From positions 1,798,001 to 1,862,000 of the forward strand of contig NZ_VIVK01000001.1 in NCBI RefSeq assembly GCF_007828865.1: a DNA stretch of 64,000 bases, written 5' to 3'. Position numbers and translations under genes: made by a program. Within the stretch, counting starts at the first letter, position 1, and every line of letters begins with the position of its first letter. Below are positions 1-64,000 of the stretch, piece by piece. This DNA is from Kribbella amoyensis (GTDB taxonomy: Bacteria; Actinomycetota; Actinomycetes; Propionibacteriales; Kribbellaceae). The notes beneath the pieces were generated by a model. It worked only from the letters and a program-made list of their open reading frames with translations, ran no database searches and was not told where the DNA came from.

Positions 1-1096
1 TCTCGTACACGTTCGACAGGGTGAGCCCGGGGATCTCCTGGTCGACGCCCTTGAAGATGGCCACGTAGTCGCCGTCGGTCCCCACGTAGTACTGCTTCTG
101 GGTCCAGCCGTACGCGAACCAGGCGCCGCCGCCGATCAACGCGACCACCACGGCGAGAACGGCGAGCCGGCGCAGCCAGAGGAACCGCTTCGGCGCGCGC
201 GGGGCGTACCGCAGCTCTTCCGGGTCCAGCTCCTCGGCACCGGCCGCGGAACCACCGGCGCCCTCCTCGCCGGCGCCACCGCGGACGGCGATCGTCGGCT
301 CACCCCGGCCGGTCGACCCCTGGGCCAGCTCGGCCGCGGCGCCGACGAGCTGCGGGGTGGTCCCACTGCCCGGGTCGGTCTCCACCACGTCGGCGACGAC
401 GCAGGTGACGTTGTCGTTCGAGCCCGCCTCGAGCGCGTGGGTGATCAGCTCGACCACGACGGAGTCCGGCGTCCCGTCGGCCATCGACGCCGCGATCACC
501 TCGTCGCTGACGTAGTCGGGCAGTCCGTCGCTGCACAGCATCAGCCGGTCGCCGGCCCGGACGTCGAGCATGCCCAGGTCCGGGTCCGAGTCCGGCCGGC
601 CGTCGAGGACGCGGAGGATCAGGTTCCGGTGCGGGTGGGTGAAGGCCTCCTCGGCGGAGATCCGGCCCTCGTCCACCAGCGACTGGACGAACGTGTGGTC
701 GTGGCTCAGCTGCTGCAGCTGACCGTCCCGCATCCGGTACGCCCGGGAGTCGCCGAGGTGGGCCAGGCCGAGTTGCTCGCCGTCGAACATCAGCGCGGTC
801 ACGGTCGAGCCCATGCCTTCGCGCTCGGGGTCCTCCTCGACCAGCTCGGAGAGCCGTTCGTTGGCGCGGTGCACGGCGCCGGCGAGGGCCTCGATCATGT
901 CCTCGCCGGAGATGCCGGGCTTGTCCAGCTTGCGGATCACCTGGACGGCGGCGGAGCTGGCCACCTCACCGGCCGCGGCGCCGCCCATTCCGTCGGCGAG
1001 CAGCAGCAGGTGGGGACCGGCGTACGCGGAGTCCTCGTTGTTGCGGCGGACCCGTCCGACGTCGGAGAGGGCGGCGTAGTCGAGCGACAAGGTCAT
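1..1096 (-). CDS. pstP: PP2C-family Ser/Thr protein phosphatase PstP, partial (3' end outside window)
   Basis: Reading leftward from an ATG at 1096 gives a PP2C domain: early DVGRVRRNNED, then LLLLADGMGGAAAGEVAS (metal-binding Asp in ADGMGG), HLGDSRAYR and CSDGLPDYVSDE, and SNDNVTCVV near the domain end. A linker and one membrane segment (about WLRRLAVLAVVVALIGGG) follow, then an extracellular part cut by the window edge. This is the architecture of actinobacterial PstP, the membrane phosphatase that reverses PknA/PknB phosphorylation of cell-division and wall-synthesis targets. It starts 9 nt after the FhaB stop, so it is co-transcribed with fhaA-fhaB. In this family rodA, pbpA, pknA and pknB usually follow, beyond the left edge here. 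Confident of the family; the C-terminus cannot be assessed. Confidence 0.93.
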   Translation of the reverse strand, partial: MTLSLDYAALSDVGRVRRNNEDSAYAGPHLLLLADGMGGAAAGEVASSAAVQVIRKLDKPGISGEDMIEALAGAVHRANERLSELVEEDPEREGMGSTVTALMFDGEQLGLAHLGDSRAYRMRDGQLQQLSHDHTFVQSLVDEGRISAEEAFTHPHRNLILRVLDGRPDSDPDLGMLDVRAGDRLMLCSDGLPDYVSDEVIAASMADGTPDSVVVELITHALEAGSNDNVTCVVADVVETDPGSGTTPQLVGAAAELAQGSTGRGEPTIAVRGGAGEEGAGGSAAGAEELDPEELRYAPRAPKRFLWLRRLAVLAVVVALIGGGAWFAYGWTQKQYYVGTDGDYVAIFKGVDQEIPGLTLSNVYE

Positions 1097-1105
1097 GGGG
1101 AGGGC

Positions 1106-1588
1106 CTACTTCGCGATGTTCAGCGTGGTCCGGCCGATCCGGATCGACCCGCCGATCTCGGCCGGTACCGGGCGGGTCACCCGCTGACCGTCCAGATAGG
1201 TGCCGTTGGTGGAGCCCAGGTCCTCGACCCACCATTGGCCCTCGGACTGGAACACCCGGGCGTGCCGGGTGGAGGAGTAGTCGTCGTCGAGCCGGATCTG
1301 GCAGTCCGAGCCGCGGCCGATCACCACCGGTTCGGCGGTCAGCGTCGCGCCGACCCCCGCCTGCGGGCCGTCCGCGATCGTGACCGACCCCGGCGTGCCC
1401 TTCTTTTTCTTGGCGGGCTTCGCCGGTTTCGGGGTGCGGCCGTTCTGCTGGACGGCCGGGGCCATCGCCCGGCTGTCCACCTTGGCGCCGAAGAGGTCCG
1501 ACCGGATCACGGAGAGCACCGCGAGGACGAACATCCAGAGCAGGGCCAGGAACCCCAGTTTGATCAGGGTCAGTGTCAGTTCCGACAT
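1106..1588 (-). CDS. fhaB: FHA-domain protein FhaB
   Basis: A 160-residue protein: an N-terminal membrane helix (about residues 7-27, LIKLGFLALLWMFVLAVL), a basic Pro/Lys-rich linker with a KKKKG run, and a C-terminal FHA domain (about 82-160) with VIGRGSDCQIRLDDDYSSTRHAR and DLGSTNGTYLDG, the usual phosphothreonine-binding signature. Length and layout match actinobacterial FhaB (FipA), which docks phosphorylated kinases and division proteins at the membrane. It lies between fhaA (10-nt gap) and pstP (9-nt gap), as in mycobacterial and streptomycete cell-wall clusters. Confidence 0.92.
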   Translation of the reverse strand: MSELTLTLIKLGFLALLWMFVLAVLSVIRSDLFGAKVDSRAMAPAVQQNGRTPKPAKPAKKKKGTPGSVTIADGPQAGVGATLTAEPVVIGRGSDCQIRLDDDYSSTRHARVFQSEGQWWVEDLGSTNGTYLDGQRVTRPVPAEIGGSIRIGRTTLNIAK

Positions 1589-1598
1589 GGAAGGTCGA

Positions 1599-2426
1599 TC
1601 ACCACCCGCTGCTCGGCGGCTGGGCGATCGGCTCGTCCACCAAACGCAGCGTCATGGTCGTGTTCCCGATCCTCACGGTCGATCCGTCGGTCAGTTCGGC
1701 CTCGGCCGTCCGGCGGCCGTTCACCAGCGTGCCATTGGTGCTGCCGAGATCGACCAGCACCACCCGCACACCGCCAGGACCCTCCGGCATCAGCCGGATC
1801 TCGGCGTGCCGCCGGGACACCCCAGGGTCGTTGATCTGGATGTCGGCGTCCGTCCCCCGGCCGAGCACCACACCCGGCGGGTTGATCGGACGGCGCCGGC
1901 CGTTCACCTCGAGCGCGACCTGCGGGTGCCCCCGGCGGACCGGCGGCGGTCCGGGAGGCGGCGGCGGGGCACTCTGCATCACGGTCTGCCCGTCGTTCGG
2001 GTACGGAGCCGGCGCGGGCGGTTGCTGCTGCGGCGGCTGGGGGCGCCGGTTCGGCGATCCCTGGGTCGAGCTGACCACGTGGAACTTGCCGGTCGGCAGG
2101 TCGTCGCGTTGGGTGAGCTCGATCTCGACCGGACCGGAGAACGTGTACCGCTGGATGTCGGCATGATCACGCAGCTCGTTCGCCAGTTCGTGGTTCAGGG
2201 TGCGGCCGTACGCGTTCAGCCGCTCGAAGTCGTCCGGGCCGAGCTCCACCTTGAAGTGGTTCGGCACCAGCCGGCGGTCCCGGGACAGGATCCGCGCGGT
2301 GTTGTCGATCTCACGCTTGAGTGCGGCGGCGAGCTCGATCGGTTCCACGTCTCCCTTGAACGCGCGCGCGAAGACACCGCTCACGATGCCCTCGAGGCGT
2401 CGCTCGAAGCGCTGCAGCGGTCGCAC
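1599..2426 (-). CDS. fhaA: FHA-domain protein FhaA (DUF3662 + FHA)
   Basis: From a GTG at 2426, with GGAGGA about 6 nt upstream, this gives 275 residues. The first about 120 form the DUF3662 domain (LQRFERRLEGIVSGVFARAF; later YTFSGPVEIELTQRDDL). A Pro/Gln-rich linker follows, then a C-terminal FHA domain with VVLGRGTDADIQINDPGVSRRHAE and DLGSTNGTLVNG. FhaA regulates peptidoglycan synthesis through phosphothreonine-dependent binding (for example MviN/CwlM in mycobacteria). First gene of the fhaA-fhaB-pstP unit. The frame stays open upstream to 2801, but that stretch is antisense to the tRNA and unlike the family, so I reject the longer start. Confidence 0.93.
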   Translation of the reverse strand: MRPLQRFERRLEGIVSGVFARAFKGDVEPIELAAALKREIDNTARILSRDRRLVPNHFKVELGPDDFERLNAYGRTLNHELANELRDHADIQRYTFSGPVEIELTQRDDLPTGKFHVVSSTQGSPNRRPQPPQQQPPAPAPYPNDGQTVMQSAPPPPPGPPPVRRGHPQVALEVNGRRRPINPPGVVLGRGTDADIQINDPGVSRRHAEIRLMPEGPGGVRVVLVDLGSTNGTLVNGRRTAEAELTDGSTVRIGNTTMTLRLVDEPIAQPPSSGW

Positions 2427-2650
2427 GCGTCCTCCTCCACGGTCGGTCGTCGGCTGGGTCCAACGATCGTGCTTGCGGTACGGCGCCCTCCAGAGGCTCG
2501 CCGCACGCCGCACCCACCAAGGTCGGTGCGCACACAGGTACGACGATCGATCGTATCGGGAGGTTCGACCCAACCCGCAATGCAAGAGTCCACCGAAAGG
2601 CATGCTAGTGTTCTCACTCGGTTGCAGATGGCACTTCAGAAGCAACCAGC

Positions 2651-2734
2651 GCGCGGGTGGCGGAATAGGCAGACGCGCACGGTTCAGGTCCGTGTGCCCG
2701 AAAGGGCGTGGGGGTTCAACTCCCCCCTCGCGCA
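2651..2734 (+). tRNA. tRNA-Leu (anticodon CAG)
   Basis: 84-nt class II tRNA. The acceptor stem GCGCGGG (2651-2657) pairs with CTCGCGC (2727-2733), with discriminator A at 2734. The anticodon stem CACGG/CCGTG encloses TTCAGGT (CAG). A long variable arm (TGCCCGAAAGGGCGT) precedes the T stem GGGGG-TTCAACT-CCCCC (2710-2726). The CCA end is not encoded (CAA follows). Divergent from fhaA and followed at once by a terminator. Confidence 0.97.
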
Positions 2735-2740
2735 CAACAG

Positions 2741-2770
2741 TCCCGGTCTTTGGACCGGGATTTTTGTTTT
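2741..2770 (+). terminator. Rho-independent terminator of tRNA-Leu
   Basis: Perfect 8-bp stem TCCCGGTC (2741-2748) / GACCGGGA (2753-2760), loop TTTG, followed by TTTTTGTTTT. It begins 7 nt after the mature tRNA end and separates the tRNA from the AbiF locus. Confidence 0.93.
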
Positions 2771-2819
2771 CCCGGACCTCGGCGGTGGGGCTCATCGCCA
2801 CGCTCTGTTACGCTGTGGT

Positions 2820-2874
2820 CATCAACACCGGTCCCGCTGCTAGCCGTCAAGGCTGCAAGGGCCGGTTTTCTTTT
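2820..2874 (+). ncRNA. Structured RNA upstream of the Abi gene (candidate abiF-type RNA)
   Basis: A nested fold runs directly into a T-rich tract. Outer stem: ACCGG (2827-2831) with CCGGT (2862-2866), a bulged T, then CCC (2833-2835) with GGG (2859-2861). Inner hairpin: AGCC (2842-2845) with GGCT (2851-2854) around GTCAA, extended by GC/GC across a bulged T2841. TTTTCTTTT (2866-2874) follows. A -10-like TACGCT (2809-2814) would place the 5' end near 2820. The Shine-Dalgarno of the Abi gene (GGAG, 2875-2878) begins just after the T tract, so the RNA could end here or lead into the mRNA. A conserved abiF RNA motif upstream of abiF genes has been reported; assigning this element to it is my inference, since I could not compare it with the covariance model. 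Confidence 0.6.
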
Positions 2875-2888
2875 GGAGCGTCCGACCG

Positions 2889-3877
2889 GTGGCAGTCCCC
2901 TACACCAAACCGCATCTCTCGTACGACCAACAGTTGGAGCTCCTGCGCAGCCGCGGACTAGAGATCGACGACGAGGCCGCCGCACTCGAACTGCTGAAGG
3001 GCGTGGGCTACTACCGCCTGTCGGCCTACGTCTACCCGTTCCGCGAGCTGCTCCCGGCCGAGCAGCGGCTGTCGCCAGTCCGGCGCACTACCGGGCGGAC
3101 ACGATCGCGGCCGGCACCACCTTCGACCAGGTGGCGAGCCTCTGGCGGTTCGACCGGGACCTGCGGCTCCTGGTCCTCGATGCGATCGAGACGATCGAGA
3201 TCGGGTTGCGGACCAAGATCGCCTCTGTTCTCGGCGACCGGGACGCCTTCGGCCATCTGCGGATCGGTTCGCTCGACGGGTCCGCCTGCCGGGAACTGGT
3301 CGGTCGCGGCGGGCGGCGTGAGACGCGGCATCAGATCTGGCTGCGGAACTACGACCGGTCTCTTCGCGACGCGGGCCGGGAGGACTTCATCCGGCACAAC
3401 CTGCACAAGTACCGCGAGCTGCCGGTCTGGATCGCCGTCGAGGTCCTCACCTTCGGAGCCCTGGTCAGGCTCTTCAACCTGATGCGGCCGGAGGACCGGA
3501 CCGCGATCGCCGGAGAGTTCAGGGTCAAGGGCGGCGGCCTGGTCGGCAGTTGGCTGGAGGCGGTCAACTACCTACGCAACGTGTCCGCGCATCACGCGCG
3601 GTTGTGGAACCGCTCGATGACCTACAAGATCCGTCGGTTCAACCGCCACCAGGTCGGTCCGGGGCTGGAGCATCTTGCCGGTGCGGTGCCGACGGACAAG
3701 GTCTACTCGAGCCTGGCTGTCGCCGCCTACCTGTCCGAAGCAGTCGTCCCGGACAGCACTTGGCCTCGCGCGCTGCTTGCTCACGTCCGTACCTTTCCGG
3801 TGACCGGCAACCTCTCGCCGGTCGCCGGTATGGGCTTCCCCCGGGACTGGGAGGTCCAGCCGCTCTGGATGGCCTGA
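2889..3877 (+). pseudogene. Abi_2/AbiD-AbiF family HEPN protein, single frameshift
   Basis: The N-terminal part is read from GTG 2889 (GGAG about 10 nt upstream): KPHLSYDQQLELLRSRGLEI and GVGYYRLSAYVYPFRELL, typical of Abi_2. Near 3072-3083 the homology moves to the other frame, continuing YRADTIAAGTTFDQVASLWRF... to the stop at 3877. About one base appears missing, perhaps a C near 3080. The second part keeps the HEPN active-site motif YLRNVSAHHARLWNR (R-x4-H), the signature of the AbiF RNase toxin fold. Restored length is about 329 residues, normal for the family. Either a real inactivating frameshift or a sequencing error; the shift site has no slippery heptamer. Abi_2 proteins cause abortive phage infection. 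Confidence 0.8.
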
Positions 3878-3990
3878 CCGCACCTCCCGCTGGGTGGTGA
3901 TCTGGGGTGTCCGTCTGGAGGTTGACGCTGGTGGGGGGTGGTGGGTGAGACAGTTCGGCTGCCTGGTCGTGGAGTGGAAGGAAGCCGGCT

Positions 3991-4749
3991 GTGGAGAGTG
4001 CGGCGTTCGAGCTGGATGGGCTGACGAAGGTTTTCGGGGCGCAGCGGGCCGTCGACTCGTTGAGCCTGGTGGTACCGCGTGGGTCGTTCTTCGGGATGCT
4101 CGGGCCGAACGGGGCCGGGAAGACCACGTCGTTGTCGATGGCGGTCGGGCTGTTGCGGCCGGACGCGGGGACGGCCCGGGTCTTCGGGGTCGACGTGTGG
4201 GCCTCGCCGGAGGAGGCGAAGGCGCTGGTCGGGGTACTCCCCGACGGGCTGGCGATGCCGGAGCGGCTGACCGGCCGGGAGGTGCTGACGTACCTCGGGT
4301 TGTTGCGCGGGCTGGACCGGGACGAGGTCGCGGCCCGGGCGGCCGAGTTGCTCGAGGTGCTGGAGCTGGACGGCGAGGACGACAAGCAGGTCATCGGGTA
4401 CTCGACCGGCATGCGGAAGAAGCTCGGCCTCGCGGTCGCGCTGCTGCACGCACCGCGGTTGCTCGTCCTGGACGAACCGTTCGAGGCGGTGGACCCGGTG
4501 TCGGCCGCTACTATCCGGACCATCCTCAACCGGTTCATCGCGGGCGGTGGCTCGGTGGTGATGTCGAGTCACGTGATGGCCCTGGTCGAGCAGCTGTGTG
4601 ACCGGGTCGCGGTCGTCTCCGGCGGCAAGGTCGTTGCCGCTGGCACCGTTTCCGAGGTGCAGGCGGGCGGATCGCTGGAGGACGCGTTCGTGTCCCTGGT
4701 CGGCGCGTCGACGCGCGGTGCGGAGGGGTTGACGTGGCTGTCGGCCTGA
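3991..4749 (+). CDS. ABC transporter ATP-binding protein (ABC-2 exporter type)
   Basis: 252 residues from GTG 3991. Walker A LGPNGAGKTTS (about 38-47), signature YSTGMRKKLGLA and Walker B LLVLDEPFEAVDP with the H-loop MSSHVM are all present, so it should be an active NBD of the CcmA/drug-export class. Its end overlaps the start of the 622-residue membrane protein by 16 nt, so the two are translationally coupled and form one exporter. The substrate cannot be deduced. Confidence 0.9.
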   Translation: MESAAFELDGLTKVFGAQRAVDSLSLVVPRGSFFGMLGPNGAGKTTSLSMAVGLLRPDAGTARVFGVDVWASPEEAKALVGVLPDGLAMPERLTGREVLTYLGLLRGLDRDEVAARAAELLEVLELDGEDDKQVIGYSTGMRKKLGLAVALLHAPRLLVLDEPFEAVDPVSAATIRTILNRFIAGGGSVVMSSHVMALVEQLCDRVAVVSGGKVVAAGTVSEVQAGGSLEDAFVSLVGASTRGAEGLTWLSA

Positions 4750-6602
4750 CCTCGACCGCCGACACCCTGGTCCGGATGCGGCTGGCAACGCTCCAGCACG
4801 ACCTGCGCGATCAGAACAGGGTCAGCTGGATCGCGAGCGGCGCCGTCGTCGGCCTGGTGCTGGCCGGGGGCACGATCTGGGTCTCCGCCGGCGGCGACAA
4901 CGACCTGCTCGTCGTCGCGCTCGCGGTCTGGATGCTCGGCTGGGTGGTGGGTCCGCTCTTCGCCGGTGGCGGGGACGAGACCGTCAAACCCGAGTACTTC
5001 ACCATGCTCCCGCTGCCGCCGCGCACGTTGTCGGCCGGTCTGCTGTCCGCCGCACTCGCCGGTGTCGCGCCCGCGGTGAGCCTGGTCGCGCTGCTCAGCC
5101 TGGCGGTCGCGGGTGCGAAGCTGTCGATCGGCGCCCTGCTGATCGCGATCCCGGCGATCCTGCTGCAGTTGCTGTGCTTCGTACTCCTCTCCCGCCTCGC
5201 CGTCGCGGTGTACGGCCTACTCCTGCAGGTGCGGACCGGCGCGATCTTGGCCGCGCTCGTCAACGCATTCATCCTGGCGTTCACCGCGCAGGGCTGGGCG
5301 TTGATCGCGGCGTACATCACCACCGACGTGCAGGGCGCGATGGCCAGTGGAGCCCGGATCGCCCCGTCCGGTTGGGGTTTGGTGGCCGTGGAGTCCGCCG
5401 GTCGCGGTGACTGGCTGCACAGCTTGGCGTGCCTCGCTGGCCTGGTGGTACTCGCCGGGGCCATGTTCACCGGCTGGTCCGCGTTGCTCGTCCGGCGGAC
5501 CACGGCCACGCGCTCCGGCGTACGTCCTCGCCGGTTGCTCACCGCATCGAGTGCGTCGGGTGCCGCCGGGGCCAAGGAGGTGCGGTCGTGGACGCGCGAT
5601 CTCCTCTACGGACACCGTGCCGTCTTCGCCATCGCGTACGGCCTGTTCTTCTGCATGATGCCGCTCGCCGTCGGCTGGAACGCGATGTTGCCGTGGGCCG
5701 GTGCGGCCGCCGTGATCATGGGCGGCTCGATGTTCGCCAACCTGTACGGCGCGGACGGCACGGCGTACTGGTCGACGCTGATGGTGCCCGGATCCTCCTT
5801 GCCGGACGTCCGGGCTCGGCAGCGAGCGTTCCTGCTCGTCTTCGGACCGCCGGTCGCCCTGATCAGCGTGCTGCTGACCTGGTGGTCCGGGACCGACACC
5901 TGGCCGATCGTGCTCACCGTGGTCCCCGCCCTCCTCGGCGGTGCCGCGGGACTGATCGTCCTCTCGTCGGTCTACGCCGCGGTGCCGACCACGGACGCGC
6001 ACAAGCGGTCCGGCAACCCGTTGAACGCCGGCGAGAACGCGGGCGAGGCGACCGGCCTGGCGTACGTGATGATCGTCCTGATCGCGCTCACCGCGGCCCC
6101 CGCACTCGTCGTGGCGCTGTTCGCGTCCTGGTGGGGTGTCCCGGTCGGCCTGGCGTCCGCGGTACTCGCGTGGTGGTGGGGCGGGAAGGCCGCGGCGGAG
6201 CGGCTGGACCAGCGCGGTCCCGAGTTGGTCACCCTGCTTCGGCACGGCCGTACGACGGGCGAGCAGACGGGTAAGTCCTCCTGGACGGCCAAGCTGGACC
6301 AGCTACCGCGCGCGAAGCGGCACCTGGCGAACTTCTGCCTCGGCTTCGGCGCCATCCCGTTGTTCCCGCAGGCGATCGTGCCCGCGGTCTTCAAACTGAC
6401 GGAGAACCCGGCCAAGGTCTGGTTCCTGGCCCTGTACGCGCCGTCGGTCTGGCAGTGGCCGATCATCGCCGGGATGGCGGCGCTCGGCCTCGGGATGTAC
6501 GCGTACGGCGGTTTCATCTACTACCAGGCGAGCAAGCTGAAGGCCCGCCCCGACTCGACCGACCGGACGTCAGCGCAGGATCCGCTGCAGCAGGCCTCCT
6601 GA
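4734..6602 (+). CDS. ABC-2 type exporter permease, large (622 aa)
   Basis: A polytopic membrane protein starting at GTG 4734 inside the end of the ATPase gene. Roughly 12 hydrophobic segments are visible, for example VVGLVLAGGTIWVS near residue 40, LLIAIPAILLQLLCFVLL near 135-155, LIAAYITTDV near 190 and a cluster at 440-480; the rest are loops and a charged C-terminus (SKLKARPDSTDR). No peptidase or NBD motif. It is about twice a typical ABC-2 permease, matching the long YhgE/ABC-2-like actinobacterial permeases of unknown substrate. It pairs with the upstream ATPase. Confidence 0.85.
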   Translation: MAVGLTSTADTLVRMRLATLQHDLRDQNRVSWIASGAVVGLVLAGGTIWVSAGGDNDLLVVALAVWMLGWVVGPLFAGGGDETVKPEYFTMLPLPPRTLSAGLLSAALAGVAPAVSLVALLSLAVAGAKLSIGALLIAIPAILLQLLCFVLLSRLAVAVYGLLLQVRTGAILAALVNAFILAFTAQGWALIAAYITTDVQGAMASGARIAPSGWGLVAVESAGRGDWLHSLACLAGLVVLAGAMFTGWSALLVRRTTATRSGVRPRRLLTASSASGAAGAKEVRSWTRDLLYGHRAVFAIAYGLFFCMMPLAVGWNAMLPWAGAAAVIMGGSMFANLYGADGTAYWSTLMVPGSSLPDVRARQRAFLLVFGPPVALISVLLTWWSGTDTWPIVLTVVPALLGGAAGLIVLSSVYAAVPTTDAHKRSGNPLNAGENAGEATGLAYVMIVLIALTAAPALVVALFASWWGVPVGLASAVLAWWWGGKAAAERLDQRGPELVTLLRHGRTTGEQTGKSSWTAKLDQLPRAKRHLANFCLGFGAIPLFPQAIVPAVFKLTENPAKVWFLALYAPSVWQWPIIAGMAALGLGMYAYGGFIYYQASKLKARPDSTDRTSAQDPLQQAS

Positions 6603-6776
6603 CGTGGCTCGATGACGAGCGGCACCGGCCGAAGCCATCGGCTGGTGCGGTTCGTCGGTGGGCGGGGCGGAGTGGCGGGCGCTCGCTCGCGGGCCGTGGG
6701 TGCCGGTGAGCATCCAGAAGGCGACGAGGGCGGCGGCTACGAGGCCGAGGACTCCGGCGTAGTCGGTCACGGTCAT
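6570..6776 (-). CDS. Small single-pass membrane protein, unknown
   Basis: 68 residues from ATG 6776. One clear hydrophobic helix near the N-terminus (about 5-24, DYAGVLGLVAAALVAFWMLT) and a basic, Pro/His/Arg-rich tail ending LLQRILR. It is convergent with and overlaps the last 33 nt of the ABC permease. The reverse strand is weakly purine-rich (GAGAGA) before the ATG. I do not recognise it. It may be a real small membrane protein, supported by the clean helix and position, or chance coding. Confidence 0.5.
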   Translation of the reverse strand: MTVTDYAGVLGLVAAALVAFWMLTGTHGPRASARHSAPPTDEPHQPMASAGAARHRATSGGLLQRILR

Positions 6777-6977
6777 GTCGTTCTCTCTCGGTGGGCTCGG
6801 GCGGTGAGCTTCTGGCCATTCACGGTGGGGACGGGCCCGGCCGGCGAACGTGATGGCACTTTGGTGCCATCCGTCAGGACGGATCGCTCGTGGCTCAGCT
6901 GTGCCGAATGCTGGACATTCCCGCTCGCCAGGGCGGCAGCGGCTGCATAGGTTGTGCTGGACCACGGGAGGTGTGCG

Positions 6978-7955
6978 GTGCACGAAGAGGCTCTGCTCGA
7001 TCCGCACGAGGAGCAGGCGTACCGGCTGCTGGTCGGACTGTCCGTCGCCCGGGCCGCGGACCTGGCCGAGGTGGCGAAGCTGACCCAGCCGGACGCGCAC
7101 GAGGTCCTCCAGCGGCTGCAGGCGAAGGGGCTGGTCGCGGTCCAGCCGGGCGACGATCCCGTCTTCCGGCCGCTGCCACCGGACGTCGCGCTCGGGACCA
7201 CGCTGCTCCGCCGGCAGGAGTCGCTCGAGTCGGCCCGGCAGACCGTGGCCGCGCTGAGCGAGGAGTTCCGCGCCAGCGCCGGCCGCCGGGACGCCCACCA
7301 CCTGGTCGAGGTCCTGGTCGGCGCCGAGGCCCTGCGCGAACGCCTGCGCGATCTGCAGGAGTCGGCGCGCGAGGAGATCCTCTGGTTCTGCCGGGCGAAC
7401 CCGCTGGCGATGCAGGGCGCCGAGAACACCGAGGAGTACGGCGCGCTCAGCCGCGGTGTCCGGTACCGGGCGATCTACGAGCGGGCGCTGCTGGAGACGC
7501 CGGGCGAGCTGGACACCATCGCCGAGGGCGTCAGCTGGGGCGAGGAGGCGCGGACGTTGCCCACGCTCCCGGTCCGGCTCGCGATCGTGGACCGGGCGAC
7601 CGCGGTGTGTCCCCTGGTCCGGGACGAGGAGCTCGGGATCGGTCAGCCGACCGCCGCTGTGATCAACCGGGGCCAGCTCCTCGACGCCCTGCTCGCGCTC
7701 TTCGAGACGCATTGGGAGGCCGCGACCCCGGTACGGCTGCAGTCCGACCAGGACGAGGTGGTCGAGGGGCTGGACGACTCGGAGCGGTTCCTGTTGTCGC
7801 TGATGGTCGCCGGGGTCCCGGACAAGTCCATCGCGTCGCAGCTCGGGATCAGCCGCCGGACCGTGCAGCGGCGGCTCGACCGGATGATGGCGCTGGCCGG
7901 CGTCGACACCCGGACCGGGCTCGCGTTCCAGGCTGCCAAACGCAAGTGGCTCTGA
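6978..7955 (+). CDS. TrmB/LuxR-type transcriptional regulator
   Basis: Start chosen at GTG 6978 because GGGAGG (6966-6971) lies 6 nt upstream; an in-frame start at 6954 lacks this. 325 residues: an N-terminal TrmB-like winged helix (EEQAYRLLVGLSVARAADLAEVAKLT), a central phospholipase-D-like ligand region (LVEVLVGAEALRERLRDL) and a C-terminal LuxR helix-turn-helix (LMVAGVPDKSIASQLGISRRTVQRRL). This architecture is common in actinobacteria beside secreted subtilases, and here it converges on one, so it may regulate that protease; that is inference. A strong symmetric hairpin separates the two genes. Confidence 0.85.
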   Translation: MHEEALLDPHEEQAYRLLVGLSVARAADLAEVAKLTQPDAHEVLQRLQAKGLVAVQPGDDPVFRPLPPDVALGTTLLRRQESLESARQTVAALSEEFRASAGRRDAHHLVEVLVGAEALRERLRDLQESAREEILWFCRANPLAMQGAENTEEYGALSRGVRYRAIYERALLETPGELDTIAEGVSWGEEARTLPTLPVRLAIVDRATAVCPLVRDEELGIGQPTAAVINRGQLLDALLALFETHWEAATPVRLQSDQDEVVEGLDDSERFLLSLMVAGVPDKSIASQLGISRRTVQRRLDRMMALAGVDTRTGLAFQAAKRKWL

Positions 7956-7964
7956 GCAGGCGAA

Positions 7965-7996
7965 AGCCCGGGCCGGCTGCTCCCGGCCCGGGCTTC
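7965..7996. terminator. Bidirectional terminator hairpin between convergent genes
   Basis: Perfect 13-bp stem AAGCCCGGGCCGG (7965-7977) / CCGGCCCGGGCTT (7984-7996), loop CTGCTC. No long T run on either side. It lies 10 nt after the regulator stop and 14 nt before the subtilase stop, so it can end both transcripts. Confidence 0.8.
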
Positions 7997-8009
7997 CATC
8001 AACGGGGTA

Positions 8010-11000
8010 CTACTTCAGCCCGTAGGCCCTGATCACCGTCTGGGTGACCTTGTTACCGGCGTTGTCCCCGGCAACCACTCGCAACGACACCGTGCCCTTG
8101 CCGGCCGGAATCATCGCGACGTACTGGCCGTACGCGCCGACCGTGGCGACCTTGCGCCAGGTCGTGCCCTCGTCGAACGAGACCTCGGTCCGCAGCGAGG
8201 TGGACCGCGGTGCCGGCGCCCCGGCCTGCTGGCGGACCTTCAGCCCGAGCACGTGCGGGACGAGTCCGAGCGCCTTGCCGTTCAGATCGACCGGGACGTC
8301 GTAGTCGACCTGCAGCAGCGGCAGCGCCACGGCCTGGTCCTCGGCCACCTTCTTCGACCGGAAGTCCCACGCGGTCTGGGTCTTCGTCGCCCAGTTCCAC
8401 TCACCCGTGGTGTCGATCCGCTCGGTGTTCAGCTCCAGCCGGTACGCCGCGTCGCCGCTGCTGGTGACCACGTCCTCCCACGCGTCGGGGAGTTCGGCCA
8501 CCACCGCGCCGTTCTGCTTCAGTACGGCCGACGCCTTGGTGGTCTCGCCGACGGTGTAGTGCCCGGCCGCGTCCACGAACGCCGGGATCCGCAGCGACAG
8601 CCGGTCGCCGGTCCGGGTGGAGACGATGCCCGGCGCCGCGGCCGGACGGACCACCGGCTCGAACCAGCTCTCCGACGACGTGCCCTTGGCGTAGCTCCGC
8701 GGCAGCGTGGTGAGTCCGCCGTTCAGCGGGTTCATCGTGTCCCAGGTGTAGAGGTGGTGGACCCGGTGCTGCCAGAGCGAGTCACCCGCGGTCACCCACT
8801 CCTCGCGCACCTTCGGGGTCTCGACGAACCGCTGGGAGTCGTTCCACGCGTACTCCTGCCACGGCCGCCAGCCGAACCGCTGCTCCTTGGCCCACGGGAA
8901 GCCGCCGTTGTCGCGGTACGAGGTGGTCACCCGCGCACTGTTCGACGGGCTGACCGTGTAGTCGATCTTGGTCGGGATCTGCCCGGCCGAGACCTGCTGG
9001 ACGTCGTACAGGTACGGGCTGGACGTGGTCAGGGTCAGGTCGATGGTGGCCCGGCCGGCCCTGGCCCGGGTGACCAGCTTGGTGCCGTCCTTCGCGGTCG
9101 TCACCATCGCCGGGATCGGTTCGCGATCGCCGACCGGACGCCAGACGGTCCACGCCGACCAGTCGGCCGGACGGACCAGGATCACTGCTGCCGCCCCGGC
9201 CTGGGCCGCGGCCGCGATCTGCTGCTTCTCGCTGCCGTTGCCCCAGCCGTCCTCGCTGGAGTCGATCACGGCCACCGCGCCCTTGACGTTCTTCAGGTCC
9301 GGGGTCGCCGCGACCAGGCTGAACCGGCGCTTGCCCTCGTACGACGGCGACTGGTGCAGCAGGTTGATGTCGAGCGGACCGCTGACGCCCTGGACCGAGG
9401 CCTGGACCAGCGGCGCCACCAGTTGCCAGCGCGAGGAGAACTCGAAGCTGCCGTCACGGACCTTCGCGGTCGGCGTGACCAGGAGCTGCTGGAGGGTGCT
9501 GAAGTGCATCACGCCGTGGCTGATCCGGCGGCCGTTGGGGTACTGCCGGTGCACGTAGTAGCTCAGGATCGCCTGCTGCTCCGACGGCTTCGGCGTGTGG
9601 ATCGTGATCGGGGCCGCCTTCCGGGCGTCGATGACGATCTCGGTGTCCTTGGTGACCATGACGTTCGGGTCGGTGAACAGGCTGACCTTCTCGTCCTGCG
9701 CGCCACCACTGTCGACGATGGAGTGCAGCAGGTAGTTGCCCTCCTCCACCTCGGCGGTGAACGACTGTCCGTCGGGGATCCAGGCGAGCGAGTCCGAGCG
9801 GGAGTTGTCGCCGTACAGCGAGACCACCGGGACGCCGGTCGGCTGCCCGTCCAGGTCGACGGCGCGCAGGGTGACCTTGTGCTTCGGGCCGGCCCGCAAG
9901 GCGCCGACCGCGGTCCGGGTGCTGACGCCATCGGTGCCGGTGGCAACGATCCAGCCGCTGTACAGGCCGCGGCCCAGCTTGGCCGGGTCGAGCCCGACCG
10001 GGACGTCGGCAGTGCCACCGGCCGGGATCGTCACCGTCGACGGCGCGGTGATCCCGTCGGTCACGGGCTGCTTGGTGTCGAGGTTGTCCACGTCCACGGT
10101 GACGGTCAGCGTGACGGGCGCGTCACCCGTGTTGTGGTAGGTCACCGTCCTGGTGGCGGCGGTGCCGGCGAGGCCGAAGTCGGCGACACCGGTCGCGTAC
10201 ACCTTCTGCTGGATCGCCCGGGCCACGTCGACGCGGCCGGCGCCCTGCGCGTACACGCTCAGGTCCGGCGTGGTCTTCGCGGTGCTGACCAGTGCGTTCT
10301 TCAGCTGGTCCGCGGTCCAGTCCGGGTGCGCCTGGGCCAGCAGGGCCGCGGCCCCGGCCACGTGCGGCGCGGCCATCGACGTACCGGAGGCGGCCGTGTA
10401 GAGGTTGTCGACCGGCGCGCCCATCGCGGTCCCCGCGGCGCGCGCGGCGACGATGTCCACACCCGGCGCGGTGATCTCCGGCTTCAGGCCGTCGTCACCG
10501 AGACGCGGGCCGCGGCTGGAGAAGTCGGCCAGCTGGTCGTTGCGGTCCACGGCGCCGACGGTCAGGGCCGAGGCGGCCGCACCCGGCGTACCGATGGACT
10601 GGTCCTGGCCCTCGTTGCCGGCCGACACGACGAACAGCGTGCCGGTCTGGGCGGTGATGTCGTCGACCGCCTGGCTGAGCGGGTCGGTGCCGTCGGTGGC
10701 GCCGCCGCCGAGGCTCATGTTGACCACCTTGGCGCCCTCGGCCGCGGCCCACTCCATCCCGGCGATGATCCAGGAGTCGTAGCCGTAGCCGTCGTCGCCG
10801 AGCACCTTGCCGACCAACAGGTCCGCCTTCGGCGCGACGCCCTTGCGAGTCCCGTTCGCGCCCGCGCCGGTCCCGGCGATGGTGGCGGCGACGTGAGTGC
10901 CGTGGCCGAAGTGGTCGACCGGGCCGGTCGGGCTGCCGGAGAAGTCCTGGGCCTGCTGGATCTTGCCGGCCAGGTCCGGGTGGGTGGAGTCGACGCCGGT

Positions 11001-11693
11001 GTCGAGCACCGCGACCTCGACGCCGCTGCCTTCGTACCCGGCCTGCCAGGCGGCCGGGGCGCCGATCTGCGGGACGCTCTTGTCGAGCACCGGGCGGACC
11101 CGGCCGTCGAGCCACACCTTGCTGACGCCCTGGTCGAGCGCCCGGGCGTTCTGCGCCGGCTTGAGCGAGTCCCAGAGGTTCGTCAGCTCGGACTTGGTCG
11201 CCTTGACGGCCGCCGCGTTGATCGAGTCGAGCGACCGGGTGGTCGTCGTCCCGGGCAGCGAGGACCGGGTCCGGGCGCCGCTGGTGTACCGGACGATCAG
11301 CGGCAGGTTGCCGGTCGCCGAGTCGCCGTACCCGTCGGCGAGCAGTTCCTCGACGTCGAACAGGTCGACGTCCAGGACACCGGACGAGACGTACGGGACC
11401 GCGTCGCTCGGCAGGACGCGCAGTCCGCCGTCGACCTCGACGGTGTGGAACGCGATCCGCTCACGACCGGCGGCGGGCTGGACGCTCGCCGCCTTCCGGC
11501 CGGCACCGGCGTCGGTGACCTCGACGACGTCACCGGTGATCAGGGTGACCTTCTGCGAGGTACCGCCGGACGCCGCGGCGGATGCGGGCGTCGCCGGGGT
11601 TCCCGGTGGCGCGGCGGTGGCCTGGAGCATCGTCGTACTGCCCAAGGCCAGGGCGGCCGCGAGGATGGCGGCACTTTTCACGGGGGAGGACAT
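8010..11693 (-). CDS. Secreted S8 (subtilisin-like) serine peptidase with PA domain
   Basis: 1227 residues from ATG 11693, with AAGGAG 9 nt upstream. A longer in-frame start at 11753 is unlikely. Signal peptide (KSAAILAAALALGSTTMLQA, then an Ala-rich cut site), a propeptide to about residue 210, then an S8 catalytic domain: Asp near 231 in VAVLDTGVDSTHPDL, His near 264 in HFGHGTHVA, oxyanion Asn in SAGNEG, Ser near 439 in GTSMAAPHVAG. The C-terminal half has beta-rich modules and a PA-like protease-associated segment (LKNVKGAVAVIDSSEDGWGN; AAQAGAAAVILV). It should be a secreted, autoprocessed protein degrader. Convergent with the TrmB/LuxR regulator. Confidence 0.93.
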   Translation of the reverse strand: MSSPVKSAAILAAALALGSTTMLQATAAPPGTPATPASAAASGGTSQKVTLITGDVVEVTDAGAGRKAASVQPAAGRERIAFHTVEVDGGLRVLPSDAVPYVSSGVLDVDLFDVEELLADGYGDSATGNLPLIVRYTSGARTRSSLPGTTTTRSLDSINAAAVKATKSELTNLWDSLKPAQNARALDQGVSKVWLDGRVRPVLDKSVPQIGAPAAWQAGYEGSGVEVAVLDTGVDSTHPDLAGKIQQAQDFSGSPTGPVDHFGHGTHVAATIAGTGAGANGTRKGVAPKADLLVGKVLGDDGYGYDSWIIAGMEWAAAEGAKVVNMSLGGGATDGTDPLSQAVDDITAQTGTLFVVSAGNEGQDQSIGTPGAAASALTVGAVDRNDQLADFSSRGPRLGDDGLKPEITAPGVDIVAARAAGTAMGAPVDNLYTAASGTSMAAPHVAGAAALLAQAHPDWTADQLKNALVSTAKTTPDLSVYAQGAGRVDVARAIQQKVYATGVADFGLAGTAATRTVTYHNTGDAPVTLTVTVDVDNLDTKQPVTDGITAPSTVTIPAGGTADVPVGLDPAKLGRGLYSGWIVATGTDGVSTRTAVGALRAGPKHKVTLRAVDLDGQPTGVPVVSLYGDNSRSDSLAWIPDGQSFTAEVEEGNYLLHSIVDSGGAQDEKVSLFTDPNVMVTKDTEIVIDARKAAPITIHTPKPSEQQAILSYYVHRQYPNGRRISHGVMHFSTLQQLLVTPTAKVRDGSFEFSSRWQLVAPLVQASVQGVSGPLDINLLHQSPSYEGKRRFSLVAATPDLKNVKGAVAVIDSSEDGWGNGSEKQQIAAAAQAGAAAVILVRPADWSAWTVWRPVGDREPIPAMVTTAKDGTKLVTRARAGRATIDLTLTTSSPYLYDVQQVSAGQIPTKIDYTVSPSNSARVTTSYRDNGGFPWAKEQRFGWRPWQEYAWNDSQRFVETPKVREEWVTAGDSLWQHRVHHLYTWDTMNPLNGGLTTLPRSYAKGTSSESWFEPVVRPAAAPGIVSTRTGDRLSLRIPAFVDAAGHYTVGETTKASAVLKQNGAVVAELPDAWEDVVTSSGDAAYRLELNTERIDTTGEWNWATKTQTAWDFRSKKVAEDQAVALPLLQVDYDVPVDLNGKALGLVPHVLGLKVRQQAGAPAPRSTSLRTEVSFDEGTTWRKVATVGAYGQYVAMIPAGKGTVSLRVVAGDNAGNKVTQTVIRAYGLK

Positions 11694-11902
11694 GGATGGG
11701 CTCCTTCGAGAGGTTGGGGGCAGGCACCTCTTCCGAAGGAGTCTGCGGGCCACGACCGCCGGTATGCCCTGTCCACAGCTGCCGTCCCTGTGACATGACG
11801 CATGCGCGCCAGCCGATTCCGTAGTCGATCTGTCACGAAGAGTTGTCGCCCACCTTGCGCCGAACGGCTGCTTTCCCGCCTTCCTGGGTGCACTATCGGT
11901 TC

Positions 11903-12694
11903 ATGAGGGGGCCACAGGTGGTGCGTAGGTGGGCTTGGGTCGGGACGTTCGTCGTCGGGGCGGTGCTGTACCTGCTGGTGCTCGCCGTCCTCACCGACAC
12001 CAGCAACCCGAATCTCTTCCCGACGATGATCCTGCTCGGTGCGCTGGTGGTACCGCTGACGTTCGTCACGTTCGCGGCCGGCCGGGGTGGGCAGTGGCTG
12101 ATCGACGGACCGACGCTCAGCGGCTCGCTGGTGTTCGGCGGCGTCATCGGCGTGGTCGTCGCCGGGTTGCTCGAGTACGACGCGATGCGGCGGCTCGGTG
12201 CGTTGCCGATGCTCGGGGTCGGCATGATCGAGGAGGCGGCCAAGCTGATCGTGCCGATCGCGCTGGTGCTCTTCTTCGGGCATCGGTACCGGCACTCGAT
12301 CGGCACCGGCATCGTGATCGGTGTCGCGGTCGGCACCGGGTTCGCGGTCCTGGAGACGATGGGCTACGCGTTCGTCGCGCTGCTGAAGTCGGGCGGCAAC
12401 GTGGGGGCTGCCGAGGAGACCCTGTTCGTCCGCGGCCTGCTCTCCCCGGCCGGCCACGCGGCCTGGACCGGCCTGACCTGCTGGGGTCTGTGGCGGTTCG
12501 TGGTCGAGCCGACCGGCAAGAGGTTCCTCGCCTTCCTCGGCCTGTACGCCGTGGCCGTCGCGCTGCACACCACCTGGGACGGCATCGGCGGCCTGATCAC
12601 GTACGTGGTGGTCGCCGCGATCTCGATCGGTCTGCTGCTGTTCGGTCTGAGCCGGGCCCGCCGCGACGACAGCCGTGAACCGGCCGCCGCCTGA
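11903..12694 (+). CDS. PrsW-family intramembrane metalloprotease
   Basis: About 263 residues from ATG 11903; there is no clear Shine-Dalgarno, and an in-frame GTG just downstream is possible. Seven or so membrane helices carry the PrsW/CPBP-like motifs: GVGMIEEAAKL (Glu-Glu), GFAVLETMGYAF, SPAGHAAWTG and ALHTTWDG, where Glu and His residues bind zinc in the membrane. Known PrsW proteins cut anti-sigma factors or act as membrane proteases; the substrate here is unknown. The 3' end overlaps the next gene by 20 nt, so they are coupled. Confidence 0.85.
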   Translation: MRGPQVVRRWAWVGTFVVGAVLYLLVLAVLTDTSNPNLFPTMILLGALVVPLTFVTFAAGRGGQWLIDGPTLSGSLVFGGVIGVVVAGLLEYDAMRRLGALPMLGVGMIEEAAKLIVPIALVLFFGHRYRHSIGTGIVIGVAVGTGFAVLETMGYAFVALLKSGGNVGAAEETLFVRGLLSPAGHAAWTGLTCWGLWRFVVEPTGKRFLAFLGLYAVAVALHTTWDGIGGLITYVVVAAISIGLLLFGLSRARRDDSREPAAA

Positions 12695-13820
12695 CCCGAT
12701 GCTGCCCGACTTCAAGCTGGAGACGTACTTCTCGCGCTGGGAGTTCAGCGCCCGGTACCACCTGACCGCCTCGGACGCGCAGACGCTGCCGATGGCCGAC
12801 CTGCTCGAGTTGGCCGACGACGACGGCCGGCGCCGCTGGGAGGCGCTCGAGCTCGGCTATACCGAGACCCGCGGGCTGCCCGCGTTGCGGGAGGAGATCG
12901 CCGCGACGTACGAGCAGGTCGCCGCCGAGGACGTGCTCTGCTTCGCCGGCGCCGAGGAGGCCATCTACCTGGCGATGCGCGTGCTGCTCGGGCCGGGCGA
13001 TCACGCGGTCGTCCTCACCCCGAACTACCAGGCGGCGGAGACGATCCCGTTGTCGGTCGCCGAGGTCACCGGGGTCGCGCTGCGGTCCGAGGACGACTGG
13101 GCGCTCGACGTGGACGCGATCGAGGCCGCGCTCCGGCCGACCACCCGCCTGGTCTCGGTGAACTTCCCGAACAACCCGACCGGCGCGGTCCCCGATCCCG
13201 CCACCTGGCTGCGGCTGGTCCGGTTGTGCGACGAACGCGGGATCATCTTGTTCAGCGACGAGGTGTACCGCGGGCTGGAGCTCGACCGGCCGTCGTTGCC
13301 GCAGGCCGTCGACCTGTCCCCGGCCGCGGTGTCGCTGAACGTCATGTCCAAGGCGTACGGGCTGCCCGGTCTCCGGATCGGCTGGATCGCCTGCCGTGAT
13401 CCGGCGCTGCTGGACCGGCTGGAACGAGCCAAGCACTACACCTCGATCTGCAACTCCGGGCCGAGCGAGATCCTCGCGCTGATCGCCTTGCGGGCCCGCG
13501 ATCACCTGCTCGAACGCAACCGCCGGATCGTGGCCGCGAACGTCCCGAGCTTCGACGCGTTCTTCGGCCGCTTCCCGGAGTTGTTCGAGTGGAAGCCGCC
13601 GCAAGGTGGATGCGTCTGCTTCCCCCGGTACCTCGGCGCGGACGGCGTCGAGGCGATGTGCGCGAACCTGGTCACCGAAGCGGGCGTCCTGCTGCTCCCG
13701 GCGAGCATCTACCGCTCCGACCTGACCCAGGTCCCAGCAGACCGATTCCGAATCGGCGTCGGCCGACAGGGCCCCGAAGAAGCACTCGCGGTATGGACGC
13801 AGTGGCTGACCGTGCGGTGA
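12675..13820 (+). CDS. PLP-dependent aminotransferase, class I/II fold
   Basis: 381 residues from GTG 12675. Fold-type I features: PNYQAAETIPL, NFPNNPTGAVPD (substrate/PLP loop), FSDEVYRGLEL (PLP-ring Asp/Tyr) and NVMSKAYGLPGLRIGW with the Schiff-base Lys. The opening DFKLETYFSRWEFSARYHL places it in the branch that includes capreomycidine-synthase-like and other unassigned aminotransferases, so the exact amino donor is not predictable. Overlap with the PrsW gene suggests one transcript. Confidence 0.9.
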   Translation: MNRPPPDPMLPDFKLETYFSRWEFSARYHLTASDAQTLPMADLLELADDDGRRRWEALELGYTETRGLPALREEIAATYEQVAAEDVLCFAGAEEAIYLAMRVLLGPGDHAVVLTPNYQAAETIPLSVAEVTGVALRSEDDWALDVDAIEAALRPTTRLVSVNFPNNPTGAVPDPATWLRLVRLCDERGIILFSDEVYRGLELDRPSLPQAVDLSPAAVSLNVMSKAYGLPGLRIGWIACRDPALLDRLERAKHYTSICNSGPSEILALIALRARDHLLERNRRIVAANVPSFDAFFGRFPELFEWKPPQGGCVCFPRYLGADGVEAMCANLVTEAGVLLLPASIYRSDLTQVPADRFRIGVGRQGPEEALAVWTQWLTVR

Positions 13821-13939
13821 TTCCGGGCGCGGCGGTGGGGCAGCAGAGAGTATCCGCCCGCGCGTCTCATGCCGTGGGCAGTATCGATCCCTGGATCGCA
13901 GAGGACACCGGATCAAACGTCCTCCATCCAAACTCTGCG

Positions 13940-14356
13940 TCAGGGAGCCAGGAGTCGAGCGGCACCGTCTACGAGCGTGGTCGCGCTCCGGATCGCGTTC
14001 CTGGCCTGTTGAGGTCCGACGTAGACCATTCCGTAGTGCGCGTTGTCCTTGACGTCGAGCAGTCGCACAAGCGCCCGAGACATGGCCTTGCCTTCAGACC
14101 CTGCTTGGGCAAGCAGTTGGATGGCCTGGCGGTGATCTTGTCCTCGCGACCGTCTGCCGAGCGATGCGCAGCATGCCGCGTCCGCCGCAGCGATGCCTGC
14201 CAGCACGGCGAGGGCGGCAGCAACGTTGTCGTTGGCAAGCTCGTCGTCCTCGGCGCCGACGAGTTGGGCGACATCGAGAAACGCGCGTGCTTGGCTGAGC
14301 CTGACGCTTGCTTGGGCGCGGTTGCAGTCCTCGGTCCGGCCGCCTCGCGTCGTCAC
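13940..14356 (-). CDS. HEPN-domain protein, putative toxin of MNT-HEPN module 1
   Basis: 138 residues from GTG 14356, overlapping the upstream nucleotidyltransferase stop by GTGA. All-helical protein (QARAFLDVAQL; AALAVLAGIAAADAACCASL) with RRSRGQDHRQA, fitting the HEPN R-x4-6-H nuclease motif. In MNT-HEPN pairs the HEPN protein is an RNase that the MNT partner neutralises, in some systems by AMPylating a tyrosine; a suitable Tyr is present in NAHYGMVYVG. Function is inferred from fold, motif and partner. Confidence 0.75.
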   Translation of the reverse strand: MTTRGGRTEDCNRAQASVRLSQARAFLDVAQLVGAEDDELANDNVAAALAVLAGIAAADAACCASLGRRSRGQDHRQAIQLLAQAGSEGKAMSRALVRLLDVKDNAHYGMVYVGPQQARNAIRSATTLVDGAARLLAP

Positions 14357-14991
14357 TGAGGCATCGCCCCGGAGGTGAGCTGACGTCGGAGATTTCGGAA
14401 GTCCGGTCCGAAGACGGTGACACAGTCGCGCAACCAGTCCTTGACGATCGGCTCTCCGGTCGTGATGTGGGTCAGCAGTTCGGTGCTGGTCAGCGCATAG
14501 GTCTGCAGATGATTCCCGGTCCACAGCTGGACCTGTTCAGCCAAGGAGCCGAGTTGTTCGTCCCAGTCCGGCGGCGACTGGCTGAACTCGTGAACGACTA
14601 GAAGGTCGATGTCGCTCCGCAGATCGCCATCACCTCGCGCCACCGAACCGAACAAGCTCGCGTGCAGCGGCCGGGCTGACCAGGTGGCCTCGATCTCGGT
14701 CTGGATTCGCACGATGAGCCGGCGGCGTAGGTCGGCGAGTTCCAGCACGGCCGGCGCTGCCAGGTGGTCGCGATTGAGCAGGTACGCCGTGCTGGCTCCG
14801 ACCTCGGTAGCACTGACCAGACCAGTCGTCGCTAGTCGCCGGAGCGCGTTCCGGATCCCGGTTTCGCTGCCACCGCCGACCAACTGGTGGACCTTTCGCC
14901 CGGTGAGTGGCTGGGTGGTTCGCGCCAGAACGGTGAGTACGGGGCCGTCCAGCGTGGTGATGACTGTGGTGATTGGTCGAGAAAGGTCCAT
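14353..14991 (-). CDS. wHTH-nucleotidyltransferase (MNT) antitoxin of MNT-HEPN module 1
   Basis: 212 residues from ATG 14991 (GAGGT upstream). The N-terminal winged helix (about 1-85; GRKVHQLVGGGSETGIRNALRR) is followed by a minimal nucleotidyltransferase domain with LFGSVARGDGDLRSDIDLLVV, the G-S-x9-13-D-x-D catalytic signature. The domain pair suggests a DNA-binding, autoregulating antitoxin that also modifies its HEPN partner. Three phased operator-like sites lie immediately upstream. Divergent from the erythromycin esterase gene. Confidence 0.83.
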   Translation of the reverse strand: MDLSRPITTVITTLDGPVLTVLARTTQPLTGRKVHQLVGGGSETGIRNALRRLATTGLVSATEVGASTAYLLNRDHLAAPAVLELADLRRRLIVRIQTEIEATWSARPLHASLFGSVARGDGDLRSDIDLLVVHEFSQSPPDWDEQLGSLAEQVQLWTGNHLQTYALTSTELLTHITTGEPIVKDWLRDCVTVFGPDFRNLRRQLTSGAMPQ

Positions 14992-15009
14992 CTCAGCACC
15001 TCGTTCTAC

Positions 15010-15056
15010 TGCCGATATCGGCACTAATCTACCGATATCCACACAATAATGCCGAT
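15010..15056. promoter_or_regulatory. Phased operator array of MNT-HEPN module 1
   Basis: T[G/A]CCGAT occurs at 15010, 15030 and 15050, exactly 20 bp (two helical turns) apart. The first copy extends to the perfect 14-bp palindrome TGCCGATATCGGCA (15010-15023) and the second to TACCGATATC. The array begins 19 bp upstream of the MNT start codon, where its winged helix could autorepress. Confidence 0.65.
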
Positions 15057-15149
15057 CACACAAGGTAGTTGACCGCTTGCGGGATGAGTAACGGTTCGAT
15101 GCTTTGGCGACGTGGCAGAGTCTGACGATCTGCGAAAAGTCTCAACATC

Positions 15150-15175
15150 AAGGTTCAACGATAAGGTTGAATCTT
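15150..15175 (+). promoter_or_regulatory. Inverted repeat at the erythromycin-esterase start
   Basis: AAGGTTCAA (15150-15158) and TTGAATCTT (15167-15175) form an 8/9 inverted repeat with an 8-nt spacer, ending one base before the ATG. AAGGTT also recurs directly at 15150 and 15163. It could be a MerR-like or other repressor operator, or an mRNA hairpin occluding the start; no obvious Shine-Dalgarno is present. Confidence 0.45.
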
Positions 15176-16309
15176 ATGGATCGGGACATGAGTGCCTTCG
15201 TCGGTGCGGGTTGTGAGCTGTTGGGGTTCGGGGAGCCGACTCATCAGGAGCCGGCTTTCGGGTGGGTTCGGAACGAGGTTTTCGCGGGGTTGGTCGAGAC
15301 CGGGTTCAGCTCGATCGCCTTGGAGACGGATCGGGTTGCCGCGTTGCTCGTGGACGACTTCGTCCGCACCGGGATCGGTGATCTCGACGCGGTGATGCGG
15401 GACGGGTTCTCGCATACTTTCGGGGAGTTGGAGACGAATCGGGCGCTGGTTCGCTGGCTGCGGGAGTACAACGCGGGGGTGCCAGTGGAGCGGCGGGTGG
15501 GGTTTCACGGGTTCGACGCGGCGACCGAGATGATGAGTGCGCCGAGTCCGCGGCGGTATCTCGAATTCGGGCGGGACTACCTGGGACTCGAGCTCGACGT
15601 CGCCGGACTTGCCGGTCCGGACGAGCGGTGGAGTTGTACCGAGGCGATCATGGATCCGGCCAGTTCGCCCGGTGACAGTGCTGAGGCGGATCGGTTGCGG
15701 GTGATCGCCGACGACCTGCTCACGGTGCTCTACACGCGGGCGCCCGAGCTGATCGCGAAGACCTCGCGCGCCGACTGGTACCGGGCGGAGACGCACCTGA
15801 CCACGGGGCTCGGTCTGCTGCGCTATCACAAGCAGTCCGCGGAGCGCCTTGAACAGCAGGAGCGGATCTCCCGGCTGTCCAGTGTTCGCGATGCTCTGAT
15901 GGCGCAGAACCTTCTCGACATCCGTCGGGTCGAGGCCGGTCGTGGTGGGACCCTGGTCTTCGCGAACAACCTTCATCTGCAGCGGAACACGAGTGCTTGG
16001 CGGCTGGGCGGGATGGACTACACCTGGTCCTCCGCCGGCTCCATCGTGGCGCGGTTGGTGGGCAGGCAGTACGCGTTCGTCGCCGGCAGTCTGGGGCGCA
16101 GTGAGGCTGTCGGACTCGGCGAGCCCGCGCCGGATACGTACGAGAGCTTCCTGCAAAGTCGGACCACGAGTTGGGGGCTGATCCCGGCCAAGGACGTCCC
16201 GCCCGCCCGGACGCGCACCGAAACCACCCCGGAGCAGGGGTACTTCCCACTCGACCAGGCGACCGTCGACGGCGCCGACGCGATCCTGCACATCAGCGCC
16301 GGCGCCTGA
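15176..16309 (+). CDS. Erythromycin esterase family protein
   Basis: 377 residues from ATG 15176; an upstream in-frame start at 15104 would run through the inverted repeat and is less likely. Erythromycin-esterase/TraB-like features: LLGFGEPTHQEPAF near the start (catalytic E-x-x-H), RVGFHGFDAA, and VFANNLHLQRN in the C-terminal half (metal/active-site His region). Family members hydrolyse macrolactones or are cobyrinic-acid-associated enzymes of unknown substrate, so antibiotic resistance is possible but not shown. Divergent from MNT-HEPN module 1. Confidence 0.85.
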   Translation: MDRDMSAFVGAGCELLGFGEPTHQEPAFGWVRNEVFAGLVETGFSSIALETDRVAALLVDDFVRTGIGDLDAVMRDGFSHTFGELETNRALVRWLREYNAGVPVERRVGFHGFDAATEMMSAPSPRRYLEFGRDYLGLELDVAGLAGPDERWSCTEAIMDPASSPGDSAEADRLRVIADDLLTVLYTRAPELIAKTSRADWYRAETHLTTGLGLLRYHKQSAERLEQQERISRLSSVRDALMAQNLLDIRRVEAGRGGTLVFANNLHLQRNTSAWRLGGMDYTWSSAGSIVARLVGRQYAFVAGSLGRSEAVGLGEPAPDTYESFLQSRTTSWGLIPAKDVPPARTRTETTPEQGYFPLDQATVDGADAILHISAGA

Positions 16310-16646
16310 CCCCGGGTACGAGATGACCAACTCTGGTGGCGGGTGGCTGCCGGGTCAGTCAAGTGTCGGCACTGTGAGACGGCTTCGGCTGAGCCATGGA
16401 CTTTCTGTCCCGGACTGAGTACGGTCCGTAGCGGCGTCCGCACCACGCCCCTCAAGCCGGCCCTCGGGCCGGCTCTCACCGGACGGTGAGGTGCTGCCCG
16501 CCAGTAGCGCCTCACTGGTGGATGGGCAGAGCAGCTCAAGGCGGCCAGCCGGGAGCTGATGGGGGCCCATACACCCAGGTGGGGCGGGCCGAGCGCGGTC
16601 ATCCGACCATCGCGCTCCCCGCCCCACCGGCTCAAACTCCTCCCCC
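16310..16646. other. Non-coding gap with two adjacent hairpins
   Basis: No convincing gene. The stem AGCCGGCCC (16455-16463) / GGGCCGGCT (16466-16474) is followed directly by CTCACCG (16475-16481) / CGGTGAG (16484-16490). Both have tiny loops and no T run. They probably end the esterase transcript. Short open frames here lack codon bias and conserved features. Confidence 0.6.
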
Positions 16647-16670
16647 AACGCACCCGACCCGTCGGTCGTC
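16647..16670 (+). promoter_or_regulatory. Candidate ECF-type promoter of the sigma-factor gene
   Basis: CCAAC with AAC at 16647-16649 and CGTC at 16667-16670, separated by 17 nt, resembles the AAC-N16-17-CGTC ECF promoter. It is about 35 bp upstream of the GTG, consistent with sigma autoregulation; inference only. Confidence 0.45.
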
Positions 16671-16704
16671 TAGCTTGGCGACAGGAACATCGAGGGACGG
16701 TGCT

Positions 16705-17202
16705 GTGGCTGACTGGGAAAGCACGTTCGCCGAGCTGGTCGCGGTCCGCGGCCCGGCGTTGCGCGCGCACGCCTATCTGCTCACCGGGGACCCGGCCACG
16801 GCCGGCGACCTGGTGCAGGAGGCTCTGCTGCGCGTCTTCGGCCGGTTGCGGTTGGGGACCGACATCGACCAGCTCGAGGCGTACGTGCGCCGCGTCATCC
16901 TGAACCTGTACGTCGACGAGCGCCGGCGGGCGAAACGCTGGAACGACACCCGCCACCTGCTCGCGGACGAACCGGTCCAGGGCGACGACCACCTGGTCGA
17001 CGCCAACGCCGTACGCCAAGCACTGTCCGGCCTGTCACCCAAGCAGCGCGCCTGTGTGGTGTTGCGGTACTACGAGGACCTGACCGTCCTCGAGATCGCG
17101 GACCAGCTCGGGTGCGCCGAGGGCACGGTGAAACGCCACCTGGCCGACGCTCGGACCAGGCTGGCCTCGCAGCTGGGCGTGACAGAGGAGAGTGTGCGAT
17201 GA
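16705..17202 (+). CDS. SigE-family ECF RNA polymerase sigma factor
   Basis: 165 residues from GTG 16705, with CGAGGGA 7 nt upstream. Region 2 (FAELVAVRGPALRAHAYLLTGDPATAGDLVQEALLRV) and region 4 (LSPKQRACVVLRYYEDLTVLEIADQLGCAEGTVKRH) are complete, as in the actinobacterial SigE/SigM small sigma group that often drives envelope or antibiotic stress genes. The stop overlaps the next ATG by 4 nt (ATGA), coupling it to a membrane-anchored partner. Confidence 0.93.
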   Translation: MADWESTFAELVAVRGPALRAHAYLLTGDPATAGDLVQEALLRVFGRLRLGTDIDQLEAYVRRVILNLYVDERRRAKRWNDTRHLLADEPVQGDDHLVDANAVRQALSGLSPKQRACVVLRYYEDLTVLEIADQLGCAEGTVKRHLADARTRLASQLGVTEESVR

Positions 17203-17879
17203 CGTCGAAGGACCTGCGGGACCTCCTCGAAGGTGTGGCGGCCGAGGGGCGCGACACCGTCGACCTGGGTGAGCAGCAGCTGGTCGGCCGGATCCGGGCC
17301 AAGCGGCGCCGGAGCCGGATCATCGTGGCCGCGTCGGGACTGGCGACCGCCGCCGTGATCGCGGCCGCGGCCGTGGCCGTGGTGCCCAACCTCGTCAGCG
17401 ACGAGCCGCCGGTGGCGTCGGGCGAGCAGGGCCTGGGGATCGCGATCAGCGGGTGCGGTGGCGCGGTGAGTGGTGAGCCGCGGGCGGATGCGCCGTTGCG
17501 GCTCGCGGCGGTCGGAGACCTGAAGGCGGGCCCCACGCCGGAGTTGGCGACGATCGACGTCGAGGTGACCAACGCGGGGACCGCTCCGGTCGACGCGGTC
17601 GCGGGGAAGTCGGACGTCACCGTGGTGCGGCAGGGGGTGGTTGTCGCGGTACCGGTGCCGGCTCGTGGGGTGGGTGAGACCGTCAAGCTGCAGCCCGGGC
17701 AGTCGGCGAAGTACCAGGCCACCGTCAGTCTGCGCCGATGCGGTGCGGCATCGACGCAGACCGGCGAGCGGCTGGCGGCGGGGAGCTACCAGCTCTACGC
17801 CACCAAGGTGTTCAACCCGGCCGACGGCGGTGCGGCGACCGAGGTCCAGGGCGGTCCCTGGACGGTGCAGCTGAAGTGA
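17199..17879 (+). CDS. Membrane-anchored protein, probable anti-sigma partner
   Basis: 226 residues. A short cytoplasmic N-terminus (LRDLLEGVAAEGRDTVDLG; RIRAKRRRSR), one membrane helix (about 41-63, IIVAASGLATAAVIAAAAVAVV) and an extracytoplasmic beta-rich domain with a Cys pair (ISGCGG; LRRCGA). The domain resembles DUF4232-type extracytoplasmic modules. Coupling to the sigma gene and the topology suggest an anti-sigma factor, but no zinc-binding HxxxCxxC motif is present, so the role is inferred. Confidence 0.7.
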   Translation: MTSKDLRDLLEGVAAEGRDTVDLGEQQLVGRIRAKRRRSRIIVAASGLATAAVIAAAAVAVVPNLVSDEPPVASGEQGLGIAISGCGGAVSGEPRADAPLRLAAVGDLKAGPTPELATIDVEVTNAGTAPVDAVAGKSDVTVVRQGVVVAVPVPARGVGETVKLQPGQSAKYQATVSLRRCGAASTQTGERLAAGSYQLYATKVFNPADGGAATEVQGGPWTVQLK

Positions 17880-17900
17880 TGACCAGCTGACCCCGGGGTC

Positions 17901-19073
17901 CTACTTGATGGCGATCGAGGCCTTGAAGACCGACCTGATCGTCGTCCAGCGTTCGGCGTACTGCACTTCGTTCGCGTGCGCGATGTGCATGCCGCGAATC
18001 TGGACCGTGCCGTTCACGTACTGGTACATCGGGGCACCCGAGTCACCACCCTGACCGGCCGGTCCCTCGTACGAGATCAGCTCCGGCGTACAGCCCGACT
18101 CGTCGCAGAACTGCGCGTGCAGGCTGGTCACCACCTGCGAGCACTTCTCGTACGTGGTCTGGCCGCTCCGGCAGTACGCCGCACCGACCGCGGGGTCGGA
18201 CGCGCCGCTGACCAGGATGGTGCGACCGGTCGAGTTGCCGACGTAGATCACCGAGCCGTAGGTGCCGCCACCGATGGCCTCGAAGTCGTAGTACGGGAAA
18301 CTCGCCCGGTTCCGGACCGTGCCCCAGAGCTGCTCACCGCCGCTGGAGTACACCCGCTGCCCCTGTGCGAAGCAGTGGCCCGCCGTCACCATGTACCGCG
18401 CGGTCGAGGTGATGGTGAAGCCACTGGTGCAGACGCTGGTGCCGTTGGTGATCGAGGCGCCGCCGCGGTGCGGAGCCGGGTCGCTCTGCCGGGTGTCCCG
18501 GCCCACGTTCCCGTACTTCGCCTCCAGCAGCGCCGGGTACTTCGCCAGCAGCGGCTGCATCACCGCGGCCGGTGCGTTCGTCGTCACCGACACCTTGTCG
18601 CGCTGAGCGTCGTAGTGGAATCCGTAGCTGTACTTCTTCGCCCCGGACTTCCACTGCCGGCCCTCGAGCTCGGTACGAACCGCGGTCAGCTCGGCCTCGG
18701 TGGTGCGGCTCTGCTGGACCCCGGTCTCGGCGCCGGCGACGCGGACGGACTTCGCGGTGGCCTTCGCCGTCCGCGGCATCCGGACCACGTACTTCCCGGT
18801 CGCCTTGTCGAGGTAGACGCCCAGACCACCGGCCTTCGTGGCGTAGTCGTCGACCTGGCTGAACTTCTTCTCCAGTGCCGTCTGCGGCCCGTCGGGCGCG
18901 CTGGCGGCGGCTTCCTCCTTCATCGCTCGTGCGGCTGTCAGTGCCGGATCGGCCACCGCGACGGTCGTATCGAGCGGCTGGGCCACCGACGGCTGACCGG
19001 CGAGCACCACCCCGCCGACGCTGACCGACACCGCGGCGACCGCCAACGACAGCGATCTCCCCTTGAAACGCAT
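17901..19073 (-). CDS. Secreted trypsin-like S1 serine peptidase
   Basis: 390 residues from ATG 19073 (GGGAG upstream). Signal peptide (SLSLAVAAVSVSVGGVVLAGQ), about 170-residue propeptide with an alpha-lytic-like helical region, then a chymotrypsin fold with MVTAGHCF (catalytic His) and GQGGDSGAPMY (catalytic Ser). Cys pairs (SVCTSGF, AYCRSGQ, KCSQ, QFCDESGC) suit an extracellular disulfide-bonded enzyme. An open frame extends far upstream to 20654 but overlaps the endonuclease gene and carries no S1 features, so this start is preferred. Convergent with the sigma-factor partner gene. Confidence 0.9.
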   Translation of the reverse strand: MRFKGRSLSLAVAAVSVSVGGVVLAGQPSVAQPLDTTVAVADPALTAARAMKEEAAASAPDGPQTALEKKFSQVDDYATKAGGLGVYLDKATGKYVVRMPRTAKATAKSVRVAGAETGVQQSRTTEAELTAVRTELEGRQWKSGAKKYSYGFHYDAQRDKVSVTTNAPAAVMQPLLAKYPALLEAKYGNVGRDTRQSDPAPHRGGASITNGTSVCTSGFTITSTARYMVTAGHCFAQGQRVYSSGGEQLWGTVRNRASFPYYDFEAIGGGTYGSVIYVGNSTGRTILVSGASDPAVGAAYCRSGQTTYEKCSQVVTSLHAQFCDESGCTPELISYEGPAGQGGDSGAPMYQYVNGTVQIRGMHIAHANEVQYAERWTTIRSVFKASIAIK

Positions 19074-19298
19074 TCGCTCCCACTTCCCCAGCAGTTTTTC
19101 GGGCAAGGTGCTGAAGCTGAAGTCTGACTGACCAAGGGTGCGGTCCGCGTGTCGAGACCGCATGTTGCCACTCGGACTTCGCCGGATCGTCGGACAACAT
19201 TTCCGTTGCCGGGTGTTCCGGACCGGTCCAATCGGGCAGACTGACCGGCGAAGCGTTCCACACTGTCCGTGATTCCACCGCCCCGTGGGAGATCCGCC

Positions 19299-20447
19299 GT
19301 GAGAGCTTTCCGCCCCGATCGTCGTACGTTCCGCCCCGTCCTGGTCCTTGGTGTCCTGCTGGCACTGCTCGGCGTCGGGATCACCCCCGCGCCCGCCGCG
19401 ACCACGGCCAATCTCACCGTCGCGTCCGCCCTGCAACGACAGGACGGCTCCGTCGGCACGGTCGAGGGGTACGTGGTCGGACAGCCGACCGCGACCTCCA
19501 CCGTCGTCCGCAGCTCCTTCCCGAACGACTACGCCCTGGCCCTCGCCGACAGCGCGAGCCAGACGAGTACGGGAAGCATGCTGTACGTCCAGATCCCGAG
19601 CGCCTTCCGCGCGCAGTACGGGCTCAAGTCGAACCCGGGGTTGATGGGCAAGAAGCTCACCGTCACCGGCACCCTGGCGGCGTACTTCTCGCACGCCGGG
19701 CTGAAGGACGGGACGGCGTTCAGCGGTGGGACCGGAGGTGGGACGGATCCCGGCCCGGATCCCGGCGACTACTACGCGAGCGCGATCGGCAAGACCGGGC
19801 CGGCGTTGAAGTCCGCGCTGCACTCGATCATCTCGAACCAGACCAAGCTCTCGTACGACCAGGTGTGGGACGCGCTCAAGGACACCGACCAGGACCCCGC
19901 GAACGCGAACAACGTGATCCTGCTCTACTCGGGCCGCTCGCAGAGCAAGTCGACCAACGGCGGCGGCGCCAACGACTGGAACCGCGAACACGTCTGGGCC
20001 AAGTCCCACGGCGATTTCGGCACCGCGACCGGCCCTGGTACCGACGTCCACCACCTCCGCCCCGAAGACGTGTCGGTCAACTCGGCTCGCGGGAACCTCG
20101 ACTTCGACAACGGTGGATCCGCGGTCTCCGAGTGCTCGGGCTGCACGGTCGACGGCGACTCGTTCGCCCCGCGGGCCGCGGTACGCGGTGACGTGGCTCG
20201 GATGATCCTGTACATGGCGGTCCGATACGAAGGCGGCGACGGCTGGCCGAACCTCGAGCCGAACGACTCGGTGAACAACGGCTCCGCGCCGTACATGGGC
20301 AAGATCTCCGTCCTGAAAGCCTGGAGCGCCGCCGACCCGCCGGACGCCTTCGAGAAGCGCCGCAACCAGGTCATCTACGACAACTGGCAGCACAACCGGA
20401 ACCCCTTCATCGACCACCCCGAATGGGTCACGTCCATCTGGCCGTGA
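19299..20447 (+). CDS. Secreted endonuclease I family nuclease
   Basis: About 382 residues from GTG 19299, with GGGAG about 8 nt upstream. Signal peptide (VLVLGVLLALLGVGITPAPA), an N-terminal OB-fold-like domain of the DUF6359 type (LTVASALQRQDGSVGTVEGY), a Gly/Pro linker, and an endonuclease I domain with the beta-beta-alpha-metal motifs NREHVWAKSHG and DVHHLRPEDVSVNSARGN. Extracellular DNA/RNA scavenging is the likely role. Divergent from the S1 protease; 225 bp between their starts holds no other feature. Confidence 0.9.
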   Translation: MRAFRPDRRTFRPVLVLGVLLALLGVGITPAPAATTANLTVASALQRQDGSVGTVEGYVVGQPTATSTVVRSSFPNDYALALADSASQTSTGSMLYVQIPSAFRAQYGLKSNPGLMGKKLTVTGTLAAYFSHAGLKDGTAFSGGTGGGTDPGPDPGDYYASAIGKTGPALKSALHSIISNQTKLSYDQVWDALKDTDQDPANANNVILLYSGRSQSKSTNGGGANDWNREHVWAKSHGDFGTATGPGTDVHHLRPEDVSVNSARGNLDFDNGGSAVSECSGCTVDGDSFAPRAAVRGDVARMILYMAVRYEGGDGWPNLEPNDSVNNGSAPYMGKISVLKAWSAADPPDAFEKRRNQVIYDNWQHNRNPFIDHPEWVTSIWP

Positions 20448-20537
20448 GGCCGGTCGGCACGGCAACGGAGAAGCCCACCCGCGACTCCTCCGTCGCCGTG
20501 CTCTCGTAATGCGAGGTGGTCGGCGGACCCGGCGACG

Positions 20538-21284
20538 GTGTCGCGCGGCTCCTTCGTCGTCGCCGTCTCCGGTTCGATCGCGCTGGTCGGGTTCGGGCTC
20601 GACTCGGTCGTCGAGGTCGCCAGTGGGCTGATCATTCTCTGGCAGTTCCGCCACCCGGTTCCGGAATCGCGCGAGCGGCAGGCGCTTCGGGCCATCGCGA
20701 TCTCCTTCTTGGCCCTGGCCGCCTACATCGCCGTCGAGTCCACGCGCGCTCTCATCACCCAGGACGCCCCGGACGGTTCGCGGGTCGGGATCGGGCTCAC
20801 GATCGCCTCGCTTCTGATCATGCCGGTGCTCTCAACAGCCCAACGGCGGACCGGGCGGGCGCTCAACTCGAACGCGGTCGTTGCCGATGGCACGCAAACT
20901 CCGCTCTGTACCTACCTCTCGGCGGTACTCCTGCTCGGTCTGCTGCTGAACGCGACGCTCGGCTGGTTCTGGATCGACCCCGTCGCGGCTCTGATCATCG
21001 CGGTCGTCGCCGCCCGCGAAGGCGTCCAGGCCTGGCAGGGCAAAGGCTGCTGCTCGACCCGGCGACGCCGACTGCTGCTGAGCCTGGCGGCTGTTCCAGT
21101 ACTGGTGATCGGTCAGTACGACCTGCAAAGTTGTGCCGTACCTCTGTCGCCGGCCGGCCGGGCGTGCGCTGCGTCGGCGCAGCGACTCACGGTGAGGCGT
21201 GGAGTATCCGATCGATGGCGGGTTCGAGCGCCTGGATCAGCTCGTCCCCGATCGCGAGGGCATCGGCGACGTCGGCAGCACTGA
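20538..21284 (+). pseudogene. Truncated cation diffusion facilitator (CDF) transporter
   Basis: The core matches CDF transporters: GSIALVGFGLDSVVEVASGL (TM2 with the D-x3-E metal pair), a histidine-poor loop, and LNSNAVVADGTQTPLCTYLS with the second metal site (A-D-G-x-x-T). The normal first helix is missing at the N-terminus, and after GVQAWQGKGCC the frame runs into an Arg-rich tail without homology. No start codon/RBS pair fits a full-length protein. Its 3' part overlaps HEPN gene 2. I call it a decayed remnant at the edge of an inserted defence-type island. Confidence 0.6.
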
Positions 21285-21651
21285 CGGTTTCGGCCCGATA
21301 CTCGGCACCGTGGCGAACGTAGCGCAGCTGGCCTGCGTCGGTGACGATCTGACGGCCACCGAAGGTGGCCGCGATCGCTCCCGCGGCCGCGAAAGTCGCA
21401 ACGTGGGCGGACTGGCCTTTCGGCCGAAGACCGGTGGCCATCACCAGCGCGAGGCAGGTCTTGCGGCATGCGTCGTAGGCCAGTTGGAACGCGCCTTCGG
21501 GATCGTCGGCGTCGGCACCTGCGGCTGCTGTACGCAGGTGGTTGCCCGCCTGCCGCAGGAGGTTTGCGACAACCTCCTGGTCGGCCAAGACGCGCTCGAT
21601 CTCACCTGCACTGATCAGGCTCGCGATCGTCGCCTGGGCTGCTGCGTTCAC
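21187..21651 (-). CDS. HEPN-domain protein, putative toxin of MNT-HEPN module 2
   Basis: 154 residues from ATG 21651, overlapping the MNT stop by ATGA. Helical HEPN fold with QLAYDACRKTCLALVMATGLRPKGQSAHVATF; R-P-K-G-Q-S-A-H fits the HEPN R-x6-H motif. YRAET near the C-terminus offers a Tyr that the partner could modify. Function is inferred as an RNA-cleaving toxin. Confidence 0.77.
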   Translation of the reverse strand: MNAAAQATIASLISAGEIERVLADQEVVANLLRQAGNHLRTAAAGADADDPEGAFQLAYDACRKTCLALVMATGLRPKGQSAHVATFAAAGAIAATFGGRQIVTDAGQLRYVRHGAEYRAETVSAADVADALAIGDELIQALEPAIDRILHASP

Positions 21652-22241
21652 TTTTCGGCTCCGCTGTTGTCAAGGACGGTCAGGTGAGGGCTGCTGTGCA
21701 CGTTCCGGAGAAAACCGGTGGATTGCCCGGCCCAGTCCTCCGGGCTGACGACGGTCAGCTGGACCGGTACGCCGAGTTGTTCCTCCAGCCGCGCGTTGGC
21801 CCGGCGCAGTTCGCGCGGCGAGGGGGAGCCAACCACGATCACGTCCACGTCGTTCGGGGGAGGTCCGGCCTCACCCTGGTAGCGCCTTGCCCAGGAGCCG
21901 ATGATCACGGCTCGCTCAATGCCGCGGATGTCCGTCAGTGTTCGCGGTACCACGACGGCCGGTCCGTAGGCCCGGCCGAGAATCTGCATCAAGGGCTCGT
22001 AGTAGGGGCTGTCAGTATTGGCGGCGACCAGCCGGGTGTTCCCGGCCCGCCGCTCGCGCAGCAGTCCTCCCTCTACGAGCCGGTTCACCTCACGCAGTGT
22101 GTTGGGCTGCGCAACACCAGCGACCGGCGCCAGCGTCGCGATGGGCTGTTCGCGGTCCGGCACGAGGAACAGCCAGGCGAGGATCCTCGCCTGGGCCTCC
22201 GAGCGGAAGATCGGCATCAACGCTGACGGCCTAGTAGCCAC
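21648..22241 (-). CDS. wHTH-nucleotidyltransferase (MNT) antitoxin of MNT-HEPN module 2
   Basis: Start taken as GTG 22241, 4 nt from a palindrome that contains the likely -10 region, so translation may be leaderless; ATG 22217 is an alternative. 197 residues: N-terminal winged helix (EAQARILAWLFLVPDREQPIATLAPVAGVAQPNTLREV) then a nucleotidyltransferase domain with VIIGSWARRYQGEAGPPPNDVDVIVVG, the G-S-x12-D-x-D catalytic signature. Same domain order as module 1 but too divergent to be a recent duplicate. Confidence 0.82.
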   Translation of the reverse strand: MATRPSALMPIFRSEAQARILAWLFLVPDREQPIATLAPVAGVAQPNTLREVNRLVEGGLLRERRAGNTRLVAANTDSPYYEPLMQILGRAYGPAVVVPRTLTDIRGIERAVIIGSWARRYQGEAGPPPNDVDVIVVGSPSPRELRRANARLEEQLGVPVQLTVVSPEDWAGQSTGFLRNVHSSPHLTVLDNSGAEK

Positions 22242-22245
22242 ATCT

Positions 22246-22261
22246 CGTATAGTACTATACG
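22246..22261. promoter_or_regulatory. Palindromic operator of MNT-HEPN module 2
   Basis: CGTATAGTACTATACG is a perfect 16-bp palindrome directly upstream of the GTG start, containing TATAGT/TACTAT -10-like hexamers. A half-site CGTAT follows at 22267. Its location over the promoter fits autorepression by the MNT winged helix. Confidence 0.7.
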
Positions 22262-22395
22262 TTGATCGTATTTCGAAATCTGGAGCTCGGCCCCAGTCGA
22301 GCTTCTACGAGAGCGCGCGTTCCTGAGCAGGGCCTTCGCGGCCCGACCATGCTGGTGCCGGCCGCGATGCTGAGTACCGATGACTCCGGCTGCTG

Positions 22396-23733
22396 TCAGC
22401 GATTGACCGTGAACGTCGTGTTCCCGACGGTGCGAGGCGAGGTCTTGCCCGTCTCCGCGTGACGTCCTCGGGGCTGCTCCAATACCGGCGCCTGCGATCC
22501 GGCTGCTGCGATTCCCGTTTGCGCGGCCGAAACCCCGATGCGGGTCTCGACCCAGTCGCGCATACCGGGATCGGACACGGTCACGCGATCCCCGTTCGGG
22601 CTCTCCCGGAGCAACCCTCGCGCGACGAGCTGTGCGCGAGCGGCGTCGACCGTTTGCCACCTGTCCTCGCCGGCCTTGCGCATCTCGCCCTGCATCGACA
22701 CCCCACGGGAGCCGCGCAGCGAAACCTTCGCCAGGAGGTCCTTCTCCGCGGGGGAGCAGTTGTTCCACTCTGCCTGGTACACGACCCGCGACTGGGCGTA
22801 CACCCGCGCGGTCGCCGTCTTCGCCACCTCGGTGGTGAGGCCGTCCGGCTGCTGGGCGAGCTGTACTGCGCTGTCCGCCAGGTCGCGGAGCCGGCTGGGG
22901 CTGCCCCCGGCTGCGTTGACGAGGTTCGTCACTGCTTCCTGCTCGTACTGGATGCCGGCCTGCCGGAGTGGTTCGACGACTGCCGGGGCGAGCTCGTCGG
23001 CGGTCAGTGGTTTGCACTCGCGGATGTCGAAGCGCCGGGCCGCTTCGGTCGCGATGCCGGACACCCCGCCGGAGGCTCTCATCAGCCGGCTCATCGTCAT
23101 CTCGCCGCCGGCGCCGATCAGGTAGATCGGCCTGCCGGTGCGTTCGAGGTGCTCGGAGAGTTCGGTCACCGCGGCCAGGTCGCGGTCGCTGGCGACGTCG
23201 AGGTCGTCGATCATCAGCATCACCGGCTGGTTCTTCTGGGCGGCCAGGTCGCCCAGCCGGTCGGCGAGCTGGTTGATCGAGGTGCCGACGGAGCCCCCTG
23301 GTCCGGCGTCCCACTGGGTCTTGCCGACGAACTGGATGGCCGGCACGACGAAGGGGCTGACGCGGACCTCGGCGCCGTTCTGCCGGTTGCGGTTGCGCGG
23401 GATCAGTTCCTTCAGCATCTTCTTCAGCTGCCGGGCGGCCCGGTGCCCGAACCGCTTCCGGAGATCGCCCAGGTCCTCGTTCATCGCCCGGACGAAGCGG
23501 TCCTCCAGCGGCTCCCGCGGCGCCGCCTTCACGCGGACACAGGTCCAGCCGTTCTCCTGGGCGAGCTGCTGGGCCCGGTCGAGCTCCAGCGTCTTGCCCA
23601 TCCCCGGTCCACCGGTGAACAGCACCGAATTGCCGCCCGGCGCACGCAGGTCCAGCGAGATCGGCCGGCCCTGCTCGTCCGTCCTGGTCACCGTGTACGC
23701 CGGTCGCCGCGCGGTCCCGAACACCGAGGTCAT
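22396..23733 (-). CDS. AAA+ / P-loop ATPase with C-terminal winged helix, unknown function
   Basis: 445 residues from ATG 23733; GTG 23796 is an alternative, and neither has a strong Shine-Dalgarno. P-loop GGPGMGKTLEL (about 42-49), Walker B MLMIDDLDVAS, sensor YLIGAGGEM, then an arginine-rich lid (AARRFDIRECKPL) and a C-terminal domain with a helix-turn-helix-like segment (LLAKVSLRGSRGVSMQGEMRKAG). It resembles Orc1/STAND-like ATPases used as regulators or conflict-system components. Same strand as, and 155 nt upstream of, MNT-HEPN module 2. I cannot assign a specific role. Confidence 0.75.
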   Translation of the reverse strand: MTSVFGTARRPAYTVTRTDEQGRPISLDLRAPGGNSVLFTGGPGMGKTLELDRAQQLAQENGWTCVRVKAAPREPLEDRFVRAMNEDLGDLRKRFGHRAARQLKKMLKELIPRNRNRQNGAEVRVSPFVVPAIQFVGKTQWDAGPGGSVGTSINQLADRLGDLAAQKNQPVMLMIDDLDVASDRDLAAVTELSEHLERTGRPIYLIGAGGEMTMSRLMRASGGVSGIATEAARRFDIRECKPLTADELAPAVVEPLRQAGIQYEQEAVTNLVNAAGGSPSRLRDLADSAVQLAQQPDGLTTEVAKTATARVYAQSRVVYQAEWNNCSPAEKDLLAKVSLRGSRGVSMQGEMRKAGEDRWQTVDAARAQLVARGLLRESPNGDRVTVSDPGMRDWVETRIGVSAAQTGIAAAGSQAPVLEQPRGRHAETGKTSPRTVGNTTFTVNR

Positions 23734-23848
23734 CGCACCACGATCACCCGCGGCCTCGTCGGTGAAGCGGGCTGAAGGCAACGACCAGGTGAACACTCCG
23801 TGACCGCCGACGCCCGGCCGGCGCTTTTCCCGGGTCGGTTATGGTGAG

Positions 23849-23862
23849 TTAGGTGAGCCTAA
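23849..23862. promoter_or_regulatory. DtxR/IdeR-type iron box
   Basis: TTAGGTGAGCCTAA is close to the consensus core of the iron-dependent DtxR/IdeR operator, and its arms are an inverted repeat. It lies 32 bp before the siderophore-interacting protein start, so iron repression is expected. Confidence 0.8.
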
Positions 23863-23893
23863 GTTTCCGCCCTGCCGAGAGGACCGTGGTCGC

Positions 23894-24733
23894 GTGAGCA
23901 GCAGACCAGCACCCGCACCCCGTAACCGTCGCGCCAAGCTGGCCGTCGTGCGCCGGACCGAGCGGGTCACGCCGCACATGATCCGGGTCGTGCTCAGCTG
24001 TGCCGACTTCACCGACAACGGGATGACCGACCGGTACGTGAAGCTGCTGTTCCCGAAGCCCGGCGTCGAGTACCCGGATCCCCTGGACATGGGCGTCGTC
24101 CGCGAGGAGTTCCCGGCCGAGCAGTGGCCGACGATGCGGACGTACACGGTCCGGTCGTGGGACGAGGCCGCGCAGGAGTTGGCGATCGACTTCGTCCACC
24201 ACGGGGACGAGGGGATCGCCGGGCCGTGGGCCGCGAGCGCGCAGCCGGGCGACAAGCTGTGGTTCAACGGGCCGGGCGGGGCGTACGCGCCGGACGCCGA
24301 GGCCGGCTGGCACCTGCTGGTGGGGGACGAGAGCGCGGTGCCAGCGATCGGTTCCGCGATCGAGGCGTTGCCGGCCGGGGCGAAGGCGAAGGTGTTCCTC
24401 GAGGTCGAGGACGAGTCGGAGGAGCAGAAGTTCGGTGGCTTCGGCGAGGTCGACCTGACCTGGTACCACCGGGCCGGTGCGGGCGTGGAGCGAGGCGAGC
24501 GGCTGGTCGAGGCGGTGACGTCGCTGGAGTTCCCACCGGGGGACGTGCACGTGTTCGTCCATGGTGAGGCCGGGTTCGTGTACAAGATCCGGCGCAACCT
24601 GTTCGCCGACCGCGGCCTGGCGCGCGACCGGGTCTCGCTGTCCGGCTACTGGCGGCTCGGCAAGAACGAGGACGGCTGGCAGGCCGAGAAGGCCGAGACC
24701 GCCCGCAAGGAACGCGAGTCCGCCACGTCCTGA
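23894..24733 (+). CDS. Siderophore-interacting protein (FAD-dependent ferric-siderophore reductase)
   Basis: 279 residues. SIP family: PTMRTYTVRSWDEAAQELAIDFVHHGDEGIAGPWA (FAD-binding R-x-Y-T-x-R region), LVGDESAVPAIGSAIE (NAD(P)H-binding loop) and HVFVHGEAGFVYKIRRNL. It should reduce imported ferric-siderophore complexes in the cytoplasm. The iron box in its promoter supports iron-regulated expression. Start GTG 23894; the Shine-Dalgarno (GAGAGGA) is rather distant. Confidence 0.93.
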   Translation: MSSRPAPAPRNRRAKLAVVRRTERVTPHMIRVVLSCADFTDNGMTDRYVKLLFPKPGVEYPDPLDMGVVREEFPAEQWPTMRTYTVRSWDEAAQELAIDFVHHGDEGIAGPWAASAQPGDKLWFNGPGGAYAPDAEAGWHLLVGDESAVPAIGSAIEALPAGAKAKVFLEVEDESEEQKFGGFGEVDLTWYHRAGAGVERGERLVEAVTSLEFPPGDVHVFVHGEAGFVYKIRRNLFADRGLARDRVSLSGYWRLGKNEDGWQAEKAETARKERESATS

Positions 24734-24851
24734 TCCGAATTCGTCGCTGTCTGTAAGGTTCGTCGCAGTACGCAACCGGAAGCGGTGGAGCTCCGTCGTA
24801 AGGGGCAGGAACCGGCGGCGTCGGACCGCCGGAGTCGAGGAGGTGTTCGGA

Positions 24852-25358
24852 ATGCTCACGGAGAATCCGCTCGACCTCAGCCAGCTCGCCTACTTGTGCG
24901 GCGGACCCCGCCGGGCGGCGCTGACCACGCTGCTGACGTTGATCCAGCACCGGGCGATCGCGATCAGCCCGGCCCGCCGGGTCACGGTGCTCAGCCCGAC
25001 CGCTTCGAACGAGCTGGAGCGCGCCGTGCTCGACGCCGTCCCCGCGACCGGGCTCGACCTGGACGCGGTGGTCGACGCGATCGTCCGCACCCCGGCGATG
25101 ACGGAACTGCGCGCCTCGCTGATCCAGCGCGGCCTGGTGAACCGGTGGCGGCTGCTCACCCTGCGCGGCCGCCGGATGCGCCGCAAGGTCCGCGACACCG
25201 AGCGGTCCGGCCTCCCGCGGGTCGCGGTCGTCGGCGCCGAGGCGATCGCGGAGGCACGAATCCGCCAGCTCTTCAGCGGCCCGACCACCGAGCCGACCAG
25301 CGATCCGTCCGCACGCCCGGCGATGCACCCGGCCGCCGATCTCCGCAACGCCGGCTGA
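24852..25358 (+). CDS. TIGR04222-like conserved actinobacterial protein
   Basis: 168 residues from ATG 24852 (GAGGAGG 8-9 nt upstream). The opening LSQLAYLCGGPRRAALTTLL matches the TIGR04222 hallmark (A-Y-L-x-G-G-P-x-R), followed by a helical pattern of LERAVLDAVPATGLDLDAVV type. Unlike full-length TIGR04222 proteins it lacks C-terminal Gly-rich or membrane segments. Function unknown. Confidence 0.75.
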   Translation: MLTENPLDLSQLAYLCGGPRRAALTTLLTLIQHRAIAISPARRVTVLSPTASNELERAVLDAVPATGLDLDAVVDAIVRTPAMTELRASLIQRGLVNRWRLLTLRGRRMRRKVRDTERSGLPRVAVVGAEAIAEARIRQLFSGPTTEPTSDPSARPAMHPAADLRNAG

Positions 25359-25380
25359 ACCGTTTCCGGCGCGGCGGCGA

Positions 25381-25518
25381 ACGCTCGACCACCTTGCCAG
25401 CGACGTGTACCTGACCCGGGACCAGTTCCGGCAGGTCCACGACGAGGTGTTTCCCGGCGCCCGGTACGACGACCTCGGCTTCGCCCTGGCGATGAGCTGG
25501 ACCGACTCGCGCGACTAG
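25381..25518 (+). pseudogene. Short coding remnant, no start codon
   Basis: In frame to TAG 25516-25518, about 45 codons with host-like codon use read as ...LASDVYLTRDQFRQVHDEV... and ...YDDLGFALAMSWTD. No initiation codon/RBS fits. It looks like the C-terminal end of a lost gene between the TIGR04222 gene and the convergent membrane protein. Not recognised. Confidence 0.4.
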
Positions 25519-26291
25519 GTCGTGCCGGCGGCGATCCGACGGTTCAGCATCTCCGCCAACGTCGCCGCCTGGTCCGTCGGGAGCACCCAGTCCTGGCCGG
25601 ACGCCTGCAGGATGACGGCCGGTCCGGCGGTACCGATCGGTGCGTAGGGCAACGAAATCGGGAACTTCAGCCGCTCGGCCCCGCTCAGCTCCACCTCGAA
25701 GACCCCGGTCACCTTGCTCAGCGGATACGTCCGGCCGAGGTCGTCGGAGGTGAGCCCGCTCCGCGCCGCCCGCAGGACCGGCTGCCCCTTGATCGACACG
25801 GTGGACTTCCCCAGCGTCAAGGTGGTCAGCCGCACGCCCCGCAACCGGAAGCCCAGCTCGTACGGCGTGTCCGCGAGCCCTGGCTCCAGCGGGACCAGCA
25901 GCACGCGCTCGGCGTACCGGGCGAGCGCGACGCCGATGACCATGCCGAGCCACATCCCCGGCAGGAAGAGGAACGCGAGCCAGTACACGCCAAGGGCGAC
26001 CGGGAACAGCGTCAGCACCAACCCGGCGATCGCGCCGAACAACGCGCCCACCACGCCCCAGAGCTGCGGCTGGTACCGATGCCGCCTCCGCAGCACGAGC
26101 CCGGCGGCCAGCATCGCCACCGGGATCACCGCGCCCAGCCACGCCGCCGAGCCGGCCGTCGACGCCATCCACAGCACCAGGCCGAGGAACGCCAGCGGCA
26201 GCCCGACGTACACGAGTCCCACGACCAGCTGGACCTGCCGATGCCGGCGCGCCATCTCCGCATTGATCACGCGAAAACCCAAGCACACCAC
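25515..26291 (-). CDS. Membrane protein, four helices plus cytoplasmic beta domain
   Basis: 258 residues from GTG 26291; ATG 26255 is an equally plausible start. Four hydrophobic helices (VGLVYVGLPLAFLGLVLWM; GAVIPVAMLAAGLVL; WGVVGALFGAIAGLVLTLF; GVYWLAFLFLPGMWLGMVI) then a C-terminal soluble domain with PH-like beta strands (LTTLTLGKSTVSIKGQPVL; YPLSKVTGVFEVELSG). No catalytic motif recognised. Divergent from the APH gene 27 bp away, sharing a promoter region. Confidence 0.75.
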   Translation of the reverse strand: MVCLGFRVINAEMARRHRQVQLVVGLVYVGLPLAFLGLVLWMASTAGSAAWLGAVIPVAMLAAGLVLRRRHRYQPQLWGVVGALFGAIAGLVLTLFPVALGVYWLAFLFLPGMWLGMVIGVALARYAERVLLVPLEPGLADTPYELGFRLRGVRLTTLTLGKSTVSIKGQPVLRAARSGLTSDDLGRTYPLSKVTGVFEVELSGAERLKFPISLPYAPIGTAGPAVILQASGQDWVLPTDQAATLAEMLNRRIAAGTT

Positions 26292-26318
26292 GGGCCCGAA
26301 CCCCTACTGTGCTGACCG

Positions 26319-27230
26319 ATGAACTCCTTCGTGATTCCGCCCACGTTGCGGGACAGCTACGGCGGCGACGAGACCACGCGGGCCTGGCTCGAGGCTCTAC
26401 CCGAGCAGGCGACCGAGTACCTGGACCGCTGGGAGCTCACCCTCGACGGGCCGTCCATGCACGGCGCCGGCTCGCTCGTCCTGCCGGTCCGCCAGATCGA
26501 CGGGACCTCCGCGGTCCTCAAACTCCAGCCGTTCAACGAGGAGAACGCCGAGGAGGCGCTCGCCCTGCGGACCTGGAACCCGGACGACGTGGTGCGCGTA
26601 CTCAAGGACGACCGGTCGACGGCCACCCTGCTGATCGAGCGACTCCACCTGCGGACCCTCAGCGACGTCCCGGACCACGAGGAGGCGACCCGGATCCTGG
26701 CCGAGTTGCTCGCCCGGCTGACCGCGGTACCGGCTCCGGCCGTCGTCCGCCGACTCGGGGACGTCGCGGCCGAGATGCTCGCGGACGCACCCACGCTGAT
26801 CCCGAAGCTGGCGGATCCGGTCGATCGCGAGCTCGCCCACCGATGCGCGGCCGCGCTGGCCGAGGTGGCGACCGAACCGGGTGATCGGCTGCTGCACTGG
26901 GACCTGCACTACGACAACGTGCTCGCCGCCGACCGGGCGCCGTGGCTGGTGATCGACCCGAAGCCGTTGGCCGGGGACCCGGGGTTCGAGGTGTTCGCGG
27001 CGCTGAAGAACCGGTGGGACGACCTGGTCGCGAGCGGCGACCTGCCGCGGGCGATCCGGCGGCGGTTCGACCTGATGACCGAGATCGTCGGGCTGGAACG
27101 GGACCGCACGATCAGCTGGACGCTCGGCCGGATCCTGCAGAACGTTCTCTGGGACGTCGAAGCCGGCGAGACGAGGATCGAGCCGGTCCAGGTGGAGATC
27201 GCGGGGGCCTTGCTCGAACCGGCCGCCTGA
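26319..27230 (+). CDS. APH(6)-like aminoglycoside/hydroxyurea phosphotransferase
   Basis: 303 residues. Kinase fold: AVLKLQPFNEENAEEALAL (ATP-binding Lys and following Glu), catalytic loop LLHWDLHYDNVLA (H-x-D-x5-N) and APWLVIDPKPLAGDPGFEV (metal-binding D-P). These are the hallmarks of the APH_6_hur family, which phosphorylates streptomycin (APH(6)) or hydroxyurea. The native substrate is uncertain. Confidence 0.88.
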   Translation: MNSFVIPPTLRDSYGGDETTRAWLEALPEQATEYLDRWELTLDGPSMHGAGSLVLPVRQIDGTSAVLKLQPFNEENAEEALALRTWNPDDVVRVLKDDRSTATLLIERLHLRTLSDVPDHEEATRILAELLARLTAVPAPAVVRRLGDVAAEMLADAPTLIPKLADPVDRELAHRCAAALAEVATEPGDRLLHWDLHYDNVLAADRAPWLVIDPKPLAGDPGFEVFAALKNRWDDLVASGDLPRAIRRRFDLMTEIVGLERDRTISWTLGRILQNVLWDVEAGETRIEPVQVEIAGALLEPAA

Positions 27231-27268
27231 TTACATGATTACCTCGCGGGCTTCAGGAGGGGATCAAG

Positions 27269-27727
27269 GTGAGCACACCGACCGTGTACGAGTGGGCCGG
27301 CGGGGCGCAGGCGTTCCGGCGGCTGACCGAGGAGTTCTACGACCGGGTCCTCGAGGATCCGCTGCTCGCGCCCGTGTTCGCGCACATGAGCCCGCAGCAC
27401 CGTGAGCACGTGACGATCTGGCTCGGTGAGGTGTTCGGCGGCCCGAAGCGGTACACCGAAGAGCTCGGCGGGTACCCGGCGATGCTCTCCCACCACCTGA
27501 ACCTCGGCCTCACCGAGGAGCAGCGCGCTCGCTGGGCCGCCCTGATCGCGGCCAGCGCCGACCCGGCCGGGCTGCCCGACGATCCCGAGTTCCGGTCCGC
27601 CTTCGTCGCGTACGTCGAGTGGGGGACCCGGATCGCGCTGGCGAACTCGCAGCCCGGGGTGACCCCGCCGCCGGAGGCACCGGTACCGCGCTGGGGCTGG
27701 GGCGAGGCGCCGCCGTACCAGCCCTGA
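27269..27727 (+). CDS. glbO: Group II truncated haemoglobin (GlbO-like)
   Basis: 152 residues from GTG 27269. 2/2 globin features: [67 protein letters not shown] with the proximal His, and a distal aromatic set (Trp/Tyr). A Pro-rich tail ([18 protein letters not shown]) follows. Likely O2/NO chemistry in the cytoplasm. Confidence 0.9.
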
Positions 27728-27821
27728 CCCGGGACTGGTTGACTCCGAAGACACCCGGGGGCCGACCGGGGAACCATGGTTTCGGTACAGTCGCGGTTCA
27801 CGACGACCCCGGGACGCGAGG

Positions 27822-29032
<1,211 letters not shown>

Positions 29033-29033
<1 letters not shown>

Positions 29034-30988
29034 TGGCGGCGATCACCGGGTCCGTCGAGCTCGAGGTCCGGCGGCCGCGGCGTGCGGTCCTCGTCGGGAT
29101 CCTGCTGGTCGGCTGGCTCGCCGCGTTCTTCCTGCTCCGCGGGATCGACACCCTCGTCCTCGGCGGCCAGGAGACCACCCGGCTGCACCGTTGGCTGACC
29201 GAACAGGCCGACGTCCTCGGCTCCGGGAACGTCGTCTTCGACACGATCCGGGTCGCCGTCGGCCAGTTCGTGGTGCTGCTGCAGGACGTGATCGCCCAGC
29301 CGTCGTACGGGCGGCCCGTGCCGGTGATCGGCTGGCTCGGCGTGGTCGCGGTCTCGGCGTATCTGGCATGGGCGTTCGGCAACTGGAAGGTCGCGGTACT
29401 GACCGCCGCGGGGCTCACGTTCGTCGGCCTGCAGGGGCTGTGGCAGCAGAGTATGGACACGCTCGCCCTGACCCTCGCCGCGGTGCTGCTCGCGCTGCTG
29501 GTCGGGATCCCGCTCGGGATCTGGGCCGGGTTGTCGCACCGGATGTTCCGGGTCACCAAGCTCGTGCTCGACCTGATGCAGACGCTGCCGACCTTCGTAT
29601 ACCTCGCGCCGCTGACGCTGTTCTTCGCGATCGGCCCGGCCGCGGCGACGATCGCGACCGTGATCTACGCGGCGCCGCCCGTCGTCCGGCTGACCGCGCA
29701 CGCGCTGCGCTCGGTGCCGACCGAGAGCGTCGAGGCGGCCCGGTCGCTCGGCTCCACCCGCGGCCAGACCCTGACGAAGGTGCAGCTGCCGCTGTCCCGC
29801 AGCACGGTCGTGGTCGGGATCAACCAGACGATCATGGCCGCGTTGTCGATGGTCACGGTGGCCGCGCTGATCGACGCGCCCGGTCTCGGCCAGACGGTGC
29901 TGAAGGCGCTGCAGACGCTCGACGTCGGGGTCGCGTTCAACGCGGGACTCGCGATCGTCGTGCTCGCGATCGTGCTCGACCGGGTGACCACCGCCGCGGG
30001 CGACCGGCCCTGGCGAACCGCGAGCATCCGGCGCAAGGCCCTGCTCGGCGCGGGCGCGGCCGGCGTACTGGTGGCGATCTGGTTCTCCCGGACGTACGTG
30101 TGGGCGGCCGAGTTCCCGGCCACGGCGGACGTCGGCTCCCGGATCGCGGTCGTCGCGACCGACGTGACCACCTGGGTCCAGGACGTCTTCGGCGGCTTCA
30201 CCTACGGCGTCCGCGACGCGGTCACCACCGGCGTACTCAATCCGCTCCAGACACTGCTCACCGATTCGCCGTGGTGGCTCGTGTCGGTCGTGGTCGTGCT
30301 GCTCGCGTTGGTGCTCGGCGGTTGGCGGGCCGCGGTTCCGGCGGCGGCGTGCCTCGGCCTGCTGGTCGGGACCGGGGTCTGGCACGACGCGATGGTGACG
30401 CTCGCGTCGACGCTGCTGGCGACCGTGGTTGTGGTTGCCGTGGGCCTCGTTCTCGGTGTGTGGGCGGGGCGGAACCAGCGGATCGACAGCTGGATCCGGC
30501 CGGTCCTGGACGCGGGACAGACGATGCCGCCGTTCGTGTACCTGGTGCCGTTCCTCGCGTTGTTCGGCACCAGCCGGTTCACCGCGATCGCGGCGGCCGT
30601 CGTGTTCGCGGTCCCGGTGACCACCAAGATCGTGGCCGACGGGATCCGCGCGGTCCCGGTCGCGACGGTCGAGGCGGCGAACTCGGTCGGCTCCAGCAGC
30701 TGGCAGGTGATCAGCAAGGTCCAGCTGCCGGTGGCCCGCCGGGCGATCACGCTGGCGGTCAACCAGGGCCTCATCTACGTGCTGTCGATGGTCGTCGTCG
30801 GCGGCCTGGTCGGCGCCGGCGCCCTCGGGTACGACGTGGCCGCCGGCTTCGCGCAGAGCGAGCTGTACGGCAAGGGACTCGCGGCCGGCCTGGCCATCGT
30901 CCTGCTCGGCGTCATGCTCGACCGCATCACGCAGGCCGCAGCCCGGCCGCGGAAGTTCAGAGGAACAGTCGGAGGAGACAAGTGGTGA
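29033..30988 (+). CDS. Glycine betaine/proline ABC permease, two ProW domains fused
   Basis: 651 residues containing two complete binding-protein-dependent permease modules. Each has about five helices and a cytoplasmic EAA loop: TESVEAARSLGSTRGQ about mid-protein-1 and VATVEAANSVGSSSWQ about mid-protein-2. Most ProW/OpuAB permeases have one module; a fused pair would act as a built-in dimer. Overlaps the binding-protein gene by GTGA. Confidence 0.9.
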
Positions 30989-31947
30989 CCAAGAAGCTCC
31001 GCTCCGTCGGGGTACTGACGGCGCTGGCACTCAGCCTGGCCGCGTGTGGTGGTGCGAAGGTCGGCGACGCCGAGCAGCCCGAGGCCGGTGGTGGCAAGGA
31101 GTGCGGCAGCTTCAACCTCGCCGTCAGCCCGTGGGTCGGCTACGAGGCGAACGCCGCCGTCGTCGCGTACGTGGCGACCAAGGAACTCGGCTGCAAGGTG
31201 GTGAAGAAGAATCTCAAGGAGGAGATCTCCTGGCAGGGCTTCGGCACCGGTGAGGTCGACGCGGTGCTGGAGAACTGGGGCCACGAGGACCTGAAGAAGA
31301 AGTACGTCGACGAGCAGAAGGTCGCCGTCGTCGTCGGGCCGTCCGGCAACAAGGGCGTGATCGGCTGGTACCTGCCGCCGTGGCTGGCCGCCGAGCGCCC
31401 GGAACTGAAGGACTGGAAGAACCTGAACAAGTTCGCCGCGCTGTTCAAGACCACCGAGTCCGGCGGCAAGGGCCAGCTGCTCGACGGCGACCCGTCCTTC
31501 GTCACCAACGACGAGGCGCTGGTGAAGAACCTCAAGCTGGACTACAAGGTCGTCTACGCCGGCAGCGAGACCGCGCTGATCCAGGCGTTCCGGGACGCGG
31601 AGAAGAACAAGAAGCCGGTGATCGGCTACTTCTACGAGCCGCAGTGGTTCTTCAACGAGCTCAAGCTGGTCAAGGTCGACCTGCCCGCGTACACCAAGGG
31701 CTGCGACGCGGACCCGGCGAAGGTGGCCTGCGACTACCCGGCGTACGACCTGGACAAGATCGTCGCGAAGAAGTTCGCCGACTCCGGCAGCCCGGCGTAC
31801 GAGCTGGTGAAGAACTTCAGCTGGACCAACGACGACCAGAACCAGGTGGCGAAGTACATCGCCGAGGACAAGCTGAGCCCGGACGCCGCGGCCGAGAAGT
31901 GGGTCAACGACAACCGGGCGAAGGTCGACGCCTGGCTCGGGAAATAA
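30985..31947 (+). CDS. Glycine betaine/proline ABC substrate-binding lipoprotein (OpuAC/ProX-like)
   Basis: 320 residues from GTG 30985 (GGAGGAG 7 nt upstream; overlaps the permease stop by GTGA). Lipobox LSLAACGG, then a periplasmic-binding fold with SPWVGYEANAAVVAYVATKEL, VDAVLENWGHEDL and WYLPPWLAAE, typical of OpuAC. Aromatic residues (WYLPPW; YFYEPQWFF) suit quaternary-amine binding. Its last 44 nt overlap the convergent BTAD regulator. Confidence 0.93.
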   Translation: MTKKLRSVGVLTALALSLAACGGAKVGDAEQPEAGGGKECGSFNLAVSPWVGYEANAAVVAYVATKELGCKVVKKNLKEEISWQGFGTGEVDAVLENWGHEDLKKKYVDEQKVAVVVGPSGNKGVIGWYLPPWLAAERPELKDWKNLNKFAALFKTTESGGKGQLLDGDPSFVTNDEALVKNLKLDYKVVYAGSETALIQAFRDAEKNKKPVIGYFYEPQWFFNELKLVKVDLPAYTKGCDADPAKVACDYPAYDLDKIVAKKFADSGSPAYELVKNFSWTNDDQNQVAKYIAEDKLSPDAAAEKWVNDNRAKVDAWLGK

Positions 31948-34909
31948 CCCCGGCGATCCGATCGACGTCGAACCGCTCCGCGGGCGGCAACGGGAGACCG
32001 ACCGCCCGCCGGAGCGCTTCCGCCTCGGCCAACAGAGCCTCGGCCTCGGCCAGCAGGGTTTCGGCCTCGGTGAACACCGCGGCTGAGGCGTCGTCCGGTC
32101 GGGACAGGGCCGCGGCCGCCTTCGCCCCGGCCAGGCCCTCCAGGGCGAGCGCGATCGCGCGTTCGTCGCCGAGCTCCCGCGCCGCCTGGTGGCCGCGTTC
32201 GTGGAGCTCGGCCGCCCGTTCGTGGTCGCCGCGTTGTTCGGCGATGAAGCCGAGCTGGGCCGTGACGAAGGCGACTCCCGCGATCCCGCCGACCTGGGTC
32301 AGCCAGGTCAGCCACTTCCCCAGCCGTTCCTCGGCCTCGTCCAGCCGGCCCTGGCGTCGTGCGGCCAGCCCGAGCCCGACCTCGGCGTACTCCTCGGCGG
32401 ACTTGTTCGAGTGCTCGATCGCGATCCGCCGAGCCGCCTCGTGCAACTCGTCGGCGCGCGCGTAGTCCCCGGTGAGCAACGCGATCCGGCCGAGACCCGA
32501 GGTACGGAACGAGACCTCGGTCCACAGTCCCAGCGACTCCGCCAAGCGCAGCGACTCCTGCAGGTACCCGGTGGCCTTCGGGTAGTCGCCGGTGATCTCG
32601 GCCGCGACGATCAACGCGTACCCGGCCTGCAGGCGTCCCCAGCCGTCACCGATCTCGCCGAACAGTCGCAGGCTCTCCTCACCGTCCCGCCGCATCGCCG
32701 GGAGATCCGCGTGCGTGATCGCGAGCTGGGCCCGGGTACTCAACGTTGCCGCGAGCCCCCACTTGTCGCCCGCCCGGGTGAACGTCGCGATCGCCTGGTC
32801 GATCCGCCGCATCAGCAGCTCCGGATCGCCGTACGCCCATTGCGTCGCGGTGAGGAACCACAGTGCTCGTGCCTGGCCGATCGGCTCGTCGAACTCGTCG
32901 TACGAGCTGAGCGCGCTCTCGCTGGCCTCGGTGAGGTTGCTGCCGTCGGCGGCCGTGGCGGTGAAGCCGACCTGCCAGACCATCGCGGCGGCCCGGGCTG
33001 GGCTGGGATCCGGGTTCCGCTCCAACGCGGTCGCGAGGGCGCGGCGGCCCTCGCCGAGACGGCCGCGGAGGTACCAGTACCAGGCGGCCGCGTTCACCAG
33101 GCGGAGGGCTTGCTGTGGTGAGGCGTACTGCAGGGCGAGGCGGAGGTTGGCGCTCTCCTGGTCGAGGCGTTCGAGCCAGGTGCACTGGTTGTCGCCGCGA
33201 AGTTGGGGCTCGGCGCGTTCGGCGAGGGCCGCGTAGTACGCCGCGTGCCTGGTCCTGGTCCGGGCGGTCTCACCGGCTTCGGCGAGACGCTCCTGGCCGT
33301 ACGCGACGACGGACTCGAGCAGGCGGTACCGGTCGCCGGTGGGGACCACGAGCGACCTGTCGACAAGTCGCCCTACCAACTCGGCCGGCTGGTCCCCGAC
33401 CTCCGCGGCCGCCTCGAGGGTGAAGCCGTCGGCGTGGACCGCGAGCCGGCGCAACATCGTCCGCTCGTCCGCACCGAGCAACTCCCAGCTCCAGTCGAGC
33501 GTCGCCCGCAGGGTCCGCTGCCGCTCCGGTACGCCCCGACCGCCGGCGAGCAGGCGGAACCGGTCGTCGAGCCCGGCGGCGAGATTCGCCAGCCCGAGTC
33601 CGCGGACCCGGGTCGCGGCCAGCTCGAGCGCGAGCGGGATCCCGTCGAGCTGCCGGCAGATCGCGGTGACCGCCTCGGCGTCGTCCACGACCCCGGCGGC
33701 CGCGATCGCGCGAGCGGTGAACAACTCGGCCGCCGAGTCGTCGTCGAGTGGGACAACCTCGAACAGCCGCTCGCCCACGAGCCCGAGCGCCTCCCGGCTC
33801 GTGGCCAGCACCCGCATCTCCGGGACCTCGGCCAGCAGTTGGCGTACGGTGTCGGCCGCCGCATCGAGCAGGTGCTCACAGTTGTCGAGGACAACCAAAC
33901 CGGGTCGCGATCGCAACGCCTGCCCGACCCGGGCCGGCAGGTCCGAGCTGTCGTCCCGTACCCCGACCACCGCAGCGACAGCGCCCACCACGTCAGCCGC
34001 CCCGACACCGGCCAGCTCGACCCAGTACGCCGTCGCCTTGGTCGCTAGCTCGACCGCGAGCCGCGTCTTGCCAACGCCGCCCGGACCGATCAGGGTCACC
34101 AGCCGGTTGGTCTTGAGGAATTGGGCGGCGTCCTTCATTGCCTGGTCGCGACCGATGAGGTGATCCAGGGGCATCGGCACGGTCGAACGCGGCTGAGCCG
34201 ACAAACCGGGATCGTGCCGGAGGATCGCCTCGTGGATCGCGGCCAGCTCCGGACCGGGATCCGCGCCGAGCTCGTCCGCGAGGAGCTCGCGCAGCTCGGC
34301 GAAGGCCCGCAGCGCCTCGTCCTGGCGACCGGCCCGATAGAGCGCGCGCAGCTGGATCCCGCGAAGGCGCTCGCGCAACGGATGGTCCGAGACCAGCGCG
34401 ACCACCTCGCCGAGGACCTCGTCCCCTTGGGTCTGACGGAGCTCCAGGTGATCCTCGAGCGTCGTCAGCCGCAGCTCCTCCAGCCGATCCCGGGCCGTCC
34501 TCGCGAACTCGGCGTCCACCACATCGGCGTACGCGGGTCCCCGCCACAGCCCGAGGGCGGCCGCGAGCTCGCCGTTTCCGCGGAGCCGCTCGAATTCGTT
34601 GCTGTCGACAACGTCCTCCGGGACGTCCAGCGTGTACCCACCGGCGCCGTGACGGACCAGCGACCGCGCACCCGGCTCGGCCCGCTCGAACGCGGTCCGC
34701 AACTGCGAGACCCGCGCCTGCAACGTCCCGATCGCGTTGCGGGGCGGCTTGGCGCCCCAGAGGTCGTCGATCAGCCGGTCCGCGGGCACCGGCCGCCCGC
34801 GGTGTACGAGCAGGTCGAGCAGCAACGTGCGGACCTTGGTGTCGGGCACGACGACGGGCTCGCCGGCGTCGGTCCGCACGACGAGCGGCCCGAGCACCTC
34901 GAAGTACAC
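31904..34909 (-). CDS. AfsR/SARP-type regulator: winged helix, BTAD, NB-ARC, TPR
   Basis: 1001 residues from ATG 34909. N-terminal OmpR-like winged helix (about 1-90, FEVLGPLVVRT; ALQARVSQLRTAF), BTAD domain (95-240, AALGLWRGPAYADV), an NB-ARC ATPase with GPGGVGKTRLAVELA (P-loop about 280), VVLDNCEH (Walker B) and LATSREAL, then a long TPR array to the C-terminus. Such proteins activate adjacent or secondary-metabolite genes. Divergent from the imine-reductase-like gene (68 bp between starts), its probable target; convergent overlap with the betaine system. Confidence 0.92.
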   Translation of the reverse strand: MYFEVLGPLVVRTDAGEPVVVPDTKVRTLLLDLLVHRGRPVPADRLIDDLWGAKPPRNAIGTLQARVSQLRTAFERAEPGARSLVRHGAGGYTLDVPEDVVDSNEFERLRGNGELAAALGLWRGPAYADVVDAEFARTARDRLEELRLTTLEDHLELRQTQGDEVLGEVVALVSDHPLRERLRGIQLRALYRAGRQDEALRAFAELRELLADELGADPGPELAAIHEAILRHDPGLSAQPRSTVPMPLDHLIGRDQAMKDAAQFLKTNRLVTLIGPGGVGKTRLAVELATKATAYWVELAGVGAADVVGAVAAVVGVRDDSSDLPARVGQALRSRPGLVVLDNCEHLLDAAADTVRQLLAEVPEMRVLATSREALGLVGERLFEVVPLDDDSAAELFTARAIAAAGVVDDAEAVTAICRQLDGIPLALELAATRVRGLGLANLAAGLDDRFRLLAGGRGVPERQRTLRATLDWSWELLGADERTMLRRLAVHADGFTLEAAAEVGDQPAELVGRLVDRSLVVPTGDRYRLLESVVAYGQERLAEAGETARTRTRHAAYYAALAERAEPQLRGDNQCTWLERLDQESANLRLALQYASPQQALRLVNAAAWYWYLRGRLGEGRRALATALERNPDPSPARAAAMVWQVGFTATAADGSNLTEASESALSSYDEFDEPIGQARALWFLTATQWAYGDPELLMRRIDQAIATFTRAGDKWGLAATLSTRAQLAITHADLPAMRRDGEESLRLFGEIGDGWGRLQAGYALIVAAEITGDYPKATGYLQESLRLAESLGLWTEVSFRTSGLGRIALLTGDYARADELHEAARRIAIEHSNKSAEEYAEVGLGLAARRQGRLDEAEERLGKWLTWLTQVGGIAGVAFVTAQLGFIAEQRGDHERAAELHERGHQAARELGDERAIALALEGLAGAKAAAALSRPDDASAAVFTEAETLLAEAEALLAEAEALRRAVGLPLPPAERFDVDRIAGVISRARRRPSPGCR

Positions 34910-34977
34910 GCCGCAACAGTAGCCAGCCCGAACGACACCCGTAGGGAATCCGTAGCGCGCTCGCCGAGCATCGAGCC

Positions 34978-35862
34978 ATGAGTACCCGAGAAGCAGTCAC
35001 CGTCATCGGCCTCGGCGCCATGGGCTCGACCATGGCGGAGGTCCTGCTCGCCGCCGGCCACCCCACCACCGTCTGGAACCGCACTCCCGGTCGCGCCGAC
35101 CGCCTGGTCACGGCCGGCGCCGTCGAAGCACCCACCGCGGCCGAGGCGGTCGCGGCGTCCAGCCTGATCGTGATCAGCCAGGTCGACTACAACGCCATGT
35201 TCGACTCCGTCGCCGACGCGGACCTGACCGGCAAGGTCCTCGTCAACCTCAGCTCCGACAGCCCTGAACGTCTCCGCGCGGCCAGCACCTGGGCCACGGA
35301 CCACGGCGCCACCCTCGTCACCGGCGGCATCATGGTCCCGCCGCCCGGTATCGGCCAGCCCACCGCGTACTCGTTCTACAGCGGACCGCGGGACTCGCTC
35401 GACCGGCACAGCGCCACGCTGGAGGTGCTCGGCCGGGTCGAGTACGTCGGGTCTGACCCGGGCCTGGCGATGCTCTTCTACCAGGCCATGCTGAACATCT
35501 TCTGGACGACACTCACCAGCTACTTCTACTCCGCCGCGCTGATCGGTACAGCGGGCGTCGACCTCGGCAGCCTCCGCGGGTACGTCGCGACGATGCTGAC
35601 CGAGGTCACCGAGGACGGCCCGATGGGTTTCCTCAACCTGATCACCACCGAGCTCGAGCGCGGCGAGTACCCGGGCGAGCAGAACAACCTGCACATGCAG
35701 GCCGTCGGCGCCGAGCACCTGGCCGACACGTTCGCGCAGAACGGTCTGGACACGACGATGCCGGGTGCGCTGGCCGCGCTCTTCGCCCGAGCGGACGCCG
35801 AAGGACACGGCCGGCAGGGCCTGACCTCGGTGGTGGAGTCGATCCGGAAGCCGGTCGCCTAG
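34978..35862 (+). CDS. NAD(P)-dependent oxidoreductase, imine-reductase/beta-hydroxyacid-dehydrogenase-like
   Basis: 294 residues. Rossmann motif VTVIGLGAMGSTMAEVLL, WNRTPGRADRLV (NADP-type Arg/Thr), TGGIMVPPPGIGQ and the C-terminal helical domain NIFWTTLTSYFYSAALIGTAGVDL. The all-helical C-terminal domain and its Asp/Tyr pattern resemble imine reductases more than classical 3-hydroxyisobutyrate dehydrogenases. Divergent from the AfsR-type regulator. Confidence 0.82.
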   Translation: MSTREAVTVIGLGAMGSTMAEVLLAAGHPTTVWNRTPGRADRLVTAGAVEAPTAAEAVAASSLIVISQVDYNAMFDSVADADLTGKVLVNLSSDSPERLRAASTWATDHGATLVTGGIMVPPPGIGQPTAYSFYSGPRDSLDRHSATLEVLGRVEYVGSDPGLAMLFYQAMLNIFWTTLTSYFYSAALIGTAGVDLGSLRGYVATMLTEVTEDGPMGFLNLITTELERGEYPGEQNNLHMQAVGAEHLADTFAQNGLDTTMPGALAALFARADAEGHGRQGLTSVVESIRKPVA

Positions 35863-35963
35863 ACCCGAGGACGGTGTTCGAGGCCCCCGGCAACTATCAC
35901 GGGGGCCACGGGCAACGCCGACGACACGCCGGAAATCGGCCGAAACCCGGTAGCGTCGGTCCC

Positions 35964-36560
35964 ATGATCATCGTGACAGCTGCACTGAAGGGCGGGGTCG
36001 GCAAGACAACCACGTCGGTGTACCTCGCCGCGCTGGCATCTTCCAACCGCCGCACAGCCACCCTCATCGACGCTGATCCGCAGGGCAGCGCGGCGGACTG
36101 GATCGAGGCGTCCGACGACGACAACCTGGACCGGATCGAGATCGCCGAGGCACCGACCGAGCGGCTGCTCACCAAAGCCCTGGACAAGGTCCCACCCGAG
36201 GGCATCGGCGTCGTCGACATGCCGCCGTCGCACGAAAGGCTGCTGAACAAGGCCCTGGAACGCGCCCGCATCGTGCTGATCCCGACCAGGGTCGGCGGCG
36301 TCGAAACCCCGCGAGTCAAAGCAGTCCTCGACCTGGTCCCGGACGAAACCCCAGTCGGCCTGGTCATCTGCTCGGCCCGCACCTACACCAGGGCGTACCA
36401 GGAAACCATGCAGCAGTACGCCTCCGAGAACATCCCGGTCTGGGGCACCATCCCCGAAAGAGTAAGCATCACCGCCGGCCCAGCAGGCCCCCTCGCCCCA
36501 GACGGCCTGGACTCCTACAAAAAAGTCTGGCGAAAAGTCCTGGCCGCAGCCCGAAGCTGA
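35964..36560 (+). CDS. ParA-family ATPase
   Basis: 198 residues from ATG 35964. Deviant Walker A LKGGVGKTTTSVYLA near the start, TLIDADPQGSAADW and VVDMPPSHERLL (Walker A-prime and B). No ParB gene or parS-like array is apparent next to it, so this is probably an orphan ParA-type partitioning/positioning ATPase. The 379 bp after it hold REP-like palindromes rather than genes. Confidence 0.88.
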   Translation: MIIVTAALKGGVGKTTTSVYLAALASSNRRTATLIDADPQGSAADWIEASDDDNLDRIEIAEAPTERLLTKALDKVPPEGIGVVDMPPSHERLLNKALERARIVLIPTRVGGVETPRVKAVLDLVPDETPVGLVICSARTYTRAYQETMQQYASENIPVWGTIPERVSITAGPAGPLAPDGLDSYKKVWRKVLAAARS

Positions 36561-36639
36561 GGGTCGGATTCAGGAATAACCAAGGACTGGATTTCGCGGC
36601 TGGTCCTCGATGTCGGCGGCAACAAGGTTCGCAGTCTCG

Positions 36640-36685
36640 GGCTGGGCACGCGAGCTAGCTCGCAGCAGTTGTCGGGGCAGCAGGC
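36640..36685 (-). repeat. REP-like palindrome, minus orientation
   Basis: Perfect palindrome GCGAGCTAGCTCGC (36650-36663) preceded by GGGCAC and followed by AGCAGTTGTCG. On the reverse strand it reads CAACTGCTGCGAGCT-AGCTCGCGTGCCC, matching the unit split by the IS110 element and the copies near 49.4 kb. Confidence 0.75.
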
Positions 36686-36696
36686 CAAGCGGAGGC

Positions 36697-36724
36697 GCGC
36701 GGGTGGTCGATCAACCACCCGCGC
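36697..36724. repeat. Strong hairpin between REP-like units
   Basis: Perfect 11-bp stem GCGCGGGTGGT (36697-36707) / ACCACCCGCGC (36714-36724), loop CGATCA. It may end the parA transcript or form part of a composite REP cluster. Confidence 0.65.
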
Positions 36725-36735
36725 ACCGCCAACCT

Positions 36736-36764
36736 AATAGCTGCGAGCTCACTCGCGCGCCCGA
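36736..36764 (+). repeat. REP-like palindrome, plus orientation
   Basis: AGCTGCGAG-CTCA-CTCGCGCGCCCG: arms GCGAG and CTCGC around CTCA (36743-36756), with the same left (GCTGCGAG) and GC-rich right flank as the other units. Confidence 0.65.
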
Positions 36765-36937
36765 CCACAAGCGAGAAGCAGTCGTACGCCCAGCTGACCC
36801 CCAGGTTGTTTGATGAATGACGTGTTACAGCCCGCCACCCATCACACAACCCGCCACCCAGGCCTGTGGTGTCTCGCATCCGCCCGCCACGTTCGGGCGC
36901 GCTAAACCTCAACGCTTGCCTAAACAACTGCTGCGAG
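36765..36937 (+). other. Non-coding gap and left half of the REP unit split by IS110
   Basis: No gene is apparent. ACTGCTGCGAG at the right end is the left arm of a REP-like unit that continues with TGCTCGCGTCCCC after the IS110 element (38467 onward). An upstream CCTCAACG block is shared with the repeats near 49.4 kb. Confidence 0.6.
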
Positions 36938-36959
36938 CTCACTGGTGGACCCTGGTGGT

Positions 36960-37170
36960 GTTGGTGGCCGTGGATGGTTACCGATGCACCCCTGGGGGCC
37001 GTCGGATCATCGCCGTGCGAGCTGGATGCTGGGGGATGTCCGGAGCAAGTTGTGCGGGGTTCGGCGGTTTCTGGGTCATGCCGACCGTCGACAGGGCTTT
37101 GCGCCGTGGAGCGCCGACAGTGAGCGATGCGGCAGTCGTGGCCTGGACCCCGCACCCAAAAGGGGTGCCT
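36960..37170 (+). ncRNA. IS110 bridge RNA region (target- and donor-binding loops)
   Basis: TGCGAGCT (37016-37023) is identical to the left target plus core (36932-36939), and GAGCAAG (37043-37049) is the exact reverse complement of core plus right target CTTGCTC (38465-38471). Placed 20 nt apart, they look like the two guides of the target-binding loop. Further along, CAGTGAG (37118-37124) is the reverse complement of CTCACTG at the left end (36938-36944), as expected for the right-donor guide. I could not find a convincing left-donor guide. The region ends near hairpin GCACCC (37152-37157) / GGGTGC (37163-37168). RNA ends are estimates. Confidence 0.78.
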
Positions 37171-37201
37171 CCCCACTGGGACTAGCAGCGAGGAGGCTGA
37201 C

Positions 37202-38455
37202 GTGGAGTCTGCCAGAAACACCCTGTCCGAGGAACCACTCAACGGTGTGACCGCCGGTCTGGACTGGGCGCGTGATGATCATGCGGTCGCGGTGGTCGAT
37301 GGCCGCGGTGTCGAGTGTGAGCGCTGGACGGTTCCCAACACCGGCCCGCAGCTGCGGCGGCTGGTCGAGCGGCTGCAGAAACTGGGCGTGGCCGAGGTAG
37401 CGATCGAACGCGGTGACGGCCCGGTCGTGGCGGCACTGCTCGAGGCCGGACTCACCGTGGTGGTGATCAGCCCGAACCAGTTGAGGAACCTGCGCGGCCG
37501 GTACGGATCGGCCGGGAACAAAGACGACCGGTTCGACGCGTTCGTGCTGGCCGACACCCTGCGCACCGACCGGGCCCGGCTGCGGCCACTCACCCCTGAC
37601 AGCCCCGCCACGATCACCCTGCGCCAGACCTGCCGGGCCCGCAAAGACCTGGTCGAACACCGCGTGGCCGTGGCCAACCAGCTACGCGCCCACCTGTTGA
37701 TCAACTTCCCCGGCGCGGTCGGACTGTTCAACCGGATCGACGCCCCGATCAGCCTGCGGTTCCTGACCCGGTTCGACTGCCAAGACCGCGCCGACTGGCT
37801 CACCCCGACCCGGCTGGCCGCCTGGCTCCGCTCGACCGGCTACTGCGGCCGCACCAGCCCCGCCGTCCTGCACACCCGGCTAACCACCGCACCCCGCGGC
37901 ACCACCGGCCCCGCCAGCACCGCCAACCGCCACATCACCCACGCCCTGGTCGCCGTCCTGACCTGTCTCAACACCCAGATCACCACCCTGAACGACCAGA
38001 TCGCCACCCAACTCGCCCACCACACCGACGCGCACATCTTCACCAGCCTGCCCCGCTCCGGCACCATCCGCGCCGCCCGCCTACTCAGCGAACTCGGCGA
38101 CTGCCGCGCCCGCTACCCCACCCCACAAGCCCTGACCTGCCTGGCCGGCGTCGCTCCCACCACCCGCCAATCAGGCACCCAACGCACCGTCCACTACCGC
38201 TTCGCCGCCGACAAACAACTCCGCGACGCCATCTGCGACTTCGCCGCCGACTCCCGCAAAACCAACCCCTGGGCCGCCAACCTCTACCACCAAGCCCGCA
38301 ACCGCGGACACACCCACCCCCACGCCGTCCGCATCCTCGCCCGCGCCTGGCTCCACATCATCTGGCACTGCTGGCAACAACACACCCCCTACCAACCCAC
38401 CCACCACCACGCACTCCAACGCCTACTCACACCCCAAACCAACCACCCACGTTGA
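37202..38455 (+). CDS. IS110-family transposase (DEDD RuvC-like + Tnp_20)
   Basis: 417 residues from GTG 37202, with GAGGAGG 6 nt upstream. The N-terminal RuvC-like domain starts GLDWARDDHAVAVVDG (first Asp) with VAIERGDGPVVAALLEAG and ...NKDDRFDAFVLAD (Asp pair); the C-terminal transposase_20 domain contains FTSLPRSGTIRAARLLSELGDCRA and ALTCLAGVAPTTRQSG with its serine. No frameshift. Codon use becomes strongly C-biased in the last 500 nt, unlike its neighbours. It should be an RNA-guided recombinase using the bridge RNA in its left end. Confidence 0.95.
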   Translation: MESARNTLSEEPLNGVTAGLDWARDDHAVAVVDGRGVECERWTVPNTGPQLRRLVERLQKLGVAEVAIERGDGPVVAALLEAGLTVVVISPNQLRNLRGRYGSAGNKDDRFDAFVLADTLRTDRARLRPLTPDSPATITLRQTCRARKDLVEHRVAVANQLRAHLLINFPGAVGLFNRIDAPISLRFLTRFDCQDRADWLTPTRLAAWLRSTGYCGRTSPAVLHTRLTTAPRGTTGPASTANRHITHALVAVLTCLNTQITTLNDQIATQLAHHTDAHIFTSLPRSGTIRAARLLSELGDCRARYPTPQALTCLAGVAPTTRQSGTQRTVHYRFAADKQLRDAICDFAADSRKTNPWAANLYHQARNRGHTHPHAVRILARAWLHIIWHCWQQHTPYQPTHHHALQRLLTPQTNHPR

Positions 38456-38466
38456 CACAGGACACT

Positions 38467-38492
38467 TGCTCGCGTCCCCGGCTACAGGTCGC
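38467..38492 (+). repeat. Right half of the REP unit split by IS110
   Basis: TGCTCGCGTCCCCGGCTACAGG continues the palindrome whose left half ends at 36937. Beyond it there is nothing obvious up to the ROK gene end at 38538. Confidence 0.7.
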
Positions 38493-38537
38493 AGAATCTC
38501 TTACTGCTTACCTCAGCGGGGCAGTTCTCGAAGGTTC

Positions 38538-39740
38538 TTATCTCTGAAATGGTTGTTCGCCGCGGACGTACGAGCGGATGACTGTTGCTGCTGCGCCGCG
38601 GGCCCAATCGTTGAAGGTGTGGGAGCGGAGCATGAGGCGGCAGTCTCCGGCCGCCCCGAAGGCGTGGGCTGCGAAGGCTTCTCGCATTCTTTGTTCGTAC
38701 AGGTCGTAGTCGGCCACGCCTTCGCCGGCGATGACCACCAGCTCCGGGCCGACCAGATTCACCATCGCGGCGAGGGCGGACCCGATCACCTCGCCGGCTC
38801 GGTCGAAGGCTTCGCGGGCGTTCTCGTCGCCGCCGTGCGCCAGCTCGATCGCGCCGGACAGATCCAGGTCGGGCCGGCCGGTGGTTTCCCGGGTGCGGTT
38901 GAGGATCGCGTCCGAGGACGCCACCGTTTCGACGCATCCACGTCGGCCGCACGTACACACCAACTCACCAGGCGCCAGCGGCAGATGGCCGAGTTCGCCC
39001 GAGACGCCGTGCGCCCCGGACACCACCTCGCCGTTGATGTACAGCCCGCAGCCCACGCCCGACCCGATCGTCACCACCGCGAACGAGTCCGCGTTCACCC
39101 CGACGCCGAACCAGTGCTCCGACACCGTCAGCGCGCGCACGTCGTTCGTCACCACGACCGGTACGCCGAGCTTCTCGGTCAGCAGCTCGCCCACTCCGAC
39201 GTCCCGCCAGCCCATGAACGGCGAGTCCCGGACGACGCCGTGCTCCGCGTCCACATCCCCCGAGACCGCGACGCCGATGCCGATCAGCGGACCTGAATCG
39301 TCGCCCAGTGTGCCGATCAGTTCGCTCGCGAGATCGGTCAGTCGCTGCAGCACTGTCTCGACCGAGTGATCCGGGAGTGGTTGCTGGCGTGCCGTGATGA
39401 TGCCGGCGCTGAAGTCCGTGGTCACGCCGATCAGCGCGGTCGGTGTCACCTTCAGCCCGATCACCGAGACGCTGTTCCGGATCACGGTCAGCGGGCTCAC
39501 CGGCCGGCCGATCCCCAGCTGCGCCTCCACCACTTCACCGGACCGCGCCGTGACCGGCTGATCGGTGACGAACCCGGCCTCGATCAGCGGTGCGACCGCC
39601 TTCGTCACCGCGGCCTGCGACAATCCGGCCCGGCGGGCGATCTCGACGCGCGGGATCGGGCCCTGGGTGAGGATCCTGGTCAGCACCTCGACCCCGGCCG
39701 GCGTCGCCAGCGGCAGTGCGGGATTCGGGCGCGGTGACAT
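38538..39740 (-). CDS. ROK-family transcriptional regulator
   Basis: 400 residues from ATG 39740. N-terminal winged helix (IPRVEIARRAGLSQAAVTKAVAPLIEAG) then a ROK domain with SGELGHLPL, the zinc-site CTCGRRGCVE and VVVTNDVRAL. The DxGxT ATP-phosphate motif of ROK sugar kinases is not present (SVIGLKVTPTALIGV), so it is more likely a sugar-responsive repressor/activator than a kinase. Confidence 0.9.
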   Translation of the reverse strand: MSPRPNPALPLATPAGVEVLTRILTQGPIPRVEIARRAGLSQAAVTKAVAPLIEAGFVTDQPVTARSGEVVEAQLGIGRPVSPLTVIRNSVSVIGLKVTPTALIGVTTDFSAGIITARQQPLPDHSVETVLQRLTDLASELIGTLGDDSGPLIGIGVAVSGDVDAEHGVVRDSPFMGWRDVGVGELLTEKLGVPVVVTNDVRALTVSEHWFGVGVNADSFAVVTIGSGVGCGLYINGEVVSGAHGVSGELGHLPLAPGELVCTCGRRGCVETVASSDAILNRTRETTGRPDLDLSGAIELAHGGDENAREAFDRAGEVIGSALAAMVNLVGPELVVIAGEGVADYDLYEQRMREAFAAHAFGAAGDCRLMLRSHTFNDWARGAAATVIRSYVRGEQPFQR

Positions 39741-39819
39741 GGCAGCAAACTACCGGCGAACCGGGCATTCCCGTGCGCCGGGTGCGCAGGCTCGCGCAAA
39801 AACGTGCACGCCGACCCGG

Positions 39820-40725
39820 TCAGGGTGTGGATATGTCGATATGACCCAGCGTCGGCGAGGTCAACGCCCACCGGATGGTCCGAGTCAGCCCGTCCCCGGC
39901 CGCGCGGACCACGGTGGCCTCCGCCAACGGCAGGTACGGCAACCGCAACGGCCAACGCGTCCACCAGGGCAGCAGCCGGACCGCGGCCGCCGTCAACACC
40001 CCGTACGCCGGTCGCGCGGCCCACGGGACCGGTGGGTGGACCAGGATGAACCGCGCCGCCTGCCGTGCCTCGGTGGTCCCGCGCAGCTCCGGCTTGTACG
40101 CGTCCAGCATCTGCCGCAGGTCCACGAGCGTCGTCGGTGGATCCACGACGCCCAACGCGCGAGCCACCAGCGCCGTGTCCTCGACGTACGCGTCCTGCTC
40201 GGCCGAGTCGAGTGGGTCCGCCCCGTACTGCTGGTGCGCGGCCAGGAAGCTGTCCACCTCGGCCAGGTGCACCCACTTCAGCAGATGCGGGTCACCCGCG
40301 CGGTACGGCGTACCGTCCGGGCTGGTCCCGCGGACGCGCTGGTGGACCCCACGGACCCGGGCAACGGCCTCCTCCGCGTCGGCGGCAGCGCCGTACGTGG
40401 TGATCGCGAGGAAGTAGCTCGTACGGCGCAATCGGCCCCACGGGTCACCGCGGTAGCCGGAATGGGCGGACACGGCCGCCATCGCGAGCGGGTGGAGCGA
40501 CTGGAGCAGGAGCGCGCGGAGTCCGCCGGTGAACATCGACGCGTCGCCGTGGACCCGGCGGATCGGGCGGTCGGGCGCGAACCAGCGTGGCCCCGGGGTG
40601 TTGTGCACCCGGTGCCGTTCGGCCCGCGGATCCGGGCCGGCGACCTTGGTCATGATCATCTTGGCGAGCCCGTCCCGGACCGGGTCGAGCAGGCCTTCGG
40701 TGGGTTGCGCACTGGAGGCGGCCAT
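39820..40725 (-). CDS. Oxygenase MpaB family protein (DUF2236)
   Basis: 301 residues from ATG 40725 (GGGGAG 9 nt upstream). DUF2236/MpaB features: FTGGLRALLLQSLHPLAMAAVSAHSGYRGDPWGRL and LLKWVHLAEVDSFLAAHQ, with conserved His residues proposed to coordinate haem or copper. Family members include latex-clearing-protein-like and other oxygenases; substrate unknown. Confidence 0.85.
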   Translation of the reverse strand: MAASSAQPTEGLLDPVRDGLAKMIMTKVAGPDPRAERHRVHNTPGPRWFAPDRPIRRVHGDASMFTGGLRALLLQSLHPLAMAAVSAHSGYRGDPWGRLRRTSYFLAITTYGAAADAEEAVARVRGVHQRVRGTSPDGTPYRAGDPHLLKWVHLAEVDSFLAAHQQYGADPLDSAEQDAYVEDTALVARALGVVDPPTTLVDLRQMLDAYKPELRGTTEARQAARFILVHPPVPWAARPAYGVLTAAAVRLLPWWTRWPLRLPYLPLAEATVVRAAGDGLTRTIRWALTSPTLGHIDISTP

Positions 40726-40784
40726 ACGACCAGTCTCCCCAGTCGCACCAGCCCGGTCACCCGGGGGCCGGTCGGGCGGTGGTG

Positions 40785-41321
40785 TCAGGCGGTCGTCCAC
40801 TCGGTGACGAGGATCGAGAACAGCAGCGAGTCGCGCCAGGTGCCGTTGGTGAAGACGTGGTCCCGGATCCGGCCCTCGTAGCTGAAGCCGAGCCGCTCGG
40901 CGACCTTGACGGACCCCTGGTTCTCCGGGCCGATCGCGGCGCTGACCCGGTGCAGGCCGAGCTCCTCGAAGGCGAACCGGAGCAGCGTCCGCGCCGCGTC
41001 GGTCGCGTACCCGTGGCCCCAGTGGTCGAAGGCGATCGCGTACCCGAGGTGGGCGGCCTGGACACCGGTCGGGCCGAGCCGGACGAACCCGATCATCCGG
41101 TCGTCGTCAAGGCGGGTGACGGCGAGCAGATAGTCGGGGCGGTCCTCCTGGGCCGACCGGTCGACGATGCTCGCCAGACTGGTCCGGGCCCGGTCCGGGT
41201 CGTAGCTGTCGAAGGACAGCCAGCTGGTGACCCGGTCGTCACCGACGACGGCCAGATAGGCGTCGAGGTCCTCGGACCGGACCTCGCGCAGCCTGGTGCC
41301 GTCACCGGTGAGCGGCCTCAC
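40785..41321 (-). CDS. GNAT N-acetyltransferase (RimJ-like)
   Basis: 178 residues. GNAT core: LGYAIAFDHWGHGYATDAARTLLRFAFEELGLHRVSAAIGPENQGSVKVAERLGF shown across beta4-alpha4 with the Q/H-x-x-G-x-G/A pyrophosphate-binding loop (HWGHGYATDA, 10-11 residues around it). Translationally coupled (GTGA overlap) to the upstream XRE regulator; the two likely form one unit. Confidence 0.88.
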   Translation of the reverse strand: MRPLTGDGTRLREVRSEDLDAYLAVVGDDRVTSWLSFDSYDPDRARTSLASIVDRSAQEDRPDYLLAVTRLDDDRMIGFVRLGPTGVQAAHLGYAIAFDHWGHGYATDAARTLLRFAFEELGLHRVSAAIGPENQGSVKVAERLGFSYEGRIRDHVFTNGTWRDSLLFSILVTEWTTA

Positions 41322-42613
41322 CGCGGGAACGTCTGCATCGGCGTCCGGGTGAAGCTCTCGATCTCCTCCTGCAGTTCCCGGGCGTCCTCGGCCCGGCCGG
41401 ACTGCCGCAGCGCCTGGTGGACCCGGCGGGCGGAGTGCACCACGCCGTTGATCCGGCGCTCGGTCGGCAGCGTCAGCACCGGCGCGATCGCGTCCGCGGC
41501 CCCGTCCAGCTCACCGCTGACGATCCGGGTGATCGCCATCGCGGCGTGGCTGCCGGCGGCGTCGCCGAAGGCCCACTCGGGGTGCGACTGGTCCGTGTAC
41601 GCGTCGACGGCCTGGCTGGAGTACCGCTCGGCGGTGTCCACCTCGCCGGGCAACCAGGCGAGCGCGTCGGCCGCGTAGTACAGCTGCCGGTTGCGGCCGA
41701 AGGTGCACAGGCCACCCATCTCGTCGAGCTCGTCGGAGCGCACCGAGGTCCACGCCTCCTCGGCCCGCTCGAGGGCGGCCCGGGTGGCGTCGGAGTTGCC
41801 CAGCGCGGCCCACGCCCGCGCCTCGCTCACCGGGAGCCAGACGCTGGTGGTGCTGTTCGCCTGCTCGGCGTACCCGGCGCCGAGCTGGGCGTACCGGACC
41901 GAGTCGTGCGGGTTGCCGGCCCAGTACGAGACCAGGGACTGCAGACCGCGGACCCAGGCGCGCAGGCCGTTGTGGTCGGCGTTGTCGGCGCACAGGAACG
42001 CGGTCCGCGCCTGCGTCATCGCGGCGTGCGGGTTGCCGAGGTCGTGCGACGCCTTGCTGAGCAGACCACCGGTGACACCACCGAGGAAGTACAGCTGCCG
42101 CAGGTGCTCGGGGCGTTGCCGGCTCTCCAGCAGGGCGAAGACCAGATCCTGGGTCTCGACCAGCTGGCCGAGGATCTCCGGCAGCGGGCGCTGCGGGTAG
42201 GCCGTGGCGACGTGCCGGACGTCGTCGTACACCTGTTCCATGGCCTCGCTTCCGAGACCGGACTGGGCCGCGAGGGCGAACGCCCGTGCTCGGCTGGCAG
42301 CCATGTCGAGAACCTCCATCTCAGTACCTGTCGTGATCCGTCCACTCGCGGCAGGTGCCGGCACCACCTGGGCGGCCTGTTCGGCGACGTACGGCGCGAG
42401 GAGCTCCTCGACCGGCTTGCCGAACATGCGTTGCAGGGTGCGCCGGGTCTGAGGAGTGGTGCCTGCGCGCTCGCCCGATGCGAGCCGCCGCAGGTGCCGC
42501 TCGGTGATGGTTCCACCCAGCTCGACGAACTCGGCGACGATCTCGGAGTAGGTCTGGTTCCGGCGCTGGATCAGGTGCGCCAGGACCGTCTTTGGCGCGA
42601 ACCTACTCGCCAT
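41318..42613 (-). CDS. XRE-type transcriptional regulator with TPR-like domain
   Basis: 431 residues from ATG 42613 (GGAGGA about 5 nt upstream). N-terminal helix-turn-helix (YSEIVAEFVELGGTITERHLRRLASGERAGTTPQTRRTL) and a long all-helical TPR-like ligand domain (QLYFLGGVTGGLLSKASHDLG; ALGNSDATRAALERAEEAW), as in streptomycete Rgg/XRE developmental regulators. It overlaps the GNAT gene and is divergent from a 59-residue gene; the shared intergenic region carries the phased GTCC array and an inverted repeat. Confidence 0.85.
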   Translation of the reverse strand: MASRFAPKTVLAHLIQRRNQTYSEIVAEFVELGGTITERHLRRLASGERAGTTPQTRRTLQRMFGKPVEELLAPYVAEQAAQVVPAPAASGRITTGTEMEVLDMAASRARAFALAAQSGLGSEAMEQVYDDVRHVATAYPQRPLPEILGQLVETQDLVFALLESRQRPEHLRQLYFLGGVTGGLLSKASHDLGNPHAAMTQARTAFLCADNADHNGLRAWVRGLQSLVSYWAGNPHDSVRYAQLGAGYAEQANSTTSVWLPVSEARAWAALGNSDATRAALERAEEAWTSVRSDELDEMGGLCTFGRNRQLYYAADALAWLPGEVDTAERYSSQAVDAYTDQSHPEWAFGDAAGSHAAMAITRIVSGELDGAADAIAPVLTLPTERRINGVVHSARRVHQALRQSGRAEDARELQEEIESFTRTPMQTFPR

Positions 42614-42671
42614 CGTTCCTCCCGTTCACGTCAGAAAGAGACGTTGTCTCGACTCATGCCCCACGACAAGG

Positions 42672-42737
42672 TGCAGTCCTCCAGATGTCCGCCAGAGGTC
42701 CGGAAGAGGTCCGGCAAAGGTCCTCTCCAGGTCCTAG
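42672..42737. promoter_or_regulatory. Six GTCC sites phased at exactly 11 bp
   Basis: GTCC begins at 42676, 42687, 42698, 42709, 42720 and 42731, every 11 bp. Four copies are the longer AGGTCC (42696, 42707, 42718, 42729), and near-consensus copies occur at both ends. Such helically phased direct repeats are used by SARP and similar activators. The array is 63-118 bp upstream of the XRE regulator start and 96-158 bp upstream of the small plus-strand gene. Confidence 0.7.
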
Positions 42738-42775
42738 AGCGGTCACGGTCGGCTTGTGCACCATTACTGCCATGA

Positions 42776-42798
42776 CAACCAGTAAGTCCAACTGGTTG
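42776..42798. promoter_or_regulatory. Inverted repeat CAACCAG-N9-CTGGTTG
   Basis: Perfect 7-bp arms (42776-42782, 42792-42798), spacing 9. It is 31 bp before the small gene and lies between the divergent starts, so it is a likely operator for the XRE regulator or for the small gene. Confidence 0.55.
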
Positions 42799-42829
42799 CA
42801 AGGCCTGAGAGTTACGGGGTGAGCAAGTA

Positions 42830-43009
42830 GTGACAGTCGCGGAGATGACGGCCAGGCAGCAGCGCCGCAGGGTGCGGGTCTGGTTCGGCGAGCACGTGAT
42901 CGCGCAGTACGTCGCGGAAGCGCCGTTGGCCGCGCGGTACGAGCAGGCCATGCGGCGCCGGTTCGCCGGTCTCCGGGTCACGAACGACCTCCTCGGTCCG
43001 CAGGACTGA
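42830..43009 (+). CDS. Small basic protein (59 aa), partner candidate of the XRE regulator
   Basis: From GTG 42830 to TGA 43009: VTVAEMTARQQRRRVRVW..., then helical YVAEAPLAARYEQAMRRRF and a tail ending LLGPQD. Basic and Arg-rich. Start spacing is plausible (GGGGTGAGCAAGTA upstream; no strong Shine-Dalgarno). It is divergent from the XRE regulator, an arrangement common for streptomycete WhiJ/Rgg-type regulators and small partner peptides, although it is not a DUF397 sequence. Not recognised. Confidence 0.65.
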   Translation: MTVAEMTARQQRRRVRVWFGEHVIAQYVAEAPLAARYEQAMRRRFAGLRVTNDLLGPQD

Positions 43010-43026
43010 CAGCGGACACCTGATCG

Positions 43027-43173
43027 CGCCTGGGTCCCTCCTCAAGGCCCTGGCGGCTGCACCTGGAGACTCCTCACGTCCAGGAGCAGCGTCTGGAAAG
43101 GTCCGGGGCAATCCTCAGCCCTGGGCGAAACCCCAGGTGCGGTCCGGAGCACTCCTCAGCTCCGGACCGCACC
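43027..43173. ncRNA. Four consecutive stem-loops with UCCUCA loops
   Basis: SL1 43027-43055: CGCC/GGCG, GGG/CCC, CC/GG around loop CTCCTCAA. SL2 43056-43090: GCTGC/GCAGC and CTGGA/TCCAG with an AC/GA internal loop, loop containing ACTCCTCA. SL3 43101-43126: GTCCGGGGC/GCCCTGGGC (9 bp, two GU), loop AATCCTCA. SL4 43136-43173: perfect 15-bp GGTGCGGTCCGGAGC/GCTCCGGACCGCACC, loop ACTCCTCA. TCCTCA starts at 43039, 43071, 43112 and 43153. In plus orientation the loops are anti-Shine-Dalgarno-like; in minus they show GAGGA. The array lies between convergent genes, so strand and transcription are unknown. Confidence 0.65.
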
Positions 43174-43184
43174 GCCCACAGCCC

Positions 43185-43360
43185 GGCTGGGCCGGCGGCT
43201 GAGTCCCTGTCTCGCCGCCGCCCAGCCGTTCCAACCCACCACCTCCTGGCCGACACCTCGGGCCGGGCGAACCGGTGGCTCGCGAACCTCACCACGAGCC
43301 ACCGCCACGGTGGTCGACTCCGCTGTGTGACCGCCGCGCCTGGGTGGTCACACAGCGGAG
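43185..43360. other. Three more strong hairpins downstream of the array
   Basis: SL5: GGCTGGGCCGGCGGC (43185-43199) / GCCGCCGCCCAGCC (43214-43227), one bulged C, 14-nt loop. SL6: CGGTGGCTCG (43273-43282) / CGAGCCACCG (43295-43304), 12-nt loop. SL7: perfect 15-bp CTCCGCTGTGTGACC (43318-43332) / GGTCACACAGCGGAG (43346-43360), 13-nt loop. With SL1-SL4 this makes seven strong stem-loops in about 335 bp between convergent genes, far more than termination requires. Confidence 0.65.
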
Positions 43361-43374
43361 CCATTTCTGGGCCC

Positions 43375-43402
43375 TGTGGATAAGTCCCGTACTTGTGGAC
43401 AA
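43375..43402. promoter_or_regulatory. Pair of consensus DnaA boxes
   Basis: TGTGGATAA (43375-43383) is the exact reverse complement of TTATCCACA, and TGTGGACAA (43394-43402) that of TTGTCCACA, 19 bp apart, just after the stem-loop cluster. They may titrate DnaA or affect local regulation; no origin-like AT-rich region is present. Confidence 0.5.
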
Positions 43403-43429
43403 CCCGCCGCCGGTCCTCCGCAGGACCGC

Positions 43430-44476
43430 TCAGGTCCGGTTCTGGTCCGCCAGGTAGACGGCGAACGGCGCGTCCGGGCGGAGTTCCGCGGACCCCTCGG
43501 CCAGGCCCTCGGCGGCGATCTCGCCGACTTCGGTCATGCCGAGCCGCTCCATCACCGCCCGCGAGGCCGCGTTGTGCCGCTCGGTGAAAGCGATCACCGA
43601 CGCGACCCCGAGCGTCTCGAAGGCGTACGCCAGCCCGGCCCGCCCGATCTCGGTCGCCAACCCGCGTCCGCGCGCCTCGGTGACCAAGGACCACCCGACC
43701 TCGACCCGCCCAGCGGTCCACTCGGCCGCAACCGCCTCCCCACCGGTGGGCGCGGTCCGGAGCAGATCCGCGATGCGGTCGGCGACCGAGGAGCCGGCCG
43801 GGATCCGCGAGAGCCCGCCGCGCCCGACCAGGGAGCCACCGTCCCGCTCGTACGCCATCCACTTGCTCGCGCCGTCCTCTTCCCAACCACGCTGCATCGC
43901 TGCGGCACGGCGTACGGCTTGGGCGGCTGACCACGGTTCGCCGTACCACTGCGCCACCCACGGGTCCGCGAAAACCCGGACCAGGTCCTCCGCATGTCCG
44001 GTGTGGACCTCGCCTGGTCCGGTGACCGGTTCGAGGCGGAGGCGTTCGGTGAGCCTGGTCCGGACCGTGGCGGCCACTATGTCGCGGAGGCGGCGGTCCC
44101 CGTCGGTCCGGCCGACCATCAGCAGCTCCAGGTCGTCCGGCCCGACCCAGGCGTTCGCGTCGTGCTTGCCCTCCTCCAGCCAGGGCCGGGTGAGATCGCC
44201 GTCGACGGTGATCAGGTAGTCGAGTTCACGGCGGACGCGGCCCTCGTACTCCCACTCCCAGTCGGCGATCGGGGCCAGGATCTCGCGGACCTTCCACCCC
44301 GTCTCCTCCTCGACCTCGCGGGCGAGCGTCTGTTCGGGCGTCTCGCCGGCTTCGACATGGCCGCCGACGATGTCCCAGATTCCCGGCAGCAACCGCCGGG
44401 TCGCGCTCCGCCGCTGGACGTACACCCGCTGCCGGTCGTCCCGGATCAGCGCCCCGACACAATCCACCTCACGCAT
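43430..44476 (-). CDS. NUDIX hydrolase fused to GNAT acetyltransferase
   Basis: 348 residues from ATG 44476. The N-terminal Nudix domain (about 1-150) contains GGHVEAGETPEQTLAREVEEETGW (consensus G-x5-E-x7-R-E-U-x-E-E-x-G-U spans about 23 residues, written here across its start and end). The C-terminal GNAT domain (about 170-345) contains WSLVTEARGRGLATEIGRAG, the acetyl-CoA loop (RGRGLA). The upper frame stays open to 44608 but lacks family features. A bifunctional house-cleaning plus acetyltransferase enzyme; substrates unknown. Its 3' side borders the stem-loop region. Confidence 0.85.
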   Translation of the reverse strand: MREVDCVGALIRDDRQRVYVQRRSATRRLLPGIWDIVGGHVEAGETPEQTLAREVEEETGWKVREILAPIADWEWEYEGRVRRELDYLITVDGDLTRPWLEEGKHDANAWVGPDDLELLMVGRTDGDRRLRDIVAATVRTRLTERLRLEPVTGPGEVHTGHAEDLVRVFADPWVAQWYGEPWSAAQAVRRAAAMQRGWEEDGASKWMAYERDGGSLVGRGGLSRIPAGSSVADRIADLLRTAPTGGEAVAAEWTAGRVEVGWSLVTEARGRGLATEIGRAGLAYAFETLGVASVIAFTERHNAASRAVMERLGMTEVGEIAAEGLAEGSAELRPDAPFAVYLADQNRT

Positions 44477-44498
44477 ACGAGCAACGTAGACCGCGGCC

Positions 44499-45071
44499 GT
44501 GGCAGAGTGCCGACCCGTGTCCGCAGCCAAACCGTCGCCCGTCGTCTCCCGCTCCGCGCTGCTCTTCCTCGGCGTCGCCGTCGGTTGCGGAATCGGCGGC
44601 GGCTTCATCGGTGAGGACGTCGTCGGCGCCCTCGGCCGGACCGTCGGTCACCGCGAACTCCCGCTCCGCCTGCTCGGCTGGTGCTGGGGCGGCCTCCCGT
44701 TCGTCGTCGCGGCCACCGCCGTCGTACTCCGCGAACGCCTCTCCCGCGGCGCCCGGCCGGCCCTGACCTACGTCCTCGTCGTCTGGATCGCGAGCGGCGC
44801 GTTCCTGCTGCCGAGACGCCTCAGCACCATCGAGCACCGCTTCGGGACCGCGGCCGCCGACGCCAAACTCCTCGGCTACGGCTGGGCGGCCGGCATCCTG
44901 CCGATCTTCGCCACTCTCGCGCTCACCGTCATCGGCCTGCTGATCCTCCGCAAGAGCGGCCGCACCCCGAGCAAGTCCACGCTCACCAAGCTCGGCCGAA
45001 CCTTCGCGGCCACCTTCTGCGTCCTCACCACGGCGGGCCTGGTGGTCGCCCTGGTCGGCAAGACGCCCTGA
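44499..45071 (+). CDS. Conserved membrane protein, unknown
   Basis: 190 residues from GTG 44499 (GTG 44517 is possible). Four hydrophobic segments: ALLFLGVAVGCGIGGGFIG, RLLGWCWGGLPFVVAATAVVL, ALTYVLVVWIASGAFLL and WAAGILPIFATLALTVIGLL, plus a final FCVLTTAGLVVALVG. No catalytic motif. Divergent from the NUDIX-GNAT gene (22-bp gap) and convergent with the MFS exporter. Confidence 0.7.
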   Translation: MAECRPVSAAKPSPVVSRSALLFLGVAVGCGIGGGFIGEDVVGALGRTVGHRELPLRLLGWCWGGLPFVVAATAVVLRERLSRGARPALTYVLVVWIASGAFLLPRRLSTIEHRFGTAAADAKLLGYGWAAGILPIFATLALTVIGLLILRKSGRTPSKSTLTKLGRTFAATFCVLTTAGLVVALVGKTP

Positions 45072-45083
45072 GCGCGGAGTCGC

Positions 45084-46532
45084 TCAGGTCCGCGGGTGTT
45101 CGGTGACGCGGTTCGGCATGAAGAGGACGGCCACGATGAGGAGTACCGCAGCCGCCGCGGCGCCGTAGTACACGTCGTGGATCGCCGGGGCGAGGACCGA
45201 ACCCGGGAGGCTCTCCAGGTCCTCGTGGGACGAGCCGAGGCGGGACGCGACCACCGCGTTCGCGACCGCGCCGAAGACGGCGACGCCGACCGCGCTGCCG
45301 ACCGACCGGGCGAACATGTTGGCCCCGGTGACCACGCCACGGCTGCGCCAGTCCACCGAGGACTGGGCCGCGACGACACCCGGTGAGGCCGAGAAGCCGA
45401 GCCCGATCCCGATCACGAAGCAGGCGAACGCGAGGTACAGCACCGAGCTGTCCGAGGTCACCGTCAACAGCAGCACCGAGCCGACGATCACGATCGCCGC
45501 GCCGAACACCATCGTGGTCCGGAACCCGAGCCGCAGGTAGATCCGCCCGGCCACCGAAGCCGCGATCGGCCAGCCCAGCGTCATCGCGGCCAGCGCGAAC
45601 CCGGCCACCAGGGCACTCGTCCCGAGCACGCCCTGCGCGTACAGCGGTACGTAGGTGGACAGGCCGATCATCAGGACGCCGACCAGCAGGGCGGACGAGT
45701 TCGCCGAGTTCAGGACGCGTTGCCCGAACACCCACATCGGCAGCACCGGCTCGGCGGCCCGGCGCTCGACCAGCGCGAACGCGATCAGCAGCACCGCGGA
45801 CACGGCCAGGATCGCGATACTCGTGACCGAGTCCCAGTTCCACATCACGCCGCCCTCGAGCAGCCCGAGCAGGAGCAGCGAACCGCCGACGGCGAGCAGG
45901 ATCGTGCCCCAGTAGTCGATCTTGTGCCGCGTGGTCGACGCGACGTTCTCCTCGAACCGGCGCAGCAGCACCCACGCCGCGGCGAGCCCGAGCGGGATGT
46001 TCACGAAGAAGATCCAGCGCCAGGAGATGAAGTCGGAGAACACACCCCCGAGCGTCGGCCCGACGAACGACGAGATCCCCCACACGCTCGCGATGTACCC
46101 CTGCACCTTGGCGCGCTCGGCGACCGTGTAGATGTCGCCGACGATGGTCATTCCCATCGGCTGGATCGCGCCGGCGCCGAGGCCCTGGATCAACCGGAAC
46201 GCGATCAACGCGGGCATGTTCCAGGCGAATCCGCAGAGCACCGATCCGAGCACGAACAGCGCGATCCCGAGCAACATGATCGGCTTCCGCCCGCGCAGAT
46301 CGGCGAGCTTGCCGTAGATCGGTACCGAGATCGCCTGGGCGAGCAGGTAGATCGAGAACAACCAGGGGAACTGCGTGAACCCGCCAAGATCCTCGACCAC
46401 CGAAGGCACCGCGGTCGCGAGGATCGTGGCGTCGATCGCGACCAGCCCGATACTCAACATCACCGCGAGCAGAATCGGACCCCGCTCCGACCGCAGCCCC
46501 ACACTCGCCCGGTCGATCCGCTCAGTAGTCAT
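45084..46532 (-). CDS. MFS exporter, DHA2 (14-TM) family
   Basis: 482 residues from ATG 46532 (an in-frame start at 46544 is also possible). 14 helices; motif A LADLRGRKPIMLLG between TM2 and TM3, motif B-like LIQGLGAGAIQPMG, motif C VWGISSFVGPTLGG. Drug/H+ antiporter class; substrate unknown. No local regulator gene is adjacent. Confidence 0.92.
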   Translation of the reverse strand: MTTERIDRASVGLRSERGPILLAVMLSIGLVAIDATILATAVPSVVEDLGGFTQFPWLFSIYLLAQAISVPIYGKLADLRGRKPIMLLGIALFVLGSVLCGFAWNMPALIAFRLIQGLGAGAIQPMGMTIVGDIYTVAERAKVQGYIASVWGISSFVGPTLGGVFSDFISWRWIFFVNIPLGLAAAWVLLRRFEENVASTTRHKIDYWGTILLAVGGSLLLLGLLEGGVMWNWDSVTSIAILAVSAVLLIAFALVERRAAEPVLPMWVFGQRVLNSANSSALLVGVLMIGLSTYVPLYAQGVLGTSALVAGFALAAMTLGWPIAASVAGRIYLRLGFRTTMVFGAAIVIVGSVLLLTVTSDSSVLYLAFACFVIGIGLGFSASPGVVAAQSSVDWRSRGVVTGANMFARSVGSAVGVAVFGAVANAVVASRLGSSHEDLESLPGSVLAPAIHDVYYGAAAAAVLLIVAVLFMPNRVTEHPRT

Positions 46533-46840
46533 GACAAACCGCAACTTAACTGAAAACCGAACGATTCCACGAACCCCGGTTCGCCGGCTGGACGCAAGCC
46601 AGGCCCAAGGGGTGAGCGCGGACGCACACCACTCACCAACTCCTGTTCCCCTGCAAGGTCGGACCGTAGGAGCACCCCCGACCTGACGTCGGAGCCGACA
46701 TTGGTGAGTGGTGGCGGTCCCCCGCTCGGCTCGGCCGGGCGCCTCAGCTGCGGGCTCGCGTCGCCGTCACCTGGGCCGGAGTCGGCCCGCGGCCTAGACC
46801 ATTTGGGTAAACCTTGGGGTTCAGGGGCCCGGCGGGTCGG
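46533..46840. other. Intergenic gap with a long branched inverted repeat
   Basis: No gene seen. CACCACTCACCAA (46627-46639) pairs perfectly with TTGGTGAGTGGTG (46701-46713); inside is AGGTCGG (46656-46662) with CCGACCT (46678-46684) and a small TCGG/CCGA hairpin, giving an about 87-nt cruciform or RNA-like fold between the MFS gene and NACHT gene 1. Confidence 0.6.
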
Positions 46841-46846
46841 TACGCT
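46841..46846 (+). promoter_or_regulatory. Leaderless-type -10 element before NACHT gene 1
   Basis: TACGCT ends 6 nt before GTG 46853, so transcription would start at or next to the start codon. NACHT gene 2 has the same arrangement (TACGCT 49717-49722, GTG 49730). Confidence 0.5.
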
Positions 46847-46852
46847 CCGTGG

Positions 46853-49162
46853 GTGAGGATGCGCGGGCTGTTGAGGTTTGCCGTCATTGTCTTCACTGTT
46901 TCGCTCACGCTCGTGCTGCTGCCGATCGCCATCAACGTCGGCACCGGTGGTACCGCCCCGGACTTCCTCGCCAGGTACGTCGACTGGACCTGGCCCGTCA
47001 TCGGCCTGCTCTGGTGCGCCGCGATCGTCACCGGTGTCATCGAGTACCGGAGTCGGTTCGCGACCACTTCCGCGCGATCCGCCGATCAGCCGCGCAATCG
47101 TCCCAACGCGCTCGGCCGGGTCGATCGGTATCTCGTCGAGCGGTCGGCGGGCTCGCTTCGGTCCAAGCTGCGGCTCGCGTTGTCGGTCGAGGAACGGCCG
47201 GAGGCGGTTCGGCCGTACGACCTGCTCGTGCAGCCTCTGGAGAGTGGGTCCGGGACCGTGCGCCGGGGGACGGACGTGGCGCGGATCTTCGACGAGTTGC
47301 AGGATTCGATGCTCGTCCTGGGTGCTCCTGGGGCCGGGAAGACGACGCTGTTGATGGACCTCGCCCGGTCCCTCCTCGACCAGGCGAACGCTGATCCGTC
47401 CCGCCCCGTGCCCGTGCTCATCGATCTCGCCGGGTGGACCGGGCCCGGTACCGCGCCTGGCCGGCCGACGGACGACGATCCCGCGGACACTGCTCCGCTC
47501 GCGGCTTTCGTTCGCTGGTTGCTCGACGAGTGCAGCTCGCGGTACGGGATTCCCGCGCCGGTCGGCCGGGTGTGGCTGCGGGACGGGCGGCTCGCGTTGT
47601 TGCTGGACGGGTTGGACGAGGTCGCCGCCGGTCAGCGGGAGCGGCTGACCGCGATCCTGGAGCAGCTCCGGCAGAACTATTTGGTCAGCCAGCTCGCGAT
47701 CACGTCGCGCACGAAGGAGTACGAAGATCTCGCGCGGCCGCTCGGGTTGTACGGCGCGGTGCAGATCCGGCCGTTGAGCCGCGCGCAGGTGCTCGAGTAC
47801 TTCACCGCCGGCGGCGACGACCTGGCCGGTGCGCGCGCCGCCGTCGAGCGGGACGCCGAGCTGTGGGACATGGTCGACTCACCGCTGATGCTCAACGTGG
47901 TCGCCCTCGCGTACCAAGGGCGCGCCGCCGGCGAGGTGGCTTCGGGGGCGGTCGCTGACCATCGGCGCGAACTGTTCGACACGTACGTGATCGAGGTGCT
48001 GGTCCGGCATCGGTCCGGCAGCGGCCAGTACCCGTCCAGGACCGTGCTGCGGTCCCTGTGGTGCCTGGCTCGCTGGACCCGGATGGGCGAAGGCGATCGC
48101 ATCATGCTGCCGCGCCGCCTGCCGCCGGGTGGTTGGTACGGGATGGTGCTGCCCGAAGTCAGCCGGCTCGCCCACCTGATCTGCCTGCCGGCGTTGTTCG
48201 CGGGATTCGTGGCCGGGTTCGCGATGACGGCGACACTGCTGTTCGGCGTACCGGCCGGGGTCGCGGCGGGCGCGGTCGCGCTCGTGCTGATCCAGCAACG
48301 CGGAACGTGGCGCGTCTTCCGGGAGGGTCCACCGGGTCCGGTCGGGACGATCGCGGCCCTCATCGTTGGTGGTGCTCTACTGACCGGACTCGCGCTGACC
48401 GCGATCGGTGCGGGAGTGGTCGCGATCCTGCCGACTTGGCTGGCGACTCTGCTCGTGGTGGGTGGGGTCGTGGCGGCGTCGTTGCGGGAAGTCTTCCTGG
48501 TCGGCGGGGACGACCGGCCGACGAAGTACCTGGTCCGGCTGCGACTGGTGATGTTGTGCGTACTGACCGGACTGGCGTTGGCCCGGGTGAGTACGCCCGA
48601 GGTGTTGCTGGAGGCGTTCCTCGTCGGCCTGGTGGGCGCGGAAGGGGTACGCCTGATCGCGAGACTGCCGATGGACCAGTTGGTCGCGCGTGATCCGAGC
48701 ACCGAGTGGGTGGACGGACCGCGGTTCCGCTGGGCGATCGCGCGCTGGGTGATTCCGGTGGGCGTGGGGGCGGTCGTGGTCGCCGCGATCCTGAGCGGCA
48801 AGCTGCGAACCGGACCGGAACCACTCCTCGGGCTCTTGCTCGGCGCAACAGCCTCCCAAGGCTGGCAGGTCGTCGGCTACCGCCTGACCGAAACAGTCTC
48901 CCGAATCCTCCACGGAGCACCCCTCCGCTGGACGGGCTACCTCCCCTGGCGCCGCCGAGCCTTCCTCCGCTTCGCCGCCGACCGCCACCTCCTCGCCCCC
49001 ACAGGCCAACTCGACCGCCTCGCCGGCGAGCAGTACGCCTTCATCCACCTCCTCGTCCGCGACCACCTGGCCGACTGCGACCCCGACGAACTGGCGGCGC
49101 GGGTGAACACCCGCCTGGAAGAACGCGAGGCAACCCGAACTGCGGCGGTACTGGCGGACTGA
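46853..49162 (+). CDS. NACHT-domain transmembrane NTPase 1
   Basis: 769 residues from GTG 46853. Two N-terminal helices (FAVIVFTVSLTLVLLPIAIN; PVIGLLWCAAIVTGVI), a NACHT NTPase domain with GAPGAGKTTLL (about 157-167), LALLLDGLDEV (about 248-258) and ITSRTKEY, a REFFT-like winged region, then five or more C-terminal helices and the conserved end GYLPWRRRAFLRFAADR with QYAFIHLLVRDHLADC. This architecture is widespread in actinobacteria as NACHT-TM STAND ATPases; relatives include anti-phage NLR-like proteins, but the function here is unproven. Tandem paralogue of the 49730 gene. Confidence 0.88.
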   Translation: MRMRGLLRFAVIVFTVSLTLVLLPIAINVGTGGTAPDFLARYVDWTWPVIGLLWCAAIVTGVIEYRSRFATTSARSADQPRNRPNALGRVDRYLVERSAGSLRSKLRLALSVEERPEAVRPYDLLVQPLESGSGTVRRGTDVARIFDELQDSMLVLGAPGAGKTTLLMDLARSLLDQANADPSRPVPVLIDLAGWTGPGTAPGRPTDDDPADTAPLAAFVRWLLDECSSRYGIPAPVGRVWLRDGRLALLLDGLDEVAAGQRERLTAILEQLRQNYLVSQLAITSRTKEYEDLARPLGLYGAVQIRPLSRAQVLEYFTAGGDDLAGARAAVERDAELWDMVDSPLMLNVVALAYQGRAAGEVASGAVADHRRELFDTYVIEVLVRHRSGSGQYPSRTVLRSLWCLARWTRMGEGDRIMLPRRLPPGGWYGMVLPEVSRLAHLICLPALFAGFVAGFAMTATLLFGVPAGVAAGAVALVLIQQRGTWRVFREGPPGPVGTIAALIVGGALLTGLALTAIGAGVVAILPTWLATLLVVGGVVAASLREVFLVGGDDRPTKYLVRLRLVMLCVLTGLALARVSTPEVLLEAFLVGLVGAEGVRLIARLPMDQLVARDPSTEWVDGPRFRWAIARWVIPVGVGAVVVAAILSGKLRTGPEPLLGLLLGATASQGWQVVGYRLTETVSRILHGAPLRWTGYLPWRRRAFLRFAADRHLLAPTGQLDRLAGEQYAFIHLLVRDHLADCDPDELAARVNTRLEEREATRTAAVLAD

Positions 49163-49190
49163 GGCGGTTGGCGGTCTTTGCTGCCGGCAC

Positions 49191-49357
49191 CAACAACTAC
49201 GTGCTTACTCACATCCCCGGCCACGTGCAGGCGGTGACTTGTACAGCTGCCTGGACCCGTCAGTTGTTTGTCGGTCGGTCGTTGCGTGGTTGGGTGCGCG
49301 AGCGAGCTCGCGGTTGTTGTTGAGGTAGGCGAGCGGCGGCACTGGGGTACTGGCGGC
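49191..49357 (+). repeat. 207-bp tandem repeat, copy 1
   Basis: Block from CAACAACTACG to ...GGCACTGGGG carrying a minus-orientation REP palindrome (GCGAGCGAGCTCGC, 49298-49311). It aligns without gaps to copy 2 at an offset of 207 bp (for example TCCCCGGCCACGTG at 49214 and 49421; TTGTTTGTCGG at 49264 and 49471). Non-coding. Confidence 0.75.
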
Positions 49358-49392
49358 GGCGGCCGGCGTGGTTTGTTCGGCTGATTGTCTAC

Positions 49393-49562
49393 CTCAACGT
49401 CTGCTGCGAGCTTGCTCGCGTCCCCGGCCACGTGCTGGCGGTTGGTTGTACGGCTGCCTCGGTCCGCCAGTTGTTTGTCGGTCGGTCGTTGCCTGGTTGG
49501 GTACGCGAGCAAGCTCGCGGTTGTGGTTGAGGTAGGCGAGCGGCGGCACTGGGGTGCTGGCG
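49393..49562 (+). repeat. 207-bp tandem repeat, copy 2
   Basis: Carries REP palindromes in both orientations: GCGAGCTTGCTCGC (49406-49419) and its inverse GCGAGCAAGCTCGC (49505-49518). The segment 49404-49424 is identical to the IS110 target. Shares CCTCAACG with the IS110 locus. Confidence 0.75.
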
Positions 49563-49613
49563 GCTGCTGTTGACAGCGACGGCGGCGGGTGCGGCTGCTC
49601 GGCTGACCGCCTG

Positions 49614-49676
49614 CTTCAACTACTGCTACGAGCTTGCTCGCGTCTCCAGCTATCTACCGCCTGACCGTTGTACTCA
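49614..49676 (+). repeat. Tandem repeat, partial copy 3
   Basis: CTTCAACTACTGCTACGAGC then TTGCTCGCGTCTCC matches the start of copy 2 (offset 222) and ends 54 bp before NACHT gene 2. Its REP arm is imperfect (ACGAGCTTGCTCG). Confidence 0.6.
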
Positions 49677-49729
49677 TCCCTCGCCTTCGGTGGGTTATGG
49701 GGAGCCTGGGGATCGGTACGCTCGGCGGG

Positions 49730-52009
49730 GTGAGGATGCGTGGGGTTTTGCGGGTTGGCTTTCTTGTCTTCACGGTTTCGCTCACGCTCGTACTGCTCCC
49801 GATCGCCATCAACGTCGGCACCGGTGGGACCGCCCCCGACTTCCTCGCCGAATACGTCCGCTGGACGTGGCCCGCGGTCGGCATTCTCTGGCTCGCCGCG
49901 ATCCTCACCGGCGTGATCGAGTACCGCAGTCGGCGGATCGTCACCCGCACCGCCCGGTCCGCCGACCAGCCGCGTAACCGCCCCAACGCGCTGGCCCACA
50001 TCGAGCGGTACTACCGTCAGCGGTTCGCCGGATCGCTCGCTTCCCGTACCCGGTTGGCCCTCGCGTTGGACGAGAGTTCGGCTGCCGTCGTCCGCCCGTA
50101 CGACCTGCTCGTGAGACCCCTGCACAGCACCGTCGCGGAGGTTCACGAAGACGCCGACATCGCCGCCGCGTTCGATGAGTTGCAGGACTCGATGGTCATC
50201 CTCGGCGCCCCTGGTTCGGGCAAGAGCACGCTGCTTCTCGACCTCGCTCGCTCTCTCGCCGACGAGGCCGACCGGGACCACGAGCAACCTCTGCCCGTGC
50301 TCGTCGATCTCGCCGGGTGGACCGGTGCGACGCCTGCCCGGCCCGAGGACGACGACGATCCTGCCGACAGTCCTCTGCTCGCGAACTTCGTTGCCTGGTT
50401 GCTCGACGAGCTGGATGCGCGGTACCAGATCCCGGCCCCGGTCGGCCGGGTCTGGCTCAGCCGGGGACGTTTGGCGCTCCTGCTCGACGGGGTCGACGAG
50501 ATCACGCCCTCCTACCGCGACAAGCTCGCCCAAGTACTCGACGAACTCCGGCGGCGCTATCTGATCGGGCAGCTCGCGATCACCTGCCGGATTCAGGACT
50601 ACGAGCAACTCCCCGAGCCGCTCAGCTTGTACGGCGCGGTGCGGATCCGCCCGTTGAGCCGTCGACAGGTGCTCGACTACTTCACCGCGGCCGGCGACGA
50701 CCTGGCCGGTGCGCGGGCCGCCGTCGAACAGGACGACGATCTGTGGGACCTGGTCGACTCACCGCTGATGCTCAACGTCATGGCCCTCGCGTACCAGGGC
50801 CGCGACGCTCGCGAGATCGCTGCCGGTGCGGTGGCCGACCATCGGCGGGAGCTGTTCGACACGTACGTCGCGGAGGTGCTCTCCCGGCAACGCGCGGTCG
50901 GCACCCAGTACGACGCGCGGACCGCTGTTCGTTCGTTGTGGTGCCTCGCGTGGTGGACCCGGAGTCGCGCCGGCGATCGGATCGCGGTACCGCGCTGGCT
51001 CACCCCGAACGGCTGGTACGGCCTGGTCCTTCCCGCTGTCGGTTCGCTCGCCCACAAGGTGTGTCTCCCCGCGCTCTTCGCCGGGCTGGTCGGTGGTTCG
51101 GCGCTCGCCGCCTCCGCCTTGTACGGCGTGCCGGCAGGGCTGGCCGTGGGGGTGATGAGTCTGCTGCTGGTCCACATTCGGCCACGGCCGTGGCGCACGT
51201 TCCGGGAGAGATCCGAGCGACCACCGTTTCTGCTGGCGGCGGTGATGGTGATGGCCGGCGTGGTCGCAGGCTGCGCTGCGGTCCTCGGCACGATCTGGTT
51301 GCTCACCGTCCTGCCGACCTGGCTCGGTCTGGTCGTCGAAGCAGCGGCGATCGGAGCGTCGTACGGGGTCGAGCTGATCGTGTCGCACGGCGATCGGCGC
51401 AGGTGGTGGTTGCTGTTGCGGCTGGCCGTGGTCACCGCCGGGAGCTGGGTCGTGCTCGCCGTCACCGATCGCCCAGGCGCGTACGTCAGCGGTGTCGCCA
51501 TCGGGTTGATCGTTGCCCAAGGCATCCGGTTGGTGAAGGCGTTGCCGATGGACCACCTGGTGTACTCCCGCGATCGCGAGGACGGCCGGGACCTGATGGA
51601 CCTGTGGGTGGTCGCCGGACTCGGGGCGGCGATCGTGGTCGCGGTCGGACTCGGCGCGGAGCTCGGTGCGCCGGAGCCGGAGGGCGTGCTCGGGGTGATC
51701 GCCGGCGTGGTCGCCGCGAAGGCGTGGCGTCGGCGGCCGCCGTTGTTCGCCGGTCCGACGTCGCGGCTGCTGCACGGCTTGTTGCTGCGCTGGACCGGGT
51801 ACCTGCCGTGGCGTCGCCGGGCGTTTCTCCGGTACGCCGCGGATCGCTTCGTGTTGTCGCGGACCGGACGCGGGGAGTACGCGTTCATCCACCTGCTCGT
51901 CCGCGACCACCTGGCCGAATGCGACCCCGACGCTCTCGCCGCCAAGGTGGACCACCGCATCACCACCCGCCGCGACTCTAGGCCACCTCGTACAGTACGA
52001 GCACGGTGA
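49730..52009 (+). CDS. NACHT-domain transmembrane NTPase 2
   Basis: 759 residues from GTG 49730. Same architecture as the 46853 gene and highly similar: N-terminal FTVSLTLVLLPIAINVGTGG and DEIT... NACHT motifs GAPGSGKSTLL and LALLLDGVDEI, ITCRIQDYEQL, five or more C-terminal helices and EYAFIHLLVRDHLAEC. The P-loop keeps a GK[S/T] pair and the Walker B aspartates are intact, so both copies look functional. Presumed tandem duplication separated by the 207-bp repeats. Confidence 0.88.
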   Translation: MRMRGVLRVGFLVFTVSLTLVLLPIAINVGTGGTAPDFLAEYVRWTWPAVGILWLAAILTGVIEYRSRRIVTRTARSADQPRNRPNALAHIERYYRQRFAGSLASRTRLALALDESSAAVVRPYDLLVRPLHSTVAEVHEDADIAAAFDELQDSMVILGAPGSGKSTLLLDLARSLADEADRDHEQPLPVLVDLAGWTGATPARPEDDDDPADSPLLANFVAWLLDELDARYQIPAPVGRVWLSRGRLALLLDGVDEITPSYRDKLAQVLDELRRRYLIGQLAITCRIQDYEQLPEPLSLYGAVRIRPLSRRQVLDYFTAAGDDLAGARAAVEQDDDLWDLVDSPLMLNVMALAYQGRDAREIAAGAVADHRRELFDTYVAEVLSRQRAVGTQYDARTAVRSLWCLAWWTRSRAGDRIAVPRWLTPNGWYGLVLPAVGSLAHKVCLPALFAGLVGGSALAASALYGVPAGLAVGVMSLLLVHIRPRPWRTFRERSERPPFLLAAVMVMAGVVAGCAAVLGTIWLLTVLPTWLGLVVEAAAIGASYGVELIVSHGDRRRWWLLLRLAVVTAGSWVVLAVTDRPGAYVSGVAIGLIVAQGIRLVKALPMDHLVYSRDREDGRDLMDLWVVAGLGAAIVVAVGLGAELGAPEPEGVLGVIAGVVAAKAWRRRPPLFAGPTSRLLHGLLLRWTGYLPWRRRAFLRYAADRFVLSRTGRGEYAFIHLLVRDHLAECDPDALAAKVDHRITTRRDSRPPRTVRAR

Positions 52010-52027
52010 TCAGTCAGGGGGTGGATC

Positions 52028-52750
52028 ATGCCGATCGAGAGCGACCATCGCGGGTCGGACTCGCCCTACGTCGCACGGGTCTGGCGCGGCCGCACGTCCG
52101 GCGTGCACCGGATGACCTCGATCGCCACGTCGACCTGGGAACTGGTCTTCTGGGAGGAGCGCGGCGTCATGCACGCCGCCGTGAGCGGACCGGAGACGAG
52201 AGCGTCGAGTGCCGAGACCGGGGGCGACTCGGAGTCGTTCGGGATCACCTTCGCGCACGGCACCTCGATGCCCCATCTCCCGATCGGTGCGCTCGTCGAC
52301 GGCGGCCGGGACAGTCCGCACGTGACCGCACGGACGTTCCGCCTGCGCGACGAGGAGTGGCAGATCCCCGACTTCGACGACGCGGAGTTGCTGGTGGAGA
52401 AGCTGGTACGCGCCGGCGTTCTGGTGCGTGATCCGCTCGTGGACGACGTGGTCTGGGGCGGCGCCGCACGGGTCGGATCGCGGGCAGTGCAGCGCCGCGT
52501 GGCCGCGGCCACCGGGCTCACCCAGGGCGCGATCCGTCAGATCGAACGGGCGCGCGAGGCTGCGGTGCTGCTCAGGGCGGGAGTCCCCGCGCTGGATGTC
52601 GTGCACCGGCTCGGCTACTACGACCAGCCGCACCTGGCCCGCTCCCTGCAACGGTTCATCGGCCGAACTGCCACCCAACTGCGGCAGCCGGACCCCACTG
52701 CCGATCCACTGTCGCTTCTGTACAAGCCCGAGCATCCGGACGGCTCATAG
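52028..52750 (+). CDS. AraC-family transcriptional regulator
   Basis: 240 residues from ATG 52028. C-terminal AraC helix-turn-helix pair (AATGLTQGAIRQIERAREAAVLLRAGVPALDVVHRLGYYDQPHLARSLQRFIGRT); the N-terminal part is a cupin-like sensor (TWELVFWEERGVMHAAVSGP) that keeps a Trp/Glu pattern. It probably controls the downstream hydrolase and DHFR-like reductase. Confidence 0.85.
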   Translation: MPIESDHRGSDSPYVARVWRGRTSGVHRMTSIATSTWELVFWEERGVMHAAVSGPETRASSAETGGDSESFGITFAHGTSMPHLPIGALVDGGRDSPHVTARTFRLRDEEWQIPDFDDAELLVEKLVRAGVLVRDPLVDDVVWGGAARVGSRAVQRRVAAATGLTQGAIRQIERAREAAVLLRAGVPALDVVHRLGYYDQPHLARSLQRFIGRTATQLRQPDPTADPLSLLYKPEHPDGS

Positions 52751-52802
52751 CGTCGTGTGCGTGCGGTGAACGTCACCGCGCACCCGATGAAAGGCCACTC
52801 CA

Positions 52803-53618
52803 ATGCCAGATGGCACCGTCACCTCCGCCGACGGCACCACCATCGCCTACACGGCGTGGGGCGCCGGCGACCCGATCGTCATGATCGACGGTTCGACCGC
52901 CTATCGCGCCGCGAACCCGTTGAACCAGGAGACGGCGGAACTGCTCGCCGACGACTTCCTGGTCGTCAACTACGACCGGCGCGGTCGCGGCGAGAGCGGC
53001 GACACCCCGCCCTACGTCGTCGAGCGCGAGTTCGAGGACCTCGAGGCGATCCTCGAACAGGTCGGTCAGGGGCGCCCGGCGACCGTGTTCGGCTGGTCCT
53101 CCGGCGGCAATCTCGCGCTCAACGCCGCCCAGGACGGTGTGCCGATCGCACGTCTCGCGCTGTTCGAGCCGAACGCGGCCATCGACGACACTCGTCCCCC
53201 GCTGCCCGACGACTACGTCGAGCGCCTCGACGCGGCCGTCGCCGCCGGCCGGCCGGGCGATGCGGTCGCCCTGTTCATGACCGCCGCGGCCATGATGCCC
53301 GAGGAGATGGTCGCCGGGATGCGCGAGCAGGACTTCTGGGCCGGACTGGAGGCCGTCGCCCCCACGATCGCCTATGACGCCCGTCAGGTCGGCGACACCC
53401 TCTCCGGGAAGCCGCTGCGCCCCGAGCTGTGGATGCGGATCGCCGTCCCGGTCCTGGTGATGCACGGGATCGACACCTGGCCGGCCCTGGCCGCGGGCTC
53501 CCGCGCCATCGCCGCGCACCTGCCCACCTCCACCCTCGCGCCGGTCCCCGGTGCGGAGCACTCGACCACCGCCGACGTGCTGGCCGCCGCGCTGCGCTCG
53601 TTCATCAAGGAGAACTGA
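52803..53618 (+). CDS. Alpha/beta hydrolase
   Basis: 271 residues. AVFGWSSGGNLAL with the nucleophile Ser in G-W-S-S-G, RGRGESGD and a catalytic GIDTWPALAAGSRAIAAH His region late in the protein. Classic cytoplasmic alpha/beta hydrolase; substrate unknown. In one unit with the AraC regulator and the RibD/DHFR-like gene. Confidence 0.88.
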   Translation: MPDGTVTSADGTTIAYTAWGAGDPIVMIDGSTAYRAANPLNQETAELLADDFLVVNYDRRGRGESGDTPPYVVEREFEDLEAILEQVGQGRPATVFGWSSGGNLALNAAQDGVPIARLALFEPNAAIDDTRPPLPDDYVERLDAAVAAGRPGDAVALFMTAAAMMPEEMVAGMREQDFWAGLEAVAPTIAYDARQVGDTLSGKPLRPELWMRIAVPVLVMHGIDTWPALAAGSRAIAAHLPTSTLAPVPGAEHSTTADVLAAALRSFIKEN

Positions 53619-53619
53619 G

Positions 53620-54183
53620 ATGGGAAAGATCGTGCTCACCGAGTTCATCTCCATCGACGGCGTCGTGGAAGCACCCGGCGGCGAGAACTTCAGGTACGAG
53701 AACTGGACCTTCGAGTTCGACCGCGGAGACGGCGAAAGATACAAGGAGGCCGAAGCGCTTGGGGCCACGGCGCTCCTGCTGGGACGGAAGACCTACGAAG
53801 GCTTCTCCGGCGCCTGGCCCCAGTACGAGGGCGAGCTTGCCGACAAGTACAACAGCATGCCCAAGTACGTCGTCTCCCGTACCCTCACCGACCCCAAGTG
53901 GGCAGGCACGACCGTGCTGTCTGGCGACCTGAAGGAGGAGGTGACCCGGCTCAAGCAAGAGGTCGACGGTGAGATCTCCGTGGCCGGGAGCATTCAGCTC
54001 GCCCAGGGACTCCTCGCCCTCGACCTCGTCGACGAGATCCACCTGATGGCCTCACCGCTCGTTCTCGGCCACGGCCGCCGGCTCTGGACCGATACGCCCG
54101 ACAAGACCGCGTGGACGCTCAGCGAAGCGACGGTGTACGGCGACAGCACCCTGCTCACCGTCTACCAACGCCGCGCCGTGTAG
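53620..54183 (+). CDS. Dihydrofolate reductase family (RibD C-terminal-like) reductase
   Basis: 187 residues from ATG 53620 (AAGGAG about 7 nt upstream). RibD_C/DHFR-like fold: KIVLTEFISIDGVVEAPGGE (N-terminal strand and loop), LLLGRKTYEGFSGAWP and SVAGSIQLAQGLLALDLVDE. Members reduce diverse substrates; in actinobacteria they often sit in small stress operons with AraC regulators and alpha/beta hydrolases, as here. Exact substrate unknown. Confidence 0.9.
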   Translation: MGKIVLTEFISIDGVVEAPGGENFRYENWTFEFDRGDGERYKEAEALGATALLLGRKTYEGFSGAWPQYEGELADKYNSMPKYVVSRTLTDPKWAGTTVLSGDLKEEVTRLKQEVDGEISVAGSIQLAQGLLALDLVDEIHLMASPLVLGHGRRLWTDTPDKTAWTLSEATVYGDSTLLTVYQRRAV

Positions 54184-54200
54184 ACCAGAGGCCGAACCGG

Positions 54201-54803
54201 TCAGTGCGCCAGCGCCTGGTCCAGGATCTTCGACCACTGACGTACGATCCCCCGCCTCCGCGCACTGTCGTCGGTCAGCAGATCGGCAAGCCCCAACCCG
54301 CGAGCCATGTCCAGTACGCCCTGCACCGTCTCGCGGACCCCGGGCGTCCGCTCGGTCACGTCCAGCACTTCCAGCAACGCGCGGTGTGCCTGCCGCCCGA
54401 CGTGCGACTCCAGCCGCACGATCTGCTGCCGCAACGGTTCCTCCGTCGACGCTGCGACCCACAGGTGGAGCGCAGCACGGAACAGCGGTCCCGTGTAGAC
54501 GTCGGCGAGCATCGACACGATCGCCTCGGTGCGGCCGTCCCCCTCCGGCAGGGCGGCCGCCTGCGAGCGGATCTCGGCCAGCCGCACCTCGGTCATGTAC
54601 TCCACCGCCGCCGCGAACAGGTCTGCCCGGGTCGGGAAGTGGTGCTGCGCCGCACCACGGGAGACACCGGCCCGGGCCGCGACCACGGCGACCGTGGTCG
54701 CGGCGTAGCCGACCTCGGCCAGCGACTCCAGCGACGCCTCCAGCAGCTTCTGCCGGGTGGCCCGGCTGCGGTCCTGCTGAGGCGCCCGCAACGCATCACT
54801 CAC
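54201..54803 (-). CDS. TetR-family regulator of the catabolic operon
   Basis: 200 residues. N-terminal TetR helix-turn-helix (RQKLLEASLESLAEVGYAATTVAVVAARAGVSRGAAQHHFPTRADL) and a ligand-binding helical domain. Its start overlaps the upstream AMP-ligase gene by 8 nt, so it is the last gene of the operon and probably its regulator (promoter-distal placement is unusual). Confidence 0.9.
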   Translation of the reverse strand: MSDALRAPQQDRSRATRQKLLEASLESLAEVGYAATTVAVVAARAGVSRGAAQHHFPTRADLFAAAVEYMTEVRLAEIRSQAAALPEGDGRTEAIVSMLADVYTGPLFRAALHLWVAASTEEPLRQQIVRLESHVGRQAHRALLEVLDVTERTPGVRETVQGVLDMARGLGLADLLTDDSARRRGIVRQWSKILDQALAH

Positions 54804-56361
54804 GCGCGGCCTCCCGGGTTCTGAGCTCGCGGCGCAGGATCTTGCCGGACGCCGCCTTCGGTACGGCTTCGATGAACTCCACCTGCCGCACCTTCTTGTA
54901 CGGTGCCACCCGGGCCGCCACGTAGTCGATCACGTCCTGCTCGGTCAGCGTGGCGCCGGGCATCGGTACCACGAACGCCTTCGGGACCTCGTTGCCCTCG
55001 GACTGCACCCCGATCACGGCCGCGTCGGCGATCCGGTCGTCGGTGAGCAGGACGGCCTCCAGTTCGGCCGGCGGTACCTGGTACCCGTGGTACTTGATCA
55101 GCTCCTTCACCCGGTCGACCACGTACAGGTAGCCGCGCGGATCCACCCGGCCGATGTCGCCGGTGTGCAGCCAGCCGTCCGGGTCGATGGTGGCGTCGGT
55201 GTCCGCCGGCCGGCCGAGGTACCCCTTCATCACCTGCGGGCCGCGGATCCAGATCTCGCCGGTGCCGCCGTCCTCGACATCGTTGCCGTCGGCACCGACC
55301 AGCCGCATCTCGGTGGACGGGAACAGCTTGCCGACGGCCCCGGGCGGCGGGTCCTGGTCGTCCTGCGGAACGGCATGCGTCCCCGGCGAGAGCTCGGTCA
55401 TCCCGTACGCCTGCAGTACCGCGTGCAGCCCGAGCCGCTTCGCGCAAGCCTCCGCCAGCTCACCGTCCAACGGTGCCGCGGCGCTGGTCACGTACTTCAG
55501 CGCGGACAGGTCGACGCCGTCGACGGCCGGGTGTTTCGCCAGCGCCAGCACGACCGGCGGGGCGACGAAGGCGCGGGTGATCTTCTGCTCGTCCAGGGTG
55601 CGGAGGAACTGCTCCAGGTCGAACTTCGGCAGCACCACCACGGTCGCGCCGAGCCGCAGCGGCAGGTTCATCAGCACGGTCAGCCCGTAGATGTGGAAGA
55701 ACGGCAGGATCGCGATGATCCGCTCGTCCTCGGTCACGTTGATGGTGATCTCCGCCTGGGAGATGTTCGTCCCGATGTTGCGGTGCGTCAGCATCACGCC
55801 CTTGGCCGCACCCGTCGTCCCACTCGAGTACGGCAGCACCGCGACGTCCTCGGCCGGGTCGATCTCCACCACCGGCTCCGGCCCCGTGCTCGCAATCAGC
55901 TCCAGCACCGACCGGTACCCCTCGGCCTGGTCGCAGACGAAGATCTGCTCCACGTCGGTCCCGGCGACAGCCGCGGTCGCCACCGGCAGGAACAGCGAAA
56001 TCGTCACCAGCAACTTCGCCTTCGAGTCGACCAGTTGCTTGTGCAACTCGTCCGCGGTGTACAGCGCGTTGACCGTGGTCACCGTCGCACCTGCCCGGGT
56101 CGCCCCGTAGAACACGGCCGGGTACAGGATCGTGTTGGGGCTGTAGAGCGCGATCACATCGCCGTGCCGGATCCCCAGCTCGGCGAACCCGGCCGCGATC
56201 CGCCGGCTCATCTGGTCGAGCTGGTGGTACGTGATCTCGCGGCCGGTCACGCCGTCGACCAGCGCGGGCCGGTCGCCGTACTCCGCGGCACGGCCGAGGA
56301 CGGCGTCGTGGATCGGCAGGTCGAGCACTTCGACGGGCGGGAAGTCACTGGTGATGATCAT
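54796..56361 (-). CDS. AMP-forming acyl-CoA ligase
   Basis: 521 residues. ANL-family motifs: LPYSSGTTGAAKGVMLTHRN (A3), YGMTELSPGTH (A5), GEIWIRGPQVMKGYLG (A8-type hinge) and a C-terminal PKAASGKILRRELR with the catalytic Lys. Activates the operon's substrate acid to its CoA thioester. 54 nt downstream of the acyl-CoA dehydrogenase. Confidence 0.92.
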   Translation of the reverse strand: MIITSDFPPVEVLDLPIHDAVLGRAAEYGDRPALVDGVTGREITYHQLDQMSRRIAAGFAELGIRHGDVIALYSPNTILYPAVFYGATRAGATVTTVNALYTADELHKQLVDSKAKLLVTISLFLPVATAAVAGTDVEQIFVCDQAEGYRSVLELIASTGPEPVVEIDPAEDVAVLPYSSGTTGAAKGVMLTHRNIGTNISQAEITINVTEDERIIAILPFFHIYGLTVLMNLPLRLGATVVVLPKFDLEQFLRTLDEQKITRAFVAPPVVLALAKHPAVDGVDLSALKYVTSAAAPLDGELAEACAKRLGLHAVLQAYGMTELSPGTHAVPQDDQDPPPGAVGKLFPSTEMRLVGADGNDVEDGGTGEIWIRGPQVMKGYLGRPADTDATIDPDGWLHTGDIGRVDPRGYLYVVDRVKELIKYHGYQVPPAELEAVLLTDDRIADAAVIGVQSEGNEVPKAFVVPMPGATLTEQDVIDYVAARVAPYKKVRQVEFIEAVPKAASGKILRRELRTREAARE

Positions 56362-56415
56362 CGGCGGATCCTCTCGGCGATACGCGCTCCGGTGGTGGTC
56401 AGACTGTGGCGGACA

Positions 56416-57573
56416 TCAGTACGACTTCGGTAGACCCAGGGAGTGCTGGGCGACGAAGTTGAGGATCATCTCCCGGCTGACCGGGGCGATCCGGGTGGCC
56501 CGGGCCGCGGCGACCAGCGAGGCGACGCCGTACTCGACCGTCATCCCGTTGCCGCCCAGCGACTGCACGGCCTGGTCGGTGGACCGGACGCACGCTTCGC
56601 CGGCCGCGTACTTGGCCATGTTCGCGGCCTCCCCGGCGGCCAGGTCGTCGCCCGCGTCGTACAGCGCGGCCGCCTTCTGCATCATCAGCCGGGCCAGCTC
56701 GAGCTCGATCTTGATCTGCGCCAACGGATGCGCCAGGCCTTGGTGGGCACCGATCGGCTGCTTCCAGACCTGGCGCTCCTTCACGTACGCGACCGCCTTG
56801 TCGAGCGCGTGCCGGCCGATCCCGACGGCGAACGCGGACGCCATGATCCGCTCCGGGTTGAGCCCCGCGAACAGTTGCAGCAGCGCGGCGTCCTCCGACC
56901 CGACCAGCGCGTCGGCAGGCAACGCGACATCGTCGAGGAACAACGCGAACTGCTTGTCCGGGCTGATCAGGTCCATTTCGATCTGCCGGTACTCGACCCC
57001 GGCCGCCCTGGTCGGCACGATGAACAGCGCCGGCTTCAACCGCCCGGTCCGCGCGTCCTCGGTCCGGCCGACCACCAGGACCGCCTGGGCGACGTCGAGG
57101 CCGGAGATGTACACCTTGCGCCCGGACAACGACCAGCCGTCCGGGGTCCGCCGGGCGGTGGTGGTGATGTTGTGCGAGTTCGATCCCGCGTCCGGCTCGG
57201 TGATCGCGAACGCCATCGTGACCGACCCGTCCGCGAGCCGGGGCAACCACCGCGCCTTCTGCTCATCGGTACCGAACCGGCTGATCACCGTGCCGCAGAT
57301 CGCGGGCGACACGACCATCATCAACAGCGGACACCCGGCCGCGCCGAGCTCCTCGAGCACGATGGACAGGTCCGCCATGCCGCCACCGCCCCCGCCGTAC
57401 TCCTCGGGCAGGTTGACGCCGAGATAGCCGAGCTTGCCCGCCTCCTGCCAGAGCTCGGTGGTCTGCCCGCCGGTCCGCGCCTTCTCGGTGAACCAGGCAT
57501 ACCCGTACTTCTTCCCCAGCTCGCCGACCGCCGACCGCAGTGCGCGGCGTTCGTCTGACTCGGTGAAAGTCAT
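56416..57573 (-). CDS. Acyl-CoA dehydrogenase (second of two)
   Basis: 385 residues from ATG 57573, overlapping the carboxylase alpha stop by one base (TGATG). Signatures: AFAITEPDAGSNSHNITT (first ACAD signature) and QSLGGNGMTVEYGVA plus the catalytic-base region in the C-terminal half. A paralogue at 61126 lies in the same operon. Oxidises the operon's acyl-CoA intermediate. Confidence 0.92.
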   Translation of the reverse strand: MTFTESDERRALRSAVGELGKKYGYAWFTEKARTGGQTTELWQEAGKLGYLGVNLPEEYGGGGGGMADLSIVLEELGAAGCPLLMMVVSPAICGTVISRFGTDEQKARWLPRLADGSVTMAFAITEPDAGSNSHNITTTARRTPDGWSLSGRKVYISGLDVAQAVLVVGRTEDARTGRLKPALFIVPTRAAGVEYRQIEMDLISPDKQFALFLDDVALPADALVGSEDAALLQLFAGLNPERIMASAFAVGIGRHALDKAVAYVKERQVWKQPIGAHQGLAHPLAQIKIELELARLMMQKAAALYDAGDDLAAGEAANMAKYAAGEACVRSTDQAVQSLGGNGMTVEYGVASLVAAARATRIAPVSREMILNFVAQHSLGLPKSY

Positions 57574-59558
57574 CAATCCTCCCCTGGTACACGAACGACC
57601 GCGAGAACCGTGCCGATCTCGACCTGCTGACCTGCCGCGACGTCCAGCTCGGCGACCACGCCGTCGGCCGGGGCGGCGATGGTGTGCTCCATCTTCATCG
57701 CCTCCAGCCAGACCAGCGGTTCGCCCTGTTTCACCTCGTCGCCGACCGCGACCCCGACCCGGATCACCGTGCCGGGCATCGGCGCGAGCAACGATCCGGC
57801 CGCGAGCTGGTGCGCCGGATCCGGGAACCGCTCGACCGGCGTCAACGCGACGCTCCCGAGCGACGAATCCACGCAGACCAGCCCGTCGTACGCCGCGACG
57901 CCGAACCTCCGCCGAACCCCCTCGAGCTCCAGCACCACCTCGTCCGCCTCGGCCCGGATCAAGACGACGTTGCCAGAAGCAACCAGTCCGTCCCGGGTCA
58001 GCCGGTACTCGACCTCGTACGCAACGTCCCCGGCAACGTACGACTTCCGCTGCGGCTGCGACGCCAGGTTCCGCCACCCGCTCGGGAGCCGGCCCTGGAC
58101 CGGCGCCGTGGTCCGCCGGTACGCCGCGTCGGCCAACGCGGCCGCGAGCGCCGACAGCTCCACGGCCGCCTTGTCCGCCAGGGGTTCCGCGAGGGCGTCG
58201 AGGCCGTGCCGGTCGAAGAACGCGGTGTCGGTCTCACCGGCGAGGAAGGCCGGATGCCGCAGGATCCGGACCAGCAGATCCCGGTTCGTCCGGACGCCGT
58301 GGATCCGGGCTCGCGCGAGCTCGGCCGCGAGCCGGTGCGCGGCCTCGGTCCGAGTGGCACCCCAGACGACCACCTTGGCGAGCATCGCGTCGTAGTACGG
58401 GGACACCTCCGACCCGCTGACCACGCCGGAGTCGACCCGGATCCACGGCGCTTCCTCCCGCGATCCGCCCGGCCCGAACTCGGCAACGCGGTCGCTCAAC
58501 AAGAAGTGGTGGAGGCGTCCGGTCTGCGGCTGCCAGTCGTTCGCGGGATCCTCGGCGTACAGGCGGACCTCGATCGAGTGACCGACCGCGGCCGGTGGCT
58601 CCGGCGGCAACGCTTCTCCGGACGCGACGGCGAACTGCCAGGCGACCAGGTCCAGTCCGGTCGTCGACTCGGTGACCGGGTGTTCGACCTGGAGCCGGGT
58701 GTTCATCTCCAGGAAGGAGAAGGCACCGTTGTCGTCGGCAAGGAATTCGACCGTGCCCGCCCCGACGTACCCGATCGCCTCGGCTGCCGTCCTGGCCGCG
58801 GCGAACAACTCCGCCCGCATCGCCGGGATCCGCTCCACCAACGGCGACGGCGCCTCCTCGACGACCTTCTGGTGCCGTCGCTGGATCGAGCACTCCCGCT
58901 CACCGACGGCCCACACGGTGCCGTGTTGATCCGCGAGCACCTGCACCTCGATGTGCCGCCCGGTCGCGAGGTACCGCTCGCAGAACACGGTCCCGTCCCC
59001 GAACGCGGACAGTGCCTCCGCGGATGCGGCATCGATCTCCGCGGCGAGATCCTCGAGCCGATGGACGACCCGCATCCCGCGCCCACCGCCGCCGGCCGAC
59101 GCCTTCACCAACACGGGCAGGTCGGTGGCCTCGACCGACGCGGGTGTCAGCTCGGCGAGCACCGGAACCCCGGCCGCCGCCATCAGCTTCTTCGCCTCGA
59201 TCTTCGACCCCATCGACGAGATCGCCGCGACCGGCGGTCCGATCCAGGTCAGCCCGGCGTCCAGGACCGCCTGCGCGAACTCCGCGTTCTCCGACAGGAA
59301 CCCGTACCCGGGATGCACCGCGTCCGCCCCCACCCGCCGAGCCGCCTCGACGACGAGCTCGGCCCGCAGGTACGTCTCACCAGGCGTGTTCCCTGGAAGG
59401 TGAACGGCCGCGTCCGCCTCCCCGACGTACGGCGCCTCCGCATCCGCGGTCGAGTGCACGGCCACGCACTCCACCCCGAGCGCCCGCGCGGTCCGGAACA
59501 CCCGGCGCGCGATCTCTCCCCGATTGGCAACGAGCACTGAGCTGATCACGCGGATCAC
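57573..59558 (-). CDS. Acyl-CoA carboxylase alpha subunit (biotin carboxylase + biotinyl domain)
   Basis: 661 residues from GTG 59558. Biotin-carboxylase domain with [17 protein letters not shown] (ATP loop) and [16 protein letters not shown], then a C-terminal biotinyl domain with [16 protein letters not shown] (the AMKM biotinylation Lys). This is the LiuD/AtuF-type subunit that carboxylates methylcrotonyl- or geranyl-CoA. Overlaps the beta-subunit gene by GTGA. Together they form an acyl-CoA carboxylase. Confidence 0.92.
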
Positions 59559-61129
59559 ATCCGGAAGACGCCGAAGTTGGCGCCGTCGAAGCGGGTGCCT
59601 TCCACCGGGGCCGAGTGGATGGCGGAGAGGCAGAGGCCGAGCACGGTGCGGGTGTCGCGGGGGTCGATCACGCCGTCGTCGTAGAGGCGGCCGCTGAGGA
59701 ACATCGGCAACGACTCCGCCTCGATCTGGCCCTCGACGTACGCGCGCATCGCGGCGTCACCGTCCTCGTCGTACGGCTGGTTCTTCGCGGCCGCGGCGGC
59801 GCGTGCCACGATCGAGAGCACCCCGGCGAGTTGCTGCGGGCCCATCACGGCCGACTTCGCCGACGGCCAGGCGAAGAGGAAGCGCGGGTCGTACGCCCGG
59901 CCGCACATGCCGTAGTGCCCGGCGCCGTAGGACGCGCCCAGCAGGATCGAGAGGTGCGGGACGCGCGAGTTCGAGACCGCGTTGATCATCTGCGCGCCGT
60001 GCTTGATGATGCCGCGTTGCTCGTACTCCTGGCCGACCATGTACCCGGTGGTGTTGTGCAGGAAGATCAGCGGCGTGCTCGACTGGTTCGCCAGCTGGAT
60101 GAACTGCGCCGCCTTCTGCGACTCCTCGCTGAACAGCACACCCCGCGCGTTCGCGAGGATGCCGACCGGGTACCCGTGCAGCGATGCCCACCCGGTCGCC
60201 AGCGACGAGCCGTACAACGGCTTGAACTCGTCGAACACCGACCCGTCCACCACCCGCGCGATCACGTCCCGCGGATCGAACGGGATCTTCAGGTCCCCCG
60301 GCACGATCCCAAGCAGCTCGTCCGCGTCGTACAACGGCTCCTCGTACTGTGCGGCGGGCGCGGGACCGAGCTTCTTCCAGTTCAACCGGGACACGATCTG
60401 CCGGCCGAGCCGGATCGCGTCCGGCTCGTCGACGGCGAAGTAGTCGGCCAGGCCGGACGTCCGCGCGTGCATCGCGGCTCCACCGAGCGACTCGTCGTCA
60501 GCGTCCTCACCGGTCGCCATCTTCACCAGTGGCGGCCCGGCCAGGAACACCTTCGCACCGCCGTCGACCATCACCACGTAGTCGCTCATGCCGGGGATGT
60601 ACGCGCCGCCGGCGGTGGAGTTGCCGAACACCAGCGCGATCGTCGGGATCCCCTCGGCCGACAACCGGGTCAGGTTGCGGAACATCGCGCCGCCGGGGAT
60701 GAAGATCTCCTTCTGCGTCGGCAGGTCCGCGCCGCCGGACTCGACGAGGCTGATCACCGGCAACCGGTTCGCCCGGGCGATCTCGTCGGCCCGGAGCGCC
60801 TTCTTCAAGGTCCACGGGTTGCTCGCGCCACCCTTGACGGTCGGGTCGTTGGCGGTGATCAGGCACTCGACGCCCTCGACGACGCCGATTCCGGTGACCA
60901 GGCTCGCGCCGACGGTGAAGTCGGAACCCCAGCCGGCCAACGGGGACAGCTCCAGGAACGCCGAGTCCGGATCCAGCAGCAGCTCGATCCGTTCCCGGGC
61001 GAGCAGCTTGCCCCGCCGGTGATGCCGGTCGACGTACTTCTCGCCGCCACCGGCCAGCGCCTTGGCGTGCTCGGCGTCGAGTGCGGCGAGCTTCGCCAGC
61101 ATGGCCTCACGGTTCTCGGTCACGGTCAT
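59555..61129 (-). CDS. Acyl-CoA carboxylase beta (carboxyltransferase) subunit
   Basis: 524 residues from ATG 61129, overlapping the next dehydrogenase stop by ATGA. Carboxyltransferase features: [75 protein letters not shown] and [21 protein letters not shown]. Same subclass as methylcrotonyl-CoA (LiuB) and geranyl-CoA (AtuC) carboxyltransferases. Confidence 0.92.
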
Positions 61130-62259
61130 CCGGTGAACCCCAGTCGTCTCGCCGCCAGCCCGGTCAGGATCTCGGTGGTGCCGCCGCCGATCGCGAGGAT
61201 CTTCTGATCGCGGTACTGCCGTTCGACCTCCGCCTCGCGCATGTACCCCAGGCCGCCGTGCAACTGCAGGGCCTGGTCGCAGACCCACTGGCCGGCCTCG
61301 ACGGCGGTGTTCTTCGCGAAGCAGACCTCGGCGATCACGTCGTCCCCGGCCTCGGCCCGCCGGACCACCTCGTGCACGTACACCCTGGCGACGTCGATCC
61401 GCCGGGCCATCTCGGTCAGCGTGTGCTGCACCGTCTGCCGCGAGATCAGCGGCCGCCCGAACGTCTCCCGATCACGGCACCACGCCACCGTGAGATCGAG
61501 CGCGCGCCGGGCCCCGGCGTACGCCTGCACCGCGAGCGTCAGCCGCTCGGCGACGAAGTTCTGCGCGAGCTGGACGAAGCCGGTGCCCTCGGCACCGACC
61601 AGGTTCGCCGCCGGGACCCGGACGTCGGTGAAGGACAGCTCGGCCGTGTCGGAGCAGAGCCAGCCGAGCTTGTCGAGCTTGCGAGAGACCTCGAATCCGG
61701 GCGTCCCCCGCTCGATCACCAGCAGGCTGATCCCGTGCGCACCCGGCTCGCCGGTCCGGACCGCGGTCGTGACGAAGTCGGCTCGGCACCCCGAGGTGAT
61801 GTACGTCTTCGCCCCGTTCACCACGTACTCGTCGCCGTCGCGCCGGGCTGTCGTCCGTAGCGAGGCGACGTCCGATCCGCCGTCCGGCTCGGTGATCGCG
61901 AGCGCACCGATCAGTCGCCCTTCCAGCGTCGGCCGGACCCAGCGGTCGATCTGCACCTGATTGCCAGCGGCAACGATATGGGGGGCGGCGATCCCGACGG
62001 TGAGCAGCGACGCGACCAGTCCGCCCGATCCGCCGGCGTAGTGCAGCTCCTCGACCACCGCGACCGCGTCGGCAAGGGATCCACCGCCACCACCCGCGGA
62101 CTCGGGGAACCCGACACCGAGCAGGCCGAGCTTGCCCGCCTTCTCGTGCAACTCCCGCGGCAGCTCACCAGCCCGCTCCCAAGCGGCCAGCTCCGGCAGA
62201 ACGTCCGACGCCACGAACCGCCGGACCGTCTCCCGCAGGGCCTCCCGCTCGGCGGTCAC
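61126..62259 (-). CDS. Acyl-CoA dehydrogenase (first of two)
   Basis: 377 residues from GTG 62259, overlapping the AtuA-like stop by GTGA. Signatures [42 protein letters not shown] and [16 protein letters not shown]. In terpenoid/branched catabolism two such dehydrogenases act on different intermediates, consistent with this operon. Confidence 0.9.
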
Positions 62260-63983
62260 AACAGCATCTCCGGGACGTCGACGTACCGCGACCGCAGCCA
62301 CTCACCGACCGCCTTGGCCTGCGGGTCGAACCTGGCCTGCGCCGCGACCCCTTCCCCGAGCAGCCCTTCGACCACGAAGTTCACCGCCCACAGGTTCGGC
62401 AGGACGTATCGGGTCACGCGGAGCGGCCGGGTCTCGGGCAGCAGGTCCTTGAACAGGCCGATCGTCAACGTGTTCGCGAGCCAGCGCCAGGCGGTCTCGC
62501 TGCGCACCCACACCCCGACGTTCGCGTCCCCACCCTTGTCCCCGCTCCGCGCCCCCGCGATCCGGCCGAGTGGGACCTCCCGCGTCAGCGAACGCGCGGG
62601 CCGTCCGGCGGCGACCAGCATCGGCAACGGGACCGGCAACTCGGTGTCCGCCACCGGTTCGAGCTCGAGGGTCCGCGTGGCCGGCTCGATCACCCGGCGA
62701 GACCCGTCCGGCAGGACCACCACGTGCTCGACCTCGTCCACGTCCACGAACCCGGCCGTGAACACCCCGTACGGCGAACCGTCCTCGGGCGGCGCGGTCA
62801 CGTGGAACCCCGGGTAGCTCGCCAGCGCCAGCTCGACCGCCGTACTGGAGAACGCGCGGCCGACCACCTTCGGATCAGGGTCCTTCACCGTGCACCGGAG
62901 CAGCACGCTCGCCTGCTCCTCGGTCTCCGCGTTCGGCCGCTCCGTCCAGGTCAGCGACCACTTCAACTCGGCCGGTTTCAGCCGCAGCCCGAGTTCGAGC
63001 TGCCGCTGGACCAGCTCGGACTTCGCCTCCAGGTCGAGCCCGGTGAGCACGAAGTCCACCTCGTTGCGGAAGCCGCCGAGACTGTTCAGCGACACCTTGT
63101 ACTGCGGAGGTGGCGGCTCACCGAGGGTCCCGGTGATGCGGACCCGGTCGATCCCGTCGGCGGCGAGCTCGATCGCGTCCAGCCGGGCGGTCACGTCGGG
63201 TCCGGCGTACCGGGCGCCGGTGATCTCGTAGAGCAGCTGGGCCTTGACCGTGTCGACCGTGACCGCGCCGCCGGTGCCGTCGTGCTTGGTGATCACGCTG
63301 GACCCGTCCGCGTGGATCTCCGCGATCGGGAACCCGGGCCGGCGCAGATCGGGCAGCTCGGTGAAGAAGGCGAAGTTGCCGCCGGTCGCCTGGCAACCGC
63401 ACTCGATCACGTGCCCGGCGACGACGGCGCCCGCGAGTTCGTCGTACTGGTCCCGCTTCCAGCCGTGATGCGCGGCCGCCGGTCCGACGATCACGGAGGC
63501 GTCCGTGACCCGGCCGGTGACGACGACGTCCGCGCCGGACTGCAGCGCCTCCGCGATCCCCCAGGCGCCGAGGTACGCGTTGGCGGTGAGCGGCTTGCCG
63601 AATCCGAGTTCGTCGGTGCGGCCGAGGAGGTCGTCGCCCTCGACGTACGCGATCTTGGGGTGCAGGCCGAGCTTGTCGGCGAGCGCCTGGATCGCGGCGG
63701 CCAGGCCGGACGGGTTCAGGCCGCCCGCGTTGCTGACCACCTTGACGCCGCGATCGAGCGCCTCGCCGAGTCCGGTCTCCAGTTGCTTGAGGAAGGTCCG
63801 GGCGTAGCCGAGCGACGGGTCCTTCATCCGGTCGCGGCCGAGGATGAGCATGGTCAGCTCGGCCAGATAGTCCCCGGTGACGACGTCGAGCGGTCCGCCG
63901 GTGACCATCTCCTGGAACGCGCTGAACCGGTCGCCGTAGAACCCGGACGCGTTCCCGATCCGGATCGGGTTCCCGGCATTCAT
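62256..63983 (-). CDS. AtuA-like acyclic terpene utilisation protein (DUF1446)
   Basis: 575 residues from ATG 63983. DUF1446/AtuA features: IRIGNASGFYGDRFSAFQEMV, LILGRDRMKDPSLGYAR, VVSNAGGLNPSGLAAAI and ARSGDKGGDANVGVWVRSE. The gene is named after the Pseudomonas citronellol/geranoyl-CoA pathway (Atu), where its exact role is unclear. First gene seen of the operon; its context (two acyl-CoA dehydrogenases, carboxylase and ligase) fits terpenoid or branched acid catabolism. A GTGA-like overlap suggests a gene may lie further upstream past the window. Confidence 0.85.
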   Translation of the reverse strand: MNAGNPIRIGNASGFYGDRFSAFQEMVTGGPLDVVTGDYLAELTMLILGRDRMKDPSLGYARTFLKQLETGLGEALDRGVKVVSNAGGLNPSGLAAAIQALADKLGLHPKIAYVEGDDLLGRTDELGFGKPLTANAYLGAWGIAEALQSGADVVVTGRVTDASVIVGPAAAHHGWKRDQYDELAGAVVAGHVIECGCQATGGNFAFFTELPDLRRPGFPIAEIHADGSSVITKHDGTGGAVTVDTVKAQLLYEITGARYAGPDVTARLDAIELAADGIDRVRITGTLGEPPPPQYKVSLNSLGGFRNEVDFVLTGLDLEAKSELVQRQLELGLRLKPAELKWSLTWTERPNAETEEQASVLLRCTVKDPDPKVVGRAFSSTAVELALASYPGFHVTAPPEDGSPYGVFTAGFVDVDEVEHVVVLPDGSRRVIEPATRTLELEPVADTELPVPLPMLVAAGRPARSLTREVPLGRIAGARSGDKGGDANVGVWVRSETAWRWLANTLTIGLFKDLLPETRPLRVTRYVLPNLWAVNFVVEGLLGEGVAAQARFDPQAKAVGEWLRSRYVDVPEMLL

Positions 63984-64000
63984 CGAGTCACCCGAACTGA

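What the first reader, a model, noticed from the sequence alone, without database searches (positions are those of the whole stretch)
36932..38471. IS110 element whose bridge-RNA guides match the REP palindrome it interrupts
Removing 36938-38466 but keeping one CT restores GCTGCGAG-CT-TGCTCGCGTCCCC, identical to the intact unit at 49404-49424. In the left end, TGCGAGCT (37016-37023) equals left target plus core, GAGCAAG (37043-37049) is the reverse complement of core plus right target, and CAGTGAG (37118-37124) is the reverse complement of the element's own left end. This is the guide layout of IS621-type bridge RNAs, which program RNA-guided recombination. The sequence therefore shows an actinobacterial IS110 programmed for the centre of a chromosomal palindromic repeat, with both target guides matching perfectly over 7-8 nt.
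Basis: partly seen in the sequence, partly recalled or inferred. Interest (0 to 1): 0.82.

Follow-up and report, generated by a model that had tools for sequence, protein, structure and literature searches.

The report
RNA-guided insertion element in palindromic repeat
This is a 1.5-kb jumping DNA element of the IS110 family whose own guide RNA spells out the short palindromic repeat it sits in; that is the expected behaviour of this recently explained family, but this case neatly shows one actinobacterial element naturally re-aimed to a new target, while a close relative in the same genome aims elsewhere.

Summary
Window 36938-38466 is an IS110-family element (DEDD_Tnp_IS110 + Transposase_20) sitting at the CT in the centre of a palindromic repeat, GCTGCGAG-CT-TGCTCGCG. 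A second, 99.9% identical copy elsewhere in the genome sits in another copy of the same repeat. The guide reading holds. Across 53 relatives with both flanks, the slot homologous to GAGCAAG (RTG, CT core plus 5 nt) matches each element's own right flank at 91-100% per position, against about 40-50% after permutation for three of the five positions, with a sharp edge after 7 nt. The TGCGAGCT slot (LTG) also covaries, more weakly. A covarying consensus fold puts LTG and RTG on opposite strands of one internal loop and the donor guides in a second, as in bridge RNAs. A 76%-identical relative in the same genome (four copies) carries GTCATGAG in the RTG slot and sits at CT|CATGAC. On the transposase tree the window element lies among relatives aimed at TGA stop/start junctions, so its repeat-centre target looks derived: natural reprogramming. 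IS110 elements in REP sequences and natural guide changes are both known, so this is a new member of a known kind. Not shown: transcription, transposition, or a RAYT-type REP.

The parts
36938..38466 (+). IS110-family insertion sequence, bounded by CT core dinucleotides (one CT belongs to the target)
   Evidence: Comparison with L002 (99.9% identical) and with repeat copies lacking the element
36930..36937 (+). Left half of the interrupted palindromic repeat, GCTGCGAG
   Evidence: Identical to 49403-49410
38467..38479 (+). Right half of the interrupted palindromic repeat, TGCTCGCGTCCCC
   Evidence: Identical to 49413-49425
36960..37146 (+). Predicted bridge RNA core: 5' stem-loop (36960-36985), target-binding stem-loop (36999-37067), donor-binding stem-loop (37071-37146)
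   Evidence: Consensus fold of 30 relatives and pair counts
37016..37023 (+). Left target guide + core, TGCGAGCT; 8/8 match to left target at this site
   Evidence: Sequence; covariation of this slot with the left flank in relatives
37043..37049 (+). Right target guide, GAGCAAG, reverse complement of CT-TGCTC; 7/7 match
   Evidence: Sequence; covariation of this slot with the right flank in relatives
37092..37099 (+). Probable left donor guide, CAGGGCTT, resembling the element's right end (CAGGACACT here, CAGGGCNNCT in relatives)
   Evidence: Position in second internal loop; resemblance to right ends. Register to the core not established
37118..37124 (+). Right donor guide, CAGTGAG, reverse complement of the element's left end CTCACTG
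   Evidence: Sequence; two relatives with left end CTCATTG (L049, L056) carry CAATGAG here
37202..38455 (+). Transposase/recombinase, 417 aa, GTG start; D21, E69, D109, D112 and S324-G325 at the positions of the IS621 active site
   Evidence: Pfam, alignment of relatives, profile match to IS621 structure 8wt6; D21 assigned by motif only
38452..38466 (+). Right end TTGACACAGGACACT; TTGACA is a candidate -35 box completed by the left end in the excised circle
   Evidence: TTGACA in 70 of 72 right ends of the family
49298..49642 (.). Cluster of intact palindromic repeats (49298, 49406, 49505 reversed, 49629), the uninterrupted form of the target
   Evidence: Pattern scan

Best explanation
An IS110-group insertion sequence whose left end encodes a bridge RNA. 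Its target-binding loop (LTG TGCGAG-CT, RTG reading CT-TGCTC) is programmed for the centre of a chromosomal palindromic repeat, and its donor-binding loop for its own joined ends. [quoted passage not shown] The repeat target is a derived program: close relatives, including one in the same genome, carry other guides and sit at correspondingly other targets, mostly TGA stop/start junctions. Shown here: the element and its ends, two copies at the same repeat, guide-target covariation across the family, conserved two-loop fold, conserved catalytic residues. Inferred: that the RNA is made, that it pairs with DNA as in IS621, and the direction of the retargeting.
For: IS110 domains and catalytic residues matched to IS621. 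Two copies in the same repeat type and intact repeats without insert. RTG matching in 53 relatives: 411 matches against 318.9 +/- 6.6 permuted, boundary after core+5; LTG 286 against 244.9 +/- 7.4. Nineteen distinct RTG types: 87 of 95 positions matched against 46.8 +/- 4.3. Co-resident relative B: guide slot and target changed together, in all four copies. Consensus fold with guides in internal loops. Tree: repeat-centre target nested among TGA-type targets, with several close sister pairs differing in both RTG and target. TTGACA at the right end in 70 of 72.
Against: No RNA data. Folding energy of the window's left end alone is unremarkable (z about -0.5), and its own minimum-energy fold differs from the best fold that holds the consensus pairs by about 8 kcal/mol. 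Only two copies of this exact element exist, and one has a frameshifted transposase. Left donor guide and right end match imperfectly here. Permutation tests do not fully remove shared ancestry, though the 19-class and sister-pair comparisons reduce that concern. Nesting of the window element rests partly on forks of moderate support (89/32).
Confidence: 0.92

Rival explanations
1. The transposase protein alone recognises the palindrome; the matches in the left end are incidental or footprints of past target capture.
For: The target is a palindrome, a shape that proteins often read; an earlier study proposed that the transposase recognises palindromic REP targets (PMC1525189).
Against: Guide slots change with targets in 19 distinct classes at exact homologous positions and with a sharp 7-nt edge; relatives with about 70% identical protein use unrelated targets matching their own slots; the published mechanism of the family is RNA-guided (PMC11208160).
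Confidence: 0.04
2. Both copies reached the repeat by homologous recombination between repeats or by segmental duplication, not by two targeted insertions.
For: The two copies are 99.9% identical and both lie in repeats.
Against: Flanks beyond the palindrome are unrelated (similarity stops within about 20 bp of the ends), and the guide match would still need explaining.
Confidence: 0.03
3. The element is a dead relic and the guide match is a leftover of a former activity.
For: The second copy carries a 1-nt insertion that shifts the transposase frame; the -10 part of the junction promoter is weak here.
Against: The window copy has an intact 417-aa frame with conserved catalytic residues, and near identity of the copies implies recent movement.
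Confidence: 0.1

Closest known systems
IS621 (E. coli, IS110 group; PMC11208160, PMC11208158)
   Different: Different host phylum, different palindrome, protein too distant for a single-sequence match; the RTG here is core+5 (7 nt) rather than 4 nt; repeat family without a Y1 transposase.
IS900-type elements (Mycobacterium; PMC8141618)
   Same: Relative B and most of the family insert at CATG-type sites, like the IS900 motif CATGNNNNNNTCTCCTT.
   Different: The window element targets a palindrome centre instead of a start-codon site. IS900 itself was not aligned here.
ISPpu9, ISPpu10, ISPa11, ISRm19 (REP-targeting IS110 elements of proteobacteria; PMC1525189)
   Same: IS110 family elements always found inside REP sequences.
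   Different: Proteobacterial, other palindromes; guides were not known in that study.
ISEc11 / ISXne4 pair (IS1111 family; PMC11187229)
   Same: Natural change of the guide segments with the target between elements with 72% identical transposases.
   Different: IS1111 organisation (RNA downstream, subterminal repeats); here both programs lie in one genome and the group is IS110.

Membership tests
IS110 family, IS110 group (bridge-RNA type) | DEDD RuvC-like domain plus Transposase_20 domain | tested here: met
   PF01548 3.4e-34 and PF02371 3.2e-16, both above cut-off
IS110 family, IS110 group (bridge-RNA type) | Catalytic D, E, D, D and Ser-Gly residues | tested here: met
   E69, D109, D112 and S324-G325 align with IS621 E60, D102, D105, S241-G242; D21 placed by motif only
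IS110 family, IS110 group (bridge-RNA type) | Long non-coding left end upstream of the transposase, short right end | tested here: met
   264 nt before the GTG start, 11 nt after the stop codon
IS110 family, IS110 group (bridge-RNA type) | Conserved RNA fold with 5' stem-loop and two internal loops holding the guides | tested here: met
IS110 family, IS110 group (bridge-RNA type) | Target guides match flanks and covary with them in relatives | tested here: met
IS110 family, IS110 group (bridge-RNA type) | Donor guides match the element's own ends | tested here: inconclusive
   Right donor guide 7/7 and covarying in L049/L056, but mismatched in L042/L068; left donor guide resembles the right end with an unresolved register
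IS110 family, IS110 group (bridge-RNA type) | RNA is transcribed, bound by the recombinase and directs recombination | not testable with these tools
   Needs RNA sequencing and transposition assays
REP sequence as target | Repeated intergenic palindrome, often in inverted pairs | tested here: met
   9 copies against 0 control; 17 copies in congener G008, several as inverted pairs 40-98 bp apart. Intergenic location checked only for the window copies
REP sequence as target | Associated Y1-type (RAYT) transposase | tested here: not met
   No PF01797 match in the genome, controls rang; so 'REP' only in the loose sense
IS1111 family | Subterminal inverted repeats and RNA downstream of the transposase | tested here: not met
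   Conserved fold and guides lie upstream of the transposase and the right end is 11 nt

The most novel reading that the evidence does not exclude
Guide loops in this actinobacterial subfamily are under selection for harmless landing sites. Most members aim at TGA stop/start overlaps, where the right side keeps the upstream gene's stop codon and the element's left end (..CCAGTGAG read outward) supplies a replacement GTG start for the downstream gene; the window element escaped to another harmless site, the centre of an intergenic palindrome, by rewriting both guides.
Probability: 0.35. Interest if true: 0.55.

Novelty: new member of a known kind. Interest (0 to 1): 0.42.

Why it matters
It extends guide-programmed insertion into palindromic repeats from proteobacteria to an actinobacterium. 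It also gives a clean natural experiment: two elements with 76% identical DNA in one genome, with different guide loops and correspondingly different targets. The family data define the apparent guide lengths for this subfamily (RTG core+5, LTG about core+5 or 6), which is useful if such elements are developed as recombinases for high-GC hosts.

Tried and rejected
Rfam search of the region gave only spurious sub-threshold hits. Folding the window's left end alone gave no significant stability, so the structure claim rests on the alignment. An orthologous empty site in congeners was sought but the intergenic region is not conserved; only the downstream gene matched, so paralogous intact repeats serve as empty sites. 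No further copies of the element in 37 congeners. A Y1 REP transposase was sought and not found. A single-sequence PDB search found nothing; the profile search did.

Full report
What is there. Window 36938-38466 encodes a 417-aa protein (37202-38455) with both IS110 domains. Deleting the element and keeping one CT restores CTGCTGCGAGCTTGCTCGCGTCCCCGGC, 28 nt identical to an intact repeat at 49401-49428. The element lies between convergent genes, a ParA-like ORF ending at 36560 and a ROK-like ORF on the other strand ending at 38538 (gene names from reading the translations).

The repeat. GCGAGCTTGCTCGC occurs nine times intact in the 8.1-Mb genome and the reversed control never; congener G008 has 17 copies of the 15-mer, several as inverted pairs 40-98 bp apart, while most congeners have none or one. 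In the window, four such palindromes stand between two paralogous NTPase-like genes. It therefore resembles a REP/BIME family, but no Y1-type REP transposase was found in the genome, so I use 'REP-like'. The shorter 12-mer that the guides cover is only modestly above its control, 12 against 7.

Copies. The genome has a second copy (L002), differing by one inserted C that shifts the transposase frame. It also sits at CT in the same palindrome: CCGCGAG-CT...CT-TGCTCGCG. Four copies of a 76% identical relative, B, sit at other sites, all of the form CT|CATGAC on the right. In the alignment of the two left ends, the slot that reads GGAGCAAG in A reads GTCATGAG in B, the reverse complement of CTCATGAC, between conserved neighbours.

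Family test. Eighty relatives were fetched. For 53 with usable flanks I read the homologous guide slots and compared each with its own flanks. Right guide: per-position agreement 1.00, 0.96, 0.98, 0.91, 0.92 for the five bases beyond the core, against 0.93, 0.86, 0.40, 0.40, 0.51 when targets are permuted, falling to near the permuted level at the next base. Left guide: significant at the five bases next to the core, total z 5.5. One representative per distinct right guide: 87 of 95 matches against 46.8 +/- 4.3. Close relatives on the transposase tree differ in guide and target together, for example L032/L064, L016/L019, L013/L021, L058/L060 and L012 against L009/L020. The window element, with target TGCTC, lies within a clade whose other members nearly all have right targets beginning CA, so its target is most simply derived.

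RNA fold. RNAalifold on 30 left ends gives a 5' stem-loop and two larger stem-loops each with an internal loop. The 46 pairs tested are 96.8% paired, 27 with changes on both sides, against 87.0% and 13.7 in shuffles and under 42% paired when slid. Projected on the window, LTG and RTG lie unpaired on opposite sides of the first loop and the donor guides on opposite sides of the second; I left out three nearly invariant pairs that RNAalifold drew across the donor guides, since they have no covariation support, and the outer pairs with the extreme left end. The single-sequence fold is not informative.

Mechanism. By analogy with IS621 (PMC11208160 and PMC11208158), the excised circle joins right and left ends; the conserved TTGACA at the right end (70 of 72 relatives) would supply a -35 box and the left end a -10, driving the RNA. 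The RNA then pairs with both strands of the target around CT and with the element's own junction. Catalytic residues align with IS621 by profile. Transcription, pairing and catalysis are inferred, not shown.

Relation to what is known. IS110 elements in REP sequences were catalogued in 2006 (PMC1525189), IS621 itself is one, and natural guide change was shown for ISEc11/ISXne4 (PMC11187229). What is added is an actinobacterial case with two programs in one genome, in a subfamily otherwise resembling IS900 in target (PMC8141618). I found no paper in the held library combining the terms IS110, bridge RNA and Actinobacteria, which is a weak negative.

Side result. In 51 sites with right target CA.., the TGA formed by target and core is more often the end of a long upstream frame (78% with at least 100 codons, other frames 59% and 20%), and the codon after the ATG/GTG position opens a long downstream frame more often (57% against 18% and 37%). 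The element's left end reads ..CCAGTGAG outward, which would replace the lost ATG by GTG. High GC inflates open frames, so this is suggestive only.

Noticed in passing
L003-L006 and most of L008-L087, right flanks: Most relatives insert at TGA stop/start overlaps (ATGAG, GTGAG) and their left end reads ..CCAGTGAG outward, so the upstream stop stays and a GTG start is offered to the downstream gene.
   Followed up: partly
L002 element position 829-830 (window 37766-37767): The second copy has a 1-nt insertion in a C run that frameshifts the transposase, so only the window copy is intact.
   Followed up: partly
LTG slot of 18 relatives (TGCTCG): Relatives sharing the default left guide TGCTCG pair poorly with their left targets, whereas several elements with other left guides match 7-8 of 8: left recognition may be relaxed in the start-codon seekers.
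   Followed up: partly
window 38452-38466: The window element's right end (GACACAGGACACT) differs from the family form GACAYAGGGCNNCT and its left donor guide has not followed; a G:T wobble would tolerate one change.
   Followed up: no
left ends of L010, L012, L019, L020: Several Mycobacteriaceae members appear to carry a duplicated 5' stem-loop segment in the left end.
   Followed up: no
window 46814-49162 and about 49634-52009: Two paralogous large NTPase-like (NACHT-like by eye) membrane proteins in tandem, separated by the cluster of four palindromic repeats.
   Followed up: no
L071-L081 right and left flanks: A distant subgroup carries guides GGCTGA(C/G).. and ..GGCTGAG and sits at GGCTGA..CTCAGCC sites, another quasi-palindromic target; the left guide slot is shifted relative to the core.
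   Followed up: no
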